Below, in pieces: positions 1-64,000 of a DNA stretch of 64,000 nt. The stretch is taken from assembly GCF_012911005.2 (NCBI RefSeq), contig NZ_WTVS01000001.1:62001-126000 (forward strand). Reading direction: 5' to 3'. A program made the translations under genes and the position numbers. The notes beneath the pieces are model-generated. The model was not told where the DNA came from and made no database searches. It saw only the letters and a list, made by a program, of their open reading frames with translations. This DNA comes from Aromatoleum toluolicum. GTDB taxonomy: Bacteria > Pseudomonadota > Gammaproteobacteria > Burkholderiales > Rhodocyclaceae. Position 1 is the stretch's first letter. Each line of letters begins with the position of its first letter.

Positions 1-399
1 GGCGACCGCCGCCTCGAAGGCCACCATCACGCCCTTCTTCTGCGCGGCGGCGAAGATTTCGTTGCCATGCACGGCAAGCAGCGCCTTGTTCGCGGTGACG
101 ACATGCTTGCCGTTCTCGATCGCCTTGAGCACCAGCTCCTTGGCGACGCCGTAGCCGCCGATCAGCTCGATGACGATGTCGATCTCGGGATCGGTGACGA
201 CGGAAAACGCGTCGTCGGTGATGCGCGGGCCGGCGCCTGCGACCTTGCGCGCGAGTTCCAGGTTCTTGTCGGCCACTGCGGTAATTCGGATCGGGCGACC
301 GGCGCGACGGGTAATTTCCTCCTCGTTGCGTTTCAGAACGGTGAAGGTACCGCCACCGACGGTACCGATGCCCAGCAGGCCAACATTGATCGCTTTCAT
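1..399 (-). CDS. hom: Homoserine dehydrogenase, N-terminal part (runs off the left edge)
   Basis: Only the first 133 codons are present; the 3' end lies left of the window. The product would be the NAD(P)-dependent homoserine dehydrogenase that reduces aspartate semialdehyde to homoserine for threonine and methionine synthesis. The visible part begins MKAINVGLLGIGTVGGG, a Rossmann dinucleotide-binding glycine motif, followed by ADKNLELAR and later VVTANKALLA, a family-typical segment. The ATG is at 397-399. It lies 45 bases downstream of alaA on the same strand, so the two are probably cotranscribed, an arrangement I know from other betaproteobacteria. The upstream RBS is weak (ACGAG). No regulatory ACT domain can be judged because the C-terminus is missing. 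Confidence 0.93.
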   Translation of the reverse strand, partial: MKAINVGLLGIGTVGGGTFTVLKRNEEEITRRAGRPIRITAVADKNLELARKVAGAGPRITDDAFSVVTDPEIDIVIELIGGYGVAKELVLKAIENGKHVVTANKALLAVHGNEIFAAAQKKGVMVAFEAAVA

Positions 400-444
400 A
401 AGAACTCGTTGAGTTTTGTCTTCAGATGGGTGAAACGGGTTGCT

Positions 445-1743
445 TCAGGTGCCGTGACGCTTGCGATAGCTTTCGAGGAAGCGGGCGACGCGTGCGATCG
501 CGTCGCGCAGGTCGTCTTCGTGCGGCAGGAACACGAGACGGAAGTGATCCGGGTGCGGCCAGTTGAAGCCGGTACCCTGCACCAGCAGCACGCGCTCCTG
601 CTCGAGCAGTTCGGCGATGAAGGCCTGGTCGTCCTCGATGGGGTAGATCTTGGGATCGAGCTTCGGGAACATATACAGCGTCGCCTTCGGCTTGACGCAG
701 CTGACGCCGGGGATTGCAGAGATCAGCTCGTAGGCGAGGTCGCGCTGGCGGCGCATGCGCCCGCCCTCGGCGACGAGATCGTCGATGCTCTGGTAGCCGC
801 CCAGTGCCGTCTGGATCGCGAATTGCCCCGGCACGTTCGCGCACAGGCGCATCGAGGCGAGCATGTTGAGCCCCTCGATGTAGTCCTGGGCGTGGCGCTT
901 GTCGCCGCACACGACCATCCAACCGGCGCGGTAGCCGCAGGAGCGGTAGTTCTTCGACAGGCCGTTGAAGATGATGGTCAGGACGTCCTCGGACAATGCG
1001 GCCATCGACGTGTGGGAGACGCCGTCGTACAGGACCTTGTCGTAGACCTCGTCGGCATACAGGATCAGGCCGAATTCGCGCGCCAGATCGATGATGCCGC
1101 GCAGGATTTCGTCCGGATACAGCGCGCCGGTCGGGTTGTTCGGGTTGATGACGACGATGGCGCGCGTGTTCGGGGTGATGCGGGCGCGCATGTCGTCGAG
1201 GTCGGGCAGCCAGCCGTTGGCCTCGTCGCACAGGTAATGCACCGGACGGCCGCCCGACAGGCTCACAGCCGCGGTCCACAGCGGGTAGTCCGGCGCGGGG
1301 ACGAGCACCTCGTCGCCGACGTTGAGCAGCGCGTTCATCGCCATCACGATCAGCTCGGACACGCCGTTGCCGATGTAGATGTCCTCGATCGTCACACCCT
1401 TGATGTGCTTCTGCTGGGTGTAGTGCATCACCGCCTTGCGCGCCGCGAAGATGCCCTTGGAATCCGAGTAGCCCGCCGAATTCGGCAGGTTGCGGATCAT
1501 GTCCATCTGGATCTCTTCGGGGGCGTCGAAGCCGAACGCGGCGAGGTTGCCGATGTTCAGCTTGATGATCTTGTGGCCCTCGTCTTCCATCTGCTTGGCG
1601 CGCGTGAGCACCGGACCGCGGATGTCGTAGCAGACGTTGGCGAGCTTGGCAGACTTGCGGACCTGCGGGAGCCTCGGGGCTTCGGGCTGCCCCTTCGTTT
1701 GTTCGGGCGGGACAGCAACCCGCAGTTTCGGCTCGACGCTCAT
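445..1743 (-). CDS. alaA: Glutamate-pyruvate aminotransferase AlaA
   Basis: PLP-dependent class I/II aminotransferase of 432 residues that interconverts pyruvate plus glutamate and alanine plus 2-oxoglutarate in the cytoplasm. It follows E. coli AlaA very closely from memory (NVCYDIRGPVL near the N-terminus, GNGVSELI, INPNNPTGA, YADEVYDK, LASMRLCANVPGQ, LLVQGTGFNWP). The Schiff-base lysine is in FNGLSKNYR. An in-frame ATG exists eight codons upstream at 1767, but AAAGGACGGAG sits directly before the ATG at 1741-1743, so I chose MSVEPK as the start. The N-terminus is about 25 residues longer than the E. coli enzyme and rich in Pro/Gln. It is followed by hom, suggesting an aspartate-family/alanine operon. 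Confidence 0.93.
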   Translation of the reverse strand: MSVEPKLRVAVPPEQTKGQPEAPRLPQVRKSAKLANVCYDIRGPVLTRAKQMEDEGHKIIKLNIGNLAAFGFDAPEEIQMDMIRNLPNSAGYSDSKGIFAARKAVMHYTQQKHIKGVTIEDIYIGNGVSELIVMAMNALLNVGDEVLVPAPDYPLWTAAVSLSGGRPVHYLCDEANGWLPDLDDMRARITPNTRAIVVINPNNPTGALYPDEILRGIIDLAREFGLILYADEVYDKVLYDGVSHTSMAALSEDVLTIIFNGLSKNYRSCGYRAGWMVVCGDKRHAQDYIEGLNMLASMRLCANVPGQFAIQTALGGYQSIDDLVAEGGRMRRQRDLAYELISAIPGVSCVKPKATLYMFPKLDPKIYPIEDDQAFIAELLEQERVLLVQGTGFNWPHPDHFRLVFLPHEDDLRDAIARVARFLESYRKRHGT

Positions 1744-1908
1744 CGCACTCCGTCCTTTCTTTCGCATGTTCCACTCCGCGTCGGACTCCCGGCGCGCCGT
1801 CGGCTCCGGACCTCGCGGGCATGCAGCTGCCGGTGGGCCGGAAAACCAAAAGAATGTATCTTATCCAAGCCTGTATCCCCCGGCAATTTTGCCGACCGAG
1901 CGAATCCG

Positions 1909-2286
1909 ATGAAGCTGAACCTCCAACAGAACGCCGACCTCAACGTCGTAACCGGCTACGGCACGGACCACCTGATGATCAACAAGGAGCGGCATGACGG
2001 CAACACGCTGGTCACCGCCGACCGCATTGTCACCGGCTGGGCGCCGGGCGGCTTCGCCGGCCTGAGTGCCGACGATTTCGCCGTGGTGTGCGAATTGAGG
2101 CCCGAAGTGGTGCTCATCGGCACCGGCAGCCGCCAGCGCTTCCCGACGCCGCAGGTGCTGCGCCCGCTGATCGAGGCGCGCATCGGCTTCGAGATCATGG
2201 ACTTGCCGGCCGCCTGCCGCACCTACAACATCCTCGCCACCGAGGGCCGCTCCGTCGTGGCGGCGCTGCTCTTCGACCCAACCTGA
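1909..2286 (+). CDS. Mth938-like domain protein
   Basis: A 125-residue protein of the Mth938/NDUFAF3-like family (DUF498). It begins MKLNLQQNADLNVVTGYG and shows family-like segments VTADRIVTGW, LRPEVVLIGTGS, FPTPQVLRPL and GFEIMDLPAACRTYNIL. The bacterial members have no firmly assigned biochemical activity, although the mitochondrial relative is a complex I assembly factor. It is divergent from alaA, separated by 165 bases. The reading frame stays open far upstream (to position 67), but that extension is antisense to alaA and has no RBS; the ATG at 1909 matches the family's normal length. No clear Shine-Dalgarno is visible. Confidence 0.8.
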   Translation: MKLNLQQNADLNVVTGYGTDHLMINKERHDGNTLVTADRIVTGWAPGGFAGLSADDFAVVCELRPEVVLIGTGSRQRFPTPQVLRPLIEARIGFEIMDLPAACRTYNILATEGRSVVAALLFDPT

Positions 2287-2340
2287 GGACGGGGGCGCGG
2301 CCGGAAATCCGCCGGCAGCGCCATCCGGATCACACAGCCG

Positions 2341-2370
2341 TTGTCATTCCCCCGGCTCCTCCGCTACGCT
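2341..2370 (+). promoter_or_regulatory. Candidate sigma70 promoter for bcp
   Basis: TTGTCA at 2341-2346 and TACGCT at 2365-2370 with 18 bases between them, 30 bases before the bcp ATG. The -35 is good and the -10 imperfect, so this is a tentative call. Confidence 0.35.
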
Positions 2371-2399
2371 GATCGCGACAACCGACGACGGAGAGCCCC

Positions 2400-2864
2400 A
2401 TGAACACGACAAACACGGCTTCCGCGGCCGACTTCACCCTCCCTGCGACCGGCGGCGCGAGCGTCACGCTCACGGCGCTGCGCGGGCGCAAGCTCGTCCT
2501 GTACTTCTATCCGAAGGACAACACCCCCGGCTGCACGAACGAGACCGCCGATTTCCGCGACCGCCACGCGGAATTCCAGGCCGCCGGCTGCGACGTGTAC
2601 GGCATTTCGCGCGACAGCATCAAGTCGCACGAGAACTTCAAGGCCAAGCTCGGCCTGCCCTTCGAGCTGATCTCCGACGCCGAAGAGGCGGCGTGCAACG
2701 CCTTCGGCGTCATCAAGATGAAAAACATGTATGGGAAACAGGTGCGTGGCATCGAGCGCAGCACCTTCGTCATCGATGCCGAAGGTGTGGTCCGCCGCGA
2801 GTGGCGCGGCGTGAAAGTGGCCGGCCACGCGCAGGAAGTGCTGGATTTCGTGAAGAGCCTGTAA
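2400..2864 (+). CDS. bcp: Thioredoxin-dependent peroxiredoxin (Bcp/PrxQ type)
   Basis: A 154-residue peroxiredoxin that reduces H2O2 and organic peroxides. The peroxidatic cysteine is in YPKDNTPGCT, and the fold hallmarks VYGISRD, FKAKLGLPFELISD and RSTFVIDAEG are present. In two-cysteine Bcp enzymes such as E. coli's, a resolving cysteine follows five residues after the peroxidatic one; here that segment reads TPGCTNETADFRD, without it. Two other cysteines (AAGCDVYG and EAACNAFG) could serve, or the enzyme may work as a 1-Cys form. The start has a clean GGAG RBS. It is monocistronic or cotranscribed with phoH2, 39 bases downstream. Confidence 0.93.
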   Translation: MNTTNTASAADFTLPATGGASVTLTALRGRKLVLYFYPKDNTPGCTNETADFRDRHAEFQAAGCDVYGISRDSIKSHENFKAKLGLPFELISDAEEAACNAFGVIKMKNMYGKQVRGIERSTFVIDAEGVVRREWRGVKVAGHAQEVLDFVKSL

Positions 2865-2903
2865 CTCTCCGTTCAACCCGACGCCCCGAGCATCACCCAC
2901 TCC

Positions 2904-4310
2904 ATGACCAAACGCGCGCCCGCCAGCCGGAATACGAAGCTCTTCGTCCTCGACACCAACGTGCTGATGCACGACCCGACCAGCCTGTTCCGCTTCGAGG
3001 AGCACGACGTGTTCGTGCCGATCATGACGCTGGAGGAGCTGGACAACAACAAGAAGGGCATGTCCGAAGTCGCCCGCAACGCCCGCCAGGCGAGCCGCAC
3101 GATGGACGAGATCGTGAGTTCGTGCGCGGCCGACATCGCCGACGGCATCGACCTCGATACCCCGTCGCGGGAACTCGCGACGGGCAAGCTCTTCCTGCAG
3201 ACCGAAGCGATCAACATGGCCCTGCCGGCGGCCCTGCCGACCGCGAAGGGCGACAACCAGATCCTCGCCGTGGTGATGCATCTGGCCGAGCGCTTCCCCA
3301 AGCGTTCGGTGATCCTGGTGTCGAAGGACATCAACATGCGCATCAAGGCCCGCGCGCTGGGCCTCGACGCACAGGACTACTTCAACGACAAGGTGCTGGA
3401 GGATACGGACCTCCTCTACACCGGCTGGCGCGAACTGCCGCCCGATTTCTGGGACACCCACGCCAAAGGGATGGAATCCTGGAAAGAGGAAGGCAGGACC
3501 TACTACCGCATCAAGGGTCCGCTCGTAACCAGCATGCTGGTCAATGAGTTCGTCTTCCAGGACGGCGAATCGCCGCTGCAGGCCTGGGTGAAGGGACGGG
3601 ACGGGCGCAGCGCCCTGATAGAGACGCTGATCGACTACGCCCACAGCAAGAACAACGTGTGGGGCATCACGGCGCGCAACCGCGAACAGAACTTCGCGCT
3701 GAACCTGCTGATGAATCCGGAGATCGACTTCGTCACCCTGCTCGGCCAGGCAGGTACCGGCAAGACGCTGCTGACGCTCGCCGCGGCCCTGACGCAGGTG
3801 CTCGAAGCCAAGCGCTACTCGGAGATCATCATGACCCGGGTGACCGTGCCGGTCGGCGAGGACATCGGCTTCCTGCCGGGCACCGAGGAAGAGAAAATGG
3901 CGCCGTGGATGGGCGCGCTCGAAGACAACCTCGACGTCCTCAACGGCACGGCGGGCGAGGGCGGCGACTGGGGCCGCGCGGCGACGCGCGACCTGATCCG
4001 CTCGCGCATCAAGATCAAGAGCCTGAACTTCATGCGCGGGCGCACCTTCATCAACAAGTTCCTGATCATCGACGAGGCGCAGAACCTGACGCCGAAGCAG
4101 ATGAAGACGCTGATCACGCGCGCCGGCCCCGGCACCAAGGTGGTGTGCCTCGGCAACATCGCGCAGATCGACACGCCTTACCTCACCGAAGGCAGCTCCG
4201 GCCTGACCTTTGTCGTCGACCGCTTCAAGGACTGGCCGCATTCCGGCCACATCACCCTGCAACGCGGCGAGCGCTCGCGCCTGGCCGATCACGCCGCGGA
4301 AGTGCTCTGA
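2904..4310 (+). CDS. phoH2: PhoH2 protein: PIN-domain RNase fused to PhoH ATPase
   Basis: A 468-residue cytoplasmic protein. The N-terminal third is a PIN nuclease domain (KLFVLDTNVLMHDP at about residues 12-25, later EELDNNKKG, and acidic residues near SKDINMRIKARALG). The C-terminal half is the PhoH P-loop ATPase with Walker A GQAGTGKT near residue 280 and Walker B FLIIDEAQNLTP near 390. PhoH2 proteins are described as sequence-dependent RNA helicase/RNases in mycobacteria, where a small antitoxin gene can precede them; no such small gene is seen here. The intergenic region is only 39 bases, with no clear RBS before ATG 2904. Confidence 0.92.
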   Translation: MTKRAPASRNTKLFVLDTNVLMHDPTSLFRFEEHDVFVPIMTLEELDNNKKGMSEVARNARQASRTMDEIVSSCAADIADGIDLDTPSRELATGKLFLQTEAINMALPAALPTAKGDNQILAVVMHLAERFPKRSVILVSKDINMRIKARALGLDAQDYFNDKVLEDTDLLYTGWRELPPDFWDTHAKGMESWKEEGRTYYRIKGPLVTSMLVNEFVFQDGESPLQAWVKGRDGRSALIETLIDYAHSKNNVWGITARNREQNFALNLLMNPEIDFVTLLGQAGTGKTLLTLAAALTQVLEAKRYSEIIMTRVTVPVGEDIGFLPGTEEEKMAPWMGALEDNLDVLNGTAGEGGDWGRAATRDLIRSRIKIKSLNFMRGRTFINKFLIIDEAQNLTPKQMKTLITRAGPGTKVVCLGNIAQIDTPYLTEGSSGLTFVVDRFKDWPHSGHITLQRGERSRLADHAAEVL

Positions 4311-4442
4311 CGCCCGCCGGGGCGGCGGCACCCGCCCCGCCCCGACGATCCCCCTGACAAGAGGCGGGAATTTGCCCTGGATCATCCCGGCTTGCGGGGA
4401 TGCACCCTATAATGCGCAGGTTTTTTGCCTGCGAAAGCCCCC

Positions 4443-6341
4443 ATGCCCGCTGCCGCCTCGGAAATGCTGGTCGGAGCCAGTTCGGACTTCCTCACGCGCT
4501 TCTCGCCGTTCAACCGGATGGAGCCGGAGGCGCTCGAATTCCTCGCCGAACGCGCGACCCTGGCGTTCCACGCGCGCGGCAGTGAGATCCTGACGCCGGA
4601 GATGGGGCAGCCGACGCACTTCCACATCGTCCAGCGCGGCAAGGTGCAGGCCCGCCAGCTCGGCCCTGCGAGCGTCACCGACTACGCCGCAATGACGCTC
4701 GGACCGGGCGAATGCTTCCCGATCGGCGCGATCTCGGCGCAGCGGCCCTCGACCAACGCCTACGTCGCGGTGGAGGACAGCTTCGTGTTCCAGCTGCCGG
4801 CGGAGGACTTCCTCAAGCTCATGCAGATGAGCCCCGTCTTCCACGTCTTCTGCACGCAGTACATCGCCAGCCTGCTCAACCAGTCGCGCCAGCAGCTGCA
4901 GAGCACCTTCGCGCAGCGCGCGGCGGAGCAGCAGACGATGACGACGCCGCTCGGCCAGCTGGTGAAGAAGGCGCCGATCTTCGTCACGCCCGACAGCTCG
5001 ATCCGCGCCGCGCTCGAGAAGATGTCGGAGATGCGCATCGGCTGCATGGTGATCACCGACGCCGAGCAGAAACCGCTCGGGATCCTCACGCAGAGCGACC
5101 TGCTGCCCCGCGTCGTGCTGCCGGGCATCGACCTGCAGCGCCCGATCGGCGACGTGATGACCGCAACGCCGCACGTGATGTCGGCGTCCGACTCCGCCTA
5201 CGACGCCGCCCTCGAGATGGCGACGCACGGCGTGCGCCACCTGCTGGTGGTCGATTCGGAGGGGCGGCTGAAGGGCGTGGTGTCCGAGCGCGACCTATTC
5301 ACGCTGCAGCGCATCGGCTTGCGCCAGATCCGCTCCAGCATCGAAGGTGCGGACGACCTCGAAGCGCTGCAGCGCGCCAGCCGCGACATCCGTCAGCTTG
5401 CACTCAACCTCATCGCCCAGGGCATCGGCGCGGAGCAGCTGACGCAATTCATCTCGGCGCTCAACGACGCCCTGACCTGCCGCATCATCGACCTCGCGCG
5501 CGCGAAGCACGACCTCTACGGCATCGACTACGCATGGCTGGCCTTCGGCTCGGAAGGCCGCCACGAGCAGACGCTGTCCTCCGACCAGGATAACGGCATC
5601 ATCTATGCCTGCCCCGAAGGCACAGACCAGGCCGCGCTGAAGAGCCGCCTGCTGGCCTGCGCGAAAGAGGTGAACGAGAATCTCGCCGCCTGCGGCTTCC
5701 CGCTGTGCAAGGGCAACATCATGGCGAGCAATCCCGAGCTGTGCCTCACGCTCGAGGAATGGAAGGGACGCTTCGGCGACTGGATCCGCGAACCCGACCC
5801 GCAGGCCCTGCTCAACGCGACGATCTTTTTCGACTACCGCGTGCTGTGCGGCAACGAGCGCCTGGGCGACCAGCTGCGCGGGTGGCTCAACCGCACGGCG
5901 AAGGCCTACTCCAACTTCCTGCGCCTGATGGCGTCGAACGCGCTCCAGGTCGCCCCGCCGCTCGGACGCATCCGCGATTTCGTCGTCGAGGACGACGGCA
6001 CGATCGATCTGAAGAAGTCGGGGGCACGGCTGTTCGTCGACGTCGCACGCATCCTCGCGCTGCGCGCCGACGTCGCGTCGAGCAGCACCGTGCAGCGCCT
6101 GCGCCAGGCCGGCAACCGTATGGGCATGCCGGCCGAGGAGATCGCCGCGCTGATCGACGGCTTCCACTTCATCCAGCTGCTGCGCCTGCGCGCGCAGCAC
6201 CTCGACACCGAACACGACGCACCCGGCGACAACCGCATCGACCCGGACAAGCTCAACGAACTCGACCGGCGCATCCTCAAGGAAGCGTTCCGTCAGGCGC
6301 GCAAGCTGCAGTTGCGGCTGAAGCTCGACTACCAGCTATGA
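4443..6341 (+). CDS. cNMP-binding / CBS / DUF294 nucleotidyltransferase-like signalling protein
   Basis: A 632-residue cytoplasmic protein with the domain order cyclic-nucleotide-binding domain (about 15-130), two CBS motifs (about 170-285; APIFVTPDSSIRAAL and DVMTATPHVMSASD), then a DUF294 nucleotidyltransferase-like domain with GSEGRHEQTLSSDQDN near residue 370 and a helical C-terminal domain. The GS and DQD residues of the polymerase-beta-like fold are intact. Such proteins are thought to sense nucleotides, but the product is not established. ATG 4443 is preferred over an in-frame TTG at 4425. It overlaps the next gene by ATGA, so the two are translationally coupled. A perfect TATAAT lies at 4408-4413 but no fitting -35 is seen. 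Confidence 0.88.
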   Translation: MPAAASEMLVGASSDFLTRFSPFNRMEPEALEFLAERATLAFHARGSEILTPEMGQPTHFHIVQRGKVQARQLGPASVTDYAAMTLGPGECFPIGAISAQRPSTNAYVAVEDSFVFQLPAEDFLKLMQMSPVFHVFCTQYIASLLNQSRQQLQSTFAQRAAEQQTMTTPLGQLVKKAPIFVTPDSSIRAALEKMSEMRIGCMVITDAEQKPLGILTQSDLLPRVVLPGIDLQRPIGDVMTATPHVMSASDSAYDAALEMATHGVRHLLVVDSEGRLKGVVSERDLFTLQRIGLRQIRSSIEGADDLEALQRASRDIRQLALNLIAQGIGAEQLTQFISALNDALTCRIIDLARAKHDLYGIDYAWLAFGSEGRHEQTLSSDQDNGIIYACPEGTDQAALKSRLLACAKEVNENLAACGFPLCKGNIMASNPELCLTLEEWKGRFGDWIREPDPQALLNATIFFDYRVLCGNERLGDQLRGWLNRTAKAYSNFLRLMASNALQVAPPLGRIRDFVVEDDGTIDLKKSGARLFVDVARILALRADVASSSTVQRLRQAGNRMGMPAEEIAALIDGFHFIQLLRLRAQHLDTEHDAPGDNRIDPDKLNELDRRILKEAFRQARKLQLRLKLDYQL

Positions 6342-6982
6342 ACTGGCTCACCCGCCTGCTCGGCACGCGCACGGACACAGCCTCGCTCGACGCCGCGCTG
6401 CGCGACGCCATCGCGAGCTGGGAGGCGCTTGCCGCGCCCGAGCTGGGCAGCGCGCACTTCGAGACGCGCTACGTGGTCATCAACACCGAGGCGACCGGAC
6501 TCGACCTTGACAAGGACCGCCTGCTCGCGGTCGCGGGGATTGCGATCGACCGCGAGCACCTGTCGCCGCACGACAGCTACTACGCACCGCTGGAGCCCGA
6601 TGCGGCGACCGCGCTGACGAACCTGCTCACGTTTGCCGGGAAAGGCCCGGTCGTGGTCTTCAACGCGTCGTTCAACCGCAGCCTGCTCGAACGCGCGCTC
6701 GACGAACACCTCGGCCTCACGCCCGACTGGACCTGGCTGGACCTGCACTGGCTCCTGCCCGCGCTCTACGACGAACACATCGACGGACCGGCCCGCCTTG
6801 CCGACTGGATGAAGGCCTTCGGCATCGAGACCTTCCAGCGCCACCACGCACTGGGCGACGCCTGGGCGATCGCACAGCTGATGCTGGCCGCGCAGGCGCG
6901 CGCACGCGCGCTCGGTCTGAACACCCCACGCAGTCTGGCGGACCTGGAACACAGCCGCCGACAGTTGAGGCGCCACGGATGA
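6338..6982 (+). CDS. DnaQ-like 3'-5' exonuclease-fold protein with substituted catalytic residues
   Basis: A 214-residue protein of the DEDDh exonuclease fold (DNA polymerase III epsilon-like). Motif I reads VVINTEATGLD, with Asn49 where the family has the first catalytic Asp; Glu51 is retained. Motif II reads VVFNASFNRSLL, with Asn113 in place of the second Asp. Motif III keeps the His and Asp (HHALGDAWAI, His170 and Asp174). With two of four metal ligands changed it is probably a weak or inactive nuclease, perhaps a nucleotide- or nucleic-acid-binding partner of the DUF294 protein. Its start overlaps the preceding stop and its stop overlaps the next start, both by ATGA, giving a tightly coupled three-gene unit. 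Confidence 0.82.
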   Translation: MNWLTRLLGTRTDTASLDAALRDAIASWEALAAPELGSAHFETRYVVINTEATGLDLDKDRLLAVAGIAIDREHLSPHDSYYAPLEPDAATALTNLLTFAGKGPVVVFNASFNRSLLERALDEHLGLTPDWTWLDLHWLLPALYDEHIDGPARLADWMKAFGIETFQRHHALGDAWAIAQLMLAAQARARALGLNTPRSLADLEHSRRQLRRHG

Positions 6983-7554
6983 ATCGAATTTCCCTCGCAC
7001 GACCCATGCATCACCGCCTGACGACCCGTATCGTCGCACTTCTCGCCACGACAGCCCTGCTGATCGCCCCGCCCGCGGGCGCCGTGGACACGCCCGCTCC
7101 AGCGGACCAGGCCGCCGAGGCGACGTCGTCCTTTGACCGCTACGGCACCGCGGCGCAGGACCTCATCAACCAAGGCATGGAGTATCTCGGGATCCGCTAC
7201 CGCTTCGGCGGCAATTCGCCCGAGACCGGCCTCGACTGCAGCGGGCTGGTCCAGAACGTCTTCCGCAACGCCCTCGGTCTCAACCTTCCGCGCGCTGCGC
7301 GCGACATGGCCCGCGTCGGCGAAAAGGTCGGCGTGCAGGATCTGAAGCCGGGCGATCTCGTGTTCTTCAACACGATGCGCAAGGCCTTCTCGCATGTCGG
7401 CATCTACGTCGGCGACGGCCGCTTCCTGCACGCCCCGTCCAGCGGCGGCGAAGTGCGCATCGACGAGATGAGCCAGAGCTACTGGGCGAAGCGCTTCAAC
7501 GGCGCACGCCGCATGGTTCCGGAAGGCGATCTGGGCCTGCCGCAGGCAAACTGA
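6979..7554 (+). CDS. NlpC/P60 family cell-wall hydrolase (C40)
   Basis: A 191-residue exported protein. An N-terminal signal peptide is evident (hydrophobic stretch IVALLATTALLIAPPAGA, cleavage probably after AGA). The NlpC/P60 catalytic domain follows, with the nucleophile in LDCSGLVQNVF, the motif KPGDLVFFNT, and the His in FSHVGIYVGDGRFLHAPS. It is expected to cut peptide cross-links of peptidoglycan in the periplasm. ATGA overlap with the preceding exonuclease-like gene indicates coupling. The pairing with a DUF294 gene suggests cotranscription only; there is no obvious shared pathway. Confidence 0.9.
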   Translation: MNRISLARPMHHRLTTRIVALLATTALLIAPPAGAVDTPAPADQAAEATSSFDRYGTAAQDLINQGMEYLGIRYRFGGNSPETGLDCSGLVQNVFRNALGLNLPRAARDMARVGEKVGVQDLKPGDLVFFNTMRKAFSHVGIYVGDGRFLHAPSSGGEVRIDEMSQSYWAKRFNGARRMVPEGDLGLPQAN

Positions 7555-7639
7555 ACGGCGCCGCGTTACACGCGGCATCCCTCTGCTGCGGGCCGGGTTT
7601 TCGTCTAGGCTGGACTGAAGTCCCGACGAGAATTCCCGC

Positions 7640-8422
7640 ATGTTGATCGCACAGCTGTCCGACCCGCACGTCGTCGCCCCCGGCACCCTCCTGTACGGCA
7701 GCATCGATACCGGCGCCCTGTTTGCCGCGGCAATCCGGCGCATCGCCGGCTTGGCGCCGGCACCGGACCTGGTCGTCGTTTCCGGCGACCTGGTGAATGA
7801 AGGCAGCCCGCAGGAATACGCCCGCGTGCGCGCACTGCTCGGGCCGCTGCAGATGCCGTGGCAGGTGATGGCCGGCAATCACGACGACCGCGAGCAGCTC
7901 GAGGCCGCATTCCCGGGCCAGGGCTTCGGCAATGGCGGCTTGTGCTGCGCGAAGCGGACGATGGGCAATCTGAGCCTGCTGTTCCTCGACACGACCATCC
8001 CCGGCGAGGAAGGCGGCGAAATCGCCGAGGCGCAGCTCGCGTGGCTCGACGAGGCCTGCGACCCGCTGCGCGCAACGCTCCTGTTCCTGCACCATCCGCC
8101 GTTCGCAACGGGCATCGCCGGACTCGACGCGATCGCGTGCCGCGGGGCCGATCGCCTAGCGGAGTGGCTGACCGTTCACTGCGAGGTGCGCGCCCTCGCC
8201 TGCGGCCACGTGCATCGTCCGATGTTCACGAGCTTCGCGGGGCGACCGTGCGTAACGGCCCCCTCGATCGCCCACCAGATCGTCTGCGACCTATCGGGCA
8301 GACCTGATGCGCTGGCGTGGTGCCGCGAACCGCCGGGTTTCCTGCTGCATCGCTGGCAGGACGGCGAACTGGTCTCCCATGTGCTGCCAATCGACGAGAG
8401 CCCCGCGGTACCCTACGATTGA
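7640..8422 (+). CDS. cpdA: Metallophosphoesterase, CpdA-like 3',5'-cyclic-AMP phosphodiesterase
   Basis: A 260-residue calcineurin-like phosphoesterase. Metal-binding motifs appear in order: LSDPH near the N-terminus, VVSGDLVNEG, MAGNHDDR, LFLHHPPF and ACGHVHRP. The length and spacing match the CpdA/Icc group, which hydrolyses cAMP in the cytoplasm, but substrate cannot be proved by sequence. It stands alone between the NlpC/P60 gene (85 bases upstream) and the convergent MerR/TPR gene (160 bases downstream). The start ATG at 7640 has only a weak RBS. Confidence 0.85.
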   Translation: MLIAQLSDPHVVAPGTLLYGSIDTGALFAAAIRRIAGLAPAPDLVVVSGDLVNEGSPQEYARVRALLGPLQMPWQVMAGNHDDREQLEAAFPGQGFGNGGLCCAKRTMGNLSLLFLDTTIPGEEGGEIAEAQLAWLDEACDPLRATLLFLHHPPFATGIAGLDAIACRGADRLAEWLTVHCEVRALACGHVHRPMFTSFAGRPCVTAPSIAHQIVCDLSGRPDALAWCREPPGFLLHRWQDGELVSHVLPIDESPAVPYD

Positions 8423-8582
8423 ATCGTCATCAACAGGAAACGCTCCGTGCCCGCTTGCCCGCGAGTGCGCGTTCCACTCGAAGCGGCCGTCGCGTCACCC
8501 CTGAAGGTGTCGACGACCGCGCGTTTTCGGCCGTCCAAAGGCAGTCATCGCCCTCGTTCGGCGCTCGTTTCACCCGCGCTGC

Positions 8583-9416
8583 CTATCCCGGCTTCACCTC
8601 GACCAGCTTGCGATACTGCGCCATGTGACGGATGGCGTCCCTGGGCTTGCTGAACTGCTCGCATAACAGCGCCAGGTTGTAGTGGCAATCGGCCAGGCCG
8701 GGGTCGCCGCGTAGCGCCGCCCGATAGGCGTCCATCGCTTCGTGCTTGCGATCCATGTCGTCGAGCAGGACGCCGAGGTTGTACATCAGTGTCGGGGCGC
8801 TGCCGCACGCCGCGATCGCCTCGCGATAGACATGTTCGGCCTCCGTCAGGCATCCGGCCTCGTGCAGGAGCGATCCCAGATTGATGCGGGCATCGAGCAG
8901 CTGCGGCGCCTCGACGATGGCACGCTCGTACGCTCGCCGCGCAGACTCGGGTTCGTCGCGCTCCAGGGCGAGCGCCCGCTCGAACCAGTGCGTCGCGTGC
9001 GGCACTGCGTGAGCGGGAGCTTCCGCCGGCTTGTACTCGACCACGTTCAGCGAGCCATCGGACGGATCGCCTTCGAACGCGAGCAGATACTGGCCCGATT
9101 CGGCCTGCCAGTGACTACCGCCTTCCTTCACCACAACACGGTCGGCGACCACGCGGACGGAAAGGCCCGACAAGGGCATCTCCTCCGGAAGCCGGCTCCG
9201 CAGCGCCTTCATCGACCGCAGGATGCGCCTGGGCGGCACCTGCGCCTCCGCGAGCGCCTGAGCGGTGCGCAGGACGACCAGATCCTGAAAGGAGAAGCGC
9301 CAGGCGTTGCGCGGGCCGCGTTCCGGCGAAACGAAGCCCGCCTCGATCAGTGCGCGGATCGTGCTGCGTCGCAGGCCCAGAAGCTTTTCGACCTCGCGCA
9401 CGCCGTAGCGGTGCAT
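8583..9416 (-). CDS. MerR-type HTH / tetratricopeptide-repeat protein, third gene of the NHEJ operon
   Basis: A 277-residue protein. Residues 1-70 resemble a MerR-type winged helix (YGVREVEKLLGLRRSTIRALIEAGFVSP shortened here: VREVEKLLGLRRSTIRALI, then WRFSFQDLVVLRTAQAL). Residues from about 140 to the end form TPR repeats (RAYERAIVEAPQLLDARINL, HVYREAIAACGSAPTLMYNL, AYRAALRGDPGLADCHYNLA). It follows ku after only 13 bases, so it is very likely cotranscribed with ligD and ku. I do not know an established role; regulation of, or scaffolding for, NHEJ is inferred from position alone. Confidence 0.82.
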   Translation of the reverse strand: MHRYGVREVEKLLGLRRSTIRALIEAGFVSPERGPRNAWRFSFQDLVVLRTAQALAEAQVPPRRILRSMKALRSRLPEEMPLSGLSVRVVADRVVVKEGGSHWQAESGQYLLAFEGDPSDGSLNVVEYKPAEAPAHAVPHATHWFERALALERDEPESARRAYERAIVEAPQLLDARINLGSLLHEAGCLTEAEHVYREAIAACGSAPTLMYNLGVLLDDMDRKHEAMDAYRAALRGDPGLADCHYNLALLCEQFSKPRDAIRHMAQYRKLVEVKPG

Positions 9417-9429
9417 GGGGGAAACCTCG

Positions 9430-10299
9430 CTATTTCTTGGCCGTCTTGCGCACCGCAGGCTCCACGGCGGATCGCGCCCGCTTGGGCGGCTTGCGCGCCT
9501 CGGCCTGCGGTGCGGGCGTCACGGGAGCCTTCTTCTCCAAGCTGGCGCGCAGCGCTTCCATGAGGTCGATCACCTGACCGCGACCTTCGCCCTCCTCGGT
9601 CAGCGTGATCTCCTGCCCCTCGACCTTCTTCTGTACCGCCGCCTCGATGCGCGCGCGCACCGCGTCCGTGTAGGCGTCGGGATCGAAGCGGTCGACGGCC
9701 TGCTGATCGATCAGCTGCTCCGCGAGCTTCAGCTCGGCGTCCTTGACCTCGGTGTGCGGGATGTCGAGATCCTTGATCGACCGCACGTCCGAGCCGTAGA
9801 GCAGTTGCTGCATGACGAGCCCATCCTCGACCGGCCGGATCATCACCACGTGCTGCTTACCATGCGACGCCCAGCGGCCGAGGGCGCAGCGCCCGGACGC
9901 GCGCAGCGCCTGAGCAAGCAGCGCGTACGGCTTGGCGCCCCCCTTGTCGGGAGCGAGGTAATAGGCCTTGTCGAAGTACACCGGATCGACGGATTCGATC
10001 GGCACGAACTCGCTGATCTCGGCGCTGTGCGAGCCCGTCTCCTCGAGCGCCTTCAGCTCGTCGGGGCTGAAGGTCACATACTGATCCTTGGCGAATTCGT
10101 AGCCCTTGACGATGTCGTCGCGCGGCACCACCACCTCTTCCTTCAAGCACACGTACTGCTGCTTGAGCCGCGATCCGCAGCCCTTGTGCAACATGTTGAA
10201 CGAGACGGTCTTGCTCGTCTCGGTGGCCGAATAGAGCTTCACGGGGATGGCCACCATTCCGAACGAGATCGTGAGCGATGCGATCGATCGTGCCGCCAT
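9430..10299 (-). CDS. ku: Non-homologous end-joining protein Ku
   Basis: A 289-residue bacterial Ku, a homodimeric ring that binds DNA double-strand ends and recruits LigD. It starts MAARSIASLTISFGMVAIPVKLYSA, typical of the family (here given in parts: SLTISFGMVAIPVKLY), with YEFAKDQYVTFSPDEL and DPVYFDKAYYLAPDKGG. The C-terminal tail is basic and Pro/Ala-rich (QAEARKPPKRARSAVEP), as in many bacterial Ku proteins. GGAGACAAGC precedes the ATG. The gap to ligD upstream is 25 bases, indicating one transcript. Confidence 0.96.
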   Translation of the reverse strand: MAARSIASLTISFGMVAIPVKLYSATETSKTVSFNMLHKGCGSRLKQQYVCLKEEVVVPRDDIVKGYEFAKDQYVTFSPDELKALEETGSHSAEISEFVPIESVDPVYFDKAYYLAPDKGGAKPYALLAQALRASGRCALGRWASHGKQHVVMIRPVEDGLVMQQLLYGSDVRSIKDLDIPHTEVKDAELKLAEQLIDQQAVDRFDPDAYTDAVRARIEAAVQKKVEGQEITLTEEGEGRGQVIDLMEALRASLEKKAPVTPAPQAEARKPPKRARSAVEPAVRKTAKK

Positions 10300-10324
10300 G
10301 CTTGTCTCCGGGGGTCAGGGAGGT

Positions 10325-13156
10325 TTACGTTTTTGCGCCCGACAAAGCCCGTTCCAGGCTCAGCTTGCGCTCCAGGGCGTCGTGCCAGCGATCGCCCGTT
10401 TGCGCCAGGCGCTGCGCGACGTTGGTGATCCTGAAATCGAGCGGGTGCGCGCTGGCCAGCTCGTCCCAAGTGAGCGGCATCGACACCGGTGCGCCGGGCA
10501 CCCCGCGGGGCGAGTAGGCGACGTTCAGCGTCTTGCCGCGGACGTTCATATTGTAGTCAAGGAAAATCTTGCCGGTCCGCGAGCGCACACTCCACTCCAT
10601 CGTGATGTCCCGCGGGTGCAGACGCAGCAGGTGCCGCCCGACAAGCTCGCACACCTTGCGCGCGGCATCGAAATCGAGGGTGCGCCGGATGGGCACGAAA
10701 ATGTGTAGCCCGGTCTTGCCCGAGGTCTTGACGATGGCGTCCAGCGCCATGCTCTGCAGCAACTCGCGCAGCCAAAAGGCCACCTCCTTGCCCTTCTCGA
10801 AGGCGAGCGTATTGAGTTCCGGCTCGCCTCCCGGCGCCTCCTTGCCGGAATAGATGTATGGGTCGAGATCGAACACCACGTAGTCGGGGTAGTTCAGCAC
10901 CGAGGCTTCAAGAGTGGAAAGCGAACTAGCGTAATCGGTTCCCTGGACCGCCGCATCCGGCCCGAGACGCGCACGCGAATGCCAGACATGCAACTCGATG
11001 GTCCCGTACTGCGCCAGCCACAGCAGAGTGGCCAGGTTGTTGCAGATGAGCACTTCATGACTCTCGTCCTGGTGCCCCGAATACACGTCGAGCATGTCCA
11101 GGAACTCCGGCCGCTCCTGCTCCCAGCGCTTCTGGAAAAACCGCTGCCCGAAGATGCCGTCGGGCATGCGAATCAGCGTCAGCGGGCGATCCGCGAGGTG
11201 AGGCAGGAGGAAGGGCGAGACTTGCGCGAAGTAGCGCAGCAGGTCGCGCTTGGTCACCGCCGGCTGCTTGAGGGCCTTATCCTCCGGCCAGTAGACGCGA
11301 TCGAGATGCGTCAGCCGTATCCGGTGCGGACCGACCGCGAGAGAGAAGGCCGTCTTGCTGTTTTCCAGTTGCTGCAGGATGTCGTCGATCTCGCTGCTCC
11401 CACCCGCCGCGCGCGCCGACCCGCCGGCGGGCGGCTTATGCGGCACCACGCCACGCTCAGCACGGCGCACCGACTTGGGATCGATATCGTCGCGCATACG
11501 GAGAAAAATCGGCACGCGCAGGCTGCCGTCCTCCGTCCACTCCTGGAACTGCACCTCGACCACCAATTCCGGCCTAACCCAAGTCGTCGGCCCATTCAGC
11601 TCCGGCTTCTCCACGAACGGGCACACCTCCGTTCGCAAGTCCTCCAGCCGCGCCCTGACCTGCTCCAGCGTTGCGGTGTCGAAGCCGGACCCGACATGCG
11701 AGGCATAACGCAGGGCGCCCCCCTCACCCCCCTCCCGGTACCCCAGCAGCAGCGCACCGAGCGGGCCTCGCGAGCCCTTTCCGCGGGTGTAGCCGCCTAC
11801 CACGAACTCCCCGCTTTGAGTGGCCTTGATCTTGAGCCAGGACGACGAGCGCCGTCCCGCCGTATAGCGGCTGTCCTTGCGCTTGCCGATGATCCCCTCG
11901 AAGCCGCTCGCGAGCGCGGCCCGCTGCAGCGCCTCCCCATCCTCCGCGACATGGACAAGCTGCAGCAGCGGCGAAGGCAGCAGGCATTGCGCGAGGTAGC
12001 GGCGACGGTCGTGATAAGGCGCCGCCCGCAGATCGACGCCGGCGAAGTACAGCAGGTCGAAGCAGCAATAAACCACTGGCGTGCTGCGGTCTGCCGCGGC
12101 GATATCGCGCTCGGCTTTCAGATGGAAACGGTTCTGCAGCGCATTGAACGACGGCCGGCCGCTCGCATCGAAAGCCACCAACTCGCCGTCCACGATCATG
12201 TCCGCCCCCTGGCCGCGCAGTTCCGCGGCGAGCCGGGGAAAAGTAGTAGTCAGGTCGAGGCCCCGGCGCGATTGCAGTTTCACGCGCATTTCCGTCCCAT
12301 CCCGGGCGACGAACGCCAGCACGCGATAGCCGTCCAGCTTCGGCTCCCACAGCCAGTCGGCGTCGGCAAACGGCGCCTCGCCGGTCTCGGCGAGCATGGG
12401 CGAGAGTGTCGCAGGCATCGCCTCGGGCCGGCCGGTGGGCACCAGCGTCGCCGCCGGCACCCGATGCGTCGGCAGGACCTTGATCTCCTCGACCGCCAGC
12501 CCGCAGAGCACCGAGCGGTTCCGCCCGGCCATATCGGCCGAACCCGCGGCCGGCCCCGCGTAGCGGTCCTTGTGCTTGATCAGGAGCCAGTTTCGCGGCT
12601 CCCCGCTGCGAACCAGCGCGAAGGAGCCCTTCACCTTCTCCCCGCGCAGCTGAAAGCTGAGCTTGCCTTTGGCGAGGCCCTCGCGCACGCGACGCTGCGC
12701 TTCGTCGCGATCGTCAAACGAGTACGCCTGATCCTCATCGGGCGAATAAACGCCGCAATCCCAGACGATCACCTCCCCGGCGCCGTACTGCCCGGGCGGG
12801 ATCACGCCTTCGAAGGAAGCGTAGTCGTAGGGATGATCCTCCGTCTCCACCGCAAGCCGCTTGTCCGCGGGATCGAGGGACGGCCCCTTGGGAACTGCCC
12901 AGGATTTCAGCACTCCATCACATTCAAGCCGGAAGTCGAAGTGCAGCCGGCGGGCCATGTGCTGCTGGATGACGAAGAGCAATGGCCCGCCCCCCGCCCG
13001 TAGCGCCGAGGGTGCCGGCTCCGGTGTAGCAGTGAACGTCCGCTTGGCCGAATACTCGCCCAGCGGGTCCGTCCCGGCCGCGGGCGGCCCCTTCGCCGGC
13101 TCTTTCGCTTGGCGTGCCGGACGCGAGGGCGGAGCCGTCTCAGCTCGGCGCGGCAT
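10325..13156 (-). CDS. ligD: ATP-dependent DNA ligase LigD (phosphoesterase-ligase-polymerase)
   Basis: A 943-residue multifunctional end-joining ligase. The N-terminal 3'-phosphoesterase domain has QHMARRLHFDFRLE (about residues 60-75). The central ligase domain has the adenylated lysine in EPKLDGYRV near residue 270 and RRGLDLTTTFPRLA after it. The C-terminal primase-polymerase domain contains DYVVFDLDP and KTSGKTGLHIFVP. This order (PE-Lig-Pol) is the one known in Pseudomonas. I chose ATG 13156 (MPRRAETA) over ATG 13219, because the longer form would overlap the divergent DUF72 gene and has no recognisable sequence. Ku lies directly downstream. Only 25 bases separate its start from the divergent DUF72 start. 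Confidence 0.95.
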   Translation of the reverse strand: MPRRAETAPPSRPARQAKEPAKGPPAAGTDPLGEYSAKRTFTATPEPAPSALRAGGGPLLFVIQQHMARRLHFDFRLECDGVLKSWAVPKGPSLDPADKRLAVETEDHPYDYASFEGVIPPGQYGAGEVIVWDCGVYSPDEDQAYSFDDRDEAQRRVREGLAKGKLSFQLRGEKVKGSFALVRSGEPRNWLLIKHKDRYAGPAAGSADMAGRNRSVLCGLAVEEIKVLPTHRVPAATLVPTGRPEAMPATLSPMLAETGEAPFADADWLWEPKLDGYRVLAFVARDGTEMRVKLQSRRGLDLTTTFPRLAAELRGQGADMIVDGELVAFDASGRPSFNALQNRFHLKAERDIAAADRSTPVVYCCFDLLYFAGVDLRAAPYHDRRRYLAQCLLPSPLLQLVHVAEDGEALQRAALASGFEGIIGKRKDSRYTAGRRSSSWLKIKATQSGEFVVGGYTRGKGSRGPLGALLLGYREGGEGGALRYASHVGSGFDTATLEQVRARLEDLRTEVCPFVEKPELNGPTTWVRPELVVEVQFQEWTEDGSLRVPIFLRMRDDIDPKSVRRAERGVVPHKPPAGGSARAAGGSSEIDDILQQLENSKTAFSLAVGPHRIRLTHLDRVYWPEDKALKQPAVTKRDLLRYFAQVSPFLLPHLADRPLTLIRMPDGIFGQRFFQKRWEQERPEFLDMLDVYSGHQDESHEVLICNNLATLLWLAQYGTIELHVWHSRARLGPDAAVQGTDYASSLSTLEASVLNYPDYVVFDLDPYIYSGKEAPGGEPELNTLAFEKGKEVAFWLRELLQSMALDAIVKTSGKTGLHIFVPIRRTLDFDAARKVCELVGRHLLRLHPRDITMEWSVRSRTGKIFLDYNMNVRGKTLNVAYSPRGVPGAPVSMPLTWDELASAHPLDFRITNVAQRLAQTGDRWHDALERKLSLERALSGAKT

Positions 13157-13181
13157 GAGGCGAGTCCCCGGGAGAAATGCG

Positions 13182-13895
13182 ATGCGATTGGCGACCGGAA
13201 CGAGCGGCTTTTCGTACAAGGAGTGGCTCGGCTCCTTCTACCCGGAAAAGCTCCCGGCGAACGCGATGCTGCGCTACTACGCCGAGCGCTTCACGACGGT
13301 GGAGATCAACAACACCTTCTACCGCATGCCGGCCGAGTCGATGCTCGCGCACTGGGCGGAAGAAGTGCCGCCCGGCTTCTCCTTCACGCTCAAGGCGCCG
13401 CGCCGCATCACGCACGAGGAGCGCCTGCAAGAGTCCGAATCGAGCGTGGCTGAATTCCTGCGCCGCGCCGGCACCCTGGGGGATAAGCTCGGCGTGCTCC
13501 TGTTCCAGCTGCCGCCGTATCTCAGAAAGGATCTTCATCGGCTGCACGATTTCCTGGCGGTATTGCCGTCGGACAAACGCTACGCCTTCGAGTTTCGCCA
13601 CGTCTCCTGGCAGGACGACGAAGTCTACGACGCCCTGCGCTCCCACGGCGCAATGTATTGCGTCACCGACACCGACGAAGGGGAAACGCCCTTCGTGGCG
13701 ACAACGGAGTGCGCATACATCCGCCTGCGGCGAACGCACTACGACGACGCCGACCTGCACGCCTGGGTCGAACGCCTCGCGGCACAAGCGCTGGACCGCG
13801 CCTACGTCTACTTCATGCACGAGGACGAGGCGCTCGGCACGCGCTTCGCCCACCGCCTCGAAGAGTTGTGGCAGGAAGCGGGCGGAATGCGGTAA
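13182..13895 (+). CDS. DUF72 family protein
   Basis: A 237-residue protein with a TIM-barrel-like DUF72 fold (YecE-related). Family-like segments are RLATGTSGFSYKEW, FYPEKLPANAMLRYYA, TVEINNTFYRMP, FSFTLKAPRRITH, LGVLLFQLPP and AYVYFMHEDE. The biochemical function of the family is not established. The start ATG 13182 follows GGGAGA. It is divergent from ligD with almost no intergenic room, so its promoter must lie inside ligD's 5' coding region or the two share overlapping control. A hairpin terminator follows the stop. Confidence 0.85.
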   Translation: MRLATGTSGFSYKEWLGSFYPEKLPANAMLRYYAERFTTVEINNTFYRMPAESMLAHWAEEVPPGFSFTLKAPRRITHEERLQESESSVAEFLRRAGTLGDKLGVLLFQLPPYLRKDLHRLHDFLAVLPSDKRYAFEFRHVSWQDDEVYDALRSHGAMYCVTDTDEGETPFVATTECAYIRLRRTHYDDADLHAWVERLAAQALDRAYVYFMHEDEALGTRFAHRLEELWQEAGGMR

Positions 13896-13901
13896 ACGGA
13901 A

Positions 13902-13929
13902 AAGCCCGCACCAGTAACGGTGCGGGCTT
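13902..13929. terminator. Bidirectional intrinsic terminator between DUF72 gene and acnB
   Basis: Perfect 11-bp stem AAGCCCGCACC / GGTGCGGGCTT with loop AGTAAC. On the minus strand the stem is followed by T residues, so it best serves acnB; in the plus direction the T run is only two bases within the stem. It lies between two convergent genes. Confidence 0.8.
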
Positions 13930-13954
13930 CGAGGTGCTGACGGACGCTTGGGAC

Positions 13955-16552
13955 TTAGACCGTGACGGTCGCTGCGACGTCGCTGAACTCGGCGATCTGG
14001 TCGAAGTTCATGTAGCGGTACACGTCAGCAGCCTTGGCGTTGACCGCCTTGACCTGCTCCATATACTCGGCGACCGTCGGAATCTTGCCCATCAGCGCGC
14101 AGACCGAAGCCAGTTCGGCCGAACCGAGGAAGACCTGGGTGTCGATGCCGAGGCGGTTCGGGAAGTTGCGCGTCGAGGTCGACATCGCCGTGCTGCCCTT
14201 GCGGATCTGCGCCTGGTTACCCATGCACAGCGAGCAACCCGGCATTTCCATGCGAGCGCCGGACTTGCCGAGGATCGCGTAGTAGCCTTCCTCGTTGAGG
14301 ATCATGGCGTCCATCTTGGTCGGCGGGGCCACCCACAGGCGGGTCGGGATGTCCGACTTGCCTTCGAGGACCTTGCCGGCAGCACGGAAGTGGCCGATGT
14401 TGGTCATGCACGAACCGATGAAGACTTCGTCGATCTTGGTGCCGGAAACTTCGGACAGCAGCTTCACGTCGTCGGGGTCGTTCGGGCAGGCAACGATCGG
14501 CTCCTTGACGTCGGCCAGATCGATCTCGATCACGGCGGCGTACTGGGCATCCTTGTCGGCCTGAAGCAGTTCCGGCTTGGCGATCCACGCTTCCATGGCC
14601 TTGATGCGGCGGCCGAGCGTACGCGCGTCGGAGTAGCCGTTGGCGATCATCCACTTCATCAGCGTGATGTTCGAGCGCATGTACTCGATGATCGGTGCCT
14701 TGTCGAGCTGGACGGCGCAGGCGGCGGCGGAACGCTCGGCGGCAGCGTCGGAGAGCTCGAACGCTTGCTCAACCTTCAGATCGGGCAAGCCTTCGATTTC
14801 GAGGATGCGGCCGGAGAAGATGTTCTTCTTGCCCTGCTTGGCAACCGTCAGCAGGCCCTGCTTGATCGCGTAGTAGGGGATCGCATTGACCAGGTCACGC
14901 AGCGTGACGCCATCCTGCAGCTTGCCCTTGAAGCGCACCAGCACGGATTCCGGCATATCCAGCGGCATCACGCCGGTCGCCGCGGCGAAGGCCACGAGGC
15001 CCGAACCGGCCGGGAAGGAAATGCCGATCGGGAAGCGGGTGTGCGAGTCGCCGCCGGTGCCGACGGTGTCGGGCAGCAGCAGGCGGTTGAGCCAGGAGTG
15101 GATGACGCCGTCACCCGGACGCAGCGCAACGCCGCCACGGGTGCTGATGAAGGACGGCAGTTCGCGGTGCATCTTGACGTCGACCAGCTTCGGATAGGCG
15201 GCGGTGTGGCAGAAAGACTGCATCACCATGTCGGCGGAGAAGCCGAGGCAGGCCAGATCCTTGAGCTCGTCGCGGGTCATCGGGCCGGTGGTGTCCTGCG
15301 AGCCGACGGTGGTCATCTTCGGCTCGCAGTAGGTACCCGGCAGAATGCCCTTGCCTTCCGGCAGGCCACAGGCGCGGCCGACCATCTTCTGCGCCAGCGA
15401 GTAACCCTTGCCCGGATCGTTCGGCTGGGCCGGCAGACGGAACAGGGTCGAAACCGGCAAGCCCAGCGCTTCACGCGCCTTCGTCGTCAGGCCACGGCCG
15501 ACGATCAGCGGGATGCGGCCACCGGCGCGCACTTCGTCGAGGATGACCGGGGTCTTGAGCTGCGATTCGGCGATCACGGCGCCGTTCTTCAGCGCGGTGA
15601 CCTTGGCGGTGGCGGCGTCGATCTTCAGCTCGATCTCGTCGCCCATGTCCATCTGGTTGACGTCGAGTTCGATCGGCAGCGCGCCGGCGTCTTCCATCGT
15701 GTTGAAGAAGATCGGGGCGATTTTCGAGCCGATGCACACGCCGCCGAAGCGCTTGTTCGGGACAAACGGGATGTCTTCGCCGGTGAACCACAGCACCGAG
15801 TTGGTCGCCGACTTGCGCGAGGAGCCGGTGCCGACCACGTCGCCGACGTAGGCGATCAGGTTGCCCTTCTTGGCCAGCGCTTCGAGCTGCTTGACGGGGC
15901 CGCGCGCGCCCGGCTCGTCGGCCTCGATGCCCGGACGCGGGTTCTTCAGCATCGCCAGCGCGTGCAGCGGGATGTCGGGACGCGACCAGGCGTCCGGGGC
16001 GGGCGACAGGTCGTCGGTGTTGGTTTCGCCGGTGACCTTGAAGACGGTCAGCTTCTGCGAGGCCGGGACTTCCGGACGCGAGGTGAACCACTCGGCGTCG
16101 GCCCAGCTCTGCATGACGGCCTTGGCGTTGGCGTTGCCGGCCTTCGCAAGCTCGGCGACGTCGTGGAAGTAGTCGAAAACCAGCAGGGTCTTCTTGAGGC
16201 CTTCGGCGGCCACGGTGCCGACTTCGGCATCGGCCAGCAGGTCGATCAGCGGCTTGACGTTGTAACCGCCCAGCATCGTGCCCAGCAGCTCGGTCGCCTT
16301 GGCGCGCGACACCAGCGCACAGCTTTCCTCACCCTTGGACAGCTTGGCCAGGAAGGCGGCCTTGACCTTGGCAGCGTCGTCCACGCCGGCGGGAACGCGA
16401 TAGGTCAGCAGCTCGACGAGGAAGGCTTCCTCGCCCTTCGGCGGGTTCTTCAGCAGGGCAACCAGATCCTCGGTCTGCTGCTTGGACAGCGGCAGTGGCG
16501 GGATGCCGAGGGCGGCACGCTCGGCGACGTGGGCACGGTAGGCTTCAAGCAC
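13955..16552 (-). CDS. acnB: Aconitate hydratase B / 2-methylisocitrate dehydratase
   Basis: An 865-residue AcnB, exactly the length of the E. coli enzyme. It carries a [4Fe-4S] cluster that isomerises citrate and isocitrate in the TCA cycle. The N-terminal HEAT-like region ([40 protein letters not shown]) is diagnostic for AcnB. Cluster cysteines are in [12 protein letters not shown] and [11 protein letters not shown]. The start is GTG at 16550-16552, preceded by GGAAGGAA; no ATG fits. It is divergent from acnA and ends at a strong terminator. Upstream lies a sigma70-like promoter with a palindrome over its -10. Confidence 0.96.
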
Positions 16553-16870
16553 GGCGGATTCCTTCCTTATTCGTGACGTTGGCTGGGCGTCGGGGCAGCG
16601 ACCCGGACGACGCTGCGAGATTATATGTCTTTTATAAGACTTGAGGTGCAATGCAACAACGATCACTCGGCAGCGCGCGAATTCTACTCCTCCCCAAGGA
16701 CTTGCGTGCGCCCGCCGGCGGGCCCGGGGCGATGGCCGAGTACCCGGCCGGACCGGGCGGTACGGGAACGCATCCAGGGCGCGCTGTTCCAACAGGGATT
16801 GTATGACGAGCCCGGACCGGCTGCGGCCGCCGCACTCACGAACCACGAACCGCAAGGAAGGAGATCGACC
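16553..16870. other. Divergent acnB/acnA intergenic region
   Basis: 318 bases without a gene. The acnB-proximal end holds a promoter and palindrome (see next entry). The rest, about 230 bases upstream of acnA, stays open in the acnA frame but has no family-like sequence. I found no clear promoter for acnA. Confidence 0.6.
16627..16659 (-). promoter_or_regulatory. acnB promoter with an overlapping palindromic operator candidate
   Basis: Read on the minus strand: -35 TTGTTG (plus 16654-16659), 17-base spacer, -10 TATAAA (plus 16631-16636). The dyad GTCTT-N4-AAGAC (plus 16627-16640) covers the -10. A second -10-like TATAAT follows at plus 16620-16625. A dimeric repressor bound here would occlude RNA polymerase. 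The regulator is not identifiable from the window. Confidence 0.55.
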
Positions 16871-19588
<2,718 letters not shown>

Positions 19589-19606
19589 CATCCGGATATT
19601 TTCGCC

Positions 19607-19996
19607 ATGCTCGCCATCCCCTGCCCCTGCCAATCGGGAAAATCCTTCGCCGAGTGCTGCGCACCGGTGATCGCCGGTGAAGTGCCGGCCGAATCGGCCG
19701 AGGCGCTGATGCGTAGCCGCTACACGGCCTTCACGCAGTCCAACGAGGCTTACCTGCTCGAAAGCTGGCACCGGTCGACGCGCCCCACGACGCTGGACCT
19801 CGCCGGCGGCGAGCCGGCACCGAAGTGGATCGGGCTGCAGGTGCGCCAGCATCTGCAGACCGGGGATAACACGGCCATCGTCGAATTCGTCGCCCGCTAC
19901 CGTGTGGGCGGGCGAGCCCATCGCCTGCACGAAACCAGCCGTTTCGTGCGCGAGGAGCACCGCTGGTATTACGTGGACGGCGAAATCCATGATTAA
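19607..19996 (+). CDS. UPF0225 / YchJ family SEC-C metal-binding protein
   Basis: A 129-residue protein. The N-terminal SEC-C-like motif is CPCQSGKSFAECC, a zinc-binding cluster, followed by the YchJ core AEALMRSRYTAFTQ, LLESWHRSTRP and HETSRFVREEHRWYYVDG. The function of the family is unknown. It lies 18 bases after acnA on the same strand and is probably cotranscribed with it. Confidence 0.88.
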   Translation: MLAIPCPCQSGKSFAECCAPVIAGEVPAESAEALMRSRYTAFTQSNEAYLLESWHRSTRPTTLDLAGGEPAPKWIGLQVRQHLQTGDNTAIVEFVARYRVGGRAHRLHETSRFVREEHRWYYVDGEIHD

Positions 19997-20104
19997 AACC
20001 ACACCCGCGCGGAATCGCCGCCGCCTATAATCGGTCCGCAATATGACCATCACGTGAGCGGGCGCCCGTCCAGGGCGCTTCCGCCACCTTGTCGCGAGAC
20101 CGGC

Positions 20105-20488
20105 ATGAACCTCGAAAAAGTCATCTTCGGCTTCTTCATCGTCCTCGCGGCGACCCTGAACTTCGGCTTCTTCGTCGGCGACCTCGATGATCCCGTGCAT
20201 CACGAGATCAACGAGCTGTTCGTCGCGATCGTCGTGAACCTCATCGCGACCGTCCTCAAGTTCGGTGACCGCACGCAGATCGGCGCCATCCACCTCGCGA
20301 CCAGCTTGGTCGCGGACCTGCAGCTGATCGCCGCGGCGATGGTGTGGGGCTATGCGGAACACATCGTAGGCACGGGCATGACGCCCGTGATGGTCGCACG
20401 CGTCGTCTCCCTGTCGGGCGGCGCCCTGTTCGCCAACGTCGTGTCGGTGATCATCCTGATCGCCGAAACCATCATGCAGCGCCGTTAA
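20105..20488 (+). CDS. Small integral membrane protein next to a K+ channel (DUF6394-like)
   Basis: A 127-residue protein with about four hydrophobic segments: VIFGFFIVLAATLNFGFFVG, LFVAIVVNLIATVLKFG, ATSLVADLQLIAAAMVWGY and ALFANVVSVIILIAETI. I associate it tentatively with DUF6394; no motif shows a function. The start is ATG 20105 rather than an in-frame GTG 51 bases upstream that lacks similarity. Only 14 bases separate it from the following potassium channel gene, so it may be an accessory subunit; that is inferred from position. Confidence 0.7.
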   Translation: MNLEKVIFGFFIVLAATLNFGFFVGDLDDPVHHEINELFVAIVVNLIATVLKFGDRTQIGAIHLATSLVADLQLIAAAMVWGYAEHIVGTGMTPVMVARVVSLSGGALFANVVSVIILIAETIMQRR

Positions 20489-20502
20489 CGGGGCTTGCCG
20501 CG

Positions 20503-22236
20503 ATGATGCCGCTGCTGCGCCATCAGAGCGTCTTCTTCCTGATCATGCGGCGCCTGCGTGCGCCGTTCATCCTGCTCATCGTCATCATCGCGATCTCGGT
20601 GTTCGGCCTCACGCTCGCGCCCGGCGTCGATGCGGACGGCAAGCCCGCGCACATCAGCTTCTTCCACGCGCTGTACTTCATCAGCTACACCGCGACGACG
20701 ATCGGCTTCGGCGAGATCCCCTATGCCTTCTCCGACCAGCAGCGCCTGTGGGTCCTGGTCTGCATCTACCTGTCCGTGATCGGCTGGGCGTACACGGTCG
20801 GCACCGTGTTCGCGCTGCTCGCCGACCGCAACCTGCAGCAGGCGATCCGCACGCAGAGCTTCATGCGCGCGGTGCGCAACCTGCGCGAACCCTTCTACCT
20901 CGTGTGTGGATTCGGCGAGACCGGCCGGCTGATCTGCGATGCGCTCGACCGCCTCGGATTCCGCGCGGTGGTCATCGAACTCGATGACACCAAGGTCGGC
21001 GAGATCGAACTGCACGGCTACCACGCCGACATCCCTGCCCTGTGCGCCGACGCACGCAACCCCGAAAATCTCAAGTTCGCCGGGCTCACGCACCGCAGCT
21101 GCATCGGCGTGATCGCGCTGACCAACAACGACAGCGCGAACCTCGCGATCGCGATCGCCGCGCGCCTTCTCGCGCCCCGGATTCCTGCCCTGTGCCGCGC
21201 CGAATCGGCCGAAACGGCGGCCAACATGGCGTCCTTCGGCACGCGCCACATCATCAACCCGTTCGAGAAATTCTCCGAATACCTTGCGCTCGCGCTGCAC
21301 GCACCGGCCGCTTGGCACCTGCTGACCTGGCTCACGGGCGTGCCCGGCACTCAGATGGAACGCCAGCGCGATCCCCCGCACGGCGAATGGATCCTGTGCG
21401 GACACGGCCGTTTCGGACGCCTGCTTGCACACGTCCTCGAACGCGAAGGCGTCCCGCTCACGATCATCGACCGCCACGCGGCCCCGCCGGCGGCGTCGGT
21501 GCGCTGGGTGCAGGGAGAAGGGACCGGCGCCCCCGCGCTCGAAGCGGCCGGCGTGCGCCGTGCGGCCGGCATCGTCGCCGCGACCGCCAACGACGTGGAC
21601 AACCTGTCGACGGTGGTCACCGCGCGCGAACTCAATCCGTCGCTGTTCGTGATCCTGCGCCAGAACCACTTCGCGAACAATTCACTGTTCGAGGCCTTCG
21701 ACTACGACGTGAACGTAGTCCCCAGCCGCATCATCGCCCACGAATGCCTCGCGATCCTGACGACGCCGCTGCTGGTGCCCTTCCTCGAGGACATGAAGCG
21801 GCACGACGAGGACTGGTGCGGCCGGGTGCTCAAGCGCCTGACGGGTCGCTTCGGCTGGGAGATCCCGACGGTATGGAGCGAGCGCATCAACCTGAGCCGG
21901 GCTCCGGCGCTGTACCGCAAGCTGATGAAGGGCGCGACGGTCGAACTGCAGTCGCTGCTGAAATCCCCGTCGAACCGCGACGACGCCCTCGCATGCGAAA
22001 TCCTCCTGCTGCGGCGCGACGACGACGATCACCTGCTGATCCCCGAGGGCGACACGAAACTGCGGCCGGGCGACGAGCTGTTGCTGGTGGGCACGGCGGA
22101 AGCGGAGCGCGAATTCGGCCTGGTGATCTCGAACGAACATGCGCTGGTCTATGTCCTCACGGGCACGGACCTTCCCGGCGGCTGGATCTGGGAGCGCCTG
22201 TCGCGCAGCCGGAACGCACGGAGCGAGACGGCGTAG
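20503..22236 (+). CDS. Potassium channel / TrkA-N (double RCK) protein
   Basis: A 577-residue ion-channel protein. Two membrane helices (FILLIVIIAISVFGLTL and LVCIYLSVIGWAYTVGTVFA) flank a pore loop whose filter reads TATTIGFGEIP, a variant of the K+ filter TVGYG. Two cytoplasmic Rossmann RCK/TrkA-N domains follow (LVCGFGETGRLICDAL near residue 137; ILCGHGRFGRLLAHVLE near 298), and a C-terminal TrkA-C-like segment (LRPGDELLLVGTAEAE). It should conduct K+ through the inner membrane under nucleotide control. Having two RCK modules in one chain recalls BK/GsuK-type channels. ATG 20503 or 20506 can serve as start. Confidence 0.85.
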   Translation: MMPLLRHQSVFFLIMRRLRAPFILLIVIIAISVFGLTLAPGVDADGKPAHISFFHALYFISYTATTIGFGEIPYAFSDQQRLWVLVCIYLSVIGWAYTVGTVFALLADRNLQQAIRTQSFMRAVRNLREPFYLVCGFGETGRLICDALDRLGFRAVVIELDDTKVGEIELHGYHADIPALCADARNPENLKFAGLTHRSCIGVIALTNNDSANLAIAIAARLLAPRIPALCRAESAETAANMASFGTRHIINPFEKFSEYLALALHAPAAWHLLTWLTGVPGTQMERQRDPPHGEWILCGHGRFGRLLAHVLEREGVPLTIIDRHAAPPAASVRWVQGEGTGAPALEAAGVRRAAGIVAATANDVDNLSTVVTARELNPSLFVILRQNHFANNSLFEAFDYDVNVVPSRIIAHECLAILTTPLLVPFLEDMKRHDEDWCGRVLKRLTGRFGWEIPTVWSERINLSRAPALYRKLMKGATVELQSLLKSPSNRDDALACEILLLRRDDDDHLLIPEGDTKLRPGDELLLVGTAEAEREFGLVISNEHALVYVLTGTDLPGGWIWERLSRSRNARSETA

Positions 22237-22263
22237 CGTCGCCAGGTCGCGCCGCCGCCGGAA

Positions 22264-22482
22264 TCACTCGGAAGCGACCAGCACCACCGTTTCGGCGCCG
22301 AGGCACACGGTCGCGCCCGGCCTCAATTTCGCGCGCTTGCGCGACTCCACCTTGCCATCGACCGTGACCCGCCCCGCCTCGACGGCCGCGTGGGCCTCGC
22401 CGCCGGTGCCGGTCAGCCCGGTCGCCTTCAGCAGTTGATCGAGCTGGATGTATTCGCCGCGCACGGCAAACGAAACTGTCAT
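22264..22482 (-). CDS. Small RNA-binding S4 domain protein (YbcJ-like)
   Basis: A 72-residue protein made almost entirely of an S4 RNA-binding domain: IQLDQLLKATGLTGTGGEAH, then GRVTVDGKVESRKRAKLRPG. It resembles E. coli YbcJ, which is thought to bind structured RNA. The start is ATG 22482, because GGGAGA lies six bases before it; an upstream in-frame start at 22515 has no RBS. It is divergent from the Ap4A phosphorylase gene and convergent with the K+ channel gene. Confidence 0.85.
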   Translation of the reverse strand: MTVSFAVRGEYIQLDQLLKATGLTGTGGEAHAAVEAGRVTVDGKVESRKRAKLRPGATVCLGAETVVLVASE

Positions 22483-22589
22483 GCATTTCTCCCGCGCAGC
22501 CGATACGCTGCGCAATTCAAATTGATCGACCGGAAGCCGTCAGCCTACACTGCCGGCTAACCGTTTGCCGTCCTATTGCCGCCACGACC

Positions 22590-23453
22590 ATGTCCGACGA
22601 CCTGCTGCAGCGGATCGACCGCACCCTCAGTCGCGCTGCCGATTCCGGCGCGCTCCTGCCCATCCGCACCGAACGGACCCCGATCCAGGACGCAGGCATC
22701 GGCTTCACGGTGCGCTGGGTGTCCACGCTCGCGCACAAGGACGCGGCGCGCGTCGAGGCCGCAGTGAAACGCGACCCGGACTTCAATCCCTTTCTCCCGC
22801 CCGACCCGGAACTGACCATCGGCCCGCTCGGCGAACAGCACCTGGGCGTGCTGAACAAATTTCCCGTCATCGAGCGCCACCTGCTGATCGTCACGCGCGT
22901 GTTCGAGGCACAGACGGCACCATTGACGCGGACCGACTTCATCGCGCTCGCGACCGTGATGGCGTCGCTCGGCGGGCTCGGCTTCTACAACGGCGGCAGC
23001 GAAGCGGGTGCCAGCCAGCGCCACAAGCACTTGCAGTGGATTCCCGACGCCGAGGAGACGGCGCGCCTGGGCCTGTTCACCGATCAGCTGCCCGCCAACC
23101 TACCCCCCTTCGCCCACGCCACGCACGAGGCGCTCCCCTGGCGACACACTTTCGTGCGCCTGCCGCGCTGTGGCGACGTCGTGTCGCTTGGCGAAGCCAT
23201 GCACCATGCGTTCCGGAACGGCTGCGAATCGCTCGGCATCGACGCCGCGGCGGACCCGATGCCGCCCTACAATTTCCTCGTGTCGCGCGACTGGATGACC
23301 GTGATCCCGCGCATCCGCGAGCGTCACGGGAACATCTCGGTCAATGCGCTGGGCTTCGCCGGCTCGCTGTTCGTGCGGCGCCCCGAGGAGATCGAGACCG
23401 TGCGCGCGATCGGCCCGCTCAGGCTGCTCGCGGCGGTCGCGCTTCCGAGCTGA
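22590..23453 (+). CDS. Ap4A phosphorylase / ATP adenylyltransferase family protein
   Basis: A 287-residue HIT-superfamily enzyme of the yeast Apa1/Apa2 type, which phosphorolyses diadenosine tetraphosphate to ATP and ADP. The catalytic motif is SQRHKHLQW (H-x-H-x-Q pattern as in the family), preceded by FYNGGSEAGA. Other typical segments are NPFLPPDPELTIGPLG, LNKFPVIERHLLIVTRVFE and PPYNFLVSRDWMTVIPR. It stands alone, divergent from the S4 protein and convergent with the ykgJ genes (its stop abuts the neighbouring gene's end at 23454). Confidence 0.85.
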   Translation: MSDDLLQRIDRTLSRAADSGALLPIRTERTPIQDAGIGFTVRWVSTLAHKDAARVEAAVKRDPDFNPFLPPDPELTIGPLGEQHLGVLNKFPVIERHLLIVTRVFEAQTAPLTRTDFIALATVMASLGGLGFYNGGSEAGASQRHKHLQWIPDAEETARLGLFTDQLPANLPPFAHATHEALPWRHTFVRLPRCGDVVSLGEAMHHAFRNGCESLGIDAAADPMPPYNFLVSRDWMTVIPRIRERHGNISVNALGFAGSLFVRRPEEIETVRAIGPLRLLAAVALPS

Positions 23454-23816
23454 TCAGCCGGGCTGCTCCGCCCCTGCAAGCGGCCGCAAGGCCGGCAGCC
23501 CGATCTGCGCGCGCAGCTCGTTGCATTTCCGATTCGGCGAGCCGTCCGCCTCATGCGACGGAAACTCGCGGCACGGCGTCGGACGCCGGTCGTAGATCGT
23601 ACACGACACCTGCTCGCCGGGCTGCCCCGCTAGCGCCACGCAACGGCGCGGCAACTCGTTCGTCCCGTTCATGCAGCGCAGGTGAAGGTTGAGCTTTTCC
23701 GTCAATTCGGCAGGCACGAAACCGCCGGGAGCGTCGTCCGCCTCGCCCCAGTAGAACGACACGCGGAAATGGACGCAGCACATGCCGCAGTCGAGACAGG
23801 GGTTCGGATCGCTCAT
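23454..23816 (-). CDS. YkgJ-family cysteine-cluster protein (copy 1)
   Basis: A 120-residue protein with a cysteine pattern typical of the YkgJ family: CLDCGMCCVHFRV near the N-terminus, RRCVALAG, VSCTIYDRRPTPCREFP. It probably chelates zinc or an iron-sulfur cluster; function is unknown. A paralogue of similar length lies 102 bases upstream on the same strand (23919-24251), sharing the CxxC-CC, RCVALAG and C-TIY-RP-PCR-F pattern. It is the last gene of a minus-strand run beginning at dusC. Confidence 0.82.
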   Translation of the reverse strand: MSDPNPCLDCGMCCVHFRVSFYWGEADDAPGGFVPAELTEKLNLHLRCMNGTNELPRRCVALAGQPGEQVSCTIYDRRPTPCREFPSHEADGSPNRKCNELRAQIGLPALRPLAGAEQPG

Positions 23817-23918
23817 CGCAAGTCGGTGCGCAGGACAAATTCCCGCGCGATTCTACCCAAGGCATTCACGCCGTTGCAGGTTCACGTAACGGACGGGCCG
23901 GACGGACCGCCCCCCTCC

Positions 23919-24251
23919 TCACAAGGGCGGCAAGCCGTGGCGCCGCCGCGCACGGTCACAGGCATCCTCGCCGATGCCGAGTGCCGCGTAGGGCGCGAAG
24001 TCGCGGCAGGGCGACGGCCGCCCGGCGTAGATCGTGCAGCCGACCCGGCTGCCGATCTCGCCCGCGAGCGCGACGCAGCGCGGCGGCGCCTCGTCGGTGC
24101 CGCGCATGCGCACGAGCTCGCCCGTCACCGGAACGGTCATCGCGTCGGGGACGCCGCCCGGCGTCGCACTGGCCAGCTCGGACTGATGGAAATCGACGCG
24201 AAAGGCCGCACAACAGGCGCCGCAGCGAGTGCAGTGGTCGTCGTCGCTCAC
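23919..24251 (-). CDS. YkgJ-family cysteine-cluster protein (copy 2)
   Basis: A 110-residue paralogue of the gene downstream: CTRCGACCAAFRVDFHQSE, RCVALAGEIG, VGCTIYAGRPSPCRDFA. The conserved cysteines match those of copy 1, so this is likely a tandem duplication followed by divergence. It starts 28 bases after the UPF0149/SEC-C gene, also a cysteine-rich metal-binding protein, within the same operon-like run. No biochemical role is known. Confidence 0.82.
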   Translation of the reverse strand: MSDDDHCTRCGACCAAFRVDFHQSELASATPGGVPDAMTVPVTGELVRMRGTDEAPPRCVALAGEIGSRVGCTIYAGRPSPCRDFAPYAALGIGEDACDRARRRHGLPPL

Positions 24252-24279
24252 GCCGCGCCCCGCAGCCGTGCCAAGCGCC

Positions 24280-25005
<726 letters not shown>

Positions 25006-25026
25006 CAATTGTCTCCGGAATGCCTT

Positions 25027-25731
25027 TCAGCGTGCGCCATCCTCTTGCCGCGCGCAAGCCTGCGCATCGAGATCGCAAACCAGACGGAATAGCGTCTGGC
25101 CGGAATCGCGGTACTTGCGCTCGAACGGCGTCAGCGGCGCAGGCGCCTCGAATGTTTCCCAGGCGACTTCGCGGCCGGTCGCCAAGCCGAGCGCGCACGC
25201 GAATTCCTCGATGTACACGCGCCAGTTCGTGCGGCATTCGAGCACGCCGCCCAGTCGCGGAATGAAAGGGAACACGGGATGGGCGTGCCAGCGGCGCGCA
25301 AGGTGGCCGATCTTGGGCCACGGGTTCGGATAGAGGATGTAGTGACGGGCGAGGCGCAGGCCCGCATCGCTCATCAGGCGCCAGTAATCGACGAGGTCGG
25401 CGCGCACGAAGACCATGTTCTTCGGCAGCAGCGCGTCGGGATAGGGCTTGCGGCGATTGAGGCGATCCGCGGACTGGTCGACGCCGATCACCCAGTGATC
25501 GGGAAAGGCGCGCGCGAGCTGGATCGTGCTGTGGCCGACACCGCAGCCGGCATCGAGGATCAGCGGGGCGCTGCGGTCCCAGCCGGCGACGCTGGCCTCG
25601 AACGCGGCATGGTTGTAGTCCAGGCAGGGTTTGCGAAACGGCTCGGCGAGATGGCGCTGCACGCGCCGCACCAGCTGCTCATGCACGCCCGACTGGGCGC
25701 TCTCGGGGATGCGCGAATTTGCGTAACTCAT
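25027..25731 (-). CDS. trmB: tRNA (guanine-N7)-methyltransferase, TrmB family
   Basis: A 234-residue class I SAM methyltransferase. The SAM motif is ILDAGCGVGHSTIQLA; VIGVDQSADRL follows; the TrmB signature appears as YPNPWPKIGHLARRWHAHP, comparable to the F-PDPW-K-RH-KRR segment of TrmB. The product should make m7G46 in tRNA. The N-terminal segment differs from classical TrmB, so it may be a TrmB-related paralogue. Start ATG 25731 (MSYANSR); the frame is open upstream only over dusC. It lies 14 bases after dusC, so two tRNA-modification genes are cotranscribed. Confidence 0.82.
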   Translation of the reverse strand: MSYANSRIPESAQSGVHEQLVRRVQRHLAEPFRKPCLDYNHAAFEASVAGWDRSAPLILDAGCGVGHSTIQLARAFPDHWVIGVDQSADRLNRRKPYPDALLPKNMVFVRADLVDYWRLMSDAGLRLARHYILYPNPWPKIGHLARRWHAHPVFPFIPRLGGVLECRTNWRVYIEEFACALGLATGREVAWETFEAPAPLTPFERKYRDSGQTLFRLVCDLDAQACARQEDGAR

Positions 25732-25745
25732 CGAATTCGTCCGGT

Positions 25746-26732
25746 TCAGGCCGCCAGCGGCAGCGCTGCGGCGGCAATGCCGTGGCGCACCAGGGCGGCG
25801 TCGATCTCGGCGGGCCTGCGCGCCGCGCGTACTTCGCGGAACAGGCGCTCGGCCTGCGGATAATTGCGACGCAGCAGGTTCAGCCACTGCTTGAGGCGGC
25901 CCGGCGAATGCTGCGGCTGCAGCCGTTCCCGAACCCGGCGCCAGAAGAGTGCGAGCAGCGGCTGCAGTTCCTCCCACTCCCCGTCGCGGTCGATCGTGTG
26001 ATCGCCTGCATCGCCCTGCGCACGCAGGCGTCGCGCGAGGAAGGGGTCGGCGACCGCCCCGCGCCCCAGCATCACGTCGGCAACCCCGCTCTCGGCGCGG
26101 CAGCGCCGCCAGTCAGCCTCGGACCACACTTCGCCGTTGGCGGTCACCGGAATGTCCACCGCCTCCGCGATGCGCGCAATCCACACCCAATGCGCGGGCG
26201 GACGGTATCCGTCGAGCTTGGTGCGGGCATGCACGACGAGGCCTTCCACGCCCCCGGCGGCGAGCGCCTGGGCACATTCGACCGCCTTCGACGTGTCGGC
26301 AACGCCCAAGCGCATCTTCGCGGTGAACGGCACCCCGGCCGGTACGGCCACCCGCACGGCCGTGGCGATGCGATGGAGGAGCTCCGGCTCGTCGAGCAGT
26401 ACGGCTCCGCCGCGATGGCGGTTCACCGTCGGGGCCGGGCAGCCGAAATTGAGGTCGATGCCGGGAGGGGCGAGTTCAGCGAGATGCGCCGCATTGTCGG
26501 CAAGGCAGGAGGGATCGGAGCCCAGCAGTTGCACGCGTACCGGCACCGACGCGCGCGTCCGCCCGCCCGACTGCAGTTCCGGGCTGATGCGTCGGTAGAC
26601 GCGGTGCGGAAGGAGCGTGCCGGACACGCGCGCGAATTCGCTCACGGCCCAGTCGTAGGGACAGGCGCGGGTGAGCACGTCGCGCAAATCGGCGTCGAGC
26701 AGACCTTCCATCGGCGCGAGCAGCAGACGCAC
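25746..26732 (-). CDS. dusC: tRNA-dihydrouridine(16) synthase DusC
   Basis: A 328-residue FMN-dependent TIM-barrel enzyme that reduces uridine 16 in tRNA. It matches the DusC subgroup: RLLLAPMEGLLDADLRDVL, RVSGTLLPHRVYRRISPEL, VRVQLLGSDP, DLNFGCPAPTVN with the catalytic Cys, KMRLG, VVHARTKLDGYRPP, IPVTANGEVW. The start is GTG 26732, with AGGGAG five bases before it and exact alignment to the N-terminus of E. coli DusC; an upstream ATG at 26789 adds 19 unlikely residues. It heads the dusC-trmB-UPF0149-ykgJ-ykgJ run. Confidence 0.9.
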   Translation of the reverse strand: MRLLLAPMEGLLDADLRDVLTRACPYDWAVSEFARVSGTLLPHRVYRRISPELQSGGRTRASVPVRVQLLGSDPSCLADNAAHLAELAPPGIDLNFGCPAPTVNRHRGGAVLLDEPELLHRIATAVRVAVPAGVPFTAKMRLGVADTSKAVECAQALAAGGVEGLVVHARTKLDGYRPPAHWVWIARIAEAVDIPVTANGEVWSEADWRRCRAESGVADVMLGRGAVADPFLARRLRAQGDAGDHTIDRDGEWEELQPLLALFWRRVRERLQPQHSPGRLKQWLNLLRRNYPQAERLFREVRAARRPAEIDAALVRHGIAAAALPLAA

Positions 26733-26851
26733 ACCAACTCCCTGAAAAAAGGGCGGTATTGTAAGCCCATCCGCGATCCGGGCGAACATGGAGGTGACGC
26801 CCGCCCGCCACCAGCACTAGCGGCATCCCCGCCCGGGCGCCCCCGCCTCAC

Positions 26852-26880
26852 TTGCCTTGTCGCGGCCGATCAAGGATAAT
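26852..26880 (+). promoter_or_regulatory. rpmE promoter
   Basis: TTGCCT at 26852-26857, 17-base spacer, GATAAT at 26875-26880. A start near 26887 would give a leader of about 56 bases before rpmE. Confidence 0.65.
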
Positions 26881-26902
26881 TCCCGGTTTCCACCCGTTAT
26901 CA

Positions 26903-26923
26903 GGGCGGCCACATTCACCGCCC
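26903..26923 (+). promoter_or_regulatory. Hairpin in the rpmE leader
   Basis: GGGCGG (26903-26908) pairs with CCGCCC (26918-26923) across a nine-base loop, ending nine bases before the AAGGAA RBS. Ribosomal protein leaders often bind their own product; here this is only a possibility. Confidence 0.4.
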
Positions 26924-26942
26924 GCTTGTCCAAGGAATCGCC

Positions 26943-27161
26943 ATGAAAGCGGATATCCACCCGAATTACAACGCCGTCCAGGTCACCTGCTCCTGCGGCA
27001 ACGCCTTCGAAACCCGTTCGACACTGGGCAAGCCCGTGCTGCACGTCGAAGTGTGCTCTGCCTGCCACCCGTTCTACACCGGCAAGCAGAAGATCGTCGA
27101 CACCGCCGGTCGCGTCGAGCGTTTCCGCCAGAAGTACGGCAGCGTTCAGCGCCTTGGCTGA
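26943..27161 (+). CDS. rpmE: 50S ribosomal protein L31
   Basis: A 72-residue L31 of the zinc-binding type: [19 protein letters not shown], then [16 protein letters not shown], giving the C-x-C and C-x2-C cysteines (plus [20 protein letters not shown]). It sits on the large subunit at the subunit interface. AAGGAATCGCC precedes the ATG. The gene has its own promoter and a strong terminator, thus a monocistronic unit. Confidence 0.97.
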
Positions 27162-27181
27162 ACCCGGCTTCCGGTCACGGC

Positions 27182-27209
27182 AAAAAAGGCAGCTTCGGCT
27201 GCCTTTTTT
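27182..27209 (+). terminator. rpmE intrinsic terminator
   Basis: Stem AAAAAAGGCAGC / GCTGCCTTTTTT with tetraloop TTCG and a six-T tail, 20 bases after the rpmE stop. Symmetric A and T runs make it potentially bidirectional. Confidence 0.93.
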
Positions 27210-27288
27210 GTTCCTCGAATCACGGCGCGGCTGCCCGCTCCGGCTAGAATTCCGCACCCGACGTTCGGACGCCTCCGCACCATGACGG

Positions 27289-28941
27289 ATGGCGCAACAT
27301 GACATGACTGGAGAATCCTTCCGGACCTCAACAATCCGGCGGCATCTGTACGGTGCGACCGGCCTTGCGCTGCTCATCGCCCTGTACCTGCTCACCGGAC
27401 TGACCGGCCACGACCCCTGGCGCGGCGACGACGCGCGCCATTTCGGCCCGATCCTGGAAATGCTGCAGGGGAACCACCTGCTGTTCCCCGCGATTGCCGG
27501 CCAGCCCGAAACGGATTTTCCACCGCTCTACTACTGGACCGGCGCGGCGTTCGCGCGCCTGCTCGCCCCGTTCCTGCCCATGCACGACGGGGCGCGGCTG
27601 GCGACGACGCTATTCACGGCCCTGGCGATCTTCTGGATCGCGCGCGCGGCGACCCGCCTCTACGGGCGCGAGACGCGTACCCCCGCGGCGCTGCTGACCC
27701 TCGGCACGCTGGGCCTGGTGCTGCACGCGCACGAAACGCAGCCGATGATTGCGCTGATGGCGATGCAGGCGCTTACGCTGGCGGGGCTCTCGCACATCCC
27801 GACCCGCCCGGTGCTCGGTGGCGTCCAGGCCGGGCTGGGAGCCGCCCTCGCCTTCCTCGCCGGCGGCCTGCCGGGCATCGTCCTGACGCTGCCGCTCTTC
27901 CTCGTCGTCATCGCCTGCAGTCCCGAATGGCGCAGTCCGCGCGCCAGCAGCGGGCTGATCATCGGCCTGAGCCTCGCGATCGGCGCGTCGGCGCTGTGGC
28001 CGCTGGTGCTGCACTACCAGTCCCCCGACCTGCTCGCGCTGTGGTGGCGCGCCGAGTGGCGAAACCTTTGGGCGGAGGCGATGAGCGGCAGCGAGCTCAC
28101 GCGTCTCGTCGAACTCATCGGCTGGTTCGCCTGGCCGCTGTGGCCCATCACGCTGTGGTCGCTGTGGCGTACGCGCCGCCATCTTCTGCGCGCGTCCTCG
28201 CTGCTGCCGATCGCGGCCCTCGTGCTCACCCTGGTCTGGATCATCCTGAACGGCAGCCTCAGCCCGGCGTCGATGCTGCCGCTCGTGCCGCCGCTCGCGC
28301 TGCTCGCGGCGTCGGGCATACCGACACTGCGCCGCGGCGCGGCGAACGCGTTCGACTGGTTCGGCATCATGACCTTCGGCGTTTTCGCGATACTGGTGTG
28401 GATCGCATGGAGCGCGCAGGTCTTCCTGTGGCCGCCCGGGCTCGCGCGTCACCTCGTACGCGTCGCACCCGATTTCGCCCTGCGTGCGCCGGAGATATCG
28501 GCGATCACCGGCATCGTCATCGTCACTGTGTGGGTGCTGTTGATGCTGCGGCTTCCGCGCTCGCCCAACCGCGCGCCGGCAAACTGGGCACTCGGGATGA
28601 CGATGCTGTGGTGTCTGGCGATTGCGCTGCTCAAGCCCTGGTTCGACCACGACCGCAGTTACCGTCCTGCCGCCACGTCGCTGAAGATCGCGCTGGCGGG
28701 CGAGCGCGAGGACTGCGTCGCGATGATGGGCCTGTCGGCCAGCCAGCGCGCCTCCTTCCATTACTTTGCCGACATCCGGCCGGAGCGGGTCGTCAACAAC
28801 GAGACTCAGTGCGGCTTCCTGCTGGTCTTCGACGATCGCGGCAGCACCCAGAAACCCGCGCAGGAATGGCAGCAGATCTGGGAATTCCGCCGCGGCGGGG
28901 GACGGCAGCGGGAAATCTTCCGCCTGTACCGGCGCGACTGA
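27289..28941 (+). CDS. ArnT-like / GT39-family membrane glycosyltransferase
   Basis: A 550-residue polytopic membrane protein with roughly ten or more hydrophobic helices (for example GLALLIALYLLTGLTG, GGLPGIVLTLPLFLVVIAC, ILVWIAWSAQVFLWP). Near the N-terminus, DPWRGDDARHFGPILEM and FPPLYYWTGAAFARLL resemble the periplasmic loop of lipid-linked-sugar glycosyltransferases of the PMT/ArnT class, where acidic residues bind the donor. It would transfer a sugar from undecaprenyl phosphate to lipid A, a protein or another envelope acceptor; the acceptor is unknown. No glycan-synthesis genes adjoin. A second in-frame ATG at 27304 is possible as start. Confidence 0.75.
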   Translation: MAQHDMTGESFRTSTIRRHLYGATGLALLIALYLLTGLTGHDPWRGDDARHFGPILEMLQGNHLLFPAIAGQPETDFPPLYYWTGAAFARLLAPFLPMHDGARLATTLFTALAIFWIARAATRLYGRETRTPAALLTLGTLGLVLHAHETQPMIALMAMQALTLAGLSHIPTRPVLGGVQAGLGAALAFLAGGLPGIVLTLPLFLVVIACSPEWRSPRASSGLIIGLSLAIGASALWPLVLHYQSPDLLALWWRAEWRNLWAEAMSGSELTRLVELIGWFAWPLWPITLWSLWRTRRHLLRASSLLPIAALVLTLVWIILNGSLSPASMLPLVPPLALLAASGIPTLRRGAANAFDWFGIMTFGVFAILVWIAWSAQVFLWPPGLARHLVRVAPDFALRAPEISAITGIVIVTVWVLLMLRLPRSPNRAPANWALGMTMLWCLAIALLKPWFDHDRSYRPAATSLKIALAGEREDCVAMMGLSASQRASFHYFADIRPERVVNNETQCGFLLVFDDRGSTQKPAQEWQQIWEFRRGGGRQREIFRLYRRD

Positions 28942-29002
28942 GCCCGCGCCGCACCCGGCGATGCCGCGCGCCGGCAAGGGGCGCGCGGCTATTGCAAGCC
29001 CC

Positions 29003-29554
29003 TCAGCCTTCGAGGCGCAGGAAGTTGTCGCGATAGTGGCGCAATTCGCCGATCGATTCGTAGATATCCGACAGCGCTTCGTGCTTGCCCTTCTTGGCGA
29101 CCCCCTTGTAGACCTCCGGACGCCACCGGCGCGCGAGTTCCTTCAGCGTCGACACGTCCAGATTGCGGTAATGGAACCACGCCTCGAGTTGCGGCATGTA
29201 GCGAGCAAGGAAGCGGCGGTCCTGGCACACGGAGTTGCCGCACATCGGCGAGGTGCGCGCCGGCACATACTCCTGCAGGAAGGCGAGCATCTGCGCTTCG
29301 GCATCCGCCTCGCCGACCGTCGACGCCTTCACGCGGTCGGTCAGGCCGGACTTGCCGTGCGTGTCGCGATTCCACTGATCCATCCGTTCGAGCACGCTGT
29401 CGGGCTGATGCACCGCGATCACCGGCGCTTCGGCAACGGTGTTGAGCTGCGCATCGGTGATCACGATCGCGATCTCGATGATGCGATCGGTATCGGGCTC
29501 CAGGCCGGTCATTTCCATGTCCAGCCAGATGAGGTGATTCTGATCCTGTGCCAT
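29003..29554 (-). CDS. orn: Oligoribonuclease
   Basis: A 183-residue DEDDh 3'-5' exoribonuclease that degrades 2-5-nucleotide RNAs and pGpG. Motif [17 protein letters not shown], motif [22 protein letters not shown], motif III region [20 protein letters not shown], all as in E. coli Orn. ATG 29554 follows a G-rich stretch (GGCGGACG). It is divergent from the M48 peptidase gene. Its pGpG activity would complete c-di-GMP turnover begun by the HD-GYP and GGDEF proteins encoded further right. Confidence 0.95.
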
Positions 29555-29628
29555 AATCGTCCGCCCCCCTTGAGCAAAGGCGCGATTGTGGCATATATGC
29601 CTCGCCGCCCGCCCACTCCACACGCCGA

Positions 29629-30885
29629 ATGTCCCCGGAAGCCTTCTCGTCCCTGTTCCTCGCCGCCGCCGCACTGACCCTGCTCGCCAGGCTCATGCTC
29701 ATGATGCGCCAGATCCGGCACGTGCGCGCGCATCGGGAAGCCGTGCCGCCCCCGTTCGCCGAATCGATCAATCTGGAATCGCATCGCAAGGCGGCGGACT
29801 ACACCGCCGCACGCATGAAGCTCGGCACCATCGATGCCGTTATCGGTACGGCCTACGTGCTCGCCCTCACGCTCGGCGGCGGCCTGCAGGCCATTCACGA
29901 CCTGCTCGCCGGAATATTCGCGCCTGGAACGCTCGTACACGGTGTCGCCCTGCTCGCCGCGCTCGGCATCGCGGGCTGGGCCATCGAGCTCCCGTTCGCG
30001 CTGTATCGCACCTTCGGCATCGAGAAGCGCTTCGGCTTCAACCGCATGACGCCCGGCCTGTACCTGGCCGACCTCGCCCGCGAAGCGATGCTCGCCGCAC
30101 TGATCGGACTGCCCGTGCTCGCCGCCGTGCTGTGGCTGATGGGCGCGATGGGCGAGCGCTGGTGGTTGTGGGTGTGGCTCTTCTGGCTCGCGTTCAACCT
30201 GCTGGCGCTCTTCATCTGGCCGACCTTCATCGCGCCGCTGTTCAACAAGTTCACGCCGCTCGCGGACGAAGCCCTGAAGGCACGCGTGGAGGCCCTGCTG
30301 GCGCGCTGCGGCTTCCGCTCCCGCGGACTCTTCGTGATGGACGGCTCGCGCCGCTCGGCGCATGGCAATGCCTACTTCACCGGCTTCGGCGCGGCCAAGC
30401 GCATCGTCTTCTTCGACACCCTGCTGGACAAGCTGCGGCCCGAGGAAGTCGAAGCCGTGCTGGCGCACGAACTCGGGCATTTCCGCCACCGCCACATCTG
30501 GAAACGCCTCGCGGTCATCGCGGCAGCGAGCCTCGGCCTGCTGTGGCTGCTCGGCTGGCTGATGGGACAGACGTGGTTCTTCGCCGGGCTGGGCGTCGCC
30601 CCCGCATCGGCCGGCACCGCCGTCGCGCTGGCCCTGTTCGCGCTCGCCCTGCCCTCCTTCACCTTCCCGGCCGCCCCGCTGATGAGCTACTGGTCGCGGG
30701 TGCATGAATTCGAGGCGGACGCATACGCCGCGCAACAGACGCGCGCATCCGACCTTGCGCAGGCACTGGTGAAGCTCTATCGGGACAACGCCGCGACGCT
30801 CACGCCCGATCCGCTGTACTCGAGCTTCTTCGACTCCCACCCGCCGGCCGCACTGCGTGTCGCGCGCCTGCGCTCCTCCAGTTGA
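29629..30885 (+). CDS. M48 family metallopeptidase (Ste24/CAAX-protease-like)
   Basis: A 418-residue integral membrane zinc protease. The catalytic motif is [13 protein letters not shown] near residue 280, with the third ligand in [12 protein letters not shown] about 85 residues later. Several membrane helices precede it ([51 protein letters not shown]), and FNKFTPL is typical of Ste24 homologues. In bacteria it probably degrades or processes membrane proteins. It is followed after 13 bases by rsgA. Confidence 0.9.
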
Positions 30886-30898
30886 GACCCGGCATTTC

Positions 30899-31831
30899 GT
30901 GAACAAACCCCGACAGAACCGCAACACGACACTCGAAGGCGTGATCGTCGCCGCCTTCGGCCGCCAATACGAGGTCGTCGTCGCGGGACTGGCCGGGCAG
31001 GAAGAGATCCGGCTGAAGTGCTACCCGCGCGGCAAGAAAAGCACCTTCGCGTGCGGCGACGAAGTCGAGATCGAAGCGACCGGCAGCGACCAGGGCGTCA
31101 TCACCGCGCTCAAGCCGCGCCGGAACCTGCTGTGGCGCTCGGACGCCTTCCGTGAAAAACTCATCGCCGCGAACCTCAGCCAGGTCGTCGTCGTGACGGC
31201 AACGGAGCCCGGGTTCTCGGATTTGCTGATCTCGCGCTGCATCGCGGCGGCGGAAAGCCAGCACCTGCGGACCCTGATCGTCCTCAACAAGGCCGACCTC
31301 GCCGAGTCCCTGCCCGCCGCCCACCGCATGCTCGCCCCCTTCGAAAGACTCGGCTACGAGGTCGTCGAGCTGAGCGCCCGCGCCGGCGCCGACGATCTGC
31401 GGCCGTATCTTGCCGGCCAGCGCAGCATCTTTGTCGGCCAGTCGGGCATGGGAAAGTCGACGCTCACGAACGCCCTGATCCCGGAAGCCCGTGCAGCGAC
31501 GCGCGAGATCTCCGAAGCGCTCAACAGCGGCAAGCACACGACCACCTTCGCCCGCCTGTATCCGCTCGACGGCGGCTGGCTGATCGACAGCCCCGGACTG
31601 CAGGCCTTCGGCCTCGCGCACCTCACACCCGACGAACTCGCCGCAAGTTTCATCGAGTTCCAGGGCCACCTCGGCAATTGCCGTTTCCGCGACTGTCAGC
31701 ACGAATCCGAACCTGGCTGCGCCCTGCGCGCTGCCATCGAGGCGGGCGCAATCGACATGCGCCGCTTCGAGCATTACCGGATGATTCGCAACGAGATCAA
31801 GGACGCCAAGCGTCAATCGCAAGGCTGGTAA
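30899..31831 (+). CDS. rsgA: Small ribosomal subunit biogenesis GTPase RsgA
   Basis: A 310-residue circularly permuted GTPase. The order of motifs is G4 LNKADL near residue 130, G1 GQSGMGKSTL near 180 and G3 DSPGLQAF near 230, confirming the permutation. An N-terminal OB fold and a C-terminal zinc motif (CRFRDCQHESEPGC near 260) complete the protein. It tests late 30S maturation. The start is GTG 30899 (VNKPRQNRNT); an upstream GTG at 30857 overlaps the protease gene. It is probably cotranscribed with the M48 gene. Confidence 0.95.
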   Translation: MNKPRQNRNTTLEGVIVAAFGRQYEVVVAGLAGQEEIRLKCYPRGKKSTFACGDEVEIEATGSDQGVITALKPRRNLLWRSDAFREKLIAANLSQVVVVTATEPGFSDLLISRCIAAAESQHLRTLIVLNKADLAESLPAAHRMLAPFERLGYEVVELSARAGADDLRPYLAGQRSIFVGQSGMGKSTLTNALIPEARAATREISEALNSGKHTTTFARLYPLDGGWLIDSPGLQAFGLAHLTPDELAASFIEFQGHLGNCRFRDCQHESEPGCALRAAIEAGAIDMRRFEHYRMIRNEIKDAKRQSQGW

Positions 31832-31857
31832 GCGCTCCGAAACGACCGCCCAGAATG

Positions 31858-31883
31858 AAAAAACCCGCCGAAGCGGGTTTTTT
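31858..31883. terminator. Bidirectional terminator between rsgA and the thiolase gene
   Basis: AAAAAACCCGC-CGAA-GCGGGTTTTTT: an 11-bp symmetric stem with a CGAA loop and T runs on both strands, between two convergent genes. Confidence 0.93.
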
Positions 31884-31903
31884 GTTGGCCGATCGGCAGT
31901 ACG

Positions 31904-33085
31904 TCAGATGCGTTCCCAGATCGTCGTGATGCCCTGACCGCCGCCGATGCACATCGTGGCCATGCCGTAGCGACCATTGGTACGGATCAGCTCGTGCAGC
32001 AGCTTGGTGATGATGACGCCGCCGGTCGCGCCAACCGGGTGACCCAGCGCGATCGCGCCGCCGTTCGGGTTGGTCTTCTTCGGATCGAGCTCGAGCCCCT
32101 TGTTCACCGCGATCGACTGCGCCGCGAAGGCTTCGTTGGATTCGATCACGTCGATCTTGTCCAGCGACAGGCCGGCACGCTGCAGCGCGAGCTTGGAGGC
32201 CGGGATCGGGCCTTCACCCATGACGTCGTTGGGCACGCCGGCGATCGCGTAGGACACGAGACGCGCGATCGGCTTGTGACCGCCCGCGGCAGCCTTGGCA
32301 GCGTCGGCCAGCACCAGGAAGGCTGCAGCGTCGTTGATGCCGGAAGCGTTACCCGCAGTGACCGAACCGTCCTTCTTGAAGGCGGGCTTCATCTTGCCCA
32401 GCGCTTCCATGGTGGTCATGCGCGGATGCTCGTCGGTGTCGAACACGACCGGGCCCTTGCGGGTTTCGAAGGTGATCGGAACGATCTGGCTCTTGAAACG
32501 GCCTTCGGCGATTGCCGCTGCGGCACGGTTCTGCGACTCGAGCGCGAAGGCGTCCTGATCCTCGCGACTGATGCTCCACTTGGAGGTCAGGTTCTCGGCG
32601 GTGATACCCATGTGGCCGACGCCGAACGGGTCGGTCAGCACCGAGACCATCGCGTCGATGGCCTTGGCGTCACCCATGCGGGCGCCGCTGCGCAGCGCCG
32701 GCAGCAGGTAGGCACCACGCGACATCACTTCGACGCCGCCGCCGATCGCGAAGTCCGCGTCACCCAGCATGATCGCCTGGGCGGAGTTGACGATGGCCTG
32801 CTGCGCCGAACCGCACAGGCGGTTGACGGCGAAGGCCACCGAATCCATCGACATACCGCCCTGGATCGTCGCGACGCGCGCAACATAGGCATAGCGCGAT
32901 TCGGTCGGGATGCAATTGCCGACGGTCGCGAAGGTCACCTGCTTCGGATCGACGCCGGCGCGGGCGATCGCTTCCTTGACGACCACACCACCCAGCTCGG
33001 CCGGCTCCATGTCCTTCAGCGACCCGCCAAAACCGCCCACGGCCGAACGGACTGCGCTCAAAACCACTACTTCACGATTCGCCAT
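31904..33085 (-). CDS. Acetyl-CoA C-acyltransferase (beta-ketothiolase, BktB/PhaA-like)
   Basis: A 393-residue thiolase. The acylated cysteine is Cys91 (RLCGSAQQ), the catalytic His349 is in GHPVGATGG and Cys379 in MCIGGGQG. The overall sequence is closer, from memory, to BktB of Cupriavidus than to FadA (REVVVLSAVRSAVGGFGGSL, GDADFAIGGGVEVMSRG). It could make acetoacetyl-CoA or 3-ketovaleryl-CoA for polyhydroxyalkanoate, or cleave 3-ketoacyl-CoA in aromatic or fatty acid breakdown; the sequence does not decide. Start ATG 33085 follows AGGAGGGAG. No other PHA genes adjoin. Confidence 0.92.
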   Translation of the reverse strand: MANREVVVLSAVRSAVGGFGGSLKDMEPAELGGVVVKEAIARAGVDPKQVTFATVGNCIPTESRYAYVARVATIQGGMSMDSVAFAVNRLCGSAQQAIVNSAQAIMLGDADFAIGGGVEVMSRGAYLLPALRSGARMGDAKAIDAMVSVLTDPFGVGHMGITAENLTSKWSISREDQDAFALESQNRAAAAIAEGRFKSQIVPITFETRKGPVVFDTDEHPRMTTMEALGKMKPAFKKDGSVTAGNASGINDAAAFLVLADAAKAAAGGHKPIARLVSYAIAGVPNDVMGEGPIPASKLALQRAGLSLDKIDVIESNEAFAAQSIAVNKGLELDPKKTNPNGGAIALGHPVGATGGVIITKLLHELIRTNGRYGMATMCIGGGQGITTIWERI

Positions 33086-33104
33086 CTGTGCTCCCTCCTG
33101 GATG

Positions 33105-34031
33105 TTAGGCACCAACCCAGCCGGCAATCACCAGCAGGGCCAGCATCAGCAAGCAAAGCACCAGCGCGCGCCAAATCAGGCCCACGGTGCTCTGCATGTA
33201 GTCGGCATCGGCTTCTTCGCCGACACCCATTTCCGGTCGTTCGACTATCTCGCCGGATTCATGTACTGGCATGCCGAGGCGCACACCAAGCGCGCCCGCA
33301 CCTGCCGCAATGAGTATACCGGACGCCCTGTCCGCCCAGAGCATCGCTTGCGTGCGCCAGCAGAACACCGCGTCCTCGAAGTCGCCCACCACGGAGAACG
33401 ATGCTGCGGTCAGGCGCGCGGGCAGCCAGTCGATCACTTCAAACGCCTTGCGTGCGAAGCGTCCGAACTGGCCGAACTCGGCATCGTTGCGCTCGCCCCA
33501 CTCCTCGCCGAGGAAGCGCGCAAGACGGTACAGCAGGGCGCCACTCGGTCCCGGCAGGACGATGAACCAGAAGATCACGCCAAACACGTTGCGGTGAGCG
33601 GCGACGAGTCCTTTCTCGATGGCCAGCCGCGCGACCTCGCTGGAACTCGCGTCGACGTACTGCCCACCGCGCCATTCCCCCAGCAGCGAACGCGCGCGAT
33701 CGAGTTCGCCCATGCGCAGGGCGAGATGGATATCCGTGAAAAAATGGCTTTCCTGACGGAAGCCCATCGTCAGATAGAGCACCGCGATGTTGAAGACCAC
33801 CGCCAGCAGCGGATGGACGAGCCACAACAGGAAGAAGGCCATCGCACCGCCCGCGACCACCGAAACGACGAGCAGCAGCCAGGCGACCAGACCGTTGCGA
33901 GACTGGCCGTCGTTGAAGCGTTCGACGAGGAGACCCGACAGACGATGAAGCGGTTCCAGAACGATTTGCCGCACCGGCAACGGCCGTACCTGCTCGAGCA
34001 GCAGCGCAACGATCAGCGAAAGAAGCGTCAT
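33105..34031 (-). CDS. CobD/CbiB-family membrane protein (AmpE-like)
   Basis: A 308-residue membrane protein. The N-terminus MTLLSLIVALLLEQVRPLP and the segment AGGAMAFFLLWLVHPLLAVVFNIAVLY (two parts of a hydrophobic pair), then GVIFWFIVLPGPSGALLYRLA, match the CobD/CbiB superfamily that includes adenosylcobinamide-phosphate synthase and AmpE. In betaproteobacteria such stand-alone copies are usually not in cobalamin operons, and none adjoins here, so cobalamin synthesis is doubtful. ATG 34031 is chosen because the frame extends upstream without similarity. It ends 19 bases from the thiolase start on the same strand. Confidence 0.8.
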   Translation of the reverse strand: MTLLSLIVALLLEQVRPLPVRQIVLEPLHRLSGLLVERFNDGQSRNGLVAWLLLVVSVVAGGAMAFFLLWLVHPLLAVVFNIAVLYLTMGFRQESHFFTDIHLALRMGELDRARSLLGEWRGGQYVDASSSEVARLAIEKGLVAAHRNVFGVIFWFIVLPGPSGALLYRLARFLGEEWGERNDAEFGQFGRFARKAFEVIDWLPARLTAASFSVVGDFEDAVFCWRTQAMLWADRASGILIAAGAGALGVRLGMPVHESGEIVERPEMGVGEEADADYMQSTVGLIWRALVLCLLMLALLVIAGWVGA

Positions 34032-34288
34032 TCGTATTGCGATTGATGTAAGGGTCCGGACCCGTGATATCCGGCCACGATACCATAAAAGCACGACGCG
34101 ATTGTGCAACGCGGAAACCGTATCCAGGAAAACGAAACGATCTTCCGAACAACAGTGACCGGATGATTGTTGCGAATCATCGAACAGTGCGTGCCGCCAG
34201 TGGCAGTTTATCGGCTTACCGGTGCTCCATAGACTGCTGACAACCGGGCCAAGCACGAATGGCGCCCTCGACACGCAATGGAGCCCAC

Positions 34289-35074
34289 ATGAGCACGATG
34301 CCCACCCTCTTCGTTTCCCACGGAGCGCCGACCTTCGCCCTGGAGCCGGGAGAGGCCGGACGCGAACTTGCAGCCCTTGCGCAGGCAATTCCGACGCCCC
34401 GCGCGATCCTCATCGCCTCGCCGCACTGGATGAGTCCGGCCGTGAGCCTGACGACGAACACGCAGCCGGAGACGATCCACGATTTCGGCGGCTTCCCGGC
34501 GCCGCTGTTCGACTTGCGCTACCCGGCGCCCGGCGATCCGTCGCTCGCCGCCCACGCGATCGGGCTGCTTGCCGCCGCGGGCGTGGATGCGCATGCGGAC
34601 CCGCGGCGCGGGCTGGATCACGGCGCGTGGGTGCCCCTGCTGCACATGTACCCGGATGCGACCGTACCGGTCGTGCAGATCTCGATGCCGGGGCGCCGGC
34701 CGGCGAGCTGGTTCCACGCCCTCGGCCGGGCGCTCTCCCCTTTGCGCGCCGACGGTGTCCTGATCGTGGGATCGGGCAGCCTCACGCACAACCTGTACGA
34801 GTTCACGGGTGCCGCAGCGGGGACGACGCCTTACGTCAGCGCCTTCGCGCGATGGATCGCCGATACGCTCGCCGCCGGCGACGTCGACGCCCTGCTCGAC
34901 TACCGGCGGCGCGCGCCGCATGCGGAGCGCGCCCATCCGACGGATGAGCACCTGATGCCGCTGATGTTTGCGCACGCCGCCGCCGGAGCGCACGCCGACG
35001 CACGGCGCATCGCTGCCGCGGACGTGCGCTACGGCATGCTGGCGATGGACGCCTACGTCTTCGGTGCAGGCTGA
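34289..35074 (+). CDS. Class III extradiol ring-cleavage dioxygenase (DODA/YgiD type)
   Basis: A 261-residue LigB-superfamily protein. Putative metal ligands are in LFVSHGAPTF (His near residue 11) and IASPHWMSP; further conserved His are in LDHGAWVPLLHMYPD and GSGSLTHNLYEF. The group includes plant 4,5-DOPA dioxygenase and E. coli YgiD, which open catechol rings with O2. The in vivo substrate is unknown; no aromatic-degradation genes adjoin. ATG 34289 has TGGAG before it. A divergent 257-base region separates it from the CobD/CbiB-like gene, in which I found no convincing promoter. Confidence 0.85.
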   Translation: MSTMPTLFVSHGAPTFALEPGEAGRELAALAQAIPTPRAILIASPHWMSPAVSLTTNTQPETIHDFGGFPAPLFDLRYPAPGDPSLAAHAIGLLAAAGVDAHADPRRGLDHGAWVPLLHMYPDATVPVVQISMPGRRPASWFHALGRALSPLRADGVLIVGSGSLTHNLYEFTGAAAGTTPYVSAFARWIADTLAAGDVDALLDYRRRAPHAERAHPTDEHLMPLMFAHAAAGAHADARRIAAADVRYGMLAMDAYVFGAG

Positions 35075-35212
35075 TCGAACGGGACCGGAATGCTTTAAAC
35101 AGGCGGCGAGATCGCCGGAAGGCGCTTGTCTGCACGACGATACGGGGGTCTAATCGCATGACATCGAAGGCATGATGTCGGCACGGTGCCGCATGCAACG
35201 GGAGGAATCGCC

Positions 35213-35413
35213 ATGGATCGATTGCTGTCACTCGCCGGCAGGATTTCAGGGGTCGGCGGGCTCGCCCTGTGCCTGATCGCTGGAATCGCAAGACTTTCAG
35301 GCAATTACTGGATCGGCGGATTCCAGGTCGGCACGCTGCTCCAGGCGGGGATCGGCGCACTCGTCGCCGGGTGCTTCCTGCTGCTTTGGGCGCTGACCGA
35401 GCGCGCCGGGTAG
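35213..35413 (+). CDS. Small two-helix membrane protein, hypothetical
   Basis: A 66-residue protein with hydrophobic segments ISGVGGLALCLIAGIARL and LLQAGIGALVAGCFLLLWAL, hence probably a small inner-membrane protein. A strong RBS (GGGAGGAATCGCC) supports its translation. I do not recognise the family. It lies between the dioxygenase and DUF3365 genes without close coupling to either. Confidence 0.72.
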   Translation: MDRLLSLAGRISGVGGLALCLIAGIARLSGNYWIGGFQVGTLLQAGIGALVAGCFLLLWALTERAG

Positions 35414-35518
35414 TCGCAACGGTCGTCCGGCGGGGTGCCGCCCGCTCCCGACGCTCACCTCACCATCGGCATTCGCGGTAATATAAGAATCTGCTTCTAT
35501 TTGCACGAGGAGATGGCG

Positions 35519-36094
35519 ATGACGATGGTACGGCTGGCCCTGGCGGCCGCAATTGCGGGCGCGACCCTGCCCGCTTGCGCAGCGGAACTCGCGCTGATGA
35601 CCGAGGCACGTGCGGCGGCGACGAGCCTGCCGCCACGCCTCGTGACGGCGCTCAATGAGGAAATTGCCAGGAGCGGCCCCGAGGGCGCGATTCCGGTATG
35701 CCGCGACATGGCGCCGAAGATGGCCAAGGAAATCGTCGCGAGCACCGGCTGGCAGTTGAAGCGCGTGACCCTGAAGGCACGCAATCCCGAGCGCGCGACG
35801 CCGGACGCGTGGGAGCGGAAGATGCTGGAGGAGTTCGATCGACGCGCGGCGGCGGGCGAGAACCCGGCAAAGCTGGAAAAGGGCGAGATGGTCGAGCAGG
35901 CGGACGGCACGCGCGCGTTCCGCTACGCCAAGGCCCTGCCGACACAAACCCTGTGCCTGAACTGCCACGGCGCCGCGGACAAGCTCACACCGGCGGTAAA
36001 GGCACGCCTGGCCGAGCATTACCCGCTGGACCGCGCCACGGGCTACAGCGAAGGCCAGATCCGCGGGGCCATCGTCGCAACGAAACCGCTGTAA
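35519..36094 (+). CDS. DUF3365 (Tll0287-like) periplasmic c-type haem protein
   Basis: A 191-residue exported protein. A signal peptide (VRLALAAAIAGATLPACA, cleavage near ACA-AEL) precedes a Tll0287-like sensor domain that ends with one c-type haem site, LCLNCHG. In characterised members this fold is a haem PAS-like sensor; here there is no attached output domain, so it may sense or buffer redox state alone. ATG 35519 is six bases after GAGGAG; ATG 35513 directly abuts that RBS and is less suitable. trxC follows 52 bases later, another thiol/redox protein. Confidence 0.82.
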   Translation: MTMVRLALAAAIAGATLPACAAELALMTEARAAATSLPPRLVTALNEEIARSGPEGAIPVCRDMAPKMAKEIVASTGWQLKRVTLKARNPERATPDAWERKMLEEFDRRAAAGENPAKLEKGEMVEQADGTRAFRYAKALPTQTLCLNCHGAADKLTPAVKARLAEHYPLDRATGYSEGQIRGAIVATKPL

Positions 36095-36146
36095 ACACAC
36101 GGAATATGACCGGCGGGCGGCGCCCCCGCCGGTAATGGAGTTGATG

Positions 36147-36587
36147 ATGTCGGTCGATACCCTGACGCTGGCCTGTCCGCACTGCGATGCGCTGAACCGC
36201 GTGCCGGCTGCGCGCATGCACGACGAGCCGAACTGCGGCAAGTGTCATGCGCCGCTGTTCGCGCGCAAGCCGCTGACGCTGAGCGCCACGAATTTTGCGC
36301 TCCATGTCGAACGCAGCGAACTGCCCGTGCTGGTGGATTTCTGGGCGCCGTGGTGCGGCCCCTGTCGCATGATGGCGCCGGCCTTCGAGGAGGCGGCACG
36401 CATGCTCGAACCGCAGATGCGCCTCGCCAAGCTGAATACCGAGGAGGAGCAGGAGCTCGCCGCGCGCTTCGCGATCCGCAGCATCCCGACGATGATCCTG
36501 TTCCGCAGCGGACAGGAAGTAGCACGGCAGTCGGGCGCGATGAATGCAGGTGCGATCGCGCACTGGGCGCGCAGCCACGAACTCTGA
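36147..36587 (+). CDS. trxC: Thioredoxin 2 (zinc-containing)
   Basis: A 146-residue TrxC. The N-terminal zinc finger has CPHC and CGKC; the thioredoxin fold follows with the active site [11 protein letters not shown] near residue 69 and [13 protein letters not shown]. TrxC is usually induced by oxidative stress. There are ATGs at 36135, 36144 and 36147; GGAG six bases before the last favours it and gives an N-terminus like E. coli's. Confidence 0.95.
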
Positions 36588-36667
36588 CCGCGCTTGTGAG
36601 GGCGGGGCGCCGCAATCAAGGTTGGGTGGCGAGCGCCGATGCCGCCGAATGCAAGGGAGCGAAGCAA

Positions 36668-37117
36668 ATGTTGGCAGTGGTCCAGCGCGTGTCGGAAGCA
36701 CGCGTGGTGGTGGACGGCAGGACGACCGGCGCGATCGGTCATGGCCTGCTGGTGCTGGTGTGCGCGGAACGCGGCGATGGTCGCGCGGAAGCTGCCAAGC
36801 TGCTGGGCAAGATCCTGAAGTTGCGGATCTTTTCCGACGAGGCCGGCAAGATGAACCGCTCGGTACAGGACGTGCAGGGCGGGCTGCTGATCGTCAGCCA
36901 GTTCACGCTCGCGGCAGACACCACGGGCGGAAACCGACCGAGCTTCACGAACGCGGCGGCGCCGGACGAAGGGCGCGCGCTGTACGAGCATTTCGTCGCC
37001 GAGGCACGCAAGGCCCACGAGCAGATCGGGACCGGAGAATTTGCGGCCGAGATGCAGGTCCACCTCGTCAATGACGGGCCGGTCACCATCCCGATGCGCG
37101 TCGCGCCGGCAAGCTGA
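36668..37117 (+). CDS. dtd: D-aminoacyl-tRNA deacylase
   Basis: A 149-residue DTD. The two signature motifs are [17 protein letters not shown] and [11 protein letters not shown] (family: [14 protein letters not shown]). It starts [13 protein letters not shown], also typical. The enzyme hydrolyses D-Tyr and other D-aminoacyl-tRNAs, and Gly-tRNAAla. AGGGAG precedes the ATG. In a window that also encodes an Asp/Glu racemase-like protein the pairing is of interest but the genes are 14 kb apart. Confidence 0.95.
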
Positions 37118-37211
37118 ACCCCGCGGCCGTACCAGGCCGCACAGCCGCGACACGAAGGCCCCCTCTCGCCACCCTCCACGCCACTCGCGTGATACCCCAC
37201 AGGAAGCACCG

Positions 37212-37526
37212 ATGAACGCCCGCACGATAGCCCTCCCCGCCCTCCTCGTCGCCGCACTGCTTGCGGGTTGCGCGCAGACGCCCCCCGCAGCCCGCCCCAT
37301 CGCCTACGCCTGCGATGCGGGCAAGGGCTTTTCGGTGGCCTACCATCCGTGGGGCGACGCGACGATCGACATCGACGGCATGCGCTTCGGACTGATGAGG
37401 GAGGCTGCTGACGGCAGCGGCGAACGCTACGCATGCGGAGCCCTGACGCTGTGGCGCATCGGCGATTCGGCGCGCGTGGACATACAGGGGGCCGGCATGT
37501 ACGAAAACTGCCGCGCGCGCGAATGA
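37212..37526 (+). CDS. MliC-like lipoprotein (lysozyme inhibitor family)
   Basis: A 104-residue lipoprotein. The signal peptide ends in a lipobox LLAGC near residue 18, so it should be lipidated and sorted to the outer membrane. The mature part resembles MliC/PliC: YACDAGKGFSVAYHP, ATIDIDGMRFGL, GSGERYACGALTLW. Members inhibit c-type lysozyme. The match is moderate. It stands alone between dtd and leuE. Confidence 0.7.
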   Translation: MNARTIALPALLVAALLAGCAQTPPAARPIAYACDAGKGFSVAYHPWGDATIDIDGMRFGLMREAADGSGERYACGALTLWRIGDSARVDIQGAGMYENCRARE

Positions 37527-37580
37527 ACTCCGCCGCGCGAACGCGTTAAGATTAGCGATACTCCGGCGGAGACCAGGATC

Positions 37581-38234
37581 ATGTTTTACGGCGTAACCGA
37601 CCTGACGACCTTCATTCTCGGCACGATCTTCATCGTGCTGCTGCCGGGGCCGAACTCACTGTACGTGATGTCGGTCGCCTCCCGCCTGGGCATCGCGGCG
37701 GGCTATCGCGGCGCGTGCGGCATCTTCCTCGGCGACACCGTGCTGATGGTTCTCTCCGCGACCGGCGTCGCGTCGCTGCTGCAGACGACACCCGCATTGT
37801 TCATGGTGCTGAAGTACGCCGGCGCCGCCTACCTGGCGTGGGTGGGACTCGCGCTGCTGCGCTCGGCGATCGCCGGCTGGCGCGACAAGGCGGCAGGCAC
37901 GGCAACACCCGAGCCGGCGCCCGGCGATGCGACTCGGCCCTTCCGCACGGCGCTGGTGATCAGCCTGATGAACCCGAAGGCGATCCTGTTCTTCGTGTCC
38001 TTCTTCATCCAGTTCGTCGATCCCGGCTATGCGTACCCTGTGCTGTCGTTCGCGATCCTGGGCACGATCGTGCAGGTGTGCAGTGCGGTCTACCTGTCGG
38101 CGCTGATTTTCGGCGGCGCGCACCTCGCGGCGCAGTTCCGCCAGCGCCGGCGCCTTTCCGCGGCGGCAACCGGCGGGGTCGGCGGACTGTTCATAGGCTT
38201 CGGCGCGAAACTGGCGAACGCGACGCTCGGCTGA
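37581..38234 (+). CDS. leuE: LysE-family amino-acid exporter, LeuE-like
   Basis: A 217-residue membrane protein with about six helices. The family signature is FIVLLPGPNSLYVMSVASRLG, shortened: LLPGPNSLYVMS, then GYRGACGIFLGDTVLMVLSATGVASLL in parts. LeuE exports leucine and related residues in E. coli; specificity here is inferred from similarity. Asn-Pro-Lys in ISLMNPKAILFFVSFFIQF is also typical. It is monocistronic by spacing. Confidence 0.85.
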   Translation: MFYGVTDLTTFILGTIFIVLLPGPNSLYVMSVASRLGIAAGYRGACGIFLGDTVLMVLSATGVASLLQTTPALFMVLKYAGAAYLAWVGLALLRSAIAGWRDKAAGTATPEPAPGDATRPFRTALVISLMNPKAILFFVSFFIQFVDPGYAYPVLSFAILGTIVQVCSAVYLSALIFGGAHLAAQFRQRRRLSAAATGGVGGLFIGFGAKLANATLG

Positions 38235-38379
38235 GGTCCGCTGCGAGCGACGCGACGCGCCCGCGCTATTCATCCGGAATTTGCCATTCCGCCATCGAGC
38301 GTGAGGCGTTGCACGGCGGCCATAACCGGTTCACGGTAGTTTGACGCTCATCGCGACGCCACTTCCCCAGGATCCCGCC

Positions 38380-39453
38380 ATGAACGTCGTCATTGTCGAC
38401 GACACGCCGACCAACCTTGAGTTGATGCGCATGCTCATTGAGCGACTGGACGGCTGCCGGCCCATCCCGTTCGCGGATTCGGGCTCAGGGCTCGACTGGT
38501 GTCTCGAGAACGACCCCGACCTGGTCATCGTCGATTACCTGATGCCGAAACTCGACGGCCTGGAGTTCATCCGCCACGTACGGCGCGAACCGCGGCACGA
38601 CAGTCTGCCGATCCTGATGGTGACCGCTGACCATGAGAAGAGCGTCCGTTACGCGGCACTCGACGAAGGGGGCGTGGATTTCCTCAACAAACCCGTCGAT
38701 CGCATGGAGTTCCTCGCGCGGGTCAGGAACATGCTCGCGCTGCGGCGCAGCCAGCGGGCCCTGGCCGACCGCGCGACGTGGCTGGCCGAGGAAGTGCGAC
38801 GCGCCGTCGCGGAGATCCACGACCGGGAGCGCGAGACCATCGTGCGGTTGGCGCGCGCGGCCGAGTGCCGCGATCCGGAGACCGGCACGCACATCCTGCG
38901 CATGGCCCATTACGCGCAGCTCATCGCGCTGCAGATGGGCCTTCCGCCCGATTTCGCCGAACTGCTGCTGCACGCTGCACCGATGCATGACGTCGGCAAA
39001 CTCGGAACCCCCGACCACATCCTGCTAAAGCCCGGCCGGCACAGTCCGGAAGAGTTCGAGGTCATGAAGCAGCACACGCTGATCGGGTACGAGATCCTGC
39101 GCGAAAGCAGCTCTCATGCGATCCAGATGGCCGCCTCGATCGCGCTGCATCACCACGAGAAGTTCAATGGCTCGGGATACCCCCGGGGCCTCGCCAGGGA
39201 CGCAATCCCTATCGAAGGCAGGATCGTCGCGGTAGCCGACGTATTCGACGCGCTGACCTCGGCGCGCCCGTACAAGCGCGCGTGGTCGCTCGACGAGGCG
39301 CGCGACTATCTGCGCGAGAACCGGAGTGCGCATTTCGACCCCGCGTGCGTGGATGCCTTCCTCACCGTCTGGGACAGGGTACTGGAGATCCGCGAGCGCT
39401 TTGTCGACGAGGAGGAACCCGCCGCGGCCACGGAGCCGAACGATGGACGGTGA
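38380..39453 (+). CDS. Response regulator with HD-GYP c-di-GMP phosphodiesterase output
   Basis: A 357-residue protein. The receiver domain has acidic pocket IVDD near the N-terminus, phospho-acceptor Asp52 (VIVDYLMP) and a late Lys (FLNKPVDR). The HD-GYP domain contains HDVGKLGTPDHILLKPG near 204 and HHHEKFNGSGYPRGL near 257, complete for metal-dependent c-di-GMP hydrolysis. ATG 38380 follows AGGA. Its end overlaps the Hpt gene by 11 bases, so the two are translationally coupled, and a hybrid kinase is convergent just beyond. Confidence 0.93.
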   Translation: MNVVIVDDTPTNLELMRMLIERLDGCRPIPFADSGSGLDWCLENDPDLVIVDYLMPKLDGLEFIRHVRREPRHDSLPILMVTADHEKSVRYAALDEGGVDFLNKPVDRMEFLARVRNMLALRRSQRALADRATWLAEEVRRAVAEIHDRERETIVRLARAAECRDPETGTHILRMAHYAQLIALQMGLPPDFAELLLHAAPMHDVGKLGTPDHILLKPGRHSPEEFEVMKQHTLIGYEILRESSSHAIQMAASIALHHHEKFNGSGYPRGLARDAIPIEGRIVAVADVFDALTSARPYKRAWSLDEARDYLRENRSAHFDPACVDAFLTVWDRVLEIRERFVDEEEPAAATEPNDGR

Positions 39454-39781
39454 ACCGCTGTTCGATCGTCGTTCGACGCTCGACAACCTCGGCGACGATG
39501 TCGAGATCCTGCGGGTGATTGCCGCGACCTTCATCGCAGATGCGCCGCGCCTGCTCGCCGACCTTCGCACCGCCCTAGGCGCCCGCGACGTCTCGATGGT
39601 GATGCGCGCCGGCCACAGTCTCAAGGGGTCGGCGGAAAATTTCGGTGCCGCAGCGCTGATTCGCGCCGTGGGAGCGTTGGAGGAGGCGTCGAGGACGGAC
39701 GACTTCACGTCGGCAGTCGCGCGGCTGAACGAAATCGACCGACTCCTCGCCCAGTTGCGTGCGGAGCTGCAGGCCTTGTAG
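39443..39781 (+). CDS. Stand-alone histidine phosphotransfer (Hpt) protein
   Basis: A 112-residue Hpt protein with the phosphorylated His58 in RAGHSLKGSAENFGA. It overlaps the HD-GYP regulator gene by 11 bases. The convergent hybrid kinase at 39789 lacks an Hpt domain of its own, so this protein plausibly carries phosphate from that kinase's receiver domain to the HD-GYP response regulator. The pairing is inferred from position and domain complement. Confidence 0.88.
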   Translation: MDGEPLFDRRSTLDNLGDDVEILRVIAATFIADAPRLLADLRTALGARDVSMVMRAGHSLKGSAENFGAAALIRAVGALEEASRTDDFTSAVARLNEIDRLLAQLRAELQAL

Positions 39782-39788
39782 CAGCGCC

Positions 39789-42005
39789 TCAGCCCGTCCA
39801 GTTCTGCAGCAGGCTCAGGTCACCCTTGGGTGCTCTGCGATGCTCGATCGCACGCTTGAGCAATTCATTCAGAGCCTGGCGGCGGATGGGCTTGGAGATG
39901 TAGTCGTCCATTCCGACGGCAAGGCAGCGTTCGCGGTCTCCTTGCATCGCGTGGGCAGTCACTGCAGCGATGTAGCACTGCCGCTGGCCTTCGCCGACGG
40001 CCCAGCTCCGGCTTGCTTCGCGTGCGCGGATCTTCTCGGTGGCCTCCATGCCGTCGACGAGCGGCATCTCCACGTCCATCAGGATGAGGTCGAACGGCTG
40101 CTGCTCGAACCAGTCAAGTGCCTCGAGGCCGTTGTTCGCAACGGTGACGCGGTGCCCTGCCCTGGTGAGCAACTGCACGGCAAGTGTCTGGTTTACGGGT
40201 GTGTCCTCGACCAGCAGTACATTGAGCGGATCGGACGCGTCGCCCCCCATCGCGGCGGCTTCATCGACGTCGAAGCGCCTTAGTTCCAACCGCTGCAGGT
40301 CCACGACGTCGAATGCCGCGCGCAGGGCGTCGAACAGGTTGTCCTCGAATACCGGCTTGACGAGATGGGTTCGCGACGGCAGCGCGCCGCTGTACGCGAA
40401 CTCCTGTCGCTGTGCGTGGTTTGCCAGCAACAGCAGGACGTTGTCGAACTCCTGCGCGAGCGCTAGCCCGCCGGGCGGCGGCATGCCGCCATCGGCCAGG
40501 AGGATGTCGTAGGGACGGCCCGCACTGGCGCGCTCGGCAACGAGTGCCGGGACGCGGGACGCATCATCGGTCGTGTCGACCTCCAGCCCGAGCCGCTGCA
40601 GCATGCGCGCGATGAGCGCGAGGGCATGGGGACAATCGTCGACGACCAGTGCCGTGCGGCCTTTCAGCCCTGCGGGCAGCTCGAACGACGGCGCGGCGGC
40701 ATTGGAATCGGCTGCCACACGGGACGTGAAGTAGAAGGTGCTGCCTCCGCCCGGCTCGCTCTCGAGCCAGATCTGACCGTCCATCAGCTTGACGAGCCGG
40801 TTCGTGATCGCGAGGCCGAGGCCCGTGCCACCGAAGCGCCGCGCCGTAGACGGGTCGCCCTGCATGAAGGCGTCGAAAATCTGTTCGTGGAGTTCCGGGG
40901 CGATGCCGACGCCGGTGTCGCGGACGATGAACTGCAGGTACAGGGACATGCCGCTGTGCCGCAGCTTGCTGACTTCCACGGCGACTTCGCCCCGTTCGGT
41001 AAACTTGATCGCATTGCCGACGAGGTTGGAGAGAATCTGGCGCAAGCGCGTGGGGTCGCCGTACAGTCGATCGGGAACGTCCGGCGCGACGTCGAGCAAC
41101 ACCTCCAGCCCCTTGCGATGGGCTGACACCGCCAGCCCGCGGATCGTGTCGCCCAGGACATTGCGCAACGGGAACACGACGGATTCGAGTTCGAGACGGC
41201 CGGCTTCGATCTTGGAGAGGTCCAGTACGTCGTCGATAATCGTGAGCAGGGCGTCGGCGGACGACTTGACGGTCTCGAGGTAGCCGCGCTGCACGTCGTC
41301 CAGCGCCATATCGAGCACGAGTTCGGTCATGCCGACGACCGCATTCATCGGCGTGCGGATCTCGTGGCTCATGTTCGCGAGAAAGGCACCACGCGCGCGG
41401 TTGGCCGTTTCAGCCGCTTCCTTCGCGCGCAGTAGGGCAGCCTCGGACCGCTTCTGTTCGGTGATGTCGCGGTGCAGGACGAGAAGCCGCGTGGGCTTGC
41501 CCTCGCCATCCCGCAGTGTGACGCGGCAGCGCAGAAGCCACCAGCGCCACCCCTCGTCCTGATCCCGCATGCGGTGCTCGACTTCCATCAGCGGCGCACG
41601 CCCTTGCAGCACGGTGTTGAGCCGCTCACCCACCATGGCACGATCGTCCGGGAGGATCCAGGCGTGCCAGTCCTCGATGCAGCGCACCGGTGTGCCATCG
41701 ATGATGCCGAAACGCCTCTGCCAAGCCGACGATTGCTTGATCTTGCGCGAGACGAGATCCCACTCGCACAGCACGTCGCCGGTCAAGTCGAGGCAGTCCA
41801 CGAGACGCCGCGCCTTCTCGGCCCGCCGTTCGACCTCGGCGTGCCGATTGTAGGTGTCCTCGATCTCGACCAACAGGTTGACGAGGTTCGCCGCAAGGTC
41901 GGAAAGACCGGCCGACTGCAGCGCATCCAGCACGCCCTTGAGGGGGGCTTCCGCGCTGACGCCAAATGCAGCGGCAATCTGGCGGTTCAGAAGAGCAGAT
42001 GTCAT
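39789..42005 (-). CDS. Hybrid sensor histidine kinase (PAS-HisKA-HATPase-REC-REC)
   Basis: A 738-residue soluble hybrid kinase. No membrane helix is visible. A PAS-like region occupies about 80-185 (EVEHRMRDQDEGWRWWLLRC, HRDITEQKRSE). The H-box is FLANMSHEIRTPMNAV with His214; the ATPase N- and G-boxes follow (NLVGNAIKFTERG, DTGVGIAPEL, FGGTGLGLAIT). The first receiver (ALVVDDCPHALAL; LLADGGMP) is divergent; the second (LLVEDTPVNQTLA; LILMDVEMPLVDG; ISKPIRRQ) is canonical. It has no Hpt domain, and a separate Hpt gene ends 8 bases away in convergent orientation. Confidence 0.92.
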   Translation of the reverse strand: MTSALLNRQIAAAFGVSAEAPLKGVLDALQSAGLSDLAANLVNLLVEIEDTYNRHAEVERRAEKARRLVDCLDLTGDVLCEWDLVSRKIKQSSAWQRRFGIIDGTPVRCIEDWHAWILPDDRAMVGERLNTVLQGRAPLMEVEHRMRDQDEGWRWWLLRCRVTLRDGEGKPTRLLVLHRDITEQKRSEAALLRAKEAAETANRARGAFLANMSHEIRTPMNAVVGMTELVLDMALDDVQRGYLETVKSSADALLTIIDDVLDLSKIEAGRLELESVVFPLRNVLGDTIRGLAVSAHRKGLEVLLDVAPDVPDRLYGDPTRLRQILSNLVGNAIKFTERGEVAVEVSKLRHSGMSLYLQFIVRDTGVGIAPELHEQIFDAFMQGDPSTARRFGGTGLGLAITNRLVKLMDGQIWLESEPGGGSTFYFTSRVAADSNAAAPSFELPAGLKGRTALVVDDCPHALALIARMLQRLGLEVDTTDDASRVPALVAERASAGRPYDILLADGGMPPPGGLALAQEFDNVLLLLANHAQRQEFAYSGALPSRTHLVKPVFEDNLFDALRAAFDVVDLQRLELRRFDVDEAAAMGGDASDPLNVLLVEDTPVNQTLAVQLLTRAGHRVTVANNGLEALDWFEQQPFDLILMDVEMPLVDGMEATEKIRAREASRSWAVGEGQRQCYIAAVTAHAMQGDRERCLAVGMDDYISKPIRRQALNELLKRAIEHRRAPKGDLSLLQNWTG

Positions 42006-42144
42006 CGGTATGCCCAGCCTCTGCGCAACGAACAGGTGACCCCGTCGGTCGCCGGCGGGGTGATACCGATTGTATTTGCCCCGGCCCCGCTATCGTGTGC
42101 GGAAATACCGCGCCCGGATCGCGGCGCGGATACGACTCGGACCA

Positions 42145-43578
42145 CTAATTCTGCTGCGGCTCGGCCTTGCGCGGTCGGCGACCGCGCGAGGCGGTCTTGC
42201 GGGCAGGCGTGGCCGCCGCCGCCTCCGCACCGCCAACCGTCACCGGCTCGGACGCGACTGCGGCCTCGTGAACCGGCGCTGCCGGAACAGGCGCTGCGGC
42301 TTCCGCGTTTGTCGCCTCGGTTATTGCCGATTCGGACTTCGCGGTGGTGGTCTTGCCGCGGCGCGACCGGCGCGCCCCTGTCTTGGCGGGCTCTGCCTGC
42401 GCCACGTCGGCCTGCTCCGCTACGGGCACGGCAATCGCAGCGGCCGGCTGTTCGGCCTGCACCGGCATGGACACCGCGGGCTCGGGCTGGCGTCCGGATT
42501 CGGCTTCGGCAGTCGTCGGCGCTTCCGCCCGGCCGCCTTCCGCTGTGACCTCCGCCTTCTTCGCGCCGGACTTGCGTCCCCCACGCTTGCGGCGGGATTC
42601 GTGCCGACCCGAAGGCTCTTCGCCCGCCGGACGTTCCGCCACCGTCGCGGACGCAGCTTCGGCATGCGCCGCTTCGCCCGCCGCCGGCATTGCCTCGAAT
42701 GCGGTCCCGTGCTCCGCGGCCGCGGACGCCTCGGCGACCGCTTCCGCTGCCGCTGCACGGTTGCTGCGATAGACATAGGCGCCCGATTTCTCGTCACGGC
42801 CAAACTCGAGCAGGCCGCGCGCCTGAGCTTCCTCGAGCAGGTTGCCGAAGGCACGGAAGCCGTAATACGACTCGTTGAAGTCGGGCTTGCGGCGCTTGAT
42901 GGCCTCCTTCAGCATCGATGCCCAGATGCGCACGCCGCTGTCGCCGCGTTCGGCCACCAGCGCGTCGAAGGTCTCGACGGCGATGTTGATGGCCTTGAGC
43001 TTGCGCGCCTCGAGCTCGTCCTTGCGGTGCTTTTCCTCTTCGGGCGAGCGCTTCGTCGAAGGCTGGGCCTCGCGCGTCTCGCGCTTGGCCGCGCGCTGGC
43101 TTTCGCGCACGAGGTCGTCGTAGAAGATGAATTCGTCGCAGTTGGCGATCAGCAGGTCGGAGGTCGATTGCTTCACGCCGACGCCGATGACCTGCTTGGC
43201 GTTCTCGCGCAGCTTGGACACCAGCGGGGAAAAGTCGGAGTCGCCGCTGATGATGACGAAGGTGTCGACATGCGATTTCGTGTAGCACAGGTCGAGCGCA
43301 TCGACGACGAGGCGAATGTCGGCGGAGTTCTTGCCCGACTGGCGTACGTGCGGGATCTCGATCAGCTCGAAGTTGGCCTCGTGCATCACGGCCTTGAAAC
43401 CCTTGTAACGCTCCCAGTCGCAGTAGGCCTTCTTCACGACGATGCTGCCCCTGAGCAGCAGGCGTTCGAGCACCGGCTTGATGTCGAACTTTTCGTATTT
43501 CGCGTCGCGCACGCCGAGCGCGACGTTTTCGAAATCGCAGAACACCGCCATGCTGACGTTGTCATGGGCTGAAGCCAT
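42145..43578 (-). CDS. NYN-domain RNase-like protein with LOTUS domain and basic low-complexity tail
   Basis: A 477-residue protein. The N-terminal NYN (PIN-like) domain has the acidic residues in FCDFENVALG and IISGDSDFSPLV, plus SADIRLVVDALDL. An OST-HTH/LOTUS domain follows (about 200-275: IWASMLKEAIKRRKPDF, YYGFRAFGNLLEEAQARGLL). The last 200 residues are Ala/Glu/Pro-rich with three spaced basic blocks (SRRKRGGRKSGAKK, ARRSRRGKTTT, SRGRRPRKAE), likely an unstructured RNA-binding tail. It is a candidate RNA-processing or RNA-decay factor. GGAGAACCTT precedes ATG 43578. Confidence 0.87.
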   Translation of the reverse strand: MASAHDNVSMAVFCDFENVALGVRDAKYEKFDIKPVLERLLLRGSIVVKKAYCDWERYKGFKAVMHEANFELIEIPHVRQSGKNSADIRLVVDALDLCYTKSHVDTFVIISGDSDFSPLVSKLRENAKQVIGVGVKQSTSDLLIANCDEFIFYDDLVRESQRAAKRETREAQPSTKRSPEEEKHRKDELEARKLKAINIAVETFDALVAERGDSGVRIWASMLKEAIKRRKPDFNESYYGFRAFGNLLEEAQARGLLEFGRDEKSGAYVYRSNRAAAAEAVAEASAAAEHGTAFEAMPAAGEAAHAEAASATVAERPAGEEPSGRHESRRKRGGRKSGAKKAEVTAEGGRAEAPTTAEAESGRQPEPAVSMPVQAEQPAAAIAVPVAEQADVAQAEPAKTGARRSRRGKTTTAKSESAITEATNAEAAAPVPAAPVHEAAVASEPVTVGGAEAAAATPARKTASRGRRPRKAEPQQN

Positions 43579-43662
43579 AAGGTTCTCCGGTGGTGTATCG
43601 GGCGCGGTCGCGGGGACCGCCCATGGCGCACATGATAGCCATTCCTGCAGCGGCGATGCGCG

Positions 43663-43902
43663 TCACATGCCACGGCCCGCGCCGCCCTTGCGGCCGTTGT
43701 CACCGTCTTCGCGCACCAGCCGCCATGCAAACCACATCCCGAGCATCGCGTTCGCGAGGGCGAGGCCGGCGACCATGGCAAGGCCGAGGGGGTTGAGCGG
43801 ATAAGTGCGCAGGATCCACGCGAACACCGAGGACAGGACGTTGAGCGCGATCATCACCCAGAAGGCCGGGTTGCGCGGCTGGAACAGGCGGGAGAGCTTC
43901 AC
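43663..43902 (-). CDS. Small two-helix membrane protein, hypothetical
   Basis: A 79-residue protein with hydrophobic segments FWVMIALNVLSSVFAWIL and LAMVAGLALANAMLGMWFAW, and a Gly/Arg-rich C-terminus. It starts 10 bases after the end of the 2-hydroxyacid dehydrogenase gene, so it is probably cotranscribed with it and perhaps with the NYN gene downstream. I do not recognise the family. Confidence 0.65.
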   Translation of the reverse strand: MKLSRLFQPRNPAFWVMIALNVLSSVFAWILRTYPLNPLGLAMVAGLALANAMLGMWFAWRLVREDGDNGRKGGAGRGM

Positions 43903-43912
43903 GGCCGCCCCT

Positions 43913-44890
43913 TCAGACGACGCGGTCGGGTGGCGTGCGGCCGGCGAAGAAGGCCTCGACGTTCTCGAGCACGCGCATGCCCATGCCGACGCGCGTTTCG
44001 CGCGTGGCGCTACCGAGGTGCGGCAACAGGACGACGTTCTCCAGAGTGAGCAAGCCCTCGCTGACCTTGGGCTCGGCTTCGAACACGTCGAGCCCGGCGC
44101 CGGCGATCGTGCCGTTGCGCAGCGCCTCGACCAGCGCGGCCTCGTCGACCACTTCGCCGCGTGCGGTGTTGATCAGGAAGGCGTCGCGCCCCATCAGCGC
44201 GAGGCGTTCGCGGTTGATCAGGTGGCGCGTCGCCGCGCCGCCCGGGCAATGCAGGGAGACGAAATCCGCCTCGGCAAGGACTTCCTCGACCGAGTCGCAC
44301 TGTCGCGCGGCGAGCCCGGCGAGCGTTTCGGCCGGCACGCGGCTGCGGTTGAAGAATACGATCTTCATGCCGAAACCGTGCTGTGCGCGCATCGCGACCG
44401 CACGGGCGATGCGGCCCATGCCGATGAGGCCGAGCGTCTTGCCGCTCACCTTCGTGCCGATCATGTGCGTCGGGCGCCAGCCGGTCCAGTTGCCGCTGCG
44501 CACCTCGCGTTCCCCCTCGCCCGCACGCCGGGCGACCATCAGCATCAGCGTGATCGCGAGGTCGGCGGTGCAGTCGGTGAGGACGTCGGGGGTGTTCGTC
44601 ACCGCGATCCCGCGGGCCGTGGCGGCGTCGATGTCGATGTGGCTGTAGCCGACGCCGTAGTTGGCGATCAGCCTGGCGCTCGGGGCCGTGCCGAGCACGT
44701 CGGCGTCGATGCGGTCGGATACGGTTGCGAGCAGCGCGTCGCACGAGGCGAGCGCCGTGCGCATCTCGTCGCGCGTGAAGGGGTGATCGTCGGCGTTGAA
44801 GCGCGCGTCGAAGCGCTCGGCGAGCGCGCGTTCGACTTCGGCGGGCCAGCGGCGGGTGACGATGAGTCGGGGTCGGGTCATGTTGTTCAT
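43913..44890 (-). CDS. D-2-hydroxyacid dehydrogenase (glyoxylate/hydroxypyruvate reductase-like)
   Basis: A 325-residue NAD(P)-dependent dehydrogenase. NAD motif LGLIGMGRIARAVA; catalytic Arg in INTARGEVVDE, Glu in DVFEAEPKV and His in VLLPHLGSAT. It resembles bacterial GyaR-type glyoxylate reductases/D-glycerate dehydrogenases. Two starts are possible: ATG 44890 and ATG 44881 (MTRPRL); AGGA eight bases before the latter makes it slightly better. The 275-base region to the divergent FliD-like gene holds a strong hairpin. Confidence 0.88.
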   Translation of the reverse strand: MNNMTRPRLIVTRRWPAEVERALAERFDARFNADDHPFTRDEMRTALASCDALLATVSDRIDADVLGTAPSARLIANYGVGYSHIDIDAATARGIAVTNTPDVLTDCTADLAITLMLMVARRAGEGEREVRSGNWTGWRPTHMIGTKVSGKTLGLIGMGRIARAVAMRAQHGFGMKIVFFNRSRVPAETLAGLAARQCDSVEEVLAEADFVSLHCPGGAATRHLINRERLALMGRDAFLINTARGEVVDEAALVEALRNGTIAGAGLDVFEAEPKVSEGLLTLENVVLLPHLGSATRETRVGMGMRVLENVEAFFAGRTPPDRVV

Positions 44891-45024
44891 CCTGCTCGTT
44901 CTTGGCTGTGGTTTCGGTCAGGTTTCGGGCGCATCGGGCCGCATCCGGGATCGTCCGCGGCGACGGATGCGGTGGCACTGCGCGCTCACCACGCCCGGAC
45001 GCACCGCGAACGATACCCGCAGGA

Positions 45025-45047
45025 TGCGCCCGAGGGGATCGGGCGCA
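45025..45047. other. Perfect 9-bp hairpin in the gyaR-like/FliD-like intergenic region
   Basis: TGCGCCCGA and TCGGGCGCA flank a five-base loop GGGGA. There is no T run on either strand, so it is not a standard terminator. It lies about 120 bases before the GTG of the FliD-like gene and 135 bases before the dehydrogenase start. Role unknown. Confidence 0.5.
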
Positions 45048-45165
45048 ACCCCAACGACACGGTCTTTCGCCGCCAGTGCGGGCCCTCGCCGGAAACCTTG
45101 GGCCTGCGCGCGCACTCCAACGGATGCGATCCACTGCGGATCGCCGCAGCGCGGGAGTCCGCCAC

Positions 45166-45990
45166 GTGAGCATCCTGCCCCTGACCTCGGCGCTCGGCCT
45201 CTTCGGCACGAGCGCCCTTCGTCCCGTTTCGACGAATTTCGCCGCAACGGCGGGTAGTCTGTCGCTGTTCTCAGGCTCTTCGACGATCGTCGATCTGTCG
45301 AGTTTCGGTCAGCTCCTGTCTGCCGTCGCGAACTTCGAAAACCGCCTCTCGGTACTGCGCCCGGGATCGTCAAGCAGCGGTATCGGCCAGAATTTCGGCG
45401 CCGACTTCGGGAGTCTCGTGGCCGAAACGCAGTATTTTGTCGACAGCTTCAACAACCTGCAGGGCAGCCTCGGCGAACAGAATTTCCTGTTCGGCACCGT
45501 CCCGGCTTCCGCGCCCGCGGCGCGCTTGTCCGCAGACCTGCAGGCGCGCGTCGACGAGGCTATCGACAACGGCGATTCGGCCCTCACGCAGTTGTCGGAC
45601 CTCGGGATCGAACTGCGGCCAGGGCTGCTTCCCGGCAGCGGCGGCAGCCTGAGCATCGACATGGAGGCGCTGCGCGCGGCCTTCGAGGCGGACCCCGCAG
45701 GCAGCTTCTCCCTGCTCGCGCGGGCGTCCGACGCGTTCGCCACGCTGGCGTCGGAATTCACCGCGTCGAGCGACGGCACGACCTCGCTGCTCGCGGCGCA
45801 GCTACAGTTCTCGTCCCTGCAACTGACGCTCGGCCTGTTCGACGGCAGCAGCGATGCCTCGCAGAGCGGCCTGCAGAACCTCACCGACCTCCTCACGCTC
45901 GCCTCGCTCGGCAATGGCGGTGCGGAATCCCAGGCGCGCGTCGTGGCCGCGCTGAATGAATTTTCGCTCGTCTCATCGCTGCTGCGCTGA
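45166..45990 (+). CDS. Orphan protein resembling the FliD C-terminal region
   Basis: A 274-residue protein rich in Ser, Leu, Gly and Ala with no signal peptide or membrane helix. The middle (LTQLSDLGIELRPG, then GGSLSIDMEALRAAFEADP) resembles the pattern in FliD, the flagellar cap, where the sequence 'L..iGi....dG.l.iD...L..al...p' recurs. C-terminal repeats of LQFSSLQLTLGLF and LQNLTDLLTLASLG look helical. No flagellar genes adjoin. The start is GTG 45166, eight bases after GGGAG; the frame is open upstream without similarity. The similarity is weak, so the function is not assigned. Confidence 0.55.
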   Translation: MSILPLTSALGLFGTSALRPVSTNFAATAGSLSLFSGSSTIVDLSSFGQLLSAVANFENRLSVLRPGSSSSGIGQNFGADFGSLVAETQYFVDSFNNLQGSLGEQNFLFGTVPASAPAARLSADLQARVDEAIDNGDSALTQLSDLGIELRPGLLPGSGGSLSIDMEALRAAFEADPAGSFSLLARASDAFATLASEFTASSDGTTSLLAAQLQFSSLQLTLGLFDGSSDASQSGLQNLTDLLTLASLGNGGAESQARVVAALNEFSLVSSLLR

Positions 45991-46072
45991 TTGCACATCG
46001 CCCTTTTGCTGGCGGTGCATTGGGGGAATCCGGGGGTTTTCCGACTATCCACAATGTCATAGACTGGCCGAA

Positions 46073-46600
46073 GTGTTTCCATTGATTTCAAAGGAGCTGC
46101 GCCGCCTGTCGACCACCGACGCCCTGACCGGCCTGTACAACCGGCGCCACATGGAATACGTGCTGACGACCGAGCACAGCCGCTCGGCCCGGACGAAGGC
46201 GCCTTTCGCGGTGCTGATGTTCGATATCGACCATTTCAAGAAATTCAACGACACCTACGGCCACGAGCAGGGCGATCGCGTGCTGCAGGCCGTCGCCAGG
46301 ACCTTCCGCGACAGCCTGCGCAAGTACGACACGCCGTGCCGCTACGGCGGCGAGGAGTTCATCGGCATCCTGCCGCAGACGAATCTCGACGGCGGCATGG
46401 CCGTGGCCGAGCGCCTGCGCTGCGAAGTCGAGAACCTGGTGGTCGATGGACTGAAGGTCACGATCAGCATCGGCGTGTCCGCCTACGCGGACACGGGAAC
46501 CGAGTCGGTCGACCAGCTCATTCACGCGGCCGACCAGGCGCTCTACCGGTCGAAGGCGGGCGGACGCAACTGCGTGACTCGCGCCGATTCGATCGCTTGA
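46073..46600 (+). CDS. Short diguanylate cyclase (GGDEF domain almost alone)
   Basis: The GGDEF domain is complete: LSTTDALTGLYNRRHME, VLMFDIDHFKKFND, active site RYGGEEFIG, product-inhibition site RKYD five residues before it, and ADQALYRSKAGGRN at the end. It should make c-di-GMP. No sensor domain precedes it. An ATG exists at 45956 but lies inside the preceding gene and yields unlikely sequence; GTG 46073 or TTG 46082 is more plausible, giving about 175 residues. The absent N-terminus suggests either a minimal cyclase or a remnant of a longer sensor protein. Confidence 0.8.
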   Translation: MFPLISKELRRLSTTDALTGLYNRRHMEYVLTTEHSRSARTKAPFAVLMFDIDHFKKFNDTYGHEQGDRVLQAVARTFRDSLRKYDTPCRYGGEEFIGILPQTNLDGGMAVAERLRCEVENLVVDGLKVTISIGVSAYADTGTESVDQLIHAADQALYRSKAGGRNCVTRADSIA

Positions 46601-46735
46601 CGGACGGCACCGCAGCAGGCCCGATTTCGGCTTGGGCACGACCTTGCGACACGGCAATGCAGCATGCCTCATGCATTGCATGATCATCGCAAGACACTAA
46701 TCTTTAGGACTTATTCAGGCAAGTAATCATAATAT

Positions 46736-46788
46736 AAAAACATTTTGGGGCGGAGGATGTTGCGTTGCACAAGCTCTTCCCATAGAGT
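46736..46788 (+). promoter_or_regulatory. Promoter of sRNA copy A
   Basis: -35 TTGCGT (46760-46765), 17-base spacer, -10 TAGAGT (46783-46788). An A-tract AAAAACATTT (46736-46745) lies 14 bases upstream of the -35, the position of a distal UP subsite. The upstream interval 46601-46735 holds nothing I recognise. Confidence 0.7.
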
Positions 46789-46792
46789 TGGA

Positions 46793-46865
46793 ACTGTCTC
46801 CTCCACCCTCCTCCTTTGGTGTGGATTTAGCCCGAGCCCGCAACCGCGCTCGGGCTTTTTCTTTT
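46793..46865 (+). ncRNA. Tandem anti-Shine-Dalgarno small RNA, copy A
   Basis: About 73 nucleotides. Order: 5' pyrimidine tract GTCTCCTCC; a small hairpin CACC (46804-46807) / GGTG (46818-46821) whose loop CTCCTCCTTT is complementary to a strong Shine-Dalgarno sequence and mimics the 16S rRNA 3' end; then an intrinsic terminator GCCCGAGC (46830-46837) / GCTCGGGC (46848-46855) and T5CT4. No open reading frame with an RBS is present. From 46796 to 46870 it differs from copy C at one base only. I recall an Rfam family called Betaproteobacteria toxic small RNA with anti-SD character that may be the same; I cannot confirm that here. Confidence 0.82.
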
Positions 46866-46870
46866 CCGGC
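46796..46870 (+). repeat. Long direct repeat: copy A core, partner at 52708-52782
   Basis: 75 bases identical to 52708-52782 except C46847 versus A52759. The repeat extends past the terminator into CCGGC. It brackets the lysR-aspA-transporter-racemase cassette in direct orientation. Confidence 0.9.
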
Positions 46871-46937
46871 GTCCCGCGGCGGCTTTCCCCCGGACAGGCG
46901 CCGACTTGCGACTCATATGGGATTCTGATCGACCAAT

Positions 46938-46990
46938 AAAAACATTTGAAGGGCAAACTTATTGCATCGCAACATACGGTACCGTATGCT
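46938..46990 (+). promoter_or_regulatory. Promoter of sRNA copy B with embedded palindrome
   Basis: -35 TTGCAT (46962-46967), 17-base spacer, -10 TATGCT (46985-46990), A-tract AAAAACATTT (46938-46947) at the same distance as in copy A. A perfect 16-base palindrome CATACGGTACCGTATG (46973-46988) covers the spacer and most of the -10; no other copy has it. Confidence 0.7.
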
Positions 46991-46994
46991 TTGA

Positions 46995-47065
46995 ACCGTC
47001 TCCTCCACCCTCCTCCTTTGGTGTGGATTTAAGCCCGAGCCTCAACCGCTCGGGCTTTTTCTTTT
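46995..47065 (+). ncRNA. Tandem anti-Shine-Dalgarno small RNA, copy B
   Basis: Same plan as copy A: GTCTCCTCCACC, loop CTCCTCCTTT, GGTGTGG, then terminator GCCCGAGC (47033-47040) / GCTCGGGC (47048-47055) with a shorter seven-base loop and T5CT4. It ends 18 bases before the convergent lysR stop, so its terminator may also insulate lysR. Confidence 0.82.
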
Positions 47066-47083
47066 CTGCGTCCGGATGGCTCC

Positions 47084-47995
47084 TCAGGCCACTCGCTGCG
47101 GCGCGTTCAGCAGCGCCCAGATCTTGTCCACCATCGGGTTGCTGTTGTCCGCGGCACGGTGCAGGCGGACCTCCAGCGGGCAGGTCCACCGCTCGGGGCC
47201 GGCCTCCACCAGACGTCCTTCTGCGAGCTCGCGACCGATGCAGCTCTCCGGCAGCCAGCCGAGCCCGTGCCCTTCGAGCACCATCGCCTTGAGCGCCTCC
47301 GACATGTGGGTGTCGAACGAGCGGTCGAAGTGGCAGCGTTCGTTCGCACCGAGCAGGATCATCTCGACCACGTGTCCGAGGTAGGTGCCTGACGAATAGG
47401 CGAGGAAGGGCACGACCGCCTCGGCCCGCCCGGGCAGTTTGTAGCGCGGCCGGCCGTCCTCCCGCGGTGCAGAGAAGGGGCGCATGCGGTCGGTTGCGAG
47501 CGCGACGTGCGGGAACCGGACGGGGTCCAGCAGCACCGGCAACTGCGGGTGGTGATACACGAGCAGCAGGTCGGTCGCCCCTTCGATCAGCGCGCTCGCC
47601 CCTTCGGGCACATTGACCGCACCGACGCGCGCGACGACGTTGCCCAGCGCTTCCTTGAGTTGCCCCAGCCAGCGCGGGAAGAAGGTGAGCGACAGCGTGT
47701 GCGCGACCGAGAAGCGCACGGTGTCGACGTTGCCGGGGGACTGCCCACGCAACACGGTGCGCATGTCGTAGGTGCGCCGCAGGATGTCCGCGGCAAAACC
47801 GCGGAAGATCCGCCCGGCGGCGGTGAGATGCACCCCCTGCGCGCGGCGGTCGATCAGTTCGACGCCGAGCCAGTCCTCCAGCGCCTGGATGTGGCGACTG
47901 AAGGTGGGCTGGGAGACGTTGCGACGTTCGGCGGCGCGCGAGAACGCGCGCGCGTCGGTGAGCGTCAGGAAGTCCTCGATCCACTTTATCTGCAT
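47084..47995 (-). CDS. LysR-family regulator, HypT-like, divergent from aspA
   Basis: A 303-residue LTTR. The HTH is at the N-terminus (WIEDFLTLTDARAFSRAAERR, RNVSQPTFSRHIQALEDWLG shortened here), and LTFFPRWLGQLKE, YSSGTYLGHVVE and MVLEGHGLGWLPE follow E. coli HypT (YjiE) from memory, but a hypochlorite role is not implied. It is divergent from aspA across 162 bases, a classical LTTR arrangement, so it probably regulates the aspartate genes. Start ATG 47995. Its stop nearly touches the terminator of sRNA copy B. Confidence 0.88.
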   Translation of the reverse strand: MQIKWIEDFLTLTDARAFSRAAERRNVSQPTFSRHIQALEDWLGVELIDRRAQGVHLTAAGRIFRGFAADILRRTYDMRTVLRGQSPGNVDTVRFSVAHTLSLTFFPRWLGQLKEALGNVVARVGAVNVPEGASALIEGATDLLLVYHHPQLPVLLDPVRFPHVALATDRMRPFSAPREDGRPRYKLPGRAEAVVPFLAYSSGTYLGHVVEMILLGANERCHFDRSFDTHMSEALKAMVLEGHGLGWLPESCIGRELAEGRLVEAGPERWTCPLEVRLHRAADNSNPMVDKIWALLNAPQRVA

Positions 47996-48077
47996 GTTCC
48001 GCGCTCCTGCGGTTGCGGTCCTGCGACATGCGGCGACTTGCCGCTGCGCCCCCCTATTCGGGTTCCGTGGGGATGTT

Positions 48078-48092
48078 ATGCGTTTTTTGCAT
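48078..48092. promoter_or_regulatory. Candidate LysR-type binding site
   Basis: ATGC-GTTTTTT-GCAT: interrupted dyad fitting the LTTR T-N11-A rule (T79 to A91), 66 bases upstream of the aspA ATG and 83 bases from the regulator start. Confidence 0.5.
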
Positions 48093-48157
48093 CGCGCGGC
48101 ACGCAATCCCGGGTGCGTCCGTAGCATCCATGCGTCGCACCATACCTCGGAGGAAAC

Positions 48158-49576
48158 ATGTCGCAGACAACAGAACGCATCGAACACGACCTTCTCGGAG
48201 ATCGCTCCCTGCCCGCCGACTCCTATTACGGCGTCCATACGCTGCGCGCGGTCGAGAATTTCCCGATCACCGGCACGCCGATCTCGATCTACCCGGAACT
48301 CGTCCGTGCGCTCGCGGCGATCAAGCAGGCCGCCGCGCAGACCAACAGCGAACTCGGGCTGCTCGATCGCGAGCGCGCCGACGTGATCATCCGGGCCTGC
48401 GAGGAAATCCGCGCCGGTGCGCTGCACGAGCACTTCGTCGTCGACGTGATCCAGGGCGGCGCCGGCACCTCGACCAACATGAACGCCAACGAAGTGATCG
48501 CGAACCGCGCGCTGGAGCTGTTGGGCCACCGGAAAGGCGACTATGCGCGCCTGCATCCGAACGAGCATGTCAACATGAGCCAGAGCACGAACGACGTGTA
48601 TCCGACGGCGCTGAAGCTCGCCGGCTACGTGGGCATCTTCGGCCTGATCGAGGCGATGGAAGTGCTGCGCGCGGCGTTTCACGACAAGGCGGTCCAATTC
48701 GCCGACGTGCTGAAGATGGGGCGCACGCAGCTGCAGGACGCGGTGCCGATGACGGTCGGGCAGGAATTTTCGACCTACGTGGTGATGCTCGGCGAGGATA
48801 TCGATCGCCTCAAGGAAGCGGTGCTGCTGATCCGCGAGATCAACCTCGGTGCGACCGCGATCGGCACCGGGATCAATGCCCACCCCGACTATGCCGCGCT
48901 GGTGTGCCGGCACTTGGCCGAGATTACCGGCATTCCCGTGCTCACCGCGCCCAACCTGGTGGAAGCGACGCAGGACTGCGGCAGCTTCGTGCAGTTATCC
49001 GGCGTATTGAAGCGTGTGGCGGTGAAGCTCTCGAAGGTGTGCAACGACCTGCGCCTGCTGTCGTCGGGCCCGCGCGCCGGCTTCGGCGAAATCAACCTGC
49101 CGCCGATGCAGGCGGGCTCGTCGATCATGCCGGGCAAGGTGAATCCGGTGATCCCGGAAGTGGTGAACCAGATCGCGTACGAGGTGATCGGCAACGACGT
49201 CACGATCTCCTTCGCCGCCGAGGCGGGCCAGCTGCAGCTCAACGCCTTCGAGCCGATCATCGCCCACAGCCTGTTCAAGAGCGCCACGCACCTGCGCGCC
49301 GGCTGCCTGACGCTCGCCGAGCGCTGCGTCACGGGCATCACCGTGAACCGCGAGTTCCTGCGCAAGAGCGTCGAGAACTCGATCGGCCTCGTGACCGCGC
49401 TGAATCCCTACATCGGCTACGCCAATGCGACCGAGATCGCCCAGGAGGCGCTCTTCGGCGGCCATAGCGTGTATGCGCTGGTGCTCAACAAGGGCCTGAT
49501 GACGAAGGATCAGCTGGACCAGATCCTCAAGCCCGAGGTGCTGACGCAACCCCGCGCGATGGTCGCACTGCGCTGA
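48158..49576 (+). CDS. aspA: Aspartate ammonia-lyase
   Basis: A 472-residue fumarase/aspartase-superfamily enzyme that deaminates L-aspartate to fumarate and ammonium. The signature GSSIMPGKVNPV lies near residue 321; HPNEHVNMSQSTNDVYPTA, GRTQLQDAVPMT and NLVEATQDCGSF are also conserved. EHDLLGDRSLPADSYYGVHT at the N-terminus separates AspA from fumarase C. GGAGGAAAC precedes the ATG. The next gene is an amino-acid/dicarboxylate symporter, so uptake and breakdown are linked; fumarate could also serve anaerobic metabolism. Confidence 0.95.
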   Translation: MSQTTERIEHDLLGDRSLPADSYYGVHTLRAVENFPITGTPISIYPELVRALAAIKQAAAQTNSELGLLDRERADVIIRACEEIRAGALHEHFVVDVIQGGAGTSTNMNANEVIANRALELLGHRKGDYARLHPNEHVNMSQSTNDVYPTALKLAGYVGIFGLIEAMEVLRAAFHDKAVQFADVLKMGRTQLQDAVPMTVGQEFSTYVVMLGEDIDRLKEAVLLIREINLGATAIGTGINAHPDYAALVCRHLAEITGIPVLTAPNLVEATQDCGSFVQLSGVLKRVAVKLSKVCNDLRLLSSGPRAGFGEINLPPMQAGSSIMPGKVNPVIPEVVNQIAYEVIGNDVTISFAAEAGQLQLNAFEPIIAHSLFKSATHLRAGCLTLAERCVTGITVNREFLRKSVENSIGLVTALNPYIGYANATEIAQEALFGGHSVYALVLNKGLMTKDQLDQILKPEVLTQPRAMVALR

Positions 49577-49637
49577 CGGCACGCTGACGGCAAAAACTCA
49601 AAACACCCCAAAGGGGTTCGTGTCGAGGAGACGCAAA

Positions 49638-50957
49638 TTGAAACTGAACAAACTCACCACCTGGATCTTCATTTCACTCGTGCTTGGCATCGTCGTCGGC
49701 TACGTGTGCAACACGACGGCTGTCGACGCCGCCGCGGCGAAGGAAACGGCCAGTTATTTCTCCGCCCTGGCCGACATTTTCCTGCGCATGGTGAAGATGA
49801 TCATCGCGCCGCTGGTGTTCGCGACGCTGGTGTCGGGCATCGCGAGCCTCGGCGACACCAAGGCGGTCGGCCGCATCGGCCTGAAGGCGATGGGCTGGTT
49901 CGTCACGGCCTCGTTCGTGTCGCTGGTGCTCGGGCTGCTGTGGGCCAACCTGCTGCAACCCGGGCACAGCCTGAATCTGCCGCTGCCCGACGCGGGTGCC
50001 GTGACGAACCTGAAGACGGCATCGCTGAACTTCAAGGATTTCATCGTCAACGTGTTCCCGAAGAGCGTCTTCGATGCGATGGCGACGAATTCGGTGCTGC
50101 AGATCGTCGTGTTCTCGCTGTTCTTCGGTTTCGCGTTGAGCTCGCTGAAGGATGAGACCGGCAAGGCGATGGTGTGCACGATCGATGAACTGGTGCACGT
50201 GATGATCCGGATCACCGACTACGTGATGCTGTTCGCCCCGGTCGGCGTCTTCGCCGCGGTCGCCGCCGCGATCACGGTGCAGGGTCTGGGGGTGCTGTCG
50301 ACCTACGCGACGCTGATCGGCAGCTTCTACCTGGGTCTCGCCTCGCTGTGGCTGGTGTTGATCGGTGTCGGCTACTTCGTGCTGAAGGGGCGCGTGTTCA
50401 CGCTGCTCGGGCTGGTCAAGGAACCGACCGTGATCGCCTTCTCGACGGCGAGCAGCGAAGCAGCCTACCCGAAGACGATGGAACAGCTCGAGAAGTTCGG
50501 CGTCAAGGACGAGGTCACCGGCTTCGTGCTGCCAATGGGCTACGCGTTCAATCTCGACGGTTCGATGATGTACCAGGCCTTCGCGATGATCTTCATCGCC
50601 CAGGTGTATGGCATCGAGATGTCCTTCATGACGCAGGTGTCGATGCTGCTGGTGCTGATGGTGAGCAGCAAGGGCATGGCTGGCGTGTCGCGCGCCTCGC
50701 TCGTGGTCGTCGCGGCGACGCTGCCGATGTTCAACCTGCCCGAGGCGGGCCTGCTGCTGATCATGGGCATCGACGTCTTCCTCGACATGGGCCGTACCGC
50801 GACCAACGTCATCGGCAACAGCCTCGCGACCGCCGCGATCGCGAAGTGGGAAGGGAAGCTCGGGCCGACCGTAGTCGACGCGGACGAGCTCGACGATGCG
50901 GTTCCGGAACCGGTGCTCGCGACACCGGAGACCGTCGCCGGCGCAGTGCGGGCCTGA
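49638..50957 (+). CDS. Dicarboxylate/amino acid:cation symporter (DAACS family)
   Basis: A 439-residue transporter of the GltP/DctA family with about eight helices and two hairpins. Family motifs are FSTASSEAAYP, GYAFNLDGSMMYQAFAMIFI in parts, VSSKGMAGVSRAS and DMGRTATNVIGNSLAT. With aspA upstream and an Asp/Glu racemase-like gene downstream the substrate is most likely aspartate (or C4-dicarboxylate). The start is TTG 49638: GAGGAGA lies seven bases before it and MKLNKLTTW fits; a GTG at 49620 lacks an RBS. A short hairpin ACCCC-AAA-GGGGT (49605-49617) precedes it. Confidence 0.88.
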   Translation: MKLNKLTTWIFISLVLGIVVGYVCNTTAVDAAAAKETASYFSALADIFLRMVKMIIAPLVFATLVSGIASLGDTKAVGRIGLKAMGWFVTASFVSLVLGLLWANLLQPGHSLNLPLPDAGAVTNLKTASLNFKDFIVNVFPKSVFDAMATNSVLQIVVFSLFFGFALSSLKDETGKAMVCTIDELVHVMIRITDYVMLFAPVGVFAAVAAAITVQGLGVLSTYATLIGSFYLGLASLWLVLIGVGYFVLKGRVFTLLGLVKEPTVIAFSTASSEAAYPKTMEQLEKFGVKDEVTGFVLPMGYAFNLDGSMMYQAFAMIFIAQVYGIEMSFMTQVSMLLVLMVSSKGMAGVSRASLVVVAATLPMFNLPEAGLLLIMGIDVFLDMGRTATNVIGNSLATAAIAKWEGKLGPTVVDADELDDAVPEPVLATPETVAGAVRA

Positions 50958-50974
50958 GCGGGCATCCCCTCGAA

Positions 50975-51015
50975 ACATCGCCCCGTGGTCCCTGACACGG
51001 CCTGCGGGGCGATGT
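50975..51015. other. 11-bp inverted repeat between transporter and racemase genes
   Basis: ACATCGCCCCG (50975-50985) and CGGGGCGATGT (51005-51015), perfect, 19-base loop, no T run. In the mRNA it would form a stable stem just after the transporter stop, perhaps lowering expression of the racemase or protecting the upstream message. Confidence 0.55.
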
Positions 51016-51080
51016 CCTCGTTCCTCGCCGGTTGCCGTTCGAAACGCGCGATCGGCTCGGCAATCTGTCGGGAGTAAATC

Positions 51081-52541
51081 ATGCAGGACCAGAACACGCC
51101 GCGGCGCCTGGGCGTCGTGGGCGGCCTCGGAGCGCTCGGGGCCGCGGATGTCTTCTTCAAGCTGGTGAAGGCCTTGCCGGGGCGCAAGGGACAGGAGCAG
51201 CCGGAACTCCTCTTCGAGCAACACCCGTTTCATGAGGACGACATTCCCGGGGAACGGTCGGCGTCGCAGAACGGGCGCAAGCTCTACGTCTTCGACATGA
51301 TCAGGCGGTTCGAAGCGCGCCAGGTCGACGCCGTGGTCCTGCCCTGCTTCCTCAGTCACACCTTCCTGGACGAGCTGGCATCCGAGATTCGCTTGCCGAT
51401 CGTCAGCATCATGGACGCGCTGTACCACCACGTCGTGCAGCGGCATGCCGGCGTGCGACGGCTCGGCGTCCTGACCTCCGACCATGTCCGCGCGAAGGCG
51501 CTGTTCGAGCGCCGCTTTCCGGGCACTGACTGGGAAATTCTCTACCCGCGCGCAGAGGTCCAGCGCGAATGCGTGATGGCGGCGATCTACGCGGCAGACG
51601 GGATCAAGGCGGGCTGCCTGCAGGGCGGTTCGACCGAGCGTCTGGCCGCGGCCTGCCGCGATCTGACGGAGCAAGGAGCGGAACTGATCCTCCCCGGCTT
51701 CGCCGAGATTCCGATCGTCATCGACGCCCTGCTCGATTGCGGCTTCCCCGTTCTCGATACGAACCTGATCTACGCCCGCTATGCCGTGTCCCAGGACGCG
51801 ATGCCGCGAACGCGGCAATTCAAGGTCGGGGTGGTCGGCGGCGTGGGGCCCGCGGCAACCGTCGATTTCGTCGACAAGATCGTGCGCAACACCGCTGCGA
51901 GACGGGATCAGGAACACGTGAAGCTGGTGGTCGAGCAGAATCCCCAGATCCCCGACCGCACCGAACATCTGCTGGGCGACGGCCCGGATCCGACCGTTGC
52001 GCTGTATTCGACCTGCAAGAAGCTGGAGGCGGCCGACGCGGACATCATCGCGATTCCGTGCAACACGGCGCATGCCTTCGTCGAACGCATCCAGCCCTAC
52101 CTGTCCATTCCGGTGGTGAACATGTTGAGCGAGACGGTCGCGCATATCCGCAAGCACTTCGCGGATCGCAAGGTAGTCGGCCTGCTGGCGACCAGCGGGA
52201 CGGTCCGGAGCGGCGTCTACCACGACGTGGTGATGCGGGCGGGCCTGCAGCTGCTGGTCCCGGACGACGAGCACCAGGATCTGGTCATGGGTGCGATCTA
52301 CGGGCCGGCGGGCGTCAAGGCCGGTTTTACGGAAGGCGCGTGCGTCCAGGACCTGCTGCGCGCGCTCACGTCGCTCGCCCGACGGGGCGCGGAAGTGATC
52401 GTGCTCGGCTGTACGGAACTTCCCCTGCTGCTGCACGAGGACGAAGCATTCGCTGTCGCGGGCAAGACGGTCGTCGTGCTCGACCCGACCGAAATTCTCG
52501 CGCGGAAATGTGTGAGCCTGAGCCGCCAGTCCGATGCGTGA
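51081..52541 (+). CDS. Double-domain Asp/Glu racemase-family protein with a degenerate first domain
   Basis: A 486-residue protein containing two fused aspartate/glutamate racemase-like domains (about 8-235 and 247-470), both opening with VVGG-G. In racemases two cysteines act as acid and base. The second half has both: Cys327 (IPCNTAHAF) and Cys444 (LGCTELP). The first half has Cys89 (VLPCFLSHTF) but Phe207 where the second should be (PGFAEIP). So probably only the C-terminal half is catalytic, with the N-terminal half replacing the second subunit of the usual homodimer. GGGAG precedes ATG 51081. It belongs to the aspartate cassette. Confidence 0.85.
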   Translation: MQDQNTPRRLGVVGGLGALGAADVFFKLVKALPGRKGQEQPELLFEQHPFHEDDIPGERSASQNGRKLYVFDMIRRFEARQVDAVVLPCFLSHTFLDELASEIRLPIVSIMDALYHHVVQRHAGVRRLGVLTSDHVRAKALFERRFPGTDWEILYPRAEVQRECVMAAIYAADGIKAGCLQGGSTERLAAACRDLTEQGAELILPGFAEIPIVIDALLDCGFPVLDTNLIYARYAVSQDAMPRTRQFKVGVVGGVGPAATVDFVDKIVRNTAARRDQEHVKLVVEQNPQIPDRTEHLLGDGPDPTVALYSTCKKLEAADADIIAIPCNTAHAFVERIQPYLSIPVVNMLSETVAHIRKHFADRKVVGLLATSGTVRSGVYHDVVMRAGLQLLVPDDEHQDLVMGAIYGPAGVKAGFTEGACVQDLLRALTSLARRGAEVIVLGCTELPLLLHEDEAFAVAGKTVVVLDPTEILARKCVSLSRQSDA

Positions 52542-52647
52542 GCCGTCCATGCCGTGGCGATAGTGCGATGCATCATTTCATTGGTGCTATCAACGTGCTT
52601 CGTCGCAGCAGCTCGCCGCCATCCATACGAATAGCTGATCAATGCAT

Positions 52648-52700
52648 AGAAAAATTTATAGCGCGTATTTATTGCGCCGCACAATCCGCTTCGCTAGTAT
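52648..52700 (+). promoter_or_regulatory. Promoter of sRNA copy C
   Basis: -35 TTGCGC (52672-52677), 17-base spacer, -10 TAGTAT (52695-52700); A-tract AGAAAAATTT (52648-52657) 14 bases upstream of the -35. Between the racemase stop and this promoter (52542-52647) I see nothing. Confidence 0.75.
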
Positions 52701-52704
52701 TTGA

Positions 52705-52777
52705 ACCGTCTCCTCCACCCTCCTCCTTTGGTGTGGATTTAGCCCGAGCCCGCAACCGAGCTCGGGCTTTTTCTTTT
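52705..52777 (+). ncRNA. Tandem anti-Shine-Dalgarno small RNA, copy C
   Basis: Nearly identical to copy A (one difference in 75 bases). GTCTCCTCCACC, loop CTCCTCCTTT, GGTGTGG, terminator GCCCGAGC (52742-52749) / GCTCGGGC (52760-52767), T5CT4. First of three copies right of the aspartate cassette. Confidence 0.83.
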
Positions 52778-52782
52778 CCGGC
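52708..52782 (+). repeat. Long direct repeat: copy C core, partner at 46796-46870
   Basis: 75 bases, one mismatch to the left-hand partner (A52759 versus C46847), direct orientation, 5.9 kb apart. Confidence 0.9.
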
Positions 52783-52941
52783 CCCCGATCGTTCGGCAGC
52801 CAGTGCCGGATCACGATTGCCAATAGCCCCGCCCCAGGAACATCGCGCGCCAGACTCGGCGCCACCCGCGTGCCTTCGCTCCGCTGACTGACAGGGAGCA
52901 TGGTCGCCGTTACGGTGCATTCGGGCGCCTGATACCGCGAT

Positions 52942-52994
52942 AAAAAAATTTGTCGTACAAATTTATTGCAACGCACAAGCCCGGTCGTTAATAT
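52942..52994 (+). promoter_or_regulatory. Promoter of sRNA copy D with upstream dyad
   Basis: -35 TTGCAA (52966-52971), 17-base spacer, -10 TAATAT (52989-52994); A-tract AAAAAAATTT (52942-52951). AAATTTGT-CGT-ACAAATTT (52946-52964) forms an 8-bp dyad ending one base before the -35. The 160 bases between copies C and D show no gene. Confidence 0.75.
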
Positions 52995-52998
52995 TTGA

Positions 52999-53069
52999 AC
53001 CGTCTCCTCCACCCTCCTCCTTTGGTGTGGATTTAGCCCGGACCGTCAAACGTCCGGGCTTTTCTTTTT
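52999..53069 (+). ncRNA. Tandem anti-Shine-Dalgarno small RNA, copy D
   Basis: Same core as the other copies, but its terminator stem is GCCCGGAC (53036-53043) / GTCCGGGC (53052-53059): two adjacent base pairs differ from A, B, C and E and both stay paired. This compensatory change supports selection on the RNA structure. Tail T4CT5. Confidence 0.83.
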
Positions 53070-53291
53070 CTGCCGTTCGATTGGCGCCGACAGGACTGAT
53101 CACGGCTTGCGGGGTCGGTCATTCGCGCCGTTGTGCGCAATTCCTGCGGTCGGGCAGGCCGCCGGGTCCGACATCCAAGGGGTCCGCACGACTGCGGGAG
53201 CCATGCAATGTGGCGCCGTCACCCGCGACCGAGGTGATGCCGGTCATTTGCCGCGTAAATCACAGCATGAGAAGATCTCACATGCTTATTA

Positions 53292-53320
53292 TTGAACTAC
53301 GCACCTATTTCGTCTAGTAT
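53292..53320 (+). promoter_or_regulatory. Promoter of sRNA copy E
   Basis: -35 TTGAAC (53292-53297), 17-base spacer, -10 TAGTAT (53315-53320). Unlike the other copies it lacks the A-tract at the fixed upstream position. The 220 bases between copies D and E show no gene. Confidence 0.72.
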
Positions 53321-53324
53321 TTCA

Positions 53325-53398
53325 ACTGTCTCCTCCACCCTCTCCTCCTTTGGTGTGGATTCAAGCCCGAGCCCTCTCCAGAGCTCGGGCTTTTTTTT
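53325..53398 (+). ncRNA. Tandem anti-Shine-Dalgarno small RNA, copy E
   Basis: The most divergent copy: the pyrimidine core carries two extra bases (CACCCTCTCCTCCTTTGGTG) and the terminator GCCCGAGC (53365-53372) / GCTCGGGC (53383-53390) extends by AA/TT and ends in eight T residues. It lies 17 bases from the convergent end of the U32 gene. Confidence 0.8.
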
Positions 53399-53414
53399 CC
53401 ACCGGCCGACCGCT

Positions 53415-54461
53415 TCAGACGGCCGTGAGGAGCTTACCTTCGGCATCGCCGGTCGCCTGCCGGCTCCTCACCTCGGGGTAGTAGCACATGTAGCCGCTGG
53501 CGCAGTGGCTCGGTGAGTCGCGCAGGCCGACGGCGAACTCGCGCACGGCGTGTTCCGCCTCGCCCGCCGCGATGCGCTCCAGCACGCGGGCGACGAGTTC
53601 TACGCTCTTGATTTTGCGTTCGCTCGCGCCCTCGCGACCGGCGATCTTCACCGAATGCACGCCCGCCGCATGCATCGCCGGCATCGCGCAGAGGCCGCAG
53701 GGGCCCCACGGAAACCAATTCGGCGCGACCGAGAAGCCGTTGCCGAAGCGGTACCAGAGCCAGCGCTTGTAATCGAGATCGTTCTGCTCCAGGCGGCGCA
53801 GCGCACGCGCCTGCGGCTTGTCGCCACCGGTCGCTTGATACTCGAACTGATAGTTGTCGATGCAGATCGGGCCGCCCTTGTTCATCGGCAGATGGACGGT
53901 GTGGCAGGCGCCTTCCTCGAACACGCAGCCGTCGTTGAGGACGAAGGCTTCGACGTCGAGCTCGGGCAGCGCCTGCGTGATCGCGGCGATCTCGGCGACC
54001 GTGACGTCGCGCGGCAGGATGATGCGTTTGGCGCCGAGCGCAGCGAAGAAGCGTGCGGACTCGACGTTGCGACAGGTGGCGACGGAGCTGACGTGGATGT
54101 CGAGATCCGGCACGTTGGCGGCGAGCGAGGCGATCAGCGAGATGTCCGCGACGATGGCGGCCTTGCCGCCGATGCCGCGGAAGCGCGCGCCGATTTCGGT
54201 GAGGGCGTCGAGATGCTGTTCGCCGTATTGCTGGGCGTTGAGGACGAGGAAGACTTCGGCGTCGAGCGCGGTGGCCTTATCGACGACGCGTTCGAGGTCC
54301 GCATAGCCGTTGAGGTTGCCGAAGACGCGGCGATTGACGCCGGAGGTGTTGAAACGCTGGATCCAGTCGGGCGGCACGACGCCGCAGTAGAGCTCGCGCG
54401 CACCGGCGCGCACGAGCGGCTCGACTTCGGCGGGGGCGCTGATGGGGGCGGTGATTCTCAT
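53415..54461 (-). CDS. U32-family protein, UbiU-like, last gene of the QHNDH operon
   Basis: A 348-residue U32 protein without signal peptide. Its cysteines match UbiU: Cys179 and Cys186 (DGCVFEEGACH, spacing C-x6-C as UbiU C169/C176), Cys200 (GGPICIDNYQ) and Cys255 or Cys258 (WGPCGLCAM), which in UbiU hold a [4Fe-4S] cluster. ARELYCGV, HVSSVATCRN, AKRIILPRDV and VHSVKIAGREGASERK are also U32-like. UbiU with UbiV hydroxylates ubiquinone precursors without O2. The gene starts one base after the UbiV-like gene (TGACATG), so both are coupled. I infer a role in cofactor maturation of the amine dehydrogenase, not quinone synthesis or proteolysis. Confidence 0.8.
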   Translation of the reverse strand: MRITAPISAPAEVEPLVRAGARELYCGVVPPDWIQRFNTSGVNRRVFGNLNGYADLERVVDKATALDAEVFLVLNAQQYGEQHLDALTEIGARFRGIGGKAAIVADISLIASLAANVPDLDIHVSSVATCRNVESARFFAALGAKRIILPRDVTVAEIAAITQALPELDVEAFVLNDGCVFEEGACHTVHLPMNKGGPICIDNYQFEYQATGGDKPQARALRRLEQNDLDYKRWLWYRFGNGFSVAPNWFPWGPCGLCAMPAMHAAGVHSVKIAGREGASERKIKSVELVARVLERIAAGEAEHAVREFAVGLRDSPSHCASGYMCYYPEVRSRQATGDAEGKLLTAV

Positions 54462-54462
54462 G

Positions 54463-55365
54463 TCAGGCTCCCGACAGGACGATGCGGCTGACCCAGCCGT
54501 TGTTCACGGCCTCGGCAACCGCCGTGGCCATGCCTTGCGCGTGGCGGTAGTACATGGTGTTGCCGCGCTGCGAGGTGTGCAGTTCGTGGGTGCCGGGGCG
54601 CGCGCCGACTTCGTTGAAGCCGAGGCATTCGCGGCGGCACTGGTGGCCGGGCGAGAACTTCTCCGGCGTGTCGAGCGACAGCGAGCCGAGCTTGCAGATG
54701 CGGCCCTTGGCGATGTAGCCGTAGGGCGCGCGCACGCCGACGGGAAAGTCGATGCCGGCGTACATGTCGGCGGCGCCAAAGGGCGGGAAGTCGAGTTCCA
54801 GGCGGCCGATGCCCAGCCCGTCGAGGATGTCGCGGAAGGGGCCCGCGCGCAGGCCGTTGGGGTACATGCGCGCCCAGGTTGCGGAAGGCAGGCGCGGGTC
54901 CTTCAGCATCTTGCCGAGGAGGCGTCCGGCGACCGGGCGCAGCGCCGGGAATTCGCGCTGCACGAGGCGCGCCACACCCCAGTCGTTGATGGTGACTTCG
55001 CAGCCCGCCGGCAGGCGCGCGAGCGCGGCGCGCAGCGGGTCGAACAGGCCGTCGCAGGCGATCGGCGTGACGAGGCCGAAGGTGAGGCCCCAGCGCTCGC
55101 ACAGCGCCACGGCGCGATCGATCGATTCGACGCTCGGGAGCAGGTGTTCGCAGAACTCGCTGCCGAGGAAGAAGTGCGTGGGCTCGGCATCGTCGGGCAG
55201 CGTGACGCAGTCGCGGGCTTCACCGAGCTGGTCGAGGTAGTCATCGCGCGTGACGCGCTCATGCCGCGCGAAGGCGGCCAGTTCGCGTTCGTCGACGAGG
55301 GCAAAGCCCAGTTCGATCGGTCGGGTCGCGCTGTCGGGGGTGGAGGTGTGCTCTGTGCTTGTCAT
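54463..55365 (-). CDS. U32-family protein, UbiV-like, QHNDH operon
   Basis: A 300-residue U32-related protein. Four cysteines fall in the UbiV pattern: Cys72 (FFLGSEFCEHLL; UbiV has YLGEAVCSKR), Cys224 (GRICKLGSLS), and Cys243/Cys247 (HQCRREC, the C-x3-C of UbiV C193/C197). CEVTINDWGVARLVQREFP corresponds to the UbiV segment about the neighbouring strand. It should bind [4Fe-4S] and pair with the UbiU-like protein encoded next. ATG 55365 overlaps the qhpE stop by ATGA and follows GGGAG, so it is translationally tied to the QHNDH maturation genes. No FAD-dependent QhpG is encoded in the visible part of the operon. Confidence 0.78.
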   Translation of the reverse strand: MTSTEHTSTPDSATRPIELGFALVDERELAAFARHERVTRDDYLDQLGEARDCVTLPDDAEPTHFFLGSEFCEHLLPSVESIDRAVALCERWGLTFGLVTPIACDGLFDPLRAALARLPAGCEVTINDWGVARLVQREFPALRPVAGRLLGKMLKDPRLPSATWARMYPNGLRAGPFRDILDGLGIGRLELDFPPFGAADMYAGIDFPVGVRAPYGYIAKGRICKLGSLSLDTPEKFSPGHQCRRECLGFNEVGARPGTHELHTSQRGNTMYYRHAQGMATAVAEAVNNGWVSRIVLSGA

Positions 55366-56057
55366 GAATCGATCTCCCCGATTCTCTTGTGTTCCCGCCC
55401 CTGCCAGCTGGCGCGGGCGGCGAGGTGAGCTGCGAGCCCTTGCGGGTCCGCCGCGGGGTATTGCATGAAATGTCGGGCGACGATGCCGGTGAAGCGCGCC
55501 GTCGCCATGCTCGCACCGCCGGCCGTCTTCCCCGGTCCGGCAGGGGAACAGCCCCAGTCCGCAGCGCCGGACGTCTCGCCATTGAGCAGCGACCACTGTC
55601 CGGGCGCGCAGCGCGCGTCGCCGCTGACGGCGAGCACGCCGGGATAGGCCGCGGGGAAGACCGGCGTGCCGCGCGCGGGGGCCGCCGCAACGAGCACGAC
55701 GCCTTGCGCGAGCGCGCGAGTGCAGGCCCGGCGCAGCACCGTGCGGTCTTCGAGCAGGCCGAGGCTGAGGTTGATGATGCGTGCGCCCTCGTCCGCACAC
55801 CATTCGATCGCCGCGGCGACCATGGCCGGCGACGGCGCATGCCGGTGCGACGCGATGCGTGCGTCGATGAGACGGGCCGCCGGTGCGGCCTCGAGCACCA
55901 ACGCAGCCACCGCTTCACCGTGCGGCAGCGGGCGACCGCCGGCGGGCTCGCGACCGACGCTTCCGTCGGCGGCGGGGATGAAGTGCGCCGCCCGATGCAA
56001 TGCGTGCGGGGGTACGCCGGTGAAGCCGCCGTCGATGATGCCGACCGTCACGCTCAT
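55362..56057 (-). CDS. qhpE: Subtilisin-like maturation protease QhpE
   Basis: A 231-residue S8 protease without a signal peptide or prodomain. The catalytic triad is Asp in VGIIDGGF (near 9), His in LPHGEAVAALV (near 47) and Ser in GGASMATARFTG (near 185). In Paracoccus, QhpE removes the 28-residue leader from the cross-linked gamma subunit in the cytoplasm. It overlaps qhpF upstream and the UbiV-like gene downstream, each by ATGA. Confidence 0.88.
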   Translation of the reverse strand: MSVTVGIIDGGFTGVPPHALHRAAHFIPAADGSVGREPAGGRPLPHGEAVAALVLEAAPAARLIDARIASHRHAPSPAMVAAAIEWCADEGARIINLSLGLLEDRTVLRRACTRALAQGVVLVAAAPARGTPVFPAAYPGVLAVSGDARCAPGQWSLLNGETSGAADWGCSPAGPGKTAGGASMATARFTGIVARHFMQYPAADPQGLAAHLAARASWQGREHKRIGEIDS

Positions 56058-57772
56058 ACGACCCTCAACAGCGGTGCGGCGGGCCGGGCCGCCTCGGGCT
56101 CGACGAGGCGGCCGTCGCGCAGCTCGACGACGCGATCGACCGCGCCGACGGATGCGAGGTTGTGGGTGATGACGATGCGGGTGCGCCCGGCGAAGACGCG
56201 ATCGACCGCGCCCATGATCGCCTGCGCGACCGGCAGGTCCAGGCCGGAGGTCGTCTCGTCGAGGATCAGCACCGCCGGGTCCTGCAGGATCGCGCGCGCG
56301 AGCGCGAGGCGCAGGCGCTCGCCGCGCGACAGGGCTGCCGCCATCGCGCCCACCGGCCGGTCGAGGCCGCGGGCGTGGGCGAGTTTCGTGAGGCCGGCGA
56401 GGTCCAGCGCACGCAGCAGCGCGGACTCCTCGGCGTCGGGGGCGACGAAGCGCAGGTTGTCGCGCACCGTCCCGGGCATCAGCACCGGCTCCTGGTCGAC
56501 GACGACGACCTGGCGACGCAGCTCGACGAGGTCGAGGAGGTCAAGGCGCACGCCGTCGAGCAGCAGGCGCCCCGCCTGCGGGTCGTAGTGGCGTTGCAGC
56601 AGGTCGATCAGCGTCGATTTTCCGGCGCCGGACGCACCGACGAGGGCGAGCTTGGTGCCGGCCGGCACGTCGAGCGTCGCGCCGGCGAGCACTGCCTCGG
56701 CTGCATAGCCGAAGCGCACGGCATCGAGCCGCAGCGCGCCCCGCACCGGCTGCGCGAGCGGGACCGGCCGGGCCGGCGAAGCCACGGTCGGCCGCTCGGC
56801 GGCGAGCTCATGGATGCGCTGCAGGCTGACCTTCGCGCGCTGCCAGCCCATGAACACGCCTGCGAGCGTCTGCAGCGGACCGGCAGCACGAGTCGTGTAG
56901 GCGATGAAGGCGACGACGACGCCGACGGACAGCTCTCCGCCTGCCGCCAGCGATCCGCCGACCGCGAACACCAGCAGCACGCCGAGGCCCGACAGGACGC
57001 GCTGCAGGCCGCCGGCGCCGAGCGAGGCGAGCTGCGAGCGGCGCAGCGCGGCGAAATAGTCGCCGTGATGCGCCCGCAGTCCCGCTTCCTGGCGCCGCGC
57101 GGCGTTCGAGGCCTGGATGAACTTCATCGCGCGCAGCGACTCGACGAAGAAGCTCGACATCGCGGCGCTTTCCTTGCGCAGCGCCTGCGAGCCCTTTTCG
57201 AGCCACGGACGCGAGACGATCAGCGCCGCCACCTGCAAGGGCACGAGCGCGAACACGAGCGCGGTGAGCATCGGGCTCAGGGAGAGCATCAAGACCAGCG
57301 CGACGATCAGCGAGAACACGCCGTTGAGCACCGCCATCGGCGCGTCGAGCGCGAAGCGCTGCACCTCGGCGACATCGCCGTCGAGCCGCGACAGGATCTC
57401 CCCGCCGCGTGTGCGGGCGTAGTACGTCGGCGCAAGCGTCTGCAGGTGACGCCAGACCTGCTCGCGCAGTCCGAAGAGGACGTGCGCGGAGAGTTTCAGA
57501 TAGGTGAGGCGCGACAGCGTCTCGACGAGCACGCCTCCGACCATCAGGACGAGGAAGGCCGCGCACAGCCACAGCACGAGCTCGACCTTGCCGCCGACGA
57601 TGCCCTCGTCCACGAGGCGTTGCGTGAGATAGGGCGGCAGCAGTGCGGCCGCCGAGCCGAGGCAGGACAGGAGGACGACGGTGGCGACCGATCCGGCGCG
57701 TTCCCGGACCAGGGGCAGCGCCCACGATAGCGCCTGCGCGGGCCTCGGGCGGCTTCCGTCGAAACGGATCAT
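56054..57772 (-). CDS. qhpF: ABC transporter QhpF (fused permease-ATPase)
   Basis: A 572-residue half transporter: six-helix exporter domain (GSVATVVLLSCLGSAAALLP, LVLWLCAAFLVLMVGGVLVE) followed by an ATPase with Walker A GASGAGKST, signature LSRGERLRLALARAI (LSRGE in place of LSGGQ) and Walker B AVLILDETTSGLD. In Paracoccus the homologue exports the processed gamma subunit to the periplasm. ATG 57772 (MIRFDG) is chosen. The Gly-Arg exchange in the signature motif is a variant seen in some exporters. Confidence 0.87.
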   Translation of the reverse strand: MIRFDGSRPRPAQALSWALPLVRERAGSVATVVLLSCLGSAAALLPPYLTQRLVDEGIVGGKVELVLWLCAAFLVLMVGGVLVETLSRLTYLKLSAHVLFGLREQVWRHLQTLAPTYYARTRGGEILSRLDGDVAEVQRFALDAPMAVLNGVFSLIVALVLMLSLSPMLTALVFALVPLQVAALIVSRPWLEKGSQALRKESAAMSSFFVESLRAMKFIQASNAARRQEAGLRAHHGDYFAALRRSQLASLGAGGLQRVLSGLGVLLVFAVGGSLAAGGELSVGVVVAFIAYTTRAAGPLQTLAGVFMGWQRAKVSLQRIHELAAERPTVASPARPVPLAQPVRGALRLDAVRFGYAAEAVLAGATLDVPAGTKLALVGASGAGKSTLIDLLQRHYDPQAGRLLLDGVRLDLLDLVELRRQVVVVDQEPVLMPGTVRDNLRFVAPDAEESALLRALDLAGLTKLAHARGLDRPVGAMAAALSRGERLRLALARAILQDPAVLILDETTSGLDLPVAQAIMGAVDRVFAGRTRIVITHNLASVGAVDRVVELRDGRLVEPEAARPAAPLLRVV

Positions 57773-57856
57773 GGTTCGATTCCCCGAGCCCGGAGGACCG
57801 ACGATCCGAACGCGCGATGCCCAAGCCAAACCGCCGTGACCAACCGACCGCCGCAC

Positions 57857-57883
57857 GGCGGGATTCGCTTCGCTGCTCCCGCC
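57857..57883. repeat. Small inverted repeat in the qhpB-qhpF gap
   Basis: GGCGGGA (57857-57863) and TCCCGCC (57877-57883) around a 13-base loop TTCGCTTCGCTGC. It resembles scattered intergenic hairpins of GC-rich genomes. Confidence 0.5.
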
Positions 57884-57929
57884 CTTCGTCCGTTGCGATC
57901 AGCACACAGTGCCCGATCCGCACGGCGCA

Positions 57930-58006
57930 GCCCCCGACGGGAGGCGCTTCGTGCAGAGGCGTCCGCCACGCGTCCAACGAGGCGCGGAGTGCCTCCCGTC
58001 GGGGGC
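57930..58006. repeat. Perfect 16-bp inverted repeat in the qhpB-qhpF gap
   Basis: GCCCCCGACGGGAGGC (57930-57945) and its exact complement GCCTCCCGTCGGGGGC (57991-58006), 45-base loop. It fills most of the 278-base gap between the structural genes (qhpADCB) and the maturation genes (qhpFE-U32-U32). No T run follows on the minus strand, so it may be an mRNA-stabilising or Rho-dependent attenuating structure, or a small mobile repeat. Confidence 0.75.
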
Positions 58007-58050
58007 GGGTTCAAACCACGAATCGCGCGCATCGACATCGCGATCAGCGC

Positions 58051-59148
58051 TCAGCGCTTCACGACCCGCATCCAGCCGATCGACTGGTCCGCCCCGCCCG
58101 GCATCTGGATTTCGCCCTTCTTCTCGAAGCTATCCGCGTCGTAGATCGCGATCTTGTCGAGTGCGCCACCGACGTAGATCTCCTTGCCATCGCCGGAGAT
58201 ATTGATGGCGTAGAAGGTCTGCTCCAGATCCTTGCGTTTCAGGAGCTTGCCGGTATCGGTGTCGACCTTGGTGAGCTGGTTCATCACGAGGAAGGCCTCG
58301 TTGCGGGCTACCGGGCTCACGACCGAGGAGAACATCGCGGTCGTCGCGTTCTCGAACTCCTTGACCTTCAACGTCTCGGAGTCGAGGTCGAACACCGCGA
58401 TGCCGGCCTTGAAGGCCTCCGGCGAATCCGGCGGGACGTCGGTCTTCGCGACGAAGTACGGCGTCGACAGCGCGCGCGCCTGCTCGAAGGTGCCCCACAT
58501 CGCGAGCACGTCCGGCTCGCCGATGCCGGGGCGGTTCCAGTGGCGCACCGGGAAGGTCTGCTCGAGTTTGCCGGTCTTGGTGTTGAAGAGGTACATGTCC
58601 CAGCCGAGCGCGATGAGGTGATCGGGCTTGCCGGTCGCGGCCATCAGGCTGATGCGGCGCGGCGCCGGGAAGGTGCGGCGCGGCTTGGCGGTCATGCCAT
58701 CGGCAGTGTCGAACACCGCGATGTAGGTGTCCTCGACCTTGTACTCGGAGCGCCCCAACTGCACCGGCGCCTGATGCACGTAGAGTTCCTTGCCGTCCTC
58801 GCTCACCGCGACCGCGAAGAAGCCCTTCACGCGCCGCTGCGGTGTCGAGAAATCGGCGCGGAACACCGGCTTGCCGCTGTCGAGGTCGACGCCGACGACG
58901 CTCTCCATGCGGTTCGTCAGCACGTAGGCGGTCTTGGCGTCCTTCGGCACCGCGATCGCGCCGGGGATGCCGTCGCCGGGCAGGTTGATCGTGCGCACGA
59001 TCGCGCGCTTCGCCGGGTCGACGATATGCAGGTTGTTGGGCCGCGTGACGGTCAGCAGGTATTCCGCCGCGAGCGCGGGCAGCGAGACGGCGGCGCAGCA
59101 CAGGGCAACAATAACCATCGGCGCCTTCTTGATGGACAGCATCCTCAT
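58051..59148 (-). CDS. qhpB: Quinohemoprotein amine dehydrogenase beta subunit
   Basis: A 365-residue periplasmic beta-propeller. A signal peptide (APMVIVALCCAAVSLPALAA) precedes YVTN-like repeats (LLTVTRPNNLHIVDPAKRAI, VSEDGKELYVH, VFDLDSETLKVKEF, ISGDGKEIYVGGALDK). It matches QhpB, the seven-bladed subunit that scaffolds the alpha and gamma subunits. The start ATG 59148 lies three bases after the qhpC stop. Confidence 0.92.
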   Translation of the reverse strand: MRMLSIKKAPMVIVALCCAAVSLPALAAEYLLTVTRPNNLHIVDPAKRAIVRTINLPGDGIPGAIAVPKDAKTAYVLTNRMESVVGVDLDSGKPVFRADFSTPQRRVKGFFAVAVSEDGKELYVHQAPVQLGRSEYKVEDTYIAVFDTADGMTAKPRRTFPAPRRISLMAATGKPDHLIALGWDMYLFNTKTGKLEQTFPVRHWNRPGIGEPDVLAMWGTFEQARALSTPYFVAKTDVPPDSPEAFKAGIAVFDLDSETLKVKEFENATTAMFSSVVSPVARNEAFLVMNQLTKVDTDTGKLLKRKDLEQTFYAINISGDGKEIYVGGALDKIAIYDADSFEKKGEIQMPGGADQSIGWMRVVKR

Positions 59149-59151
59149 CGC

Positions 59152-59472
59152 TCAGTCTCCCGGGAACAGCGTCTGCAGTTCGCGCCAGTCGCGCAGCGCC
59201 GAGTTCTTGCCGTCGGTCCAGTCGCGCGCGGTGTTGAGGCTGTCGGCGAGTTGCGCCGGCCACCAGCACGGGTCGGTGCAGCCATAGAGGTCGGCCTCCA
59301 TCGGCTGACACAGGCTCGCCAGCCCGCCGAAGGCATCGACTTCCCAGCCGGGGTCGAAGGTCGTCGTGCAGCCGACGACGCTGCTCATCAGCTGCACTTC
59401 CTCACGGTGGCCGTCGTGCACCGCCTGTTCGATGAGATGCGCCTTGTGGTTCAGGGCTCGCAGTCGTTTCAT
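59152..59472 (-). CDS. qhpC: Quinohemoprotein amine dehydrogenase gamma subunit (CTQ-bearing)
   Basis: A 106-residue precursor: 28-residue leader ([10 protein letters not shown] to EEVQL) and a 78-residue mature part starting MSSVVGC. Numbered from that Met, all cross-linking residues known from Paracoccus are in place: Cys7-Glu16, Cys27-Asp33, Cys41-Asp49 thioethers and Cys37-Trp43, which form cysteine tryptophylquinone. Trp43 must be doubly oxygenated, which in Paracoccus needs QhpG. There is no Sec signal; export follows processing. ATG 59472 overlaps qhpD's stop by ATGA. Confidence 0.96.
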
Positions 59473-60899
59473 TGCAGGGCACTCCTTTGTTCGATCGCGG
59501 CGTTGAAGAACGCCGGGTTGGCGAGCCCGATCTCGCCGAAGGCTTCGAGGCCGAAGGCCGTCCATTCGCGGATCTGGTCGCAGTATTCGAAAGTCGGCTG
59601 AAAGGGGTCGCCGCTCCGCGAATAGGATTCGTGGTAGCAGCCGCCGGCGCACAGGCTGCGGGCGGGACAGACCTGGCAGGCACTGTTCGGTGCCTGTGCG
59701 CGCGTCATGAATTGCGACAGCGACTCGCGCGCGATGCCGTTCTCGACATCGCCGAAGGTCTCGAGCTCCGAGCCGGTGAAGCGATGGCACAGCGAGATCT
59801 TGCCGCTGGTGCCGACCGCGAGCAGGCCGACGCCGGCGCCGCAAGGCAGGACCTTGCGCGTGCCCATCCACAGGTCGGTCATCAGCTGCTGCATGTTGCC
59901 GAAGCCGTGGCGCTTGCCGCGCTTGGCCTCGGACACGTACTCGCGGCCGAGCGCCTTGAAGGCTTCGAAGACGGTGTCGAGCTCTTCCCTGGTCAGGCCC
60001 ACCGGTGAATCCGGGCCCGCCGTCGCGGGCGCGAAGCCGACCTCGAAGAAGCCCAGCTCGTCGTGCAGATGCTTGTAGATGCCGGCGACGTCGAGGTTGC
60101 CGCTTGCCAGCGTGACGCGCGCGCCGACCGGCTTGGACTTGTAGCGCTCGAGCAGCCGCTTCACGCGCATCGCGACCGTCTTGTAGGTGCCGCCGCCTGC
60201 GATCGTGCGGCGATGGCGGTCGTGCTGCGCCTGGTCGCCGTCGATGCTGATGGTGATGCCGAAGCGGTGCGCGTCGAGGAAGTCGATGACCTCGTCGGTC
60301 AGCAGCGTCGCGTTGGTCGTCAGCGAGAACTCGACCTCCTTGCCGGCCGCAGTGGCCTTCTCCTCGGCGTATTCGACGAGGTCGCGGATGACCGCGATGC
60401 GCGTCAGCGGCTCGCCGCCGAAGAACACGATGCCGACGCGCTCGTTCTCGCTCGCCTCTTCCATCAAGAGGTCGATCGAGCGCGTGCCGGTCTGGTAGTC
60501 CATCACCGAGGAGTTCTTTGGCGAAGTCAGGTCCTCGCGGTAGCAGTAGCTGCAGCCGAGGTTGCAGCCGGTGGTGAGCGTCAGCACCAGCGTCTTGAGC
60601 GGCGAGCGTTCGACGATGCGCGCCGGAATCTCGTAGTGCTTGGGCTGCGGCGCGACGATCCCGAGGTCGACGAAGTCGCTCAGGCTGTCGCACAGTTCGG
60701 CCGGGGTGTAGCGCCCGTCGAAGCGCGACTGGATGTCGTCGGCGCTGACCGCGGCGGTCGATTCGAACAGACCGAGCAGATCGGACGCTGCCGGGTCCAG
60801 CTCGAAGATCGAAGTCGTCGGCACGTGCAGCAGCACCTGCCGGTCGCCCTTGCGGATCGCGCGGTAATTGTGGGGTTGTACCTGCAATGTTGTAGTCAT
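59469..60899 (-). CDS. qhpD: Radical SAM maturase QhpD
   Basis: A 476-residue SPASM-type radical SAM enzyme that makes the three Cys-to-Asp/Glu thioether bonds in QhpC. The SAM cluster motif is [15 protein letters not shown] (C-x3-C-x2-C); the SPASM region has [19 protein letters not shown] near residue 400-420 and the intervening CHRF. It precedes qhpC with an overlapping stop/start, as in other qhp operons (A-D-C-B). Confidence 0.95.
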
Positions 60900-60918
60900 T
60901 GTCTCTTCTCCTTTGCCC

Positions 60919-62526
60919 TCAGCGCAGCGGCGTCGGGTTCCAGCGCTGCACGGTGACGACGAGCTGCCCTTTCGCGTTCAGCGAGCGCTCGCCGTCTGCG
61001 ACGGTCGCGACGACCGACAGGTTGCCGACGTTGTTGAGGCCGCGGCGGTTGGGGTTCGGACCGGCGAAGGACGGCAGGAACTGTCCGTGCGGCTCCATGT
61101 GGCCGGCGAACTTGAGGTCCTCGTCGTGCTTGGCACGCTCATCGAAAGGCTCGGTCGACCACTTCGCCGGCACGCTGCCCAGGCGCACGTCATCGTCGGT
61201 GCCGGGCTTGCCGTCCGCCCCGTCGAGGAAGGCCACGGCGTCGAACTGCGCGGTCACCGGCGGATTCGTGCCGCCGCCGACGCGCGCGATGCCGAACGCC
61301 GGCTCGACGCGCAGCGAGTCGATCTGGCGATACACGGCGACGCTCTTGTCGGACGCTCGCCCACCCACCGCGACCTTGCGCACGCCGGGCGCCGCGTCGG
61401 CCGCGACCTTCACGCGCACTTTCAGCTGCTCGGCCGACTTGCCCAGCCACTCGACGACTTCGACCCCGGACCCGAGATCGAGCTTCGCATCGAGGCCGGC
61501 ACCCGCGACCGTCACCGTCGCCGTCTCGCCCGCCCGCAGCATCTGCGGGCTCACGGACACCAGCGCGTTCTTCGCCGCCTTGTCGGCGCGCACCGCCTCG
61601 AACGTGGCGCCGATCTCGTCGGCTTTGCGCAGGAACCAGCGCCCGCTCATGCGTGCGCCATCCTCGCTCAGCGCAAAGATCGACTGCGTCTGCTCGTTGC
61701 CGAGCTGCGCCGTGCCGCGCCATTCGTAGCCGGTATAGACGAGCGATTCGCCCTTGCCGCGCACGGTGTTGCCCGGCCCGAAGTGCAGCTCGTAGCCGAC
61801 CTCGTAGCGGTCACTGCCCTTCGCGGTCACGGTCATCGTGCCGGTATAGGCGCCCCAGCCCGGCCGCTCGCCGGCGACGATCCAGCGCCCGGCGGCCGGC
61901 CGGTGCTTCGCGCGGCTCCAGTCGCGCCATGCGTCGGTATTCTTCGGGTACATCTCCGCGAGCCGGCCGGGCATCTTGTCGCGCGCGATCTCCCACCAGT
62001 TGCGGTCGCGGCCCAGCGCCGAGTACTCCGCGCTGGGGAACTGGCCGAGGTGCGTGTGCATCAGCTTGCGCCATTCGTCCTCATCGCGCCGCTGCAGCGC
62101 GACGCGGCCATAGCTGTGGCAGCGCCCGCACATCTGCGCCATTTCCTCGTCGGGCGGCGCATCCTGCATGTTCGGCCGCCGCTCGGTCAGAAAGCGGAAC
62201 GCTGCGGCCTCGGACGGCGCGAGCCCCTGCCGGTCGGCGAGGTACTTCACCACCGCACGGCGCTCGTCGGGCGTCAGCTCGACCTTGTGCCAGATGCCCA
62301 TGCGCACGACGGTCATGTCCCAGCCCTCGGGCGTCTTGCGGACCTCGGGGATGCGCGTGAGTTTGCCGTCCTCGAGGTGACAGCTCGCGCACTTCTTGTC
62401 GATCACTTCGCGCCCGGGGTCCTGCGCCGCGACGGCGGGCGTCGTGCCCGCCATCCCCAGCACCAGCGCCACCGCGCCGGCGATGCGCAGATGTCTGCGC
62501 GTGTGTTTTATGGTCTCAGGCTTCAC
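60919..62526 (-). CDS. qhpA: Quinohemoprotein amine dehydrogenase alpha subunit (dihaem)
   Basis: A 535-residue periplasmic subunit. Signal peptide RIAGAVALVLGMAGTTPAVAA; two c-type haem sites KKCASCHLED and QMCGRCHSYG, then beta-barrel domains (GYEWRGTAQLGNEQTQSIF, AGETATVTVAGAGLDAK). The haems pass electrons from CTQ to an external cytochrome or azurin. The start is GTG 62526, six bases after GGAG; another GTG at 62538 abuts that RBS. Together with B and C it oxidises primary amines to aldehydes and ammonium. Confidence 0.94.
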   Translation of the reverse strand: MKPETIKHTRRHLRIAGAVALVLGMAGTTPAVAAQDPGREVIDKKCASCHLEDGKLTRIPEVRKTPEGWDMTVVRMGIWHKVELTPDERRAVVKYLADRQGLAPSEAAAFRFLTERRPNMQDAPPDEEMAQMCGRCHSYGRVALQRRDEDEWRKLMHTHLGQFPSAEYSALGRDRNWWEIARDKMPGRLAEMYPKNTDAWRDWSRAKHRPAAGRWIVAGERPGWGAYTGTMTVTAKGSDRYEVGYELHFGPGNTVRGKGESLVYTGYEWRGTAQLGNEQTQSIFALSEDGARMSGRWFLRKADEIGATFEAVRADKAAKNALVSVSPQMLRAGETATVTVAGAGLDAKLDLGSGVEVVEWLGKSAEQLKVRVKVAADAAPGVRKVAVGGRASDKSVAVYRQIDSLRVEPAFGIARVGGGTNPPVTAQFDAVAFLDGADGKPGTDDDVRLGSVPAKWSTEPFDERAKHDEDLKFAGHMEPHGQFLPSFAGPNPNRRGLNNVGNLSVVATVADGERSLNAKGQLVVTVQRWNPTPLR

Positions 62527-62593
62527 TTCTGTCTCCACTCTCCGGTGAGGAAATCCGCCGCCCGGTCAATCGCGACAAGGCGGCGCCCCGCAC

Positions 62594-64000
62594 TCACAGC
62601 GCCATGATCACGGACTTGGATTCGGTGTACAGGTCGAGCACCGCGCGCCCCATCTCGCGTCCGATGCCGGACTGCTTGAAGCCGCCGAAGGGCATCGCGT
62701 TGTCGAGGATGTTGTGGCAGTTCACCCACACGGTGCCGGCCTGGATCTTCGGGATCAGGCGATGCACGCGCGACAGGTCGTTCGACCAGATGCTCGCCGC
62801 GAGCCCGTAGGGGGTGTCGTTCGCACGCCGCGCGACCTCGTCCAGATCGTCGTACGGCATCGCGACGACGACCGGCCCGAAGATCTCCTCGCGCACGACC
62901 TTCATGTCGTCGGTCGTATCGACCAGCACCGTCGGCTTCACGAAGTAGCCTGCGCCCTCGCCCGCCGCGCCGCCGGCCGCGGCCCGTGCGCCTTCGGCGA
63001 AGCCGCTTTCGATGTAGCCGAGCACGCGTTTCTGCTGCGTCGCGGACACCAACGGGCCGATCTGCGTGGTCGGGTCGATGCCGGCGCCGAGCTTCATGCC
63101 GGCGGCGATGCCCGAGAGGCCTTCGACGACCTCGTCGAAACGGCTCTTATGCACGAAGAGGCGCGAACCGGCCGTACACACCTGCCCCTGGTTGAAGAAG
63201 ATCGCCTGCGCCGCACCCGCCGCCGCCTGGCTGACGTCCGCGTCGTCGAGCACGATCACCGGGCTCTTGCCGCCCAATTCCAGCGACACGCGGGTCATGT
63301 TGTCTAGCGCCGCCTTGCCGACCAGCTTGCCGATCTCGGTCGAACCGGTGAAGGCGACTTTCTCGACCCCCTTGTGCGACGCGAGCGCCGCGCCCGCCGT
63401 ATGGCCGAGGCCGGTCACGACGTTGAGCACGCCTGCCGGATAGCCCGCCTCCAGCGCCAGCTCGGCGAAACGCAGTGCGGAGAGCGGCGTCTCCTCGGCC
63501 GGCTTCAGCACCATCGTGCAGCCCGTCGCGAGCGCCGGTGCCACTTTCCACGCCGCCATCAGCAGCGGGAAGTTCCACGGGATGATCGCGCCGACCACCC
63601 CGACCGGCTCGCGCCGCGTAAAGCCGAAGAACTCGCGGTCGCGGATGATGGGCACCGAGACGTCCATCGTCGAACCTTCGATCTTGGTCGCCCAGCCCGC
63701 CATGTAGCGCAGGAAATCGACCACCAGCGCGACATCGACGTGGCGCGCCATCGTCACCGGCTTGCCGTTGTCGAGCGATTCGATCTCGGCCAGCTCCTGC
63801 GCGTTCGCCTCGACCAGATCCGCGAACTTAAGCAGCAGGCGCTCGCGATCGACGGGCCGCATCTTCGGCCAGTCACCCGACTCGAAGGCGCGGCGCGCGG
63901 CAGCGACCGCGCGGTCGATGTCTTCCGCCCCGCCTGCCGGCACGCTGGCGAATTTCTCGCCGCTGGCCGGATCGACCACCGCCAGCGTCTCGCCGCTCGC
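62594..64000 (-). CDS. NAD(P)-dependent aldehyde dehydrogenase (5' end beyond the right edge)
   Basis: 469 codons are visible; reading continues off the window (ASGETLAVVDPASGEK is in frame to the last base), so the start lies outside. Catalytic Cys in NQGQVCTAGSR, Glu in VSLELGGKSP, and IIPWNFPLLMAAWKVAPALA and GFKQSGIGREMG are family hallmarks, resembling phenylacetaldehyde/betaine aldehyde dehydrogenases. It lies 67 bases upstream of qhpA on the same strand, so it probably oxidises the aldehyde made by the amine dehydrogenase to the acid. Confidence 0.93.
   Translation of the reverse strand, partial: ASGETLAVVDPASGEKFASVPAGGAEDIDRAVAAARRAFESGDWPKMRPVDRERLLLKFADLVEANAQELAEIESLDNGKPVTMARHVDVALVVDFLRYMAGWATKIEGSTMDVSVPIIRDREFFGFTRREPVGVVGAIIPWNFPLLMAAWKVAPALATGCTMVLKPAEETPLSALRFAELALEAGYPAGVLNVVTGLGHTAGAALASHKGVEKVAFTGSTEIGKLVGKAALDNMTRVSLELGGKSPVIVLDDADVSQAAAGAAQAIFFNQGQVCTAGSRLFVHKSRFDEVVEGLSGIAAGMKLGAGIDPTTQIGPLVSATQQKRVLGYIESGFAEGARAAAGGAAGEGAGYFVKPTVLVDTTDDMKVVREEIFGPVVVAMPYDDLDEVARRANDTPYGLAASIWSNDLSRVHRLIPKIQAGTVWVNCHNILDNAMPFGGFKQSGIGREMGRAVLDLYTESKSVIMAL

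Follow-up and report, generated by a model that had tools for sequence, protein, structure and literature searches.

QhV and QhU, two genes that close a qhp operon, form a distinct and widespread unit (QhVU; the names are coined here for the window genes and their homologues), and we think it probable, at somewhat under four in five, that this unit hydroxylates, independently of O2, the QhpC tryptophan from which CTQ is made, in the way that UbiUV acts in ubiquinone synthesis, and so serves as the anaerobic counterpart of QhpG. This function appears the most likely one because QhVU co-occurs with QhpD, because its occurrence complements that of QhpG, because QhU forms a clade of its own, and because a separate ubiUVT set is present; the argument is one of comparative genomics and analogy. 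A sequence-only reading of the same DNA had proposed an O2-independent CTQ hydroxylase in place of QhpG. Comparative support for such an enzyme is strong on these four counts, but outright replacement of QhpG did not hold.

Results

The gene pair and its operon

The window is the whole 64,000-nucleotide stretch of DNA analyzed, C112:62001-126000 from a genome (G000) of 6.16 Mb assembled in 289 contigs, whose genus is also that of A. aromaticum EbN1. The operon runs in the order qhpADCBFE, with QhV and then QhU at its end (Table 1). QhpA, QhpD, QhpC, QhpB, and QhpE all score above their NCBIfam cut-offs, and the QhpF slot is occupied by an ABC transporter; the family searches used a query that starts 6 bases further out than the ATG at 57772 for the QhpF position and a query with one extra codon for QhpC. 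QhpC contains a YGC...PCWW stretch. The stop of QhpE overlaps the start of QhV in an ATGA, and a single base separates QhV from QhU, junctions that the sequence-only reading had given correctly. The codon-position GC of both genes is of the coding type.

Table 1. Genes of the qhp operon, in window coordinates
Gene product	Position	Strand	Features and family scores
QhU	53415..54461	-	U32, UbiU-like, 348 aa, ATG start; PF01136 (Peptidase U32) 141 bits, gathering score 22.4; UbiU NCBIfam NF047963 75.7 bits, cut-off 440
QhV	54463..55365	-	Partner of QhU, distantly UbiV-like, 300 aa, ATG start; no Pfam or NCBIfam family
QhpE, subtilisin-like protease	55362..56057	-	NF049966 245.8 bits, cut-off 165
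ABC transporter, QhpF position	56054..57772	-	ABC_membrane and ABC_tran; ATG at 57772
QhpB, QHNDH beta subunit	58051..59148	-	TIGR03907 505.6 bits
QhpC, QHNDH gamma subunit, proposed substrate	59152..59472	-	NF037958 163.3 bits, cut-off 50
QhpD, radical SAM maturase (QhpC thioether bonds)	59469..60899	-	TIGR03906 748 bits, cut-off 453
QhpA, QHNDH alpha subunit	60919..62538	-	TIGR03908 736.9 bits, cut-off 274.35

Directly downstream of QhU, at window positions 53365-53390, lies an inverted repeat (GCCCGAGC/GCTCGGGC), with eight consecutive T after it on the plus strand; a terminator scan gave no call there. Elsewhere in the window, the plus-strand gene at 51081-52541 encodes a single chain with two Asp/Glu-racemase (CuyB-like) stretches, and an aspartate ammonia-lyase gene (48158-49576) lies upstream of it.

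QhVU is a conserved unit tied to QhpD

When the QhU alignment was used to scan the contigs of 84,980 species, it returned 61 loci, a set that is by construction selected on QhU and that may miss divergent members because the scan relied on two conserved peptide patterns. By record, these loci belong to proteobacteria, including Aromatoleum, Thauera, Herminiimonas, Sterolibacterium, Sedimenticola, Magnetospirillum, Terasakiella, Motiliproteus, two Pseudomonas species, Colwelliaceae, and many MAGs. QhV lies directly upstream of QhU in 60 of the 61 (in L212, QhU begins at the edge of the locus), with gaps of -35 to +208 bases in the 59 extracted pairs. Genes qhpA-D fall inside the fetched flank at 38 of the 61 loci, QhpD itself at 37. 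A whole-genome search for QhpD in 24 QhU genomes, comprising 22 without nearby qhpA-D and two in which the operon is cut (L181 and L193), found it in 21; it was not found in the genomes of L180, L183, and L202, all of them MAG records. L188 is in one genome with L172, and that genome has QhpD. Altogether, 58 of the 61 QhU loci are in genomes with QhpD, and three are misses.

The same tie appears in 150 genomes drawn evenly from the family. QhpD is present in 20 of them (E ≤ 1e-100, all above cut-off), QhU in 14, at 16 places (E ≤ 1e-30), and QhV in the identical 14, also at 16 places (E ≤ 1e-5). All 14 are among the 20 with QhpD, the distribution looked for in a qhp maturation factor, and QhU, QhV, and above-cut-off QhpG are all absent from the 130 genomes without QhpD. 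At the QhU loci, all 36 extracted QhpC sequences carry CWW, whose tryptophan we take to be the equivalent of Trp43; the residue to be modified is therefore present.

QhpG and QhVU complement each other without excluding each other

QhpG exceeds its cut-off of 240 bits in 10 of the 150 family-draw genomes, all 10 among the 20 with QhpD. A further 25 genomes have matches to the QhpG model below cut-off (116-188 bits vs. 240), which we counted as other flavoproteins; G463 is the only QhpD genome among these. The 20 QhpD genomes divide into 10 with QhU only, 6 with QhpG only, 4 with both (G000, G412, G468, and G471), and none with neither. A phylum draw (397 genomes, completeness of at least 90 asked) added 10 QhpD genomes (one of them, G921, scores 343.9 bits for QhpD, short of the cut-off); QhpG is above cut-off in all 10, and QhU is present in none, other U32 matches reaching at most 94 bits. 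In a class draw of 369 genomes, G332 alone besides the genome of the window passes the QhpD cut-off, with QhU at 469 bits and no QhpG found.

Taken together, the 31 QhpD genomes not selected on QhU comprise 11 with QhU only, 16 with QhpG only, 4 with both, and 0 with neither. Under independence, the probability of an empty last class is 1.6e-5 by a hypergeometric calculation that ignores ancestry. For QhpD, the best tree requires QhU-only status to have changed 5 times, and the starred branches require no fewer than 2 changes; a tree-aware independent-pairs test of QhU against QhpG had only 3 pairs (0 the same way, 1 opposite, 2 without difference) and is powerless. Absence of QhpG in these counts rests on candidate ranking, since it was scored among the best 10 first-look candidates per genome in the family draw and among up to 28 in the genomes of the QhU scan. 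In that scan, QhpG is above cut-off in 16 of 49 genomes, the 49 being what remains of 58 after 9 that match genomes already surveyed were left out; among the candidates scored for A. evansii, A. toluvorans, and A. buckelii, no qhpG was found. At the fetched qhp loci, qhpG was sought by ORF clustering with known genes masked.

In the genomes examined, at least one of QhpG and QhVU is present. No QhpD genome of the 31 lacks both. Mutual exclusion, for which the sequence-only reading had proposed a search, is not strict, since 4 of the 31 have both; these are 4 of the 15 QhU genomes in a set not selected on QhU. The genome of the window is itself such a case. As that reading had suggested looking for, a distinct full-length qhpG is present at C237:20844-22136 (L147; 549.5 bits vs. 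the cut-off of 240), on another contig than the qhp operon and with no other qhp gene within 20 kb around it. The close relative G412, a single contig, has the same lone qhpG at C1:1354762-1356054 (L148), some 2 Mb away from the single QhpD of that genome. By eye, both solitary genes share one setting, downstream of RND-efflux-like genes.

The idea that the pair replaces QhpG therefore survives for the operon but not for the genome. Directly after qhpE, the slot is taken by QhpG in L077, L100, and L101 and by QhV in 26 of the 61 QhU loci, and in Sedimenticola hydrogenitrophicus (L199), qhpE, qhpG, qhV, and qhU are consecutive. Because an intact, unlinked qhpG lies elsewhere in the genome, QhVU takes the operon place of QhpG and not its genome place, and for the same reason QhVU cannot be called essential there.

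Two further features of qhp neighborhoods were noted in passing. A protein of about 730 aa resembling CcmF/NrfE lies beside L077, L087, L095, L102, L103, and L104, all loci with qhpG, whereas none turned up in the remaining 22 loci that were fetched; its similarity to haem lyases is weak (one member tested, 53.8 bits, far under cut-off). A very long ORF adjoins the operons of L089, L091, L092, L094, and L096, exceeding 2,100 aa in four and cut in L094; at L092, the one that was read, its end resembles that of a sensor-kinase/response-regulator hybrid.

QhU is a U32 protein of its own clade

QhU scores above the gathering score for Peptidase U32 and far below the UbiU cut-off (Table 1), which the true UbiU of the same genome passes at 564 bits. 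Profile comparison relates QhU to UbiU (hhalign P 99.5-99.9%), with reversed-profile controls that are not clean (reversed UbiU 28%, reversed QhU 4.8%). In a tree with 28 QhU rows, QhU is a single clade (100/100) on a long branch, inside neither the UbiU clade (93/88) nor the TrhP-like clade (99/99), both of which stand apart; long branches meet in this tree, as the tool warned, and the long-branch row C253c was left out. The phylogenetic separation from true UbiU that the sequence-only reading had named as a check is thus found.

Seven cysteines of QhU (C179, C186, C200, C255, C258, C320, and C326) are invariant in 61 of 61 alignment rows, the rows being the window protein and 60 loci, with the truncated L212 left out; C26 and C130 are present in 59 of 61. 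That reading had placed C179, C186, C200, and C255/C258 correctly and had left C320 and C326 unmentioned. In E. coli, the reported ligands are C169, C176, C193, and C232 of UbiU and C39, C180, C193, and C197 of UbiV (PMC6747719). QhU begins its motif as UbiU does, with C179-X6-C186, and then departs from it, with spacings of X13 and X54 against the C-X6-C-X16-C-X38-C of UbiU and its four ligands; C258, C320, and C326 are additional. The AlphaFold2 model of QhU has a pLDDT of 73, with 180-207, 230-250, and 322-348 below 50 and several of the cysteines inside these segments. Its best PDB match is the U32 protein 5d88.

QhV is distantly UbiV-like

Of the two genes described as U32-type, family searches recognize only QhU as such; for QhV, neither Pfam nor NCBIfam gives a match at E 1e-3, and so none to UbiV NF047965 (cut-off 275; the genome's true UbiV scores 388 bits). 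Sixteen QhV members scanned at E ≤ 1 matched neither U32 nor UbiV, and neither QhV nor QhU matched a flavin-monooxygenase family in Pfam or NCBIfam. The four QhV cysteines that had been picked out from the sequence alone, C72, C224, C243, and C247, are correctly placed and occur without exception in all 60 of 60 aligned rows (the window protein and 59 others), other cysteines reaching at most 12 of 60. Their pattern, C72...C224-X18-C243-X3-C247, has the order of the UbiV pattern C...C-X12-C-X3-C and differs from it in the middle spacing.

With deeper alignments, local hhalign comparison of QhV with UbiV gives P of 59% and 64% (pairwise E 9e-5 and 6e-5), against 13% in global mode and no relation with shallow one-family alignments (P 0.7%, E 0.08). 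The local alignment pairs FLGSEFC of QhV with YLGETVC of UbiV and CRRECLG with CEFRCLG; C72 and C243/C247 align with UbiV cysteines, and C224 is offset by a few columns from its counterpart. QhV against QhU gives P 91%, against UbiU 1.6%, and against controls (QhpC, QhpD, QhpE, and five reversed profiles) at most 0.8%. The AlphaFold2 model (pLDDT 79.8) has only weak Foldseek matches. The likeness of QhV to UbiV is thus weak, and what suggests it is the profile comparison, the cysteine order, and the partner QhU.

Canonical ubiquinone and RNA U32 proteins are encoded separately

The genome of the window encodes canonical UbiU (cut-off 440 bits), UbiV, and UbiT (132.9 bits, cut-off 46.9) together on C263, as well as a separate TrhP above cut-off. 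The distinct ubiUV that the sequence-only reading had pointed to as worth seeking therefore exists, and its concern that the pair might be the organism's only ubiUV falls away. Every one of the 14 family-draw genomes with QhU has canonical UbiU, and 121 of the 150 overall have UbiU.

A further, unassigned U32 system was seen at G000:C253:5762-14678 (L083, minus strand), with four U32-type genes of 326, 337, 314, and 330 aa, all far under the UbiU, UbiV, and TrhP cut-offs; the locus also holds a PEP-synthase-like ORF, a HisC/CobD-like aminotransferase extended at its N terminus, and a protein of 312 aa that matches no NCBIfam family.

Discussion

QhpG, a FAD protein, is reported to dihydroxylate the CTQ-precursor tryptophan of cross-linked QhpC when QhpD is present, taking both oxygens from O2 (PMC7876137). 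UbiU and UbiV, each of which binds a 4Fe-4S cluster, are reported to be needed for O2-independent C6-hydroxylation in ubiquinone synthesis (PMC6747719). By analogy, QhV and QhU may form a cytoplasmic heterodimer of UbiV/UbiU-type Fe-S proteins that adds two hydroxyls to the tryptophan of QhpC without O2, presumably after or together with thioether cross-linking by QhpD and before QhpE removes the leader and QhpC is exported. The oxygen donor would probably be organic, for example prephenate, which a review reports to supply the oxygen when ubiquinone is made anaerobically and which it suggests may be common to U32 oxidases (PMC11574389). QhVU and QhpG would then share reaction and substrate, as they share an operon slot and complementary occurrence, while being unrelated proteins, one dependent on FAD and O2 and the other proposed to need no O2. 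Genomes with both, that of the window included, could process the same QhpC whether or not air is present, and others would use QhVU alone. Such an arrangement would resemble the ubiquinone pathway, which is reported to be common to aerobic flavin hydroxylases and the anaerobic UbiUV (PMC6747719). A scan for FNR/ANR boxes upstream of QhV at 59 loci showed no enrichment (score ≥8 at 6 of 59 vs. about 7.7 expected, and ≥9 at 1 of 59 vs. about 0.7).

Several other roles could be imagined for such a pair. The close tie of QhVU to QhpD would also be expected if QhVU acted in QHNDH maturation at a step other than tryptophan hydroxylation, by forming or oxidizing the Cys-Trp bond, by passing electrons to QhpD, or as a scaffold, and C255, C258, C320, and C326 of QhU could hold a second, electron-transfer cluster suited to such a part. 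We consider this improbable, though worth keeping in mind, because QhVU complements QhpG, whose known reaction is dihydroxylation (PMC7876137), and because 11 of the 31 QhpD genomes have QhVU with no QhpG found; another factor should then carry out the dihydroxylation in those genomes.

Roles outside QHNDH are far less probable. Since tRNA and rRNA are substrates of other U32 proteins (PMC11574389), QhVU might hydroxylate a base in RNA, or some other component of the cell, and be a mere passenger in the operon, but we give little credence to this, given that 58 of 61 QhU loci are in QhpD genomes, that occurrence complements QhpG, and that TrhP is encoded separately. TrhP and RlhA, which are themselves O2-independent and prephenate-linked (PMC11574389), share the U32 family with QhU, yet act on RNA, and QhU falls outside the TrhP-like clade. 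Least credible of all is a second ubiUV set for ubiquinone that lies in the qhp operon by chance. Homology of QhU to UbiU and the pairing of the genes are what recommend it. QhVU also resembles UbiUV in the C-X6-C start of the UbiU motif and the C...C...C-X3-C order of UbiV, and O2-free aromatic hydroxylation, for QhVU a proposal, would be common to both. Against it, canonical UbiU, UbiV, and UbiT are all above cut-off in the same genome, and UbiU accompanies QhU throughout the family draw; QhU scores far under the UbiU cut-off in a clade of its own; and QhU is absent at E ≤ 1e-30 from all 130 family-draw genomes without QhpD, although UbiU is so common in that draw. QhVU further differs from UbiUV in that QhV is under detection, the pair is linked to qhp, and its proposed substrate is a peptide. 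We therefore reject both roles and retain hydroxylation of QhpC by QhVU as the preferred reading.

If this hydroxylation is real, O2-free hydroxylation by U32 proteins would extend from ubiquinone and RNA to proteins, anaerobes would have an oxygen-free route to a tryptophylquinone cofactor, and the chemistry would have a soluble peptide substrate readable by mass spectrometry. We lean, with less assurance than for the function itself, toward QhVU being the first U32-type hydroxylase to act on a protein (peptidyl tryptophan, O2-free, organic donor), with QhU, by its seven invariant cysteines, carrying an additional Fe-S site absent from UbiU. In the open-licence literature, we found no link of U32 proteins with QhpG or tryptophylquinone and no paper joining cysteine tryptophylquinone, anaerobic, and peptidase; subscription papers, outside this scope, may contain an earlier mention. 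For annotation, a qhp operon without qhpG should not be called incomplete when qhVU is present.

The proposal bears directly on A. aromaticum EbN1. According to the title of a paper by Schmitt et al., this organism reportedly starts anaerobic aromatic-amine degradation with two QHNDHs, and the abstract is said to state that CTQ maturation requires no O2. Because the reported oxygens of the QhpG reaction come from O2 and the amine use of EbN1 is described as anaerobic, O2-free synthesis of the quinone would call for a different enzyme, and in EbN1 itself QhVU offers a concrete candidate that can be tested. G468 of our family draw is this strain (8 kb match plasmid NC_006823.1 at 99.8%), and QhVU lies beside both of its qhp operons: at L086, QhV-QhU follow qhpE, with no qhpG there, and at L087/L149, qhpG is downstream and QhV-QhU are on the opposite side.
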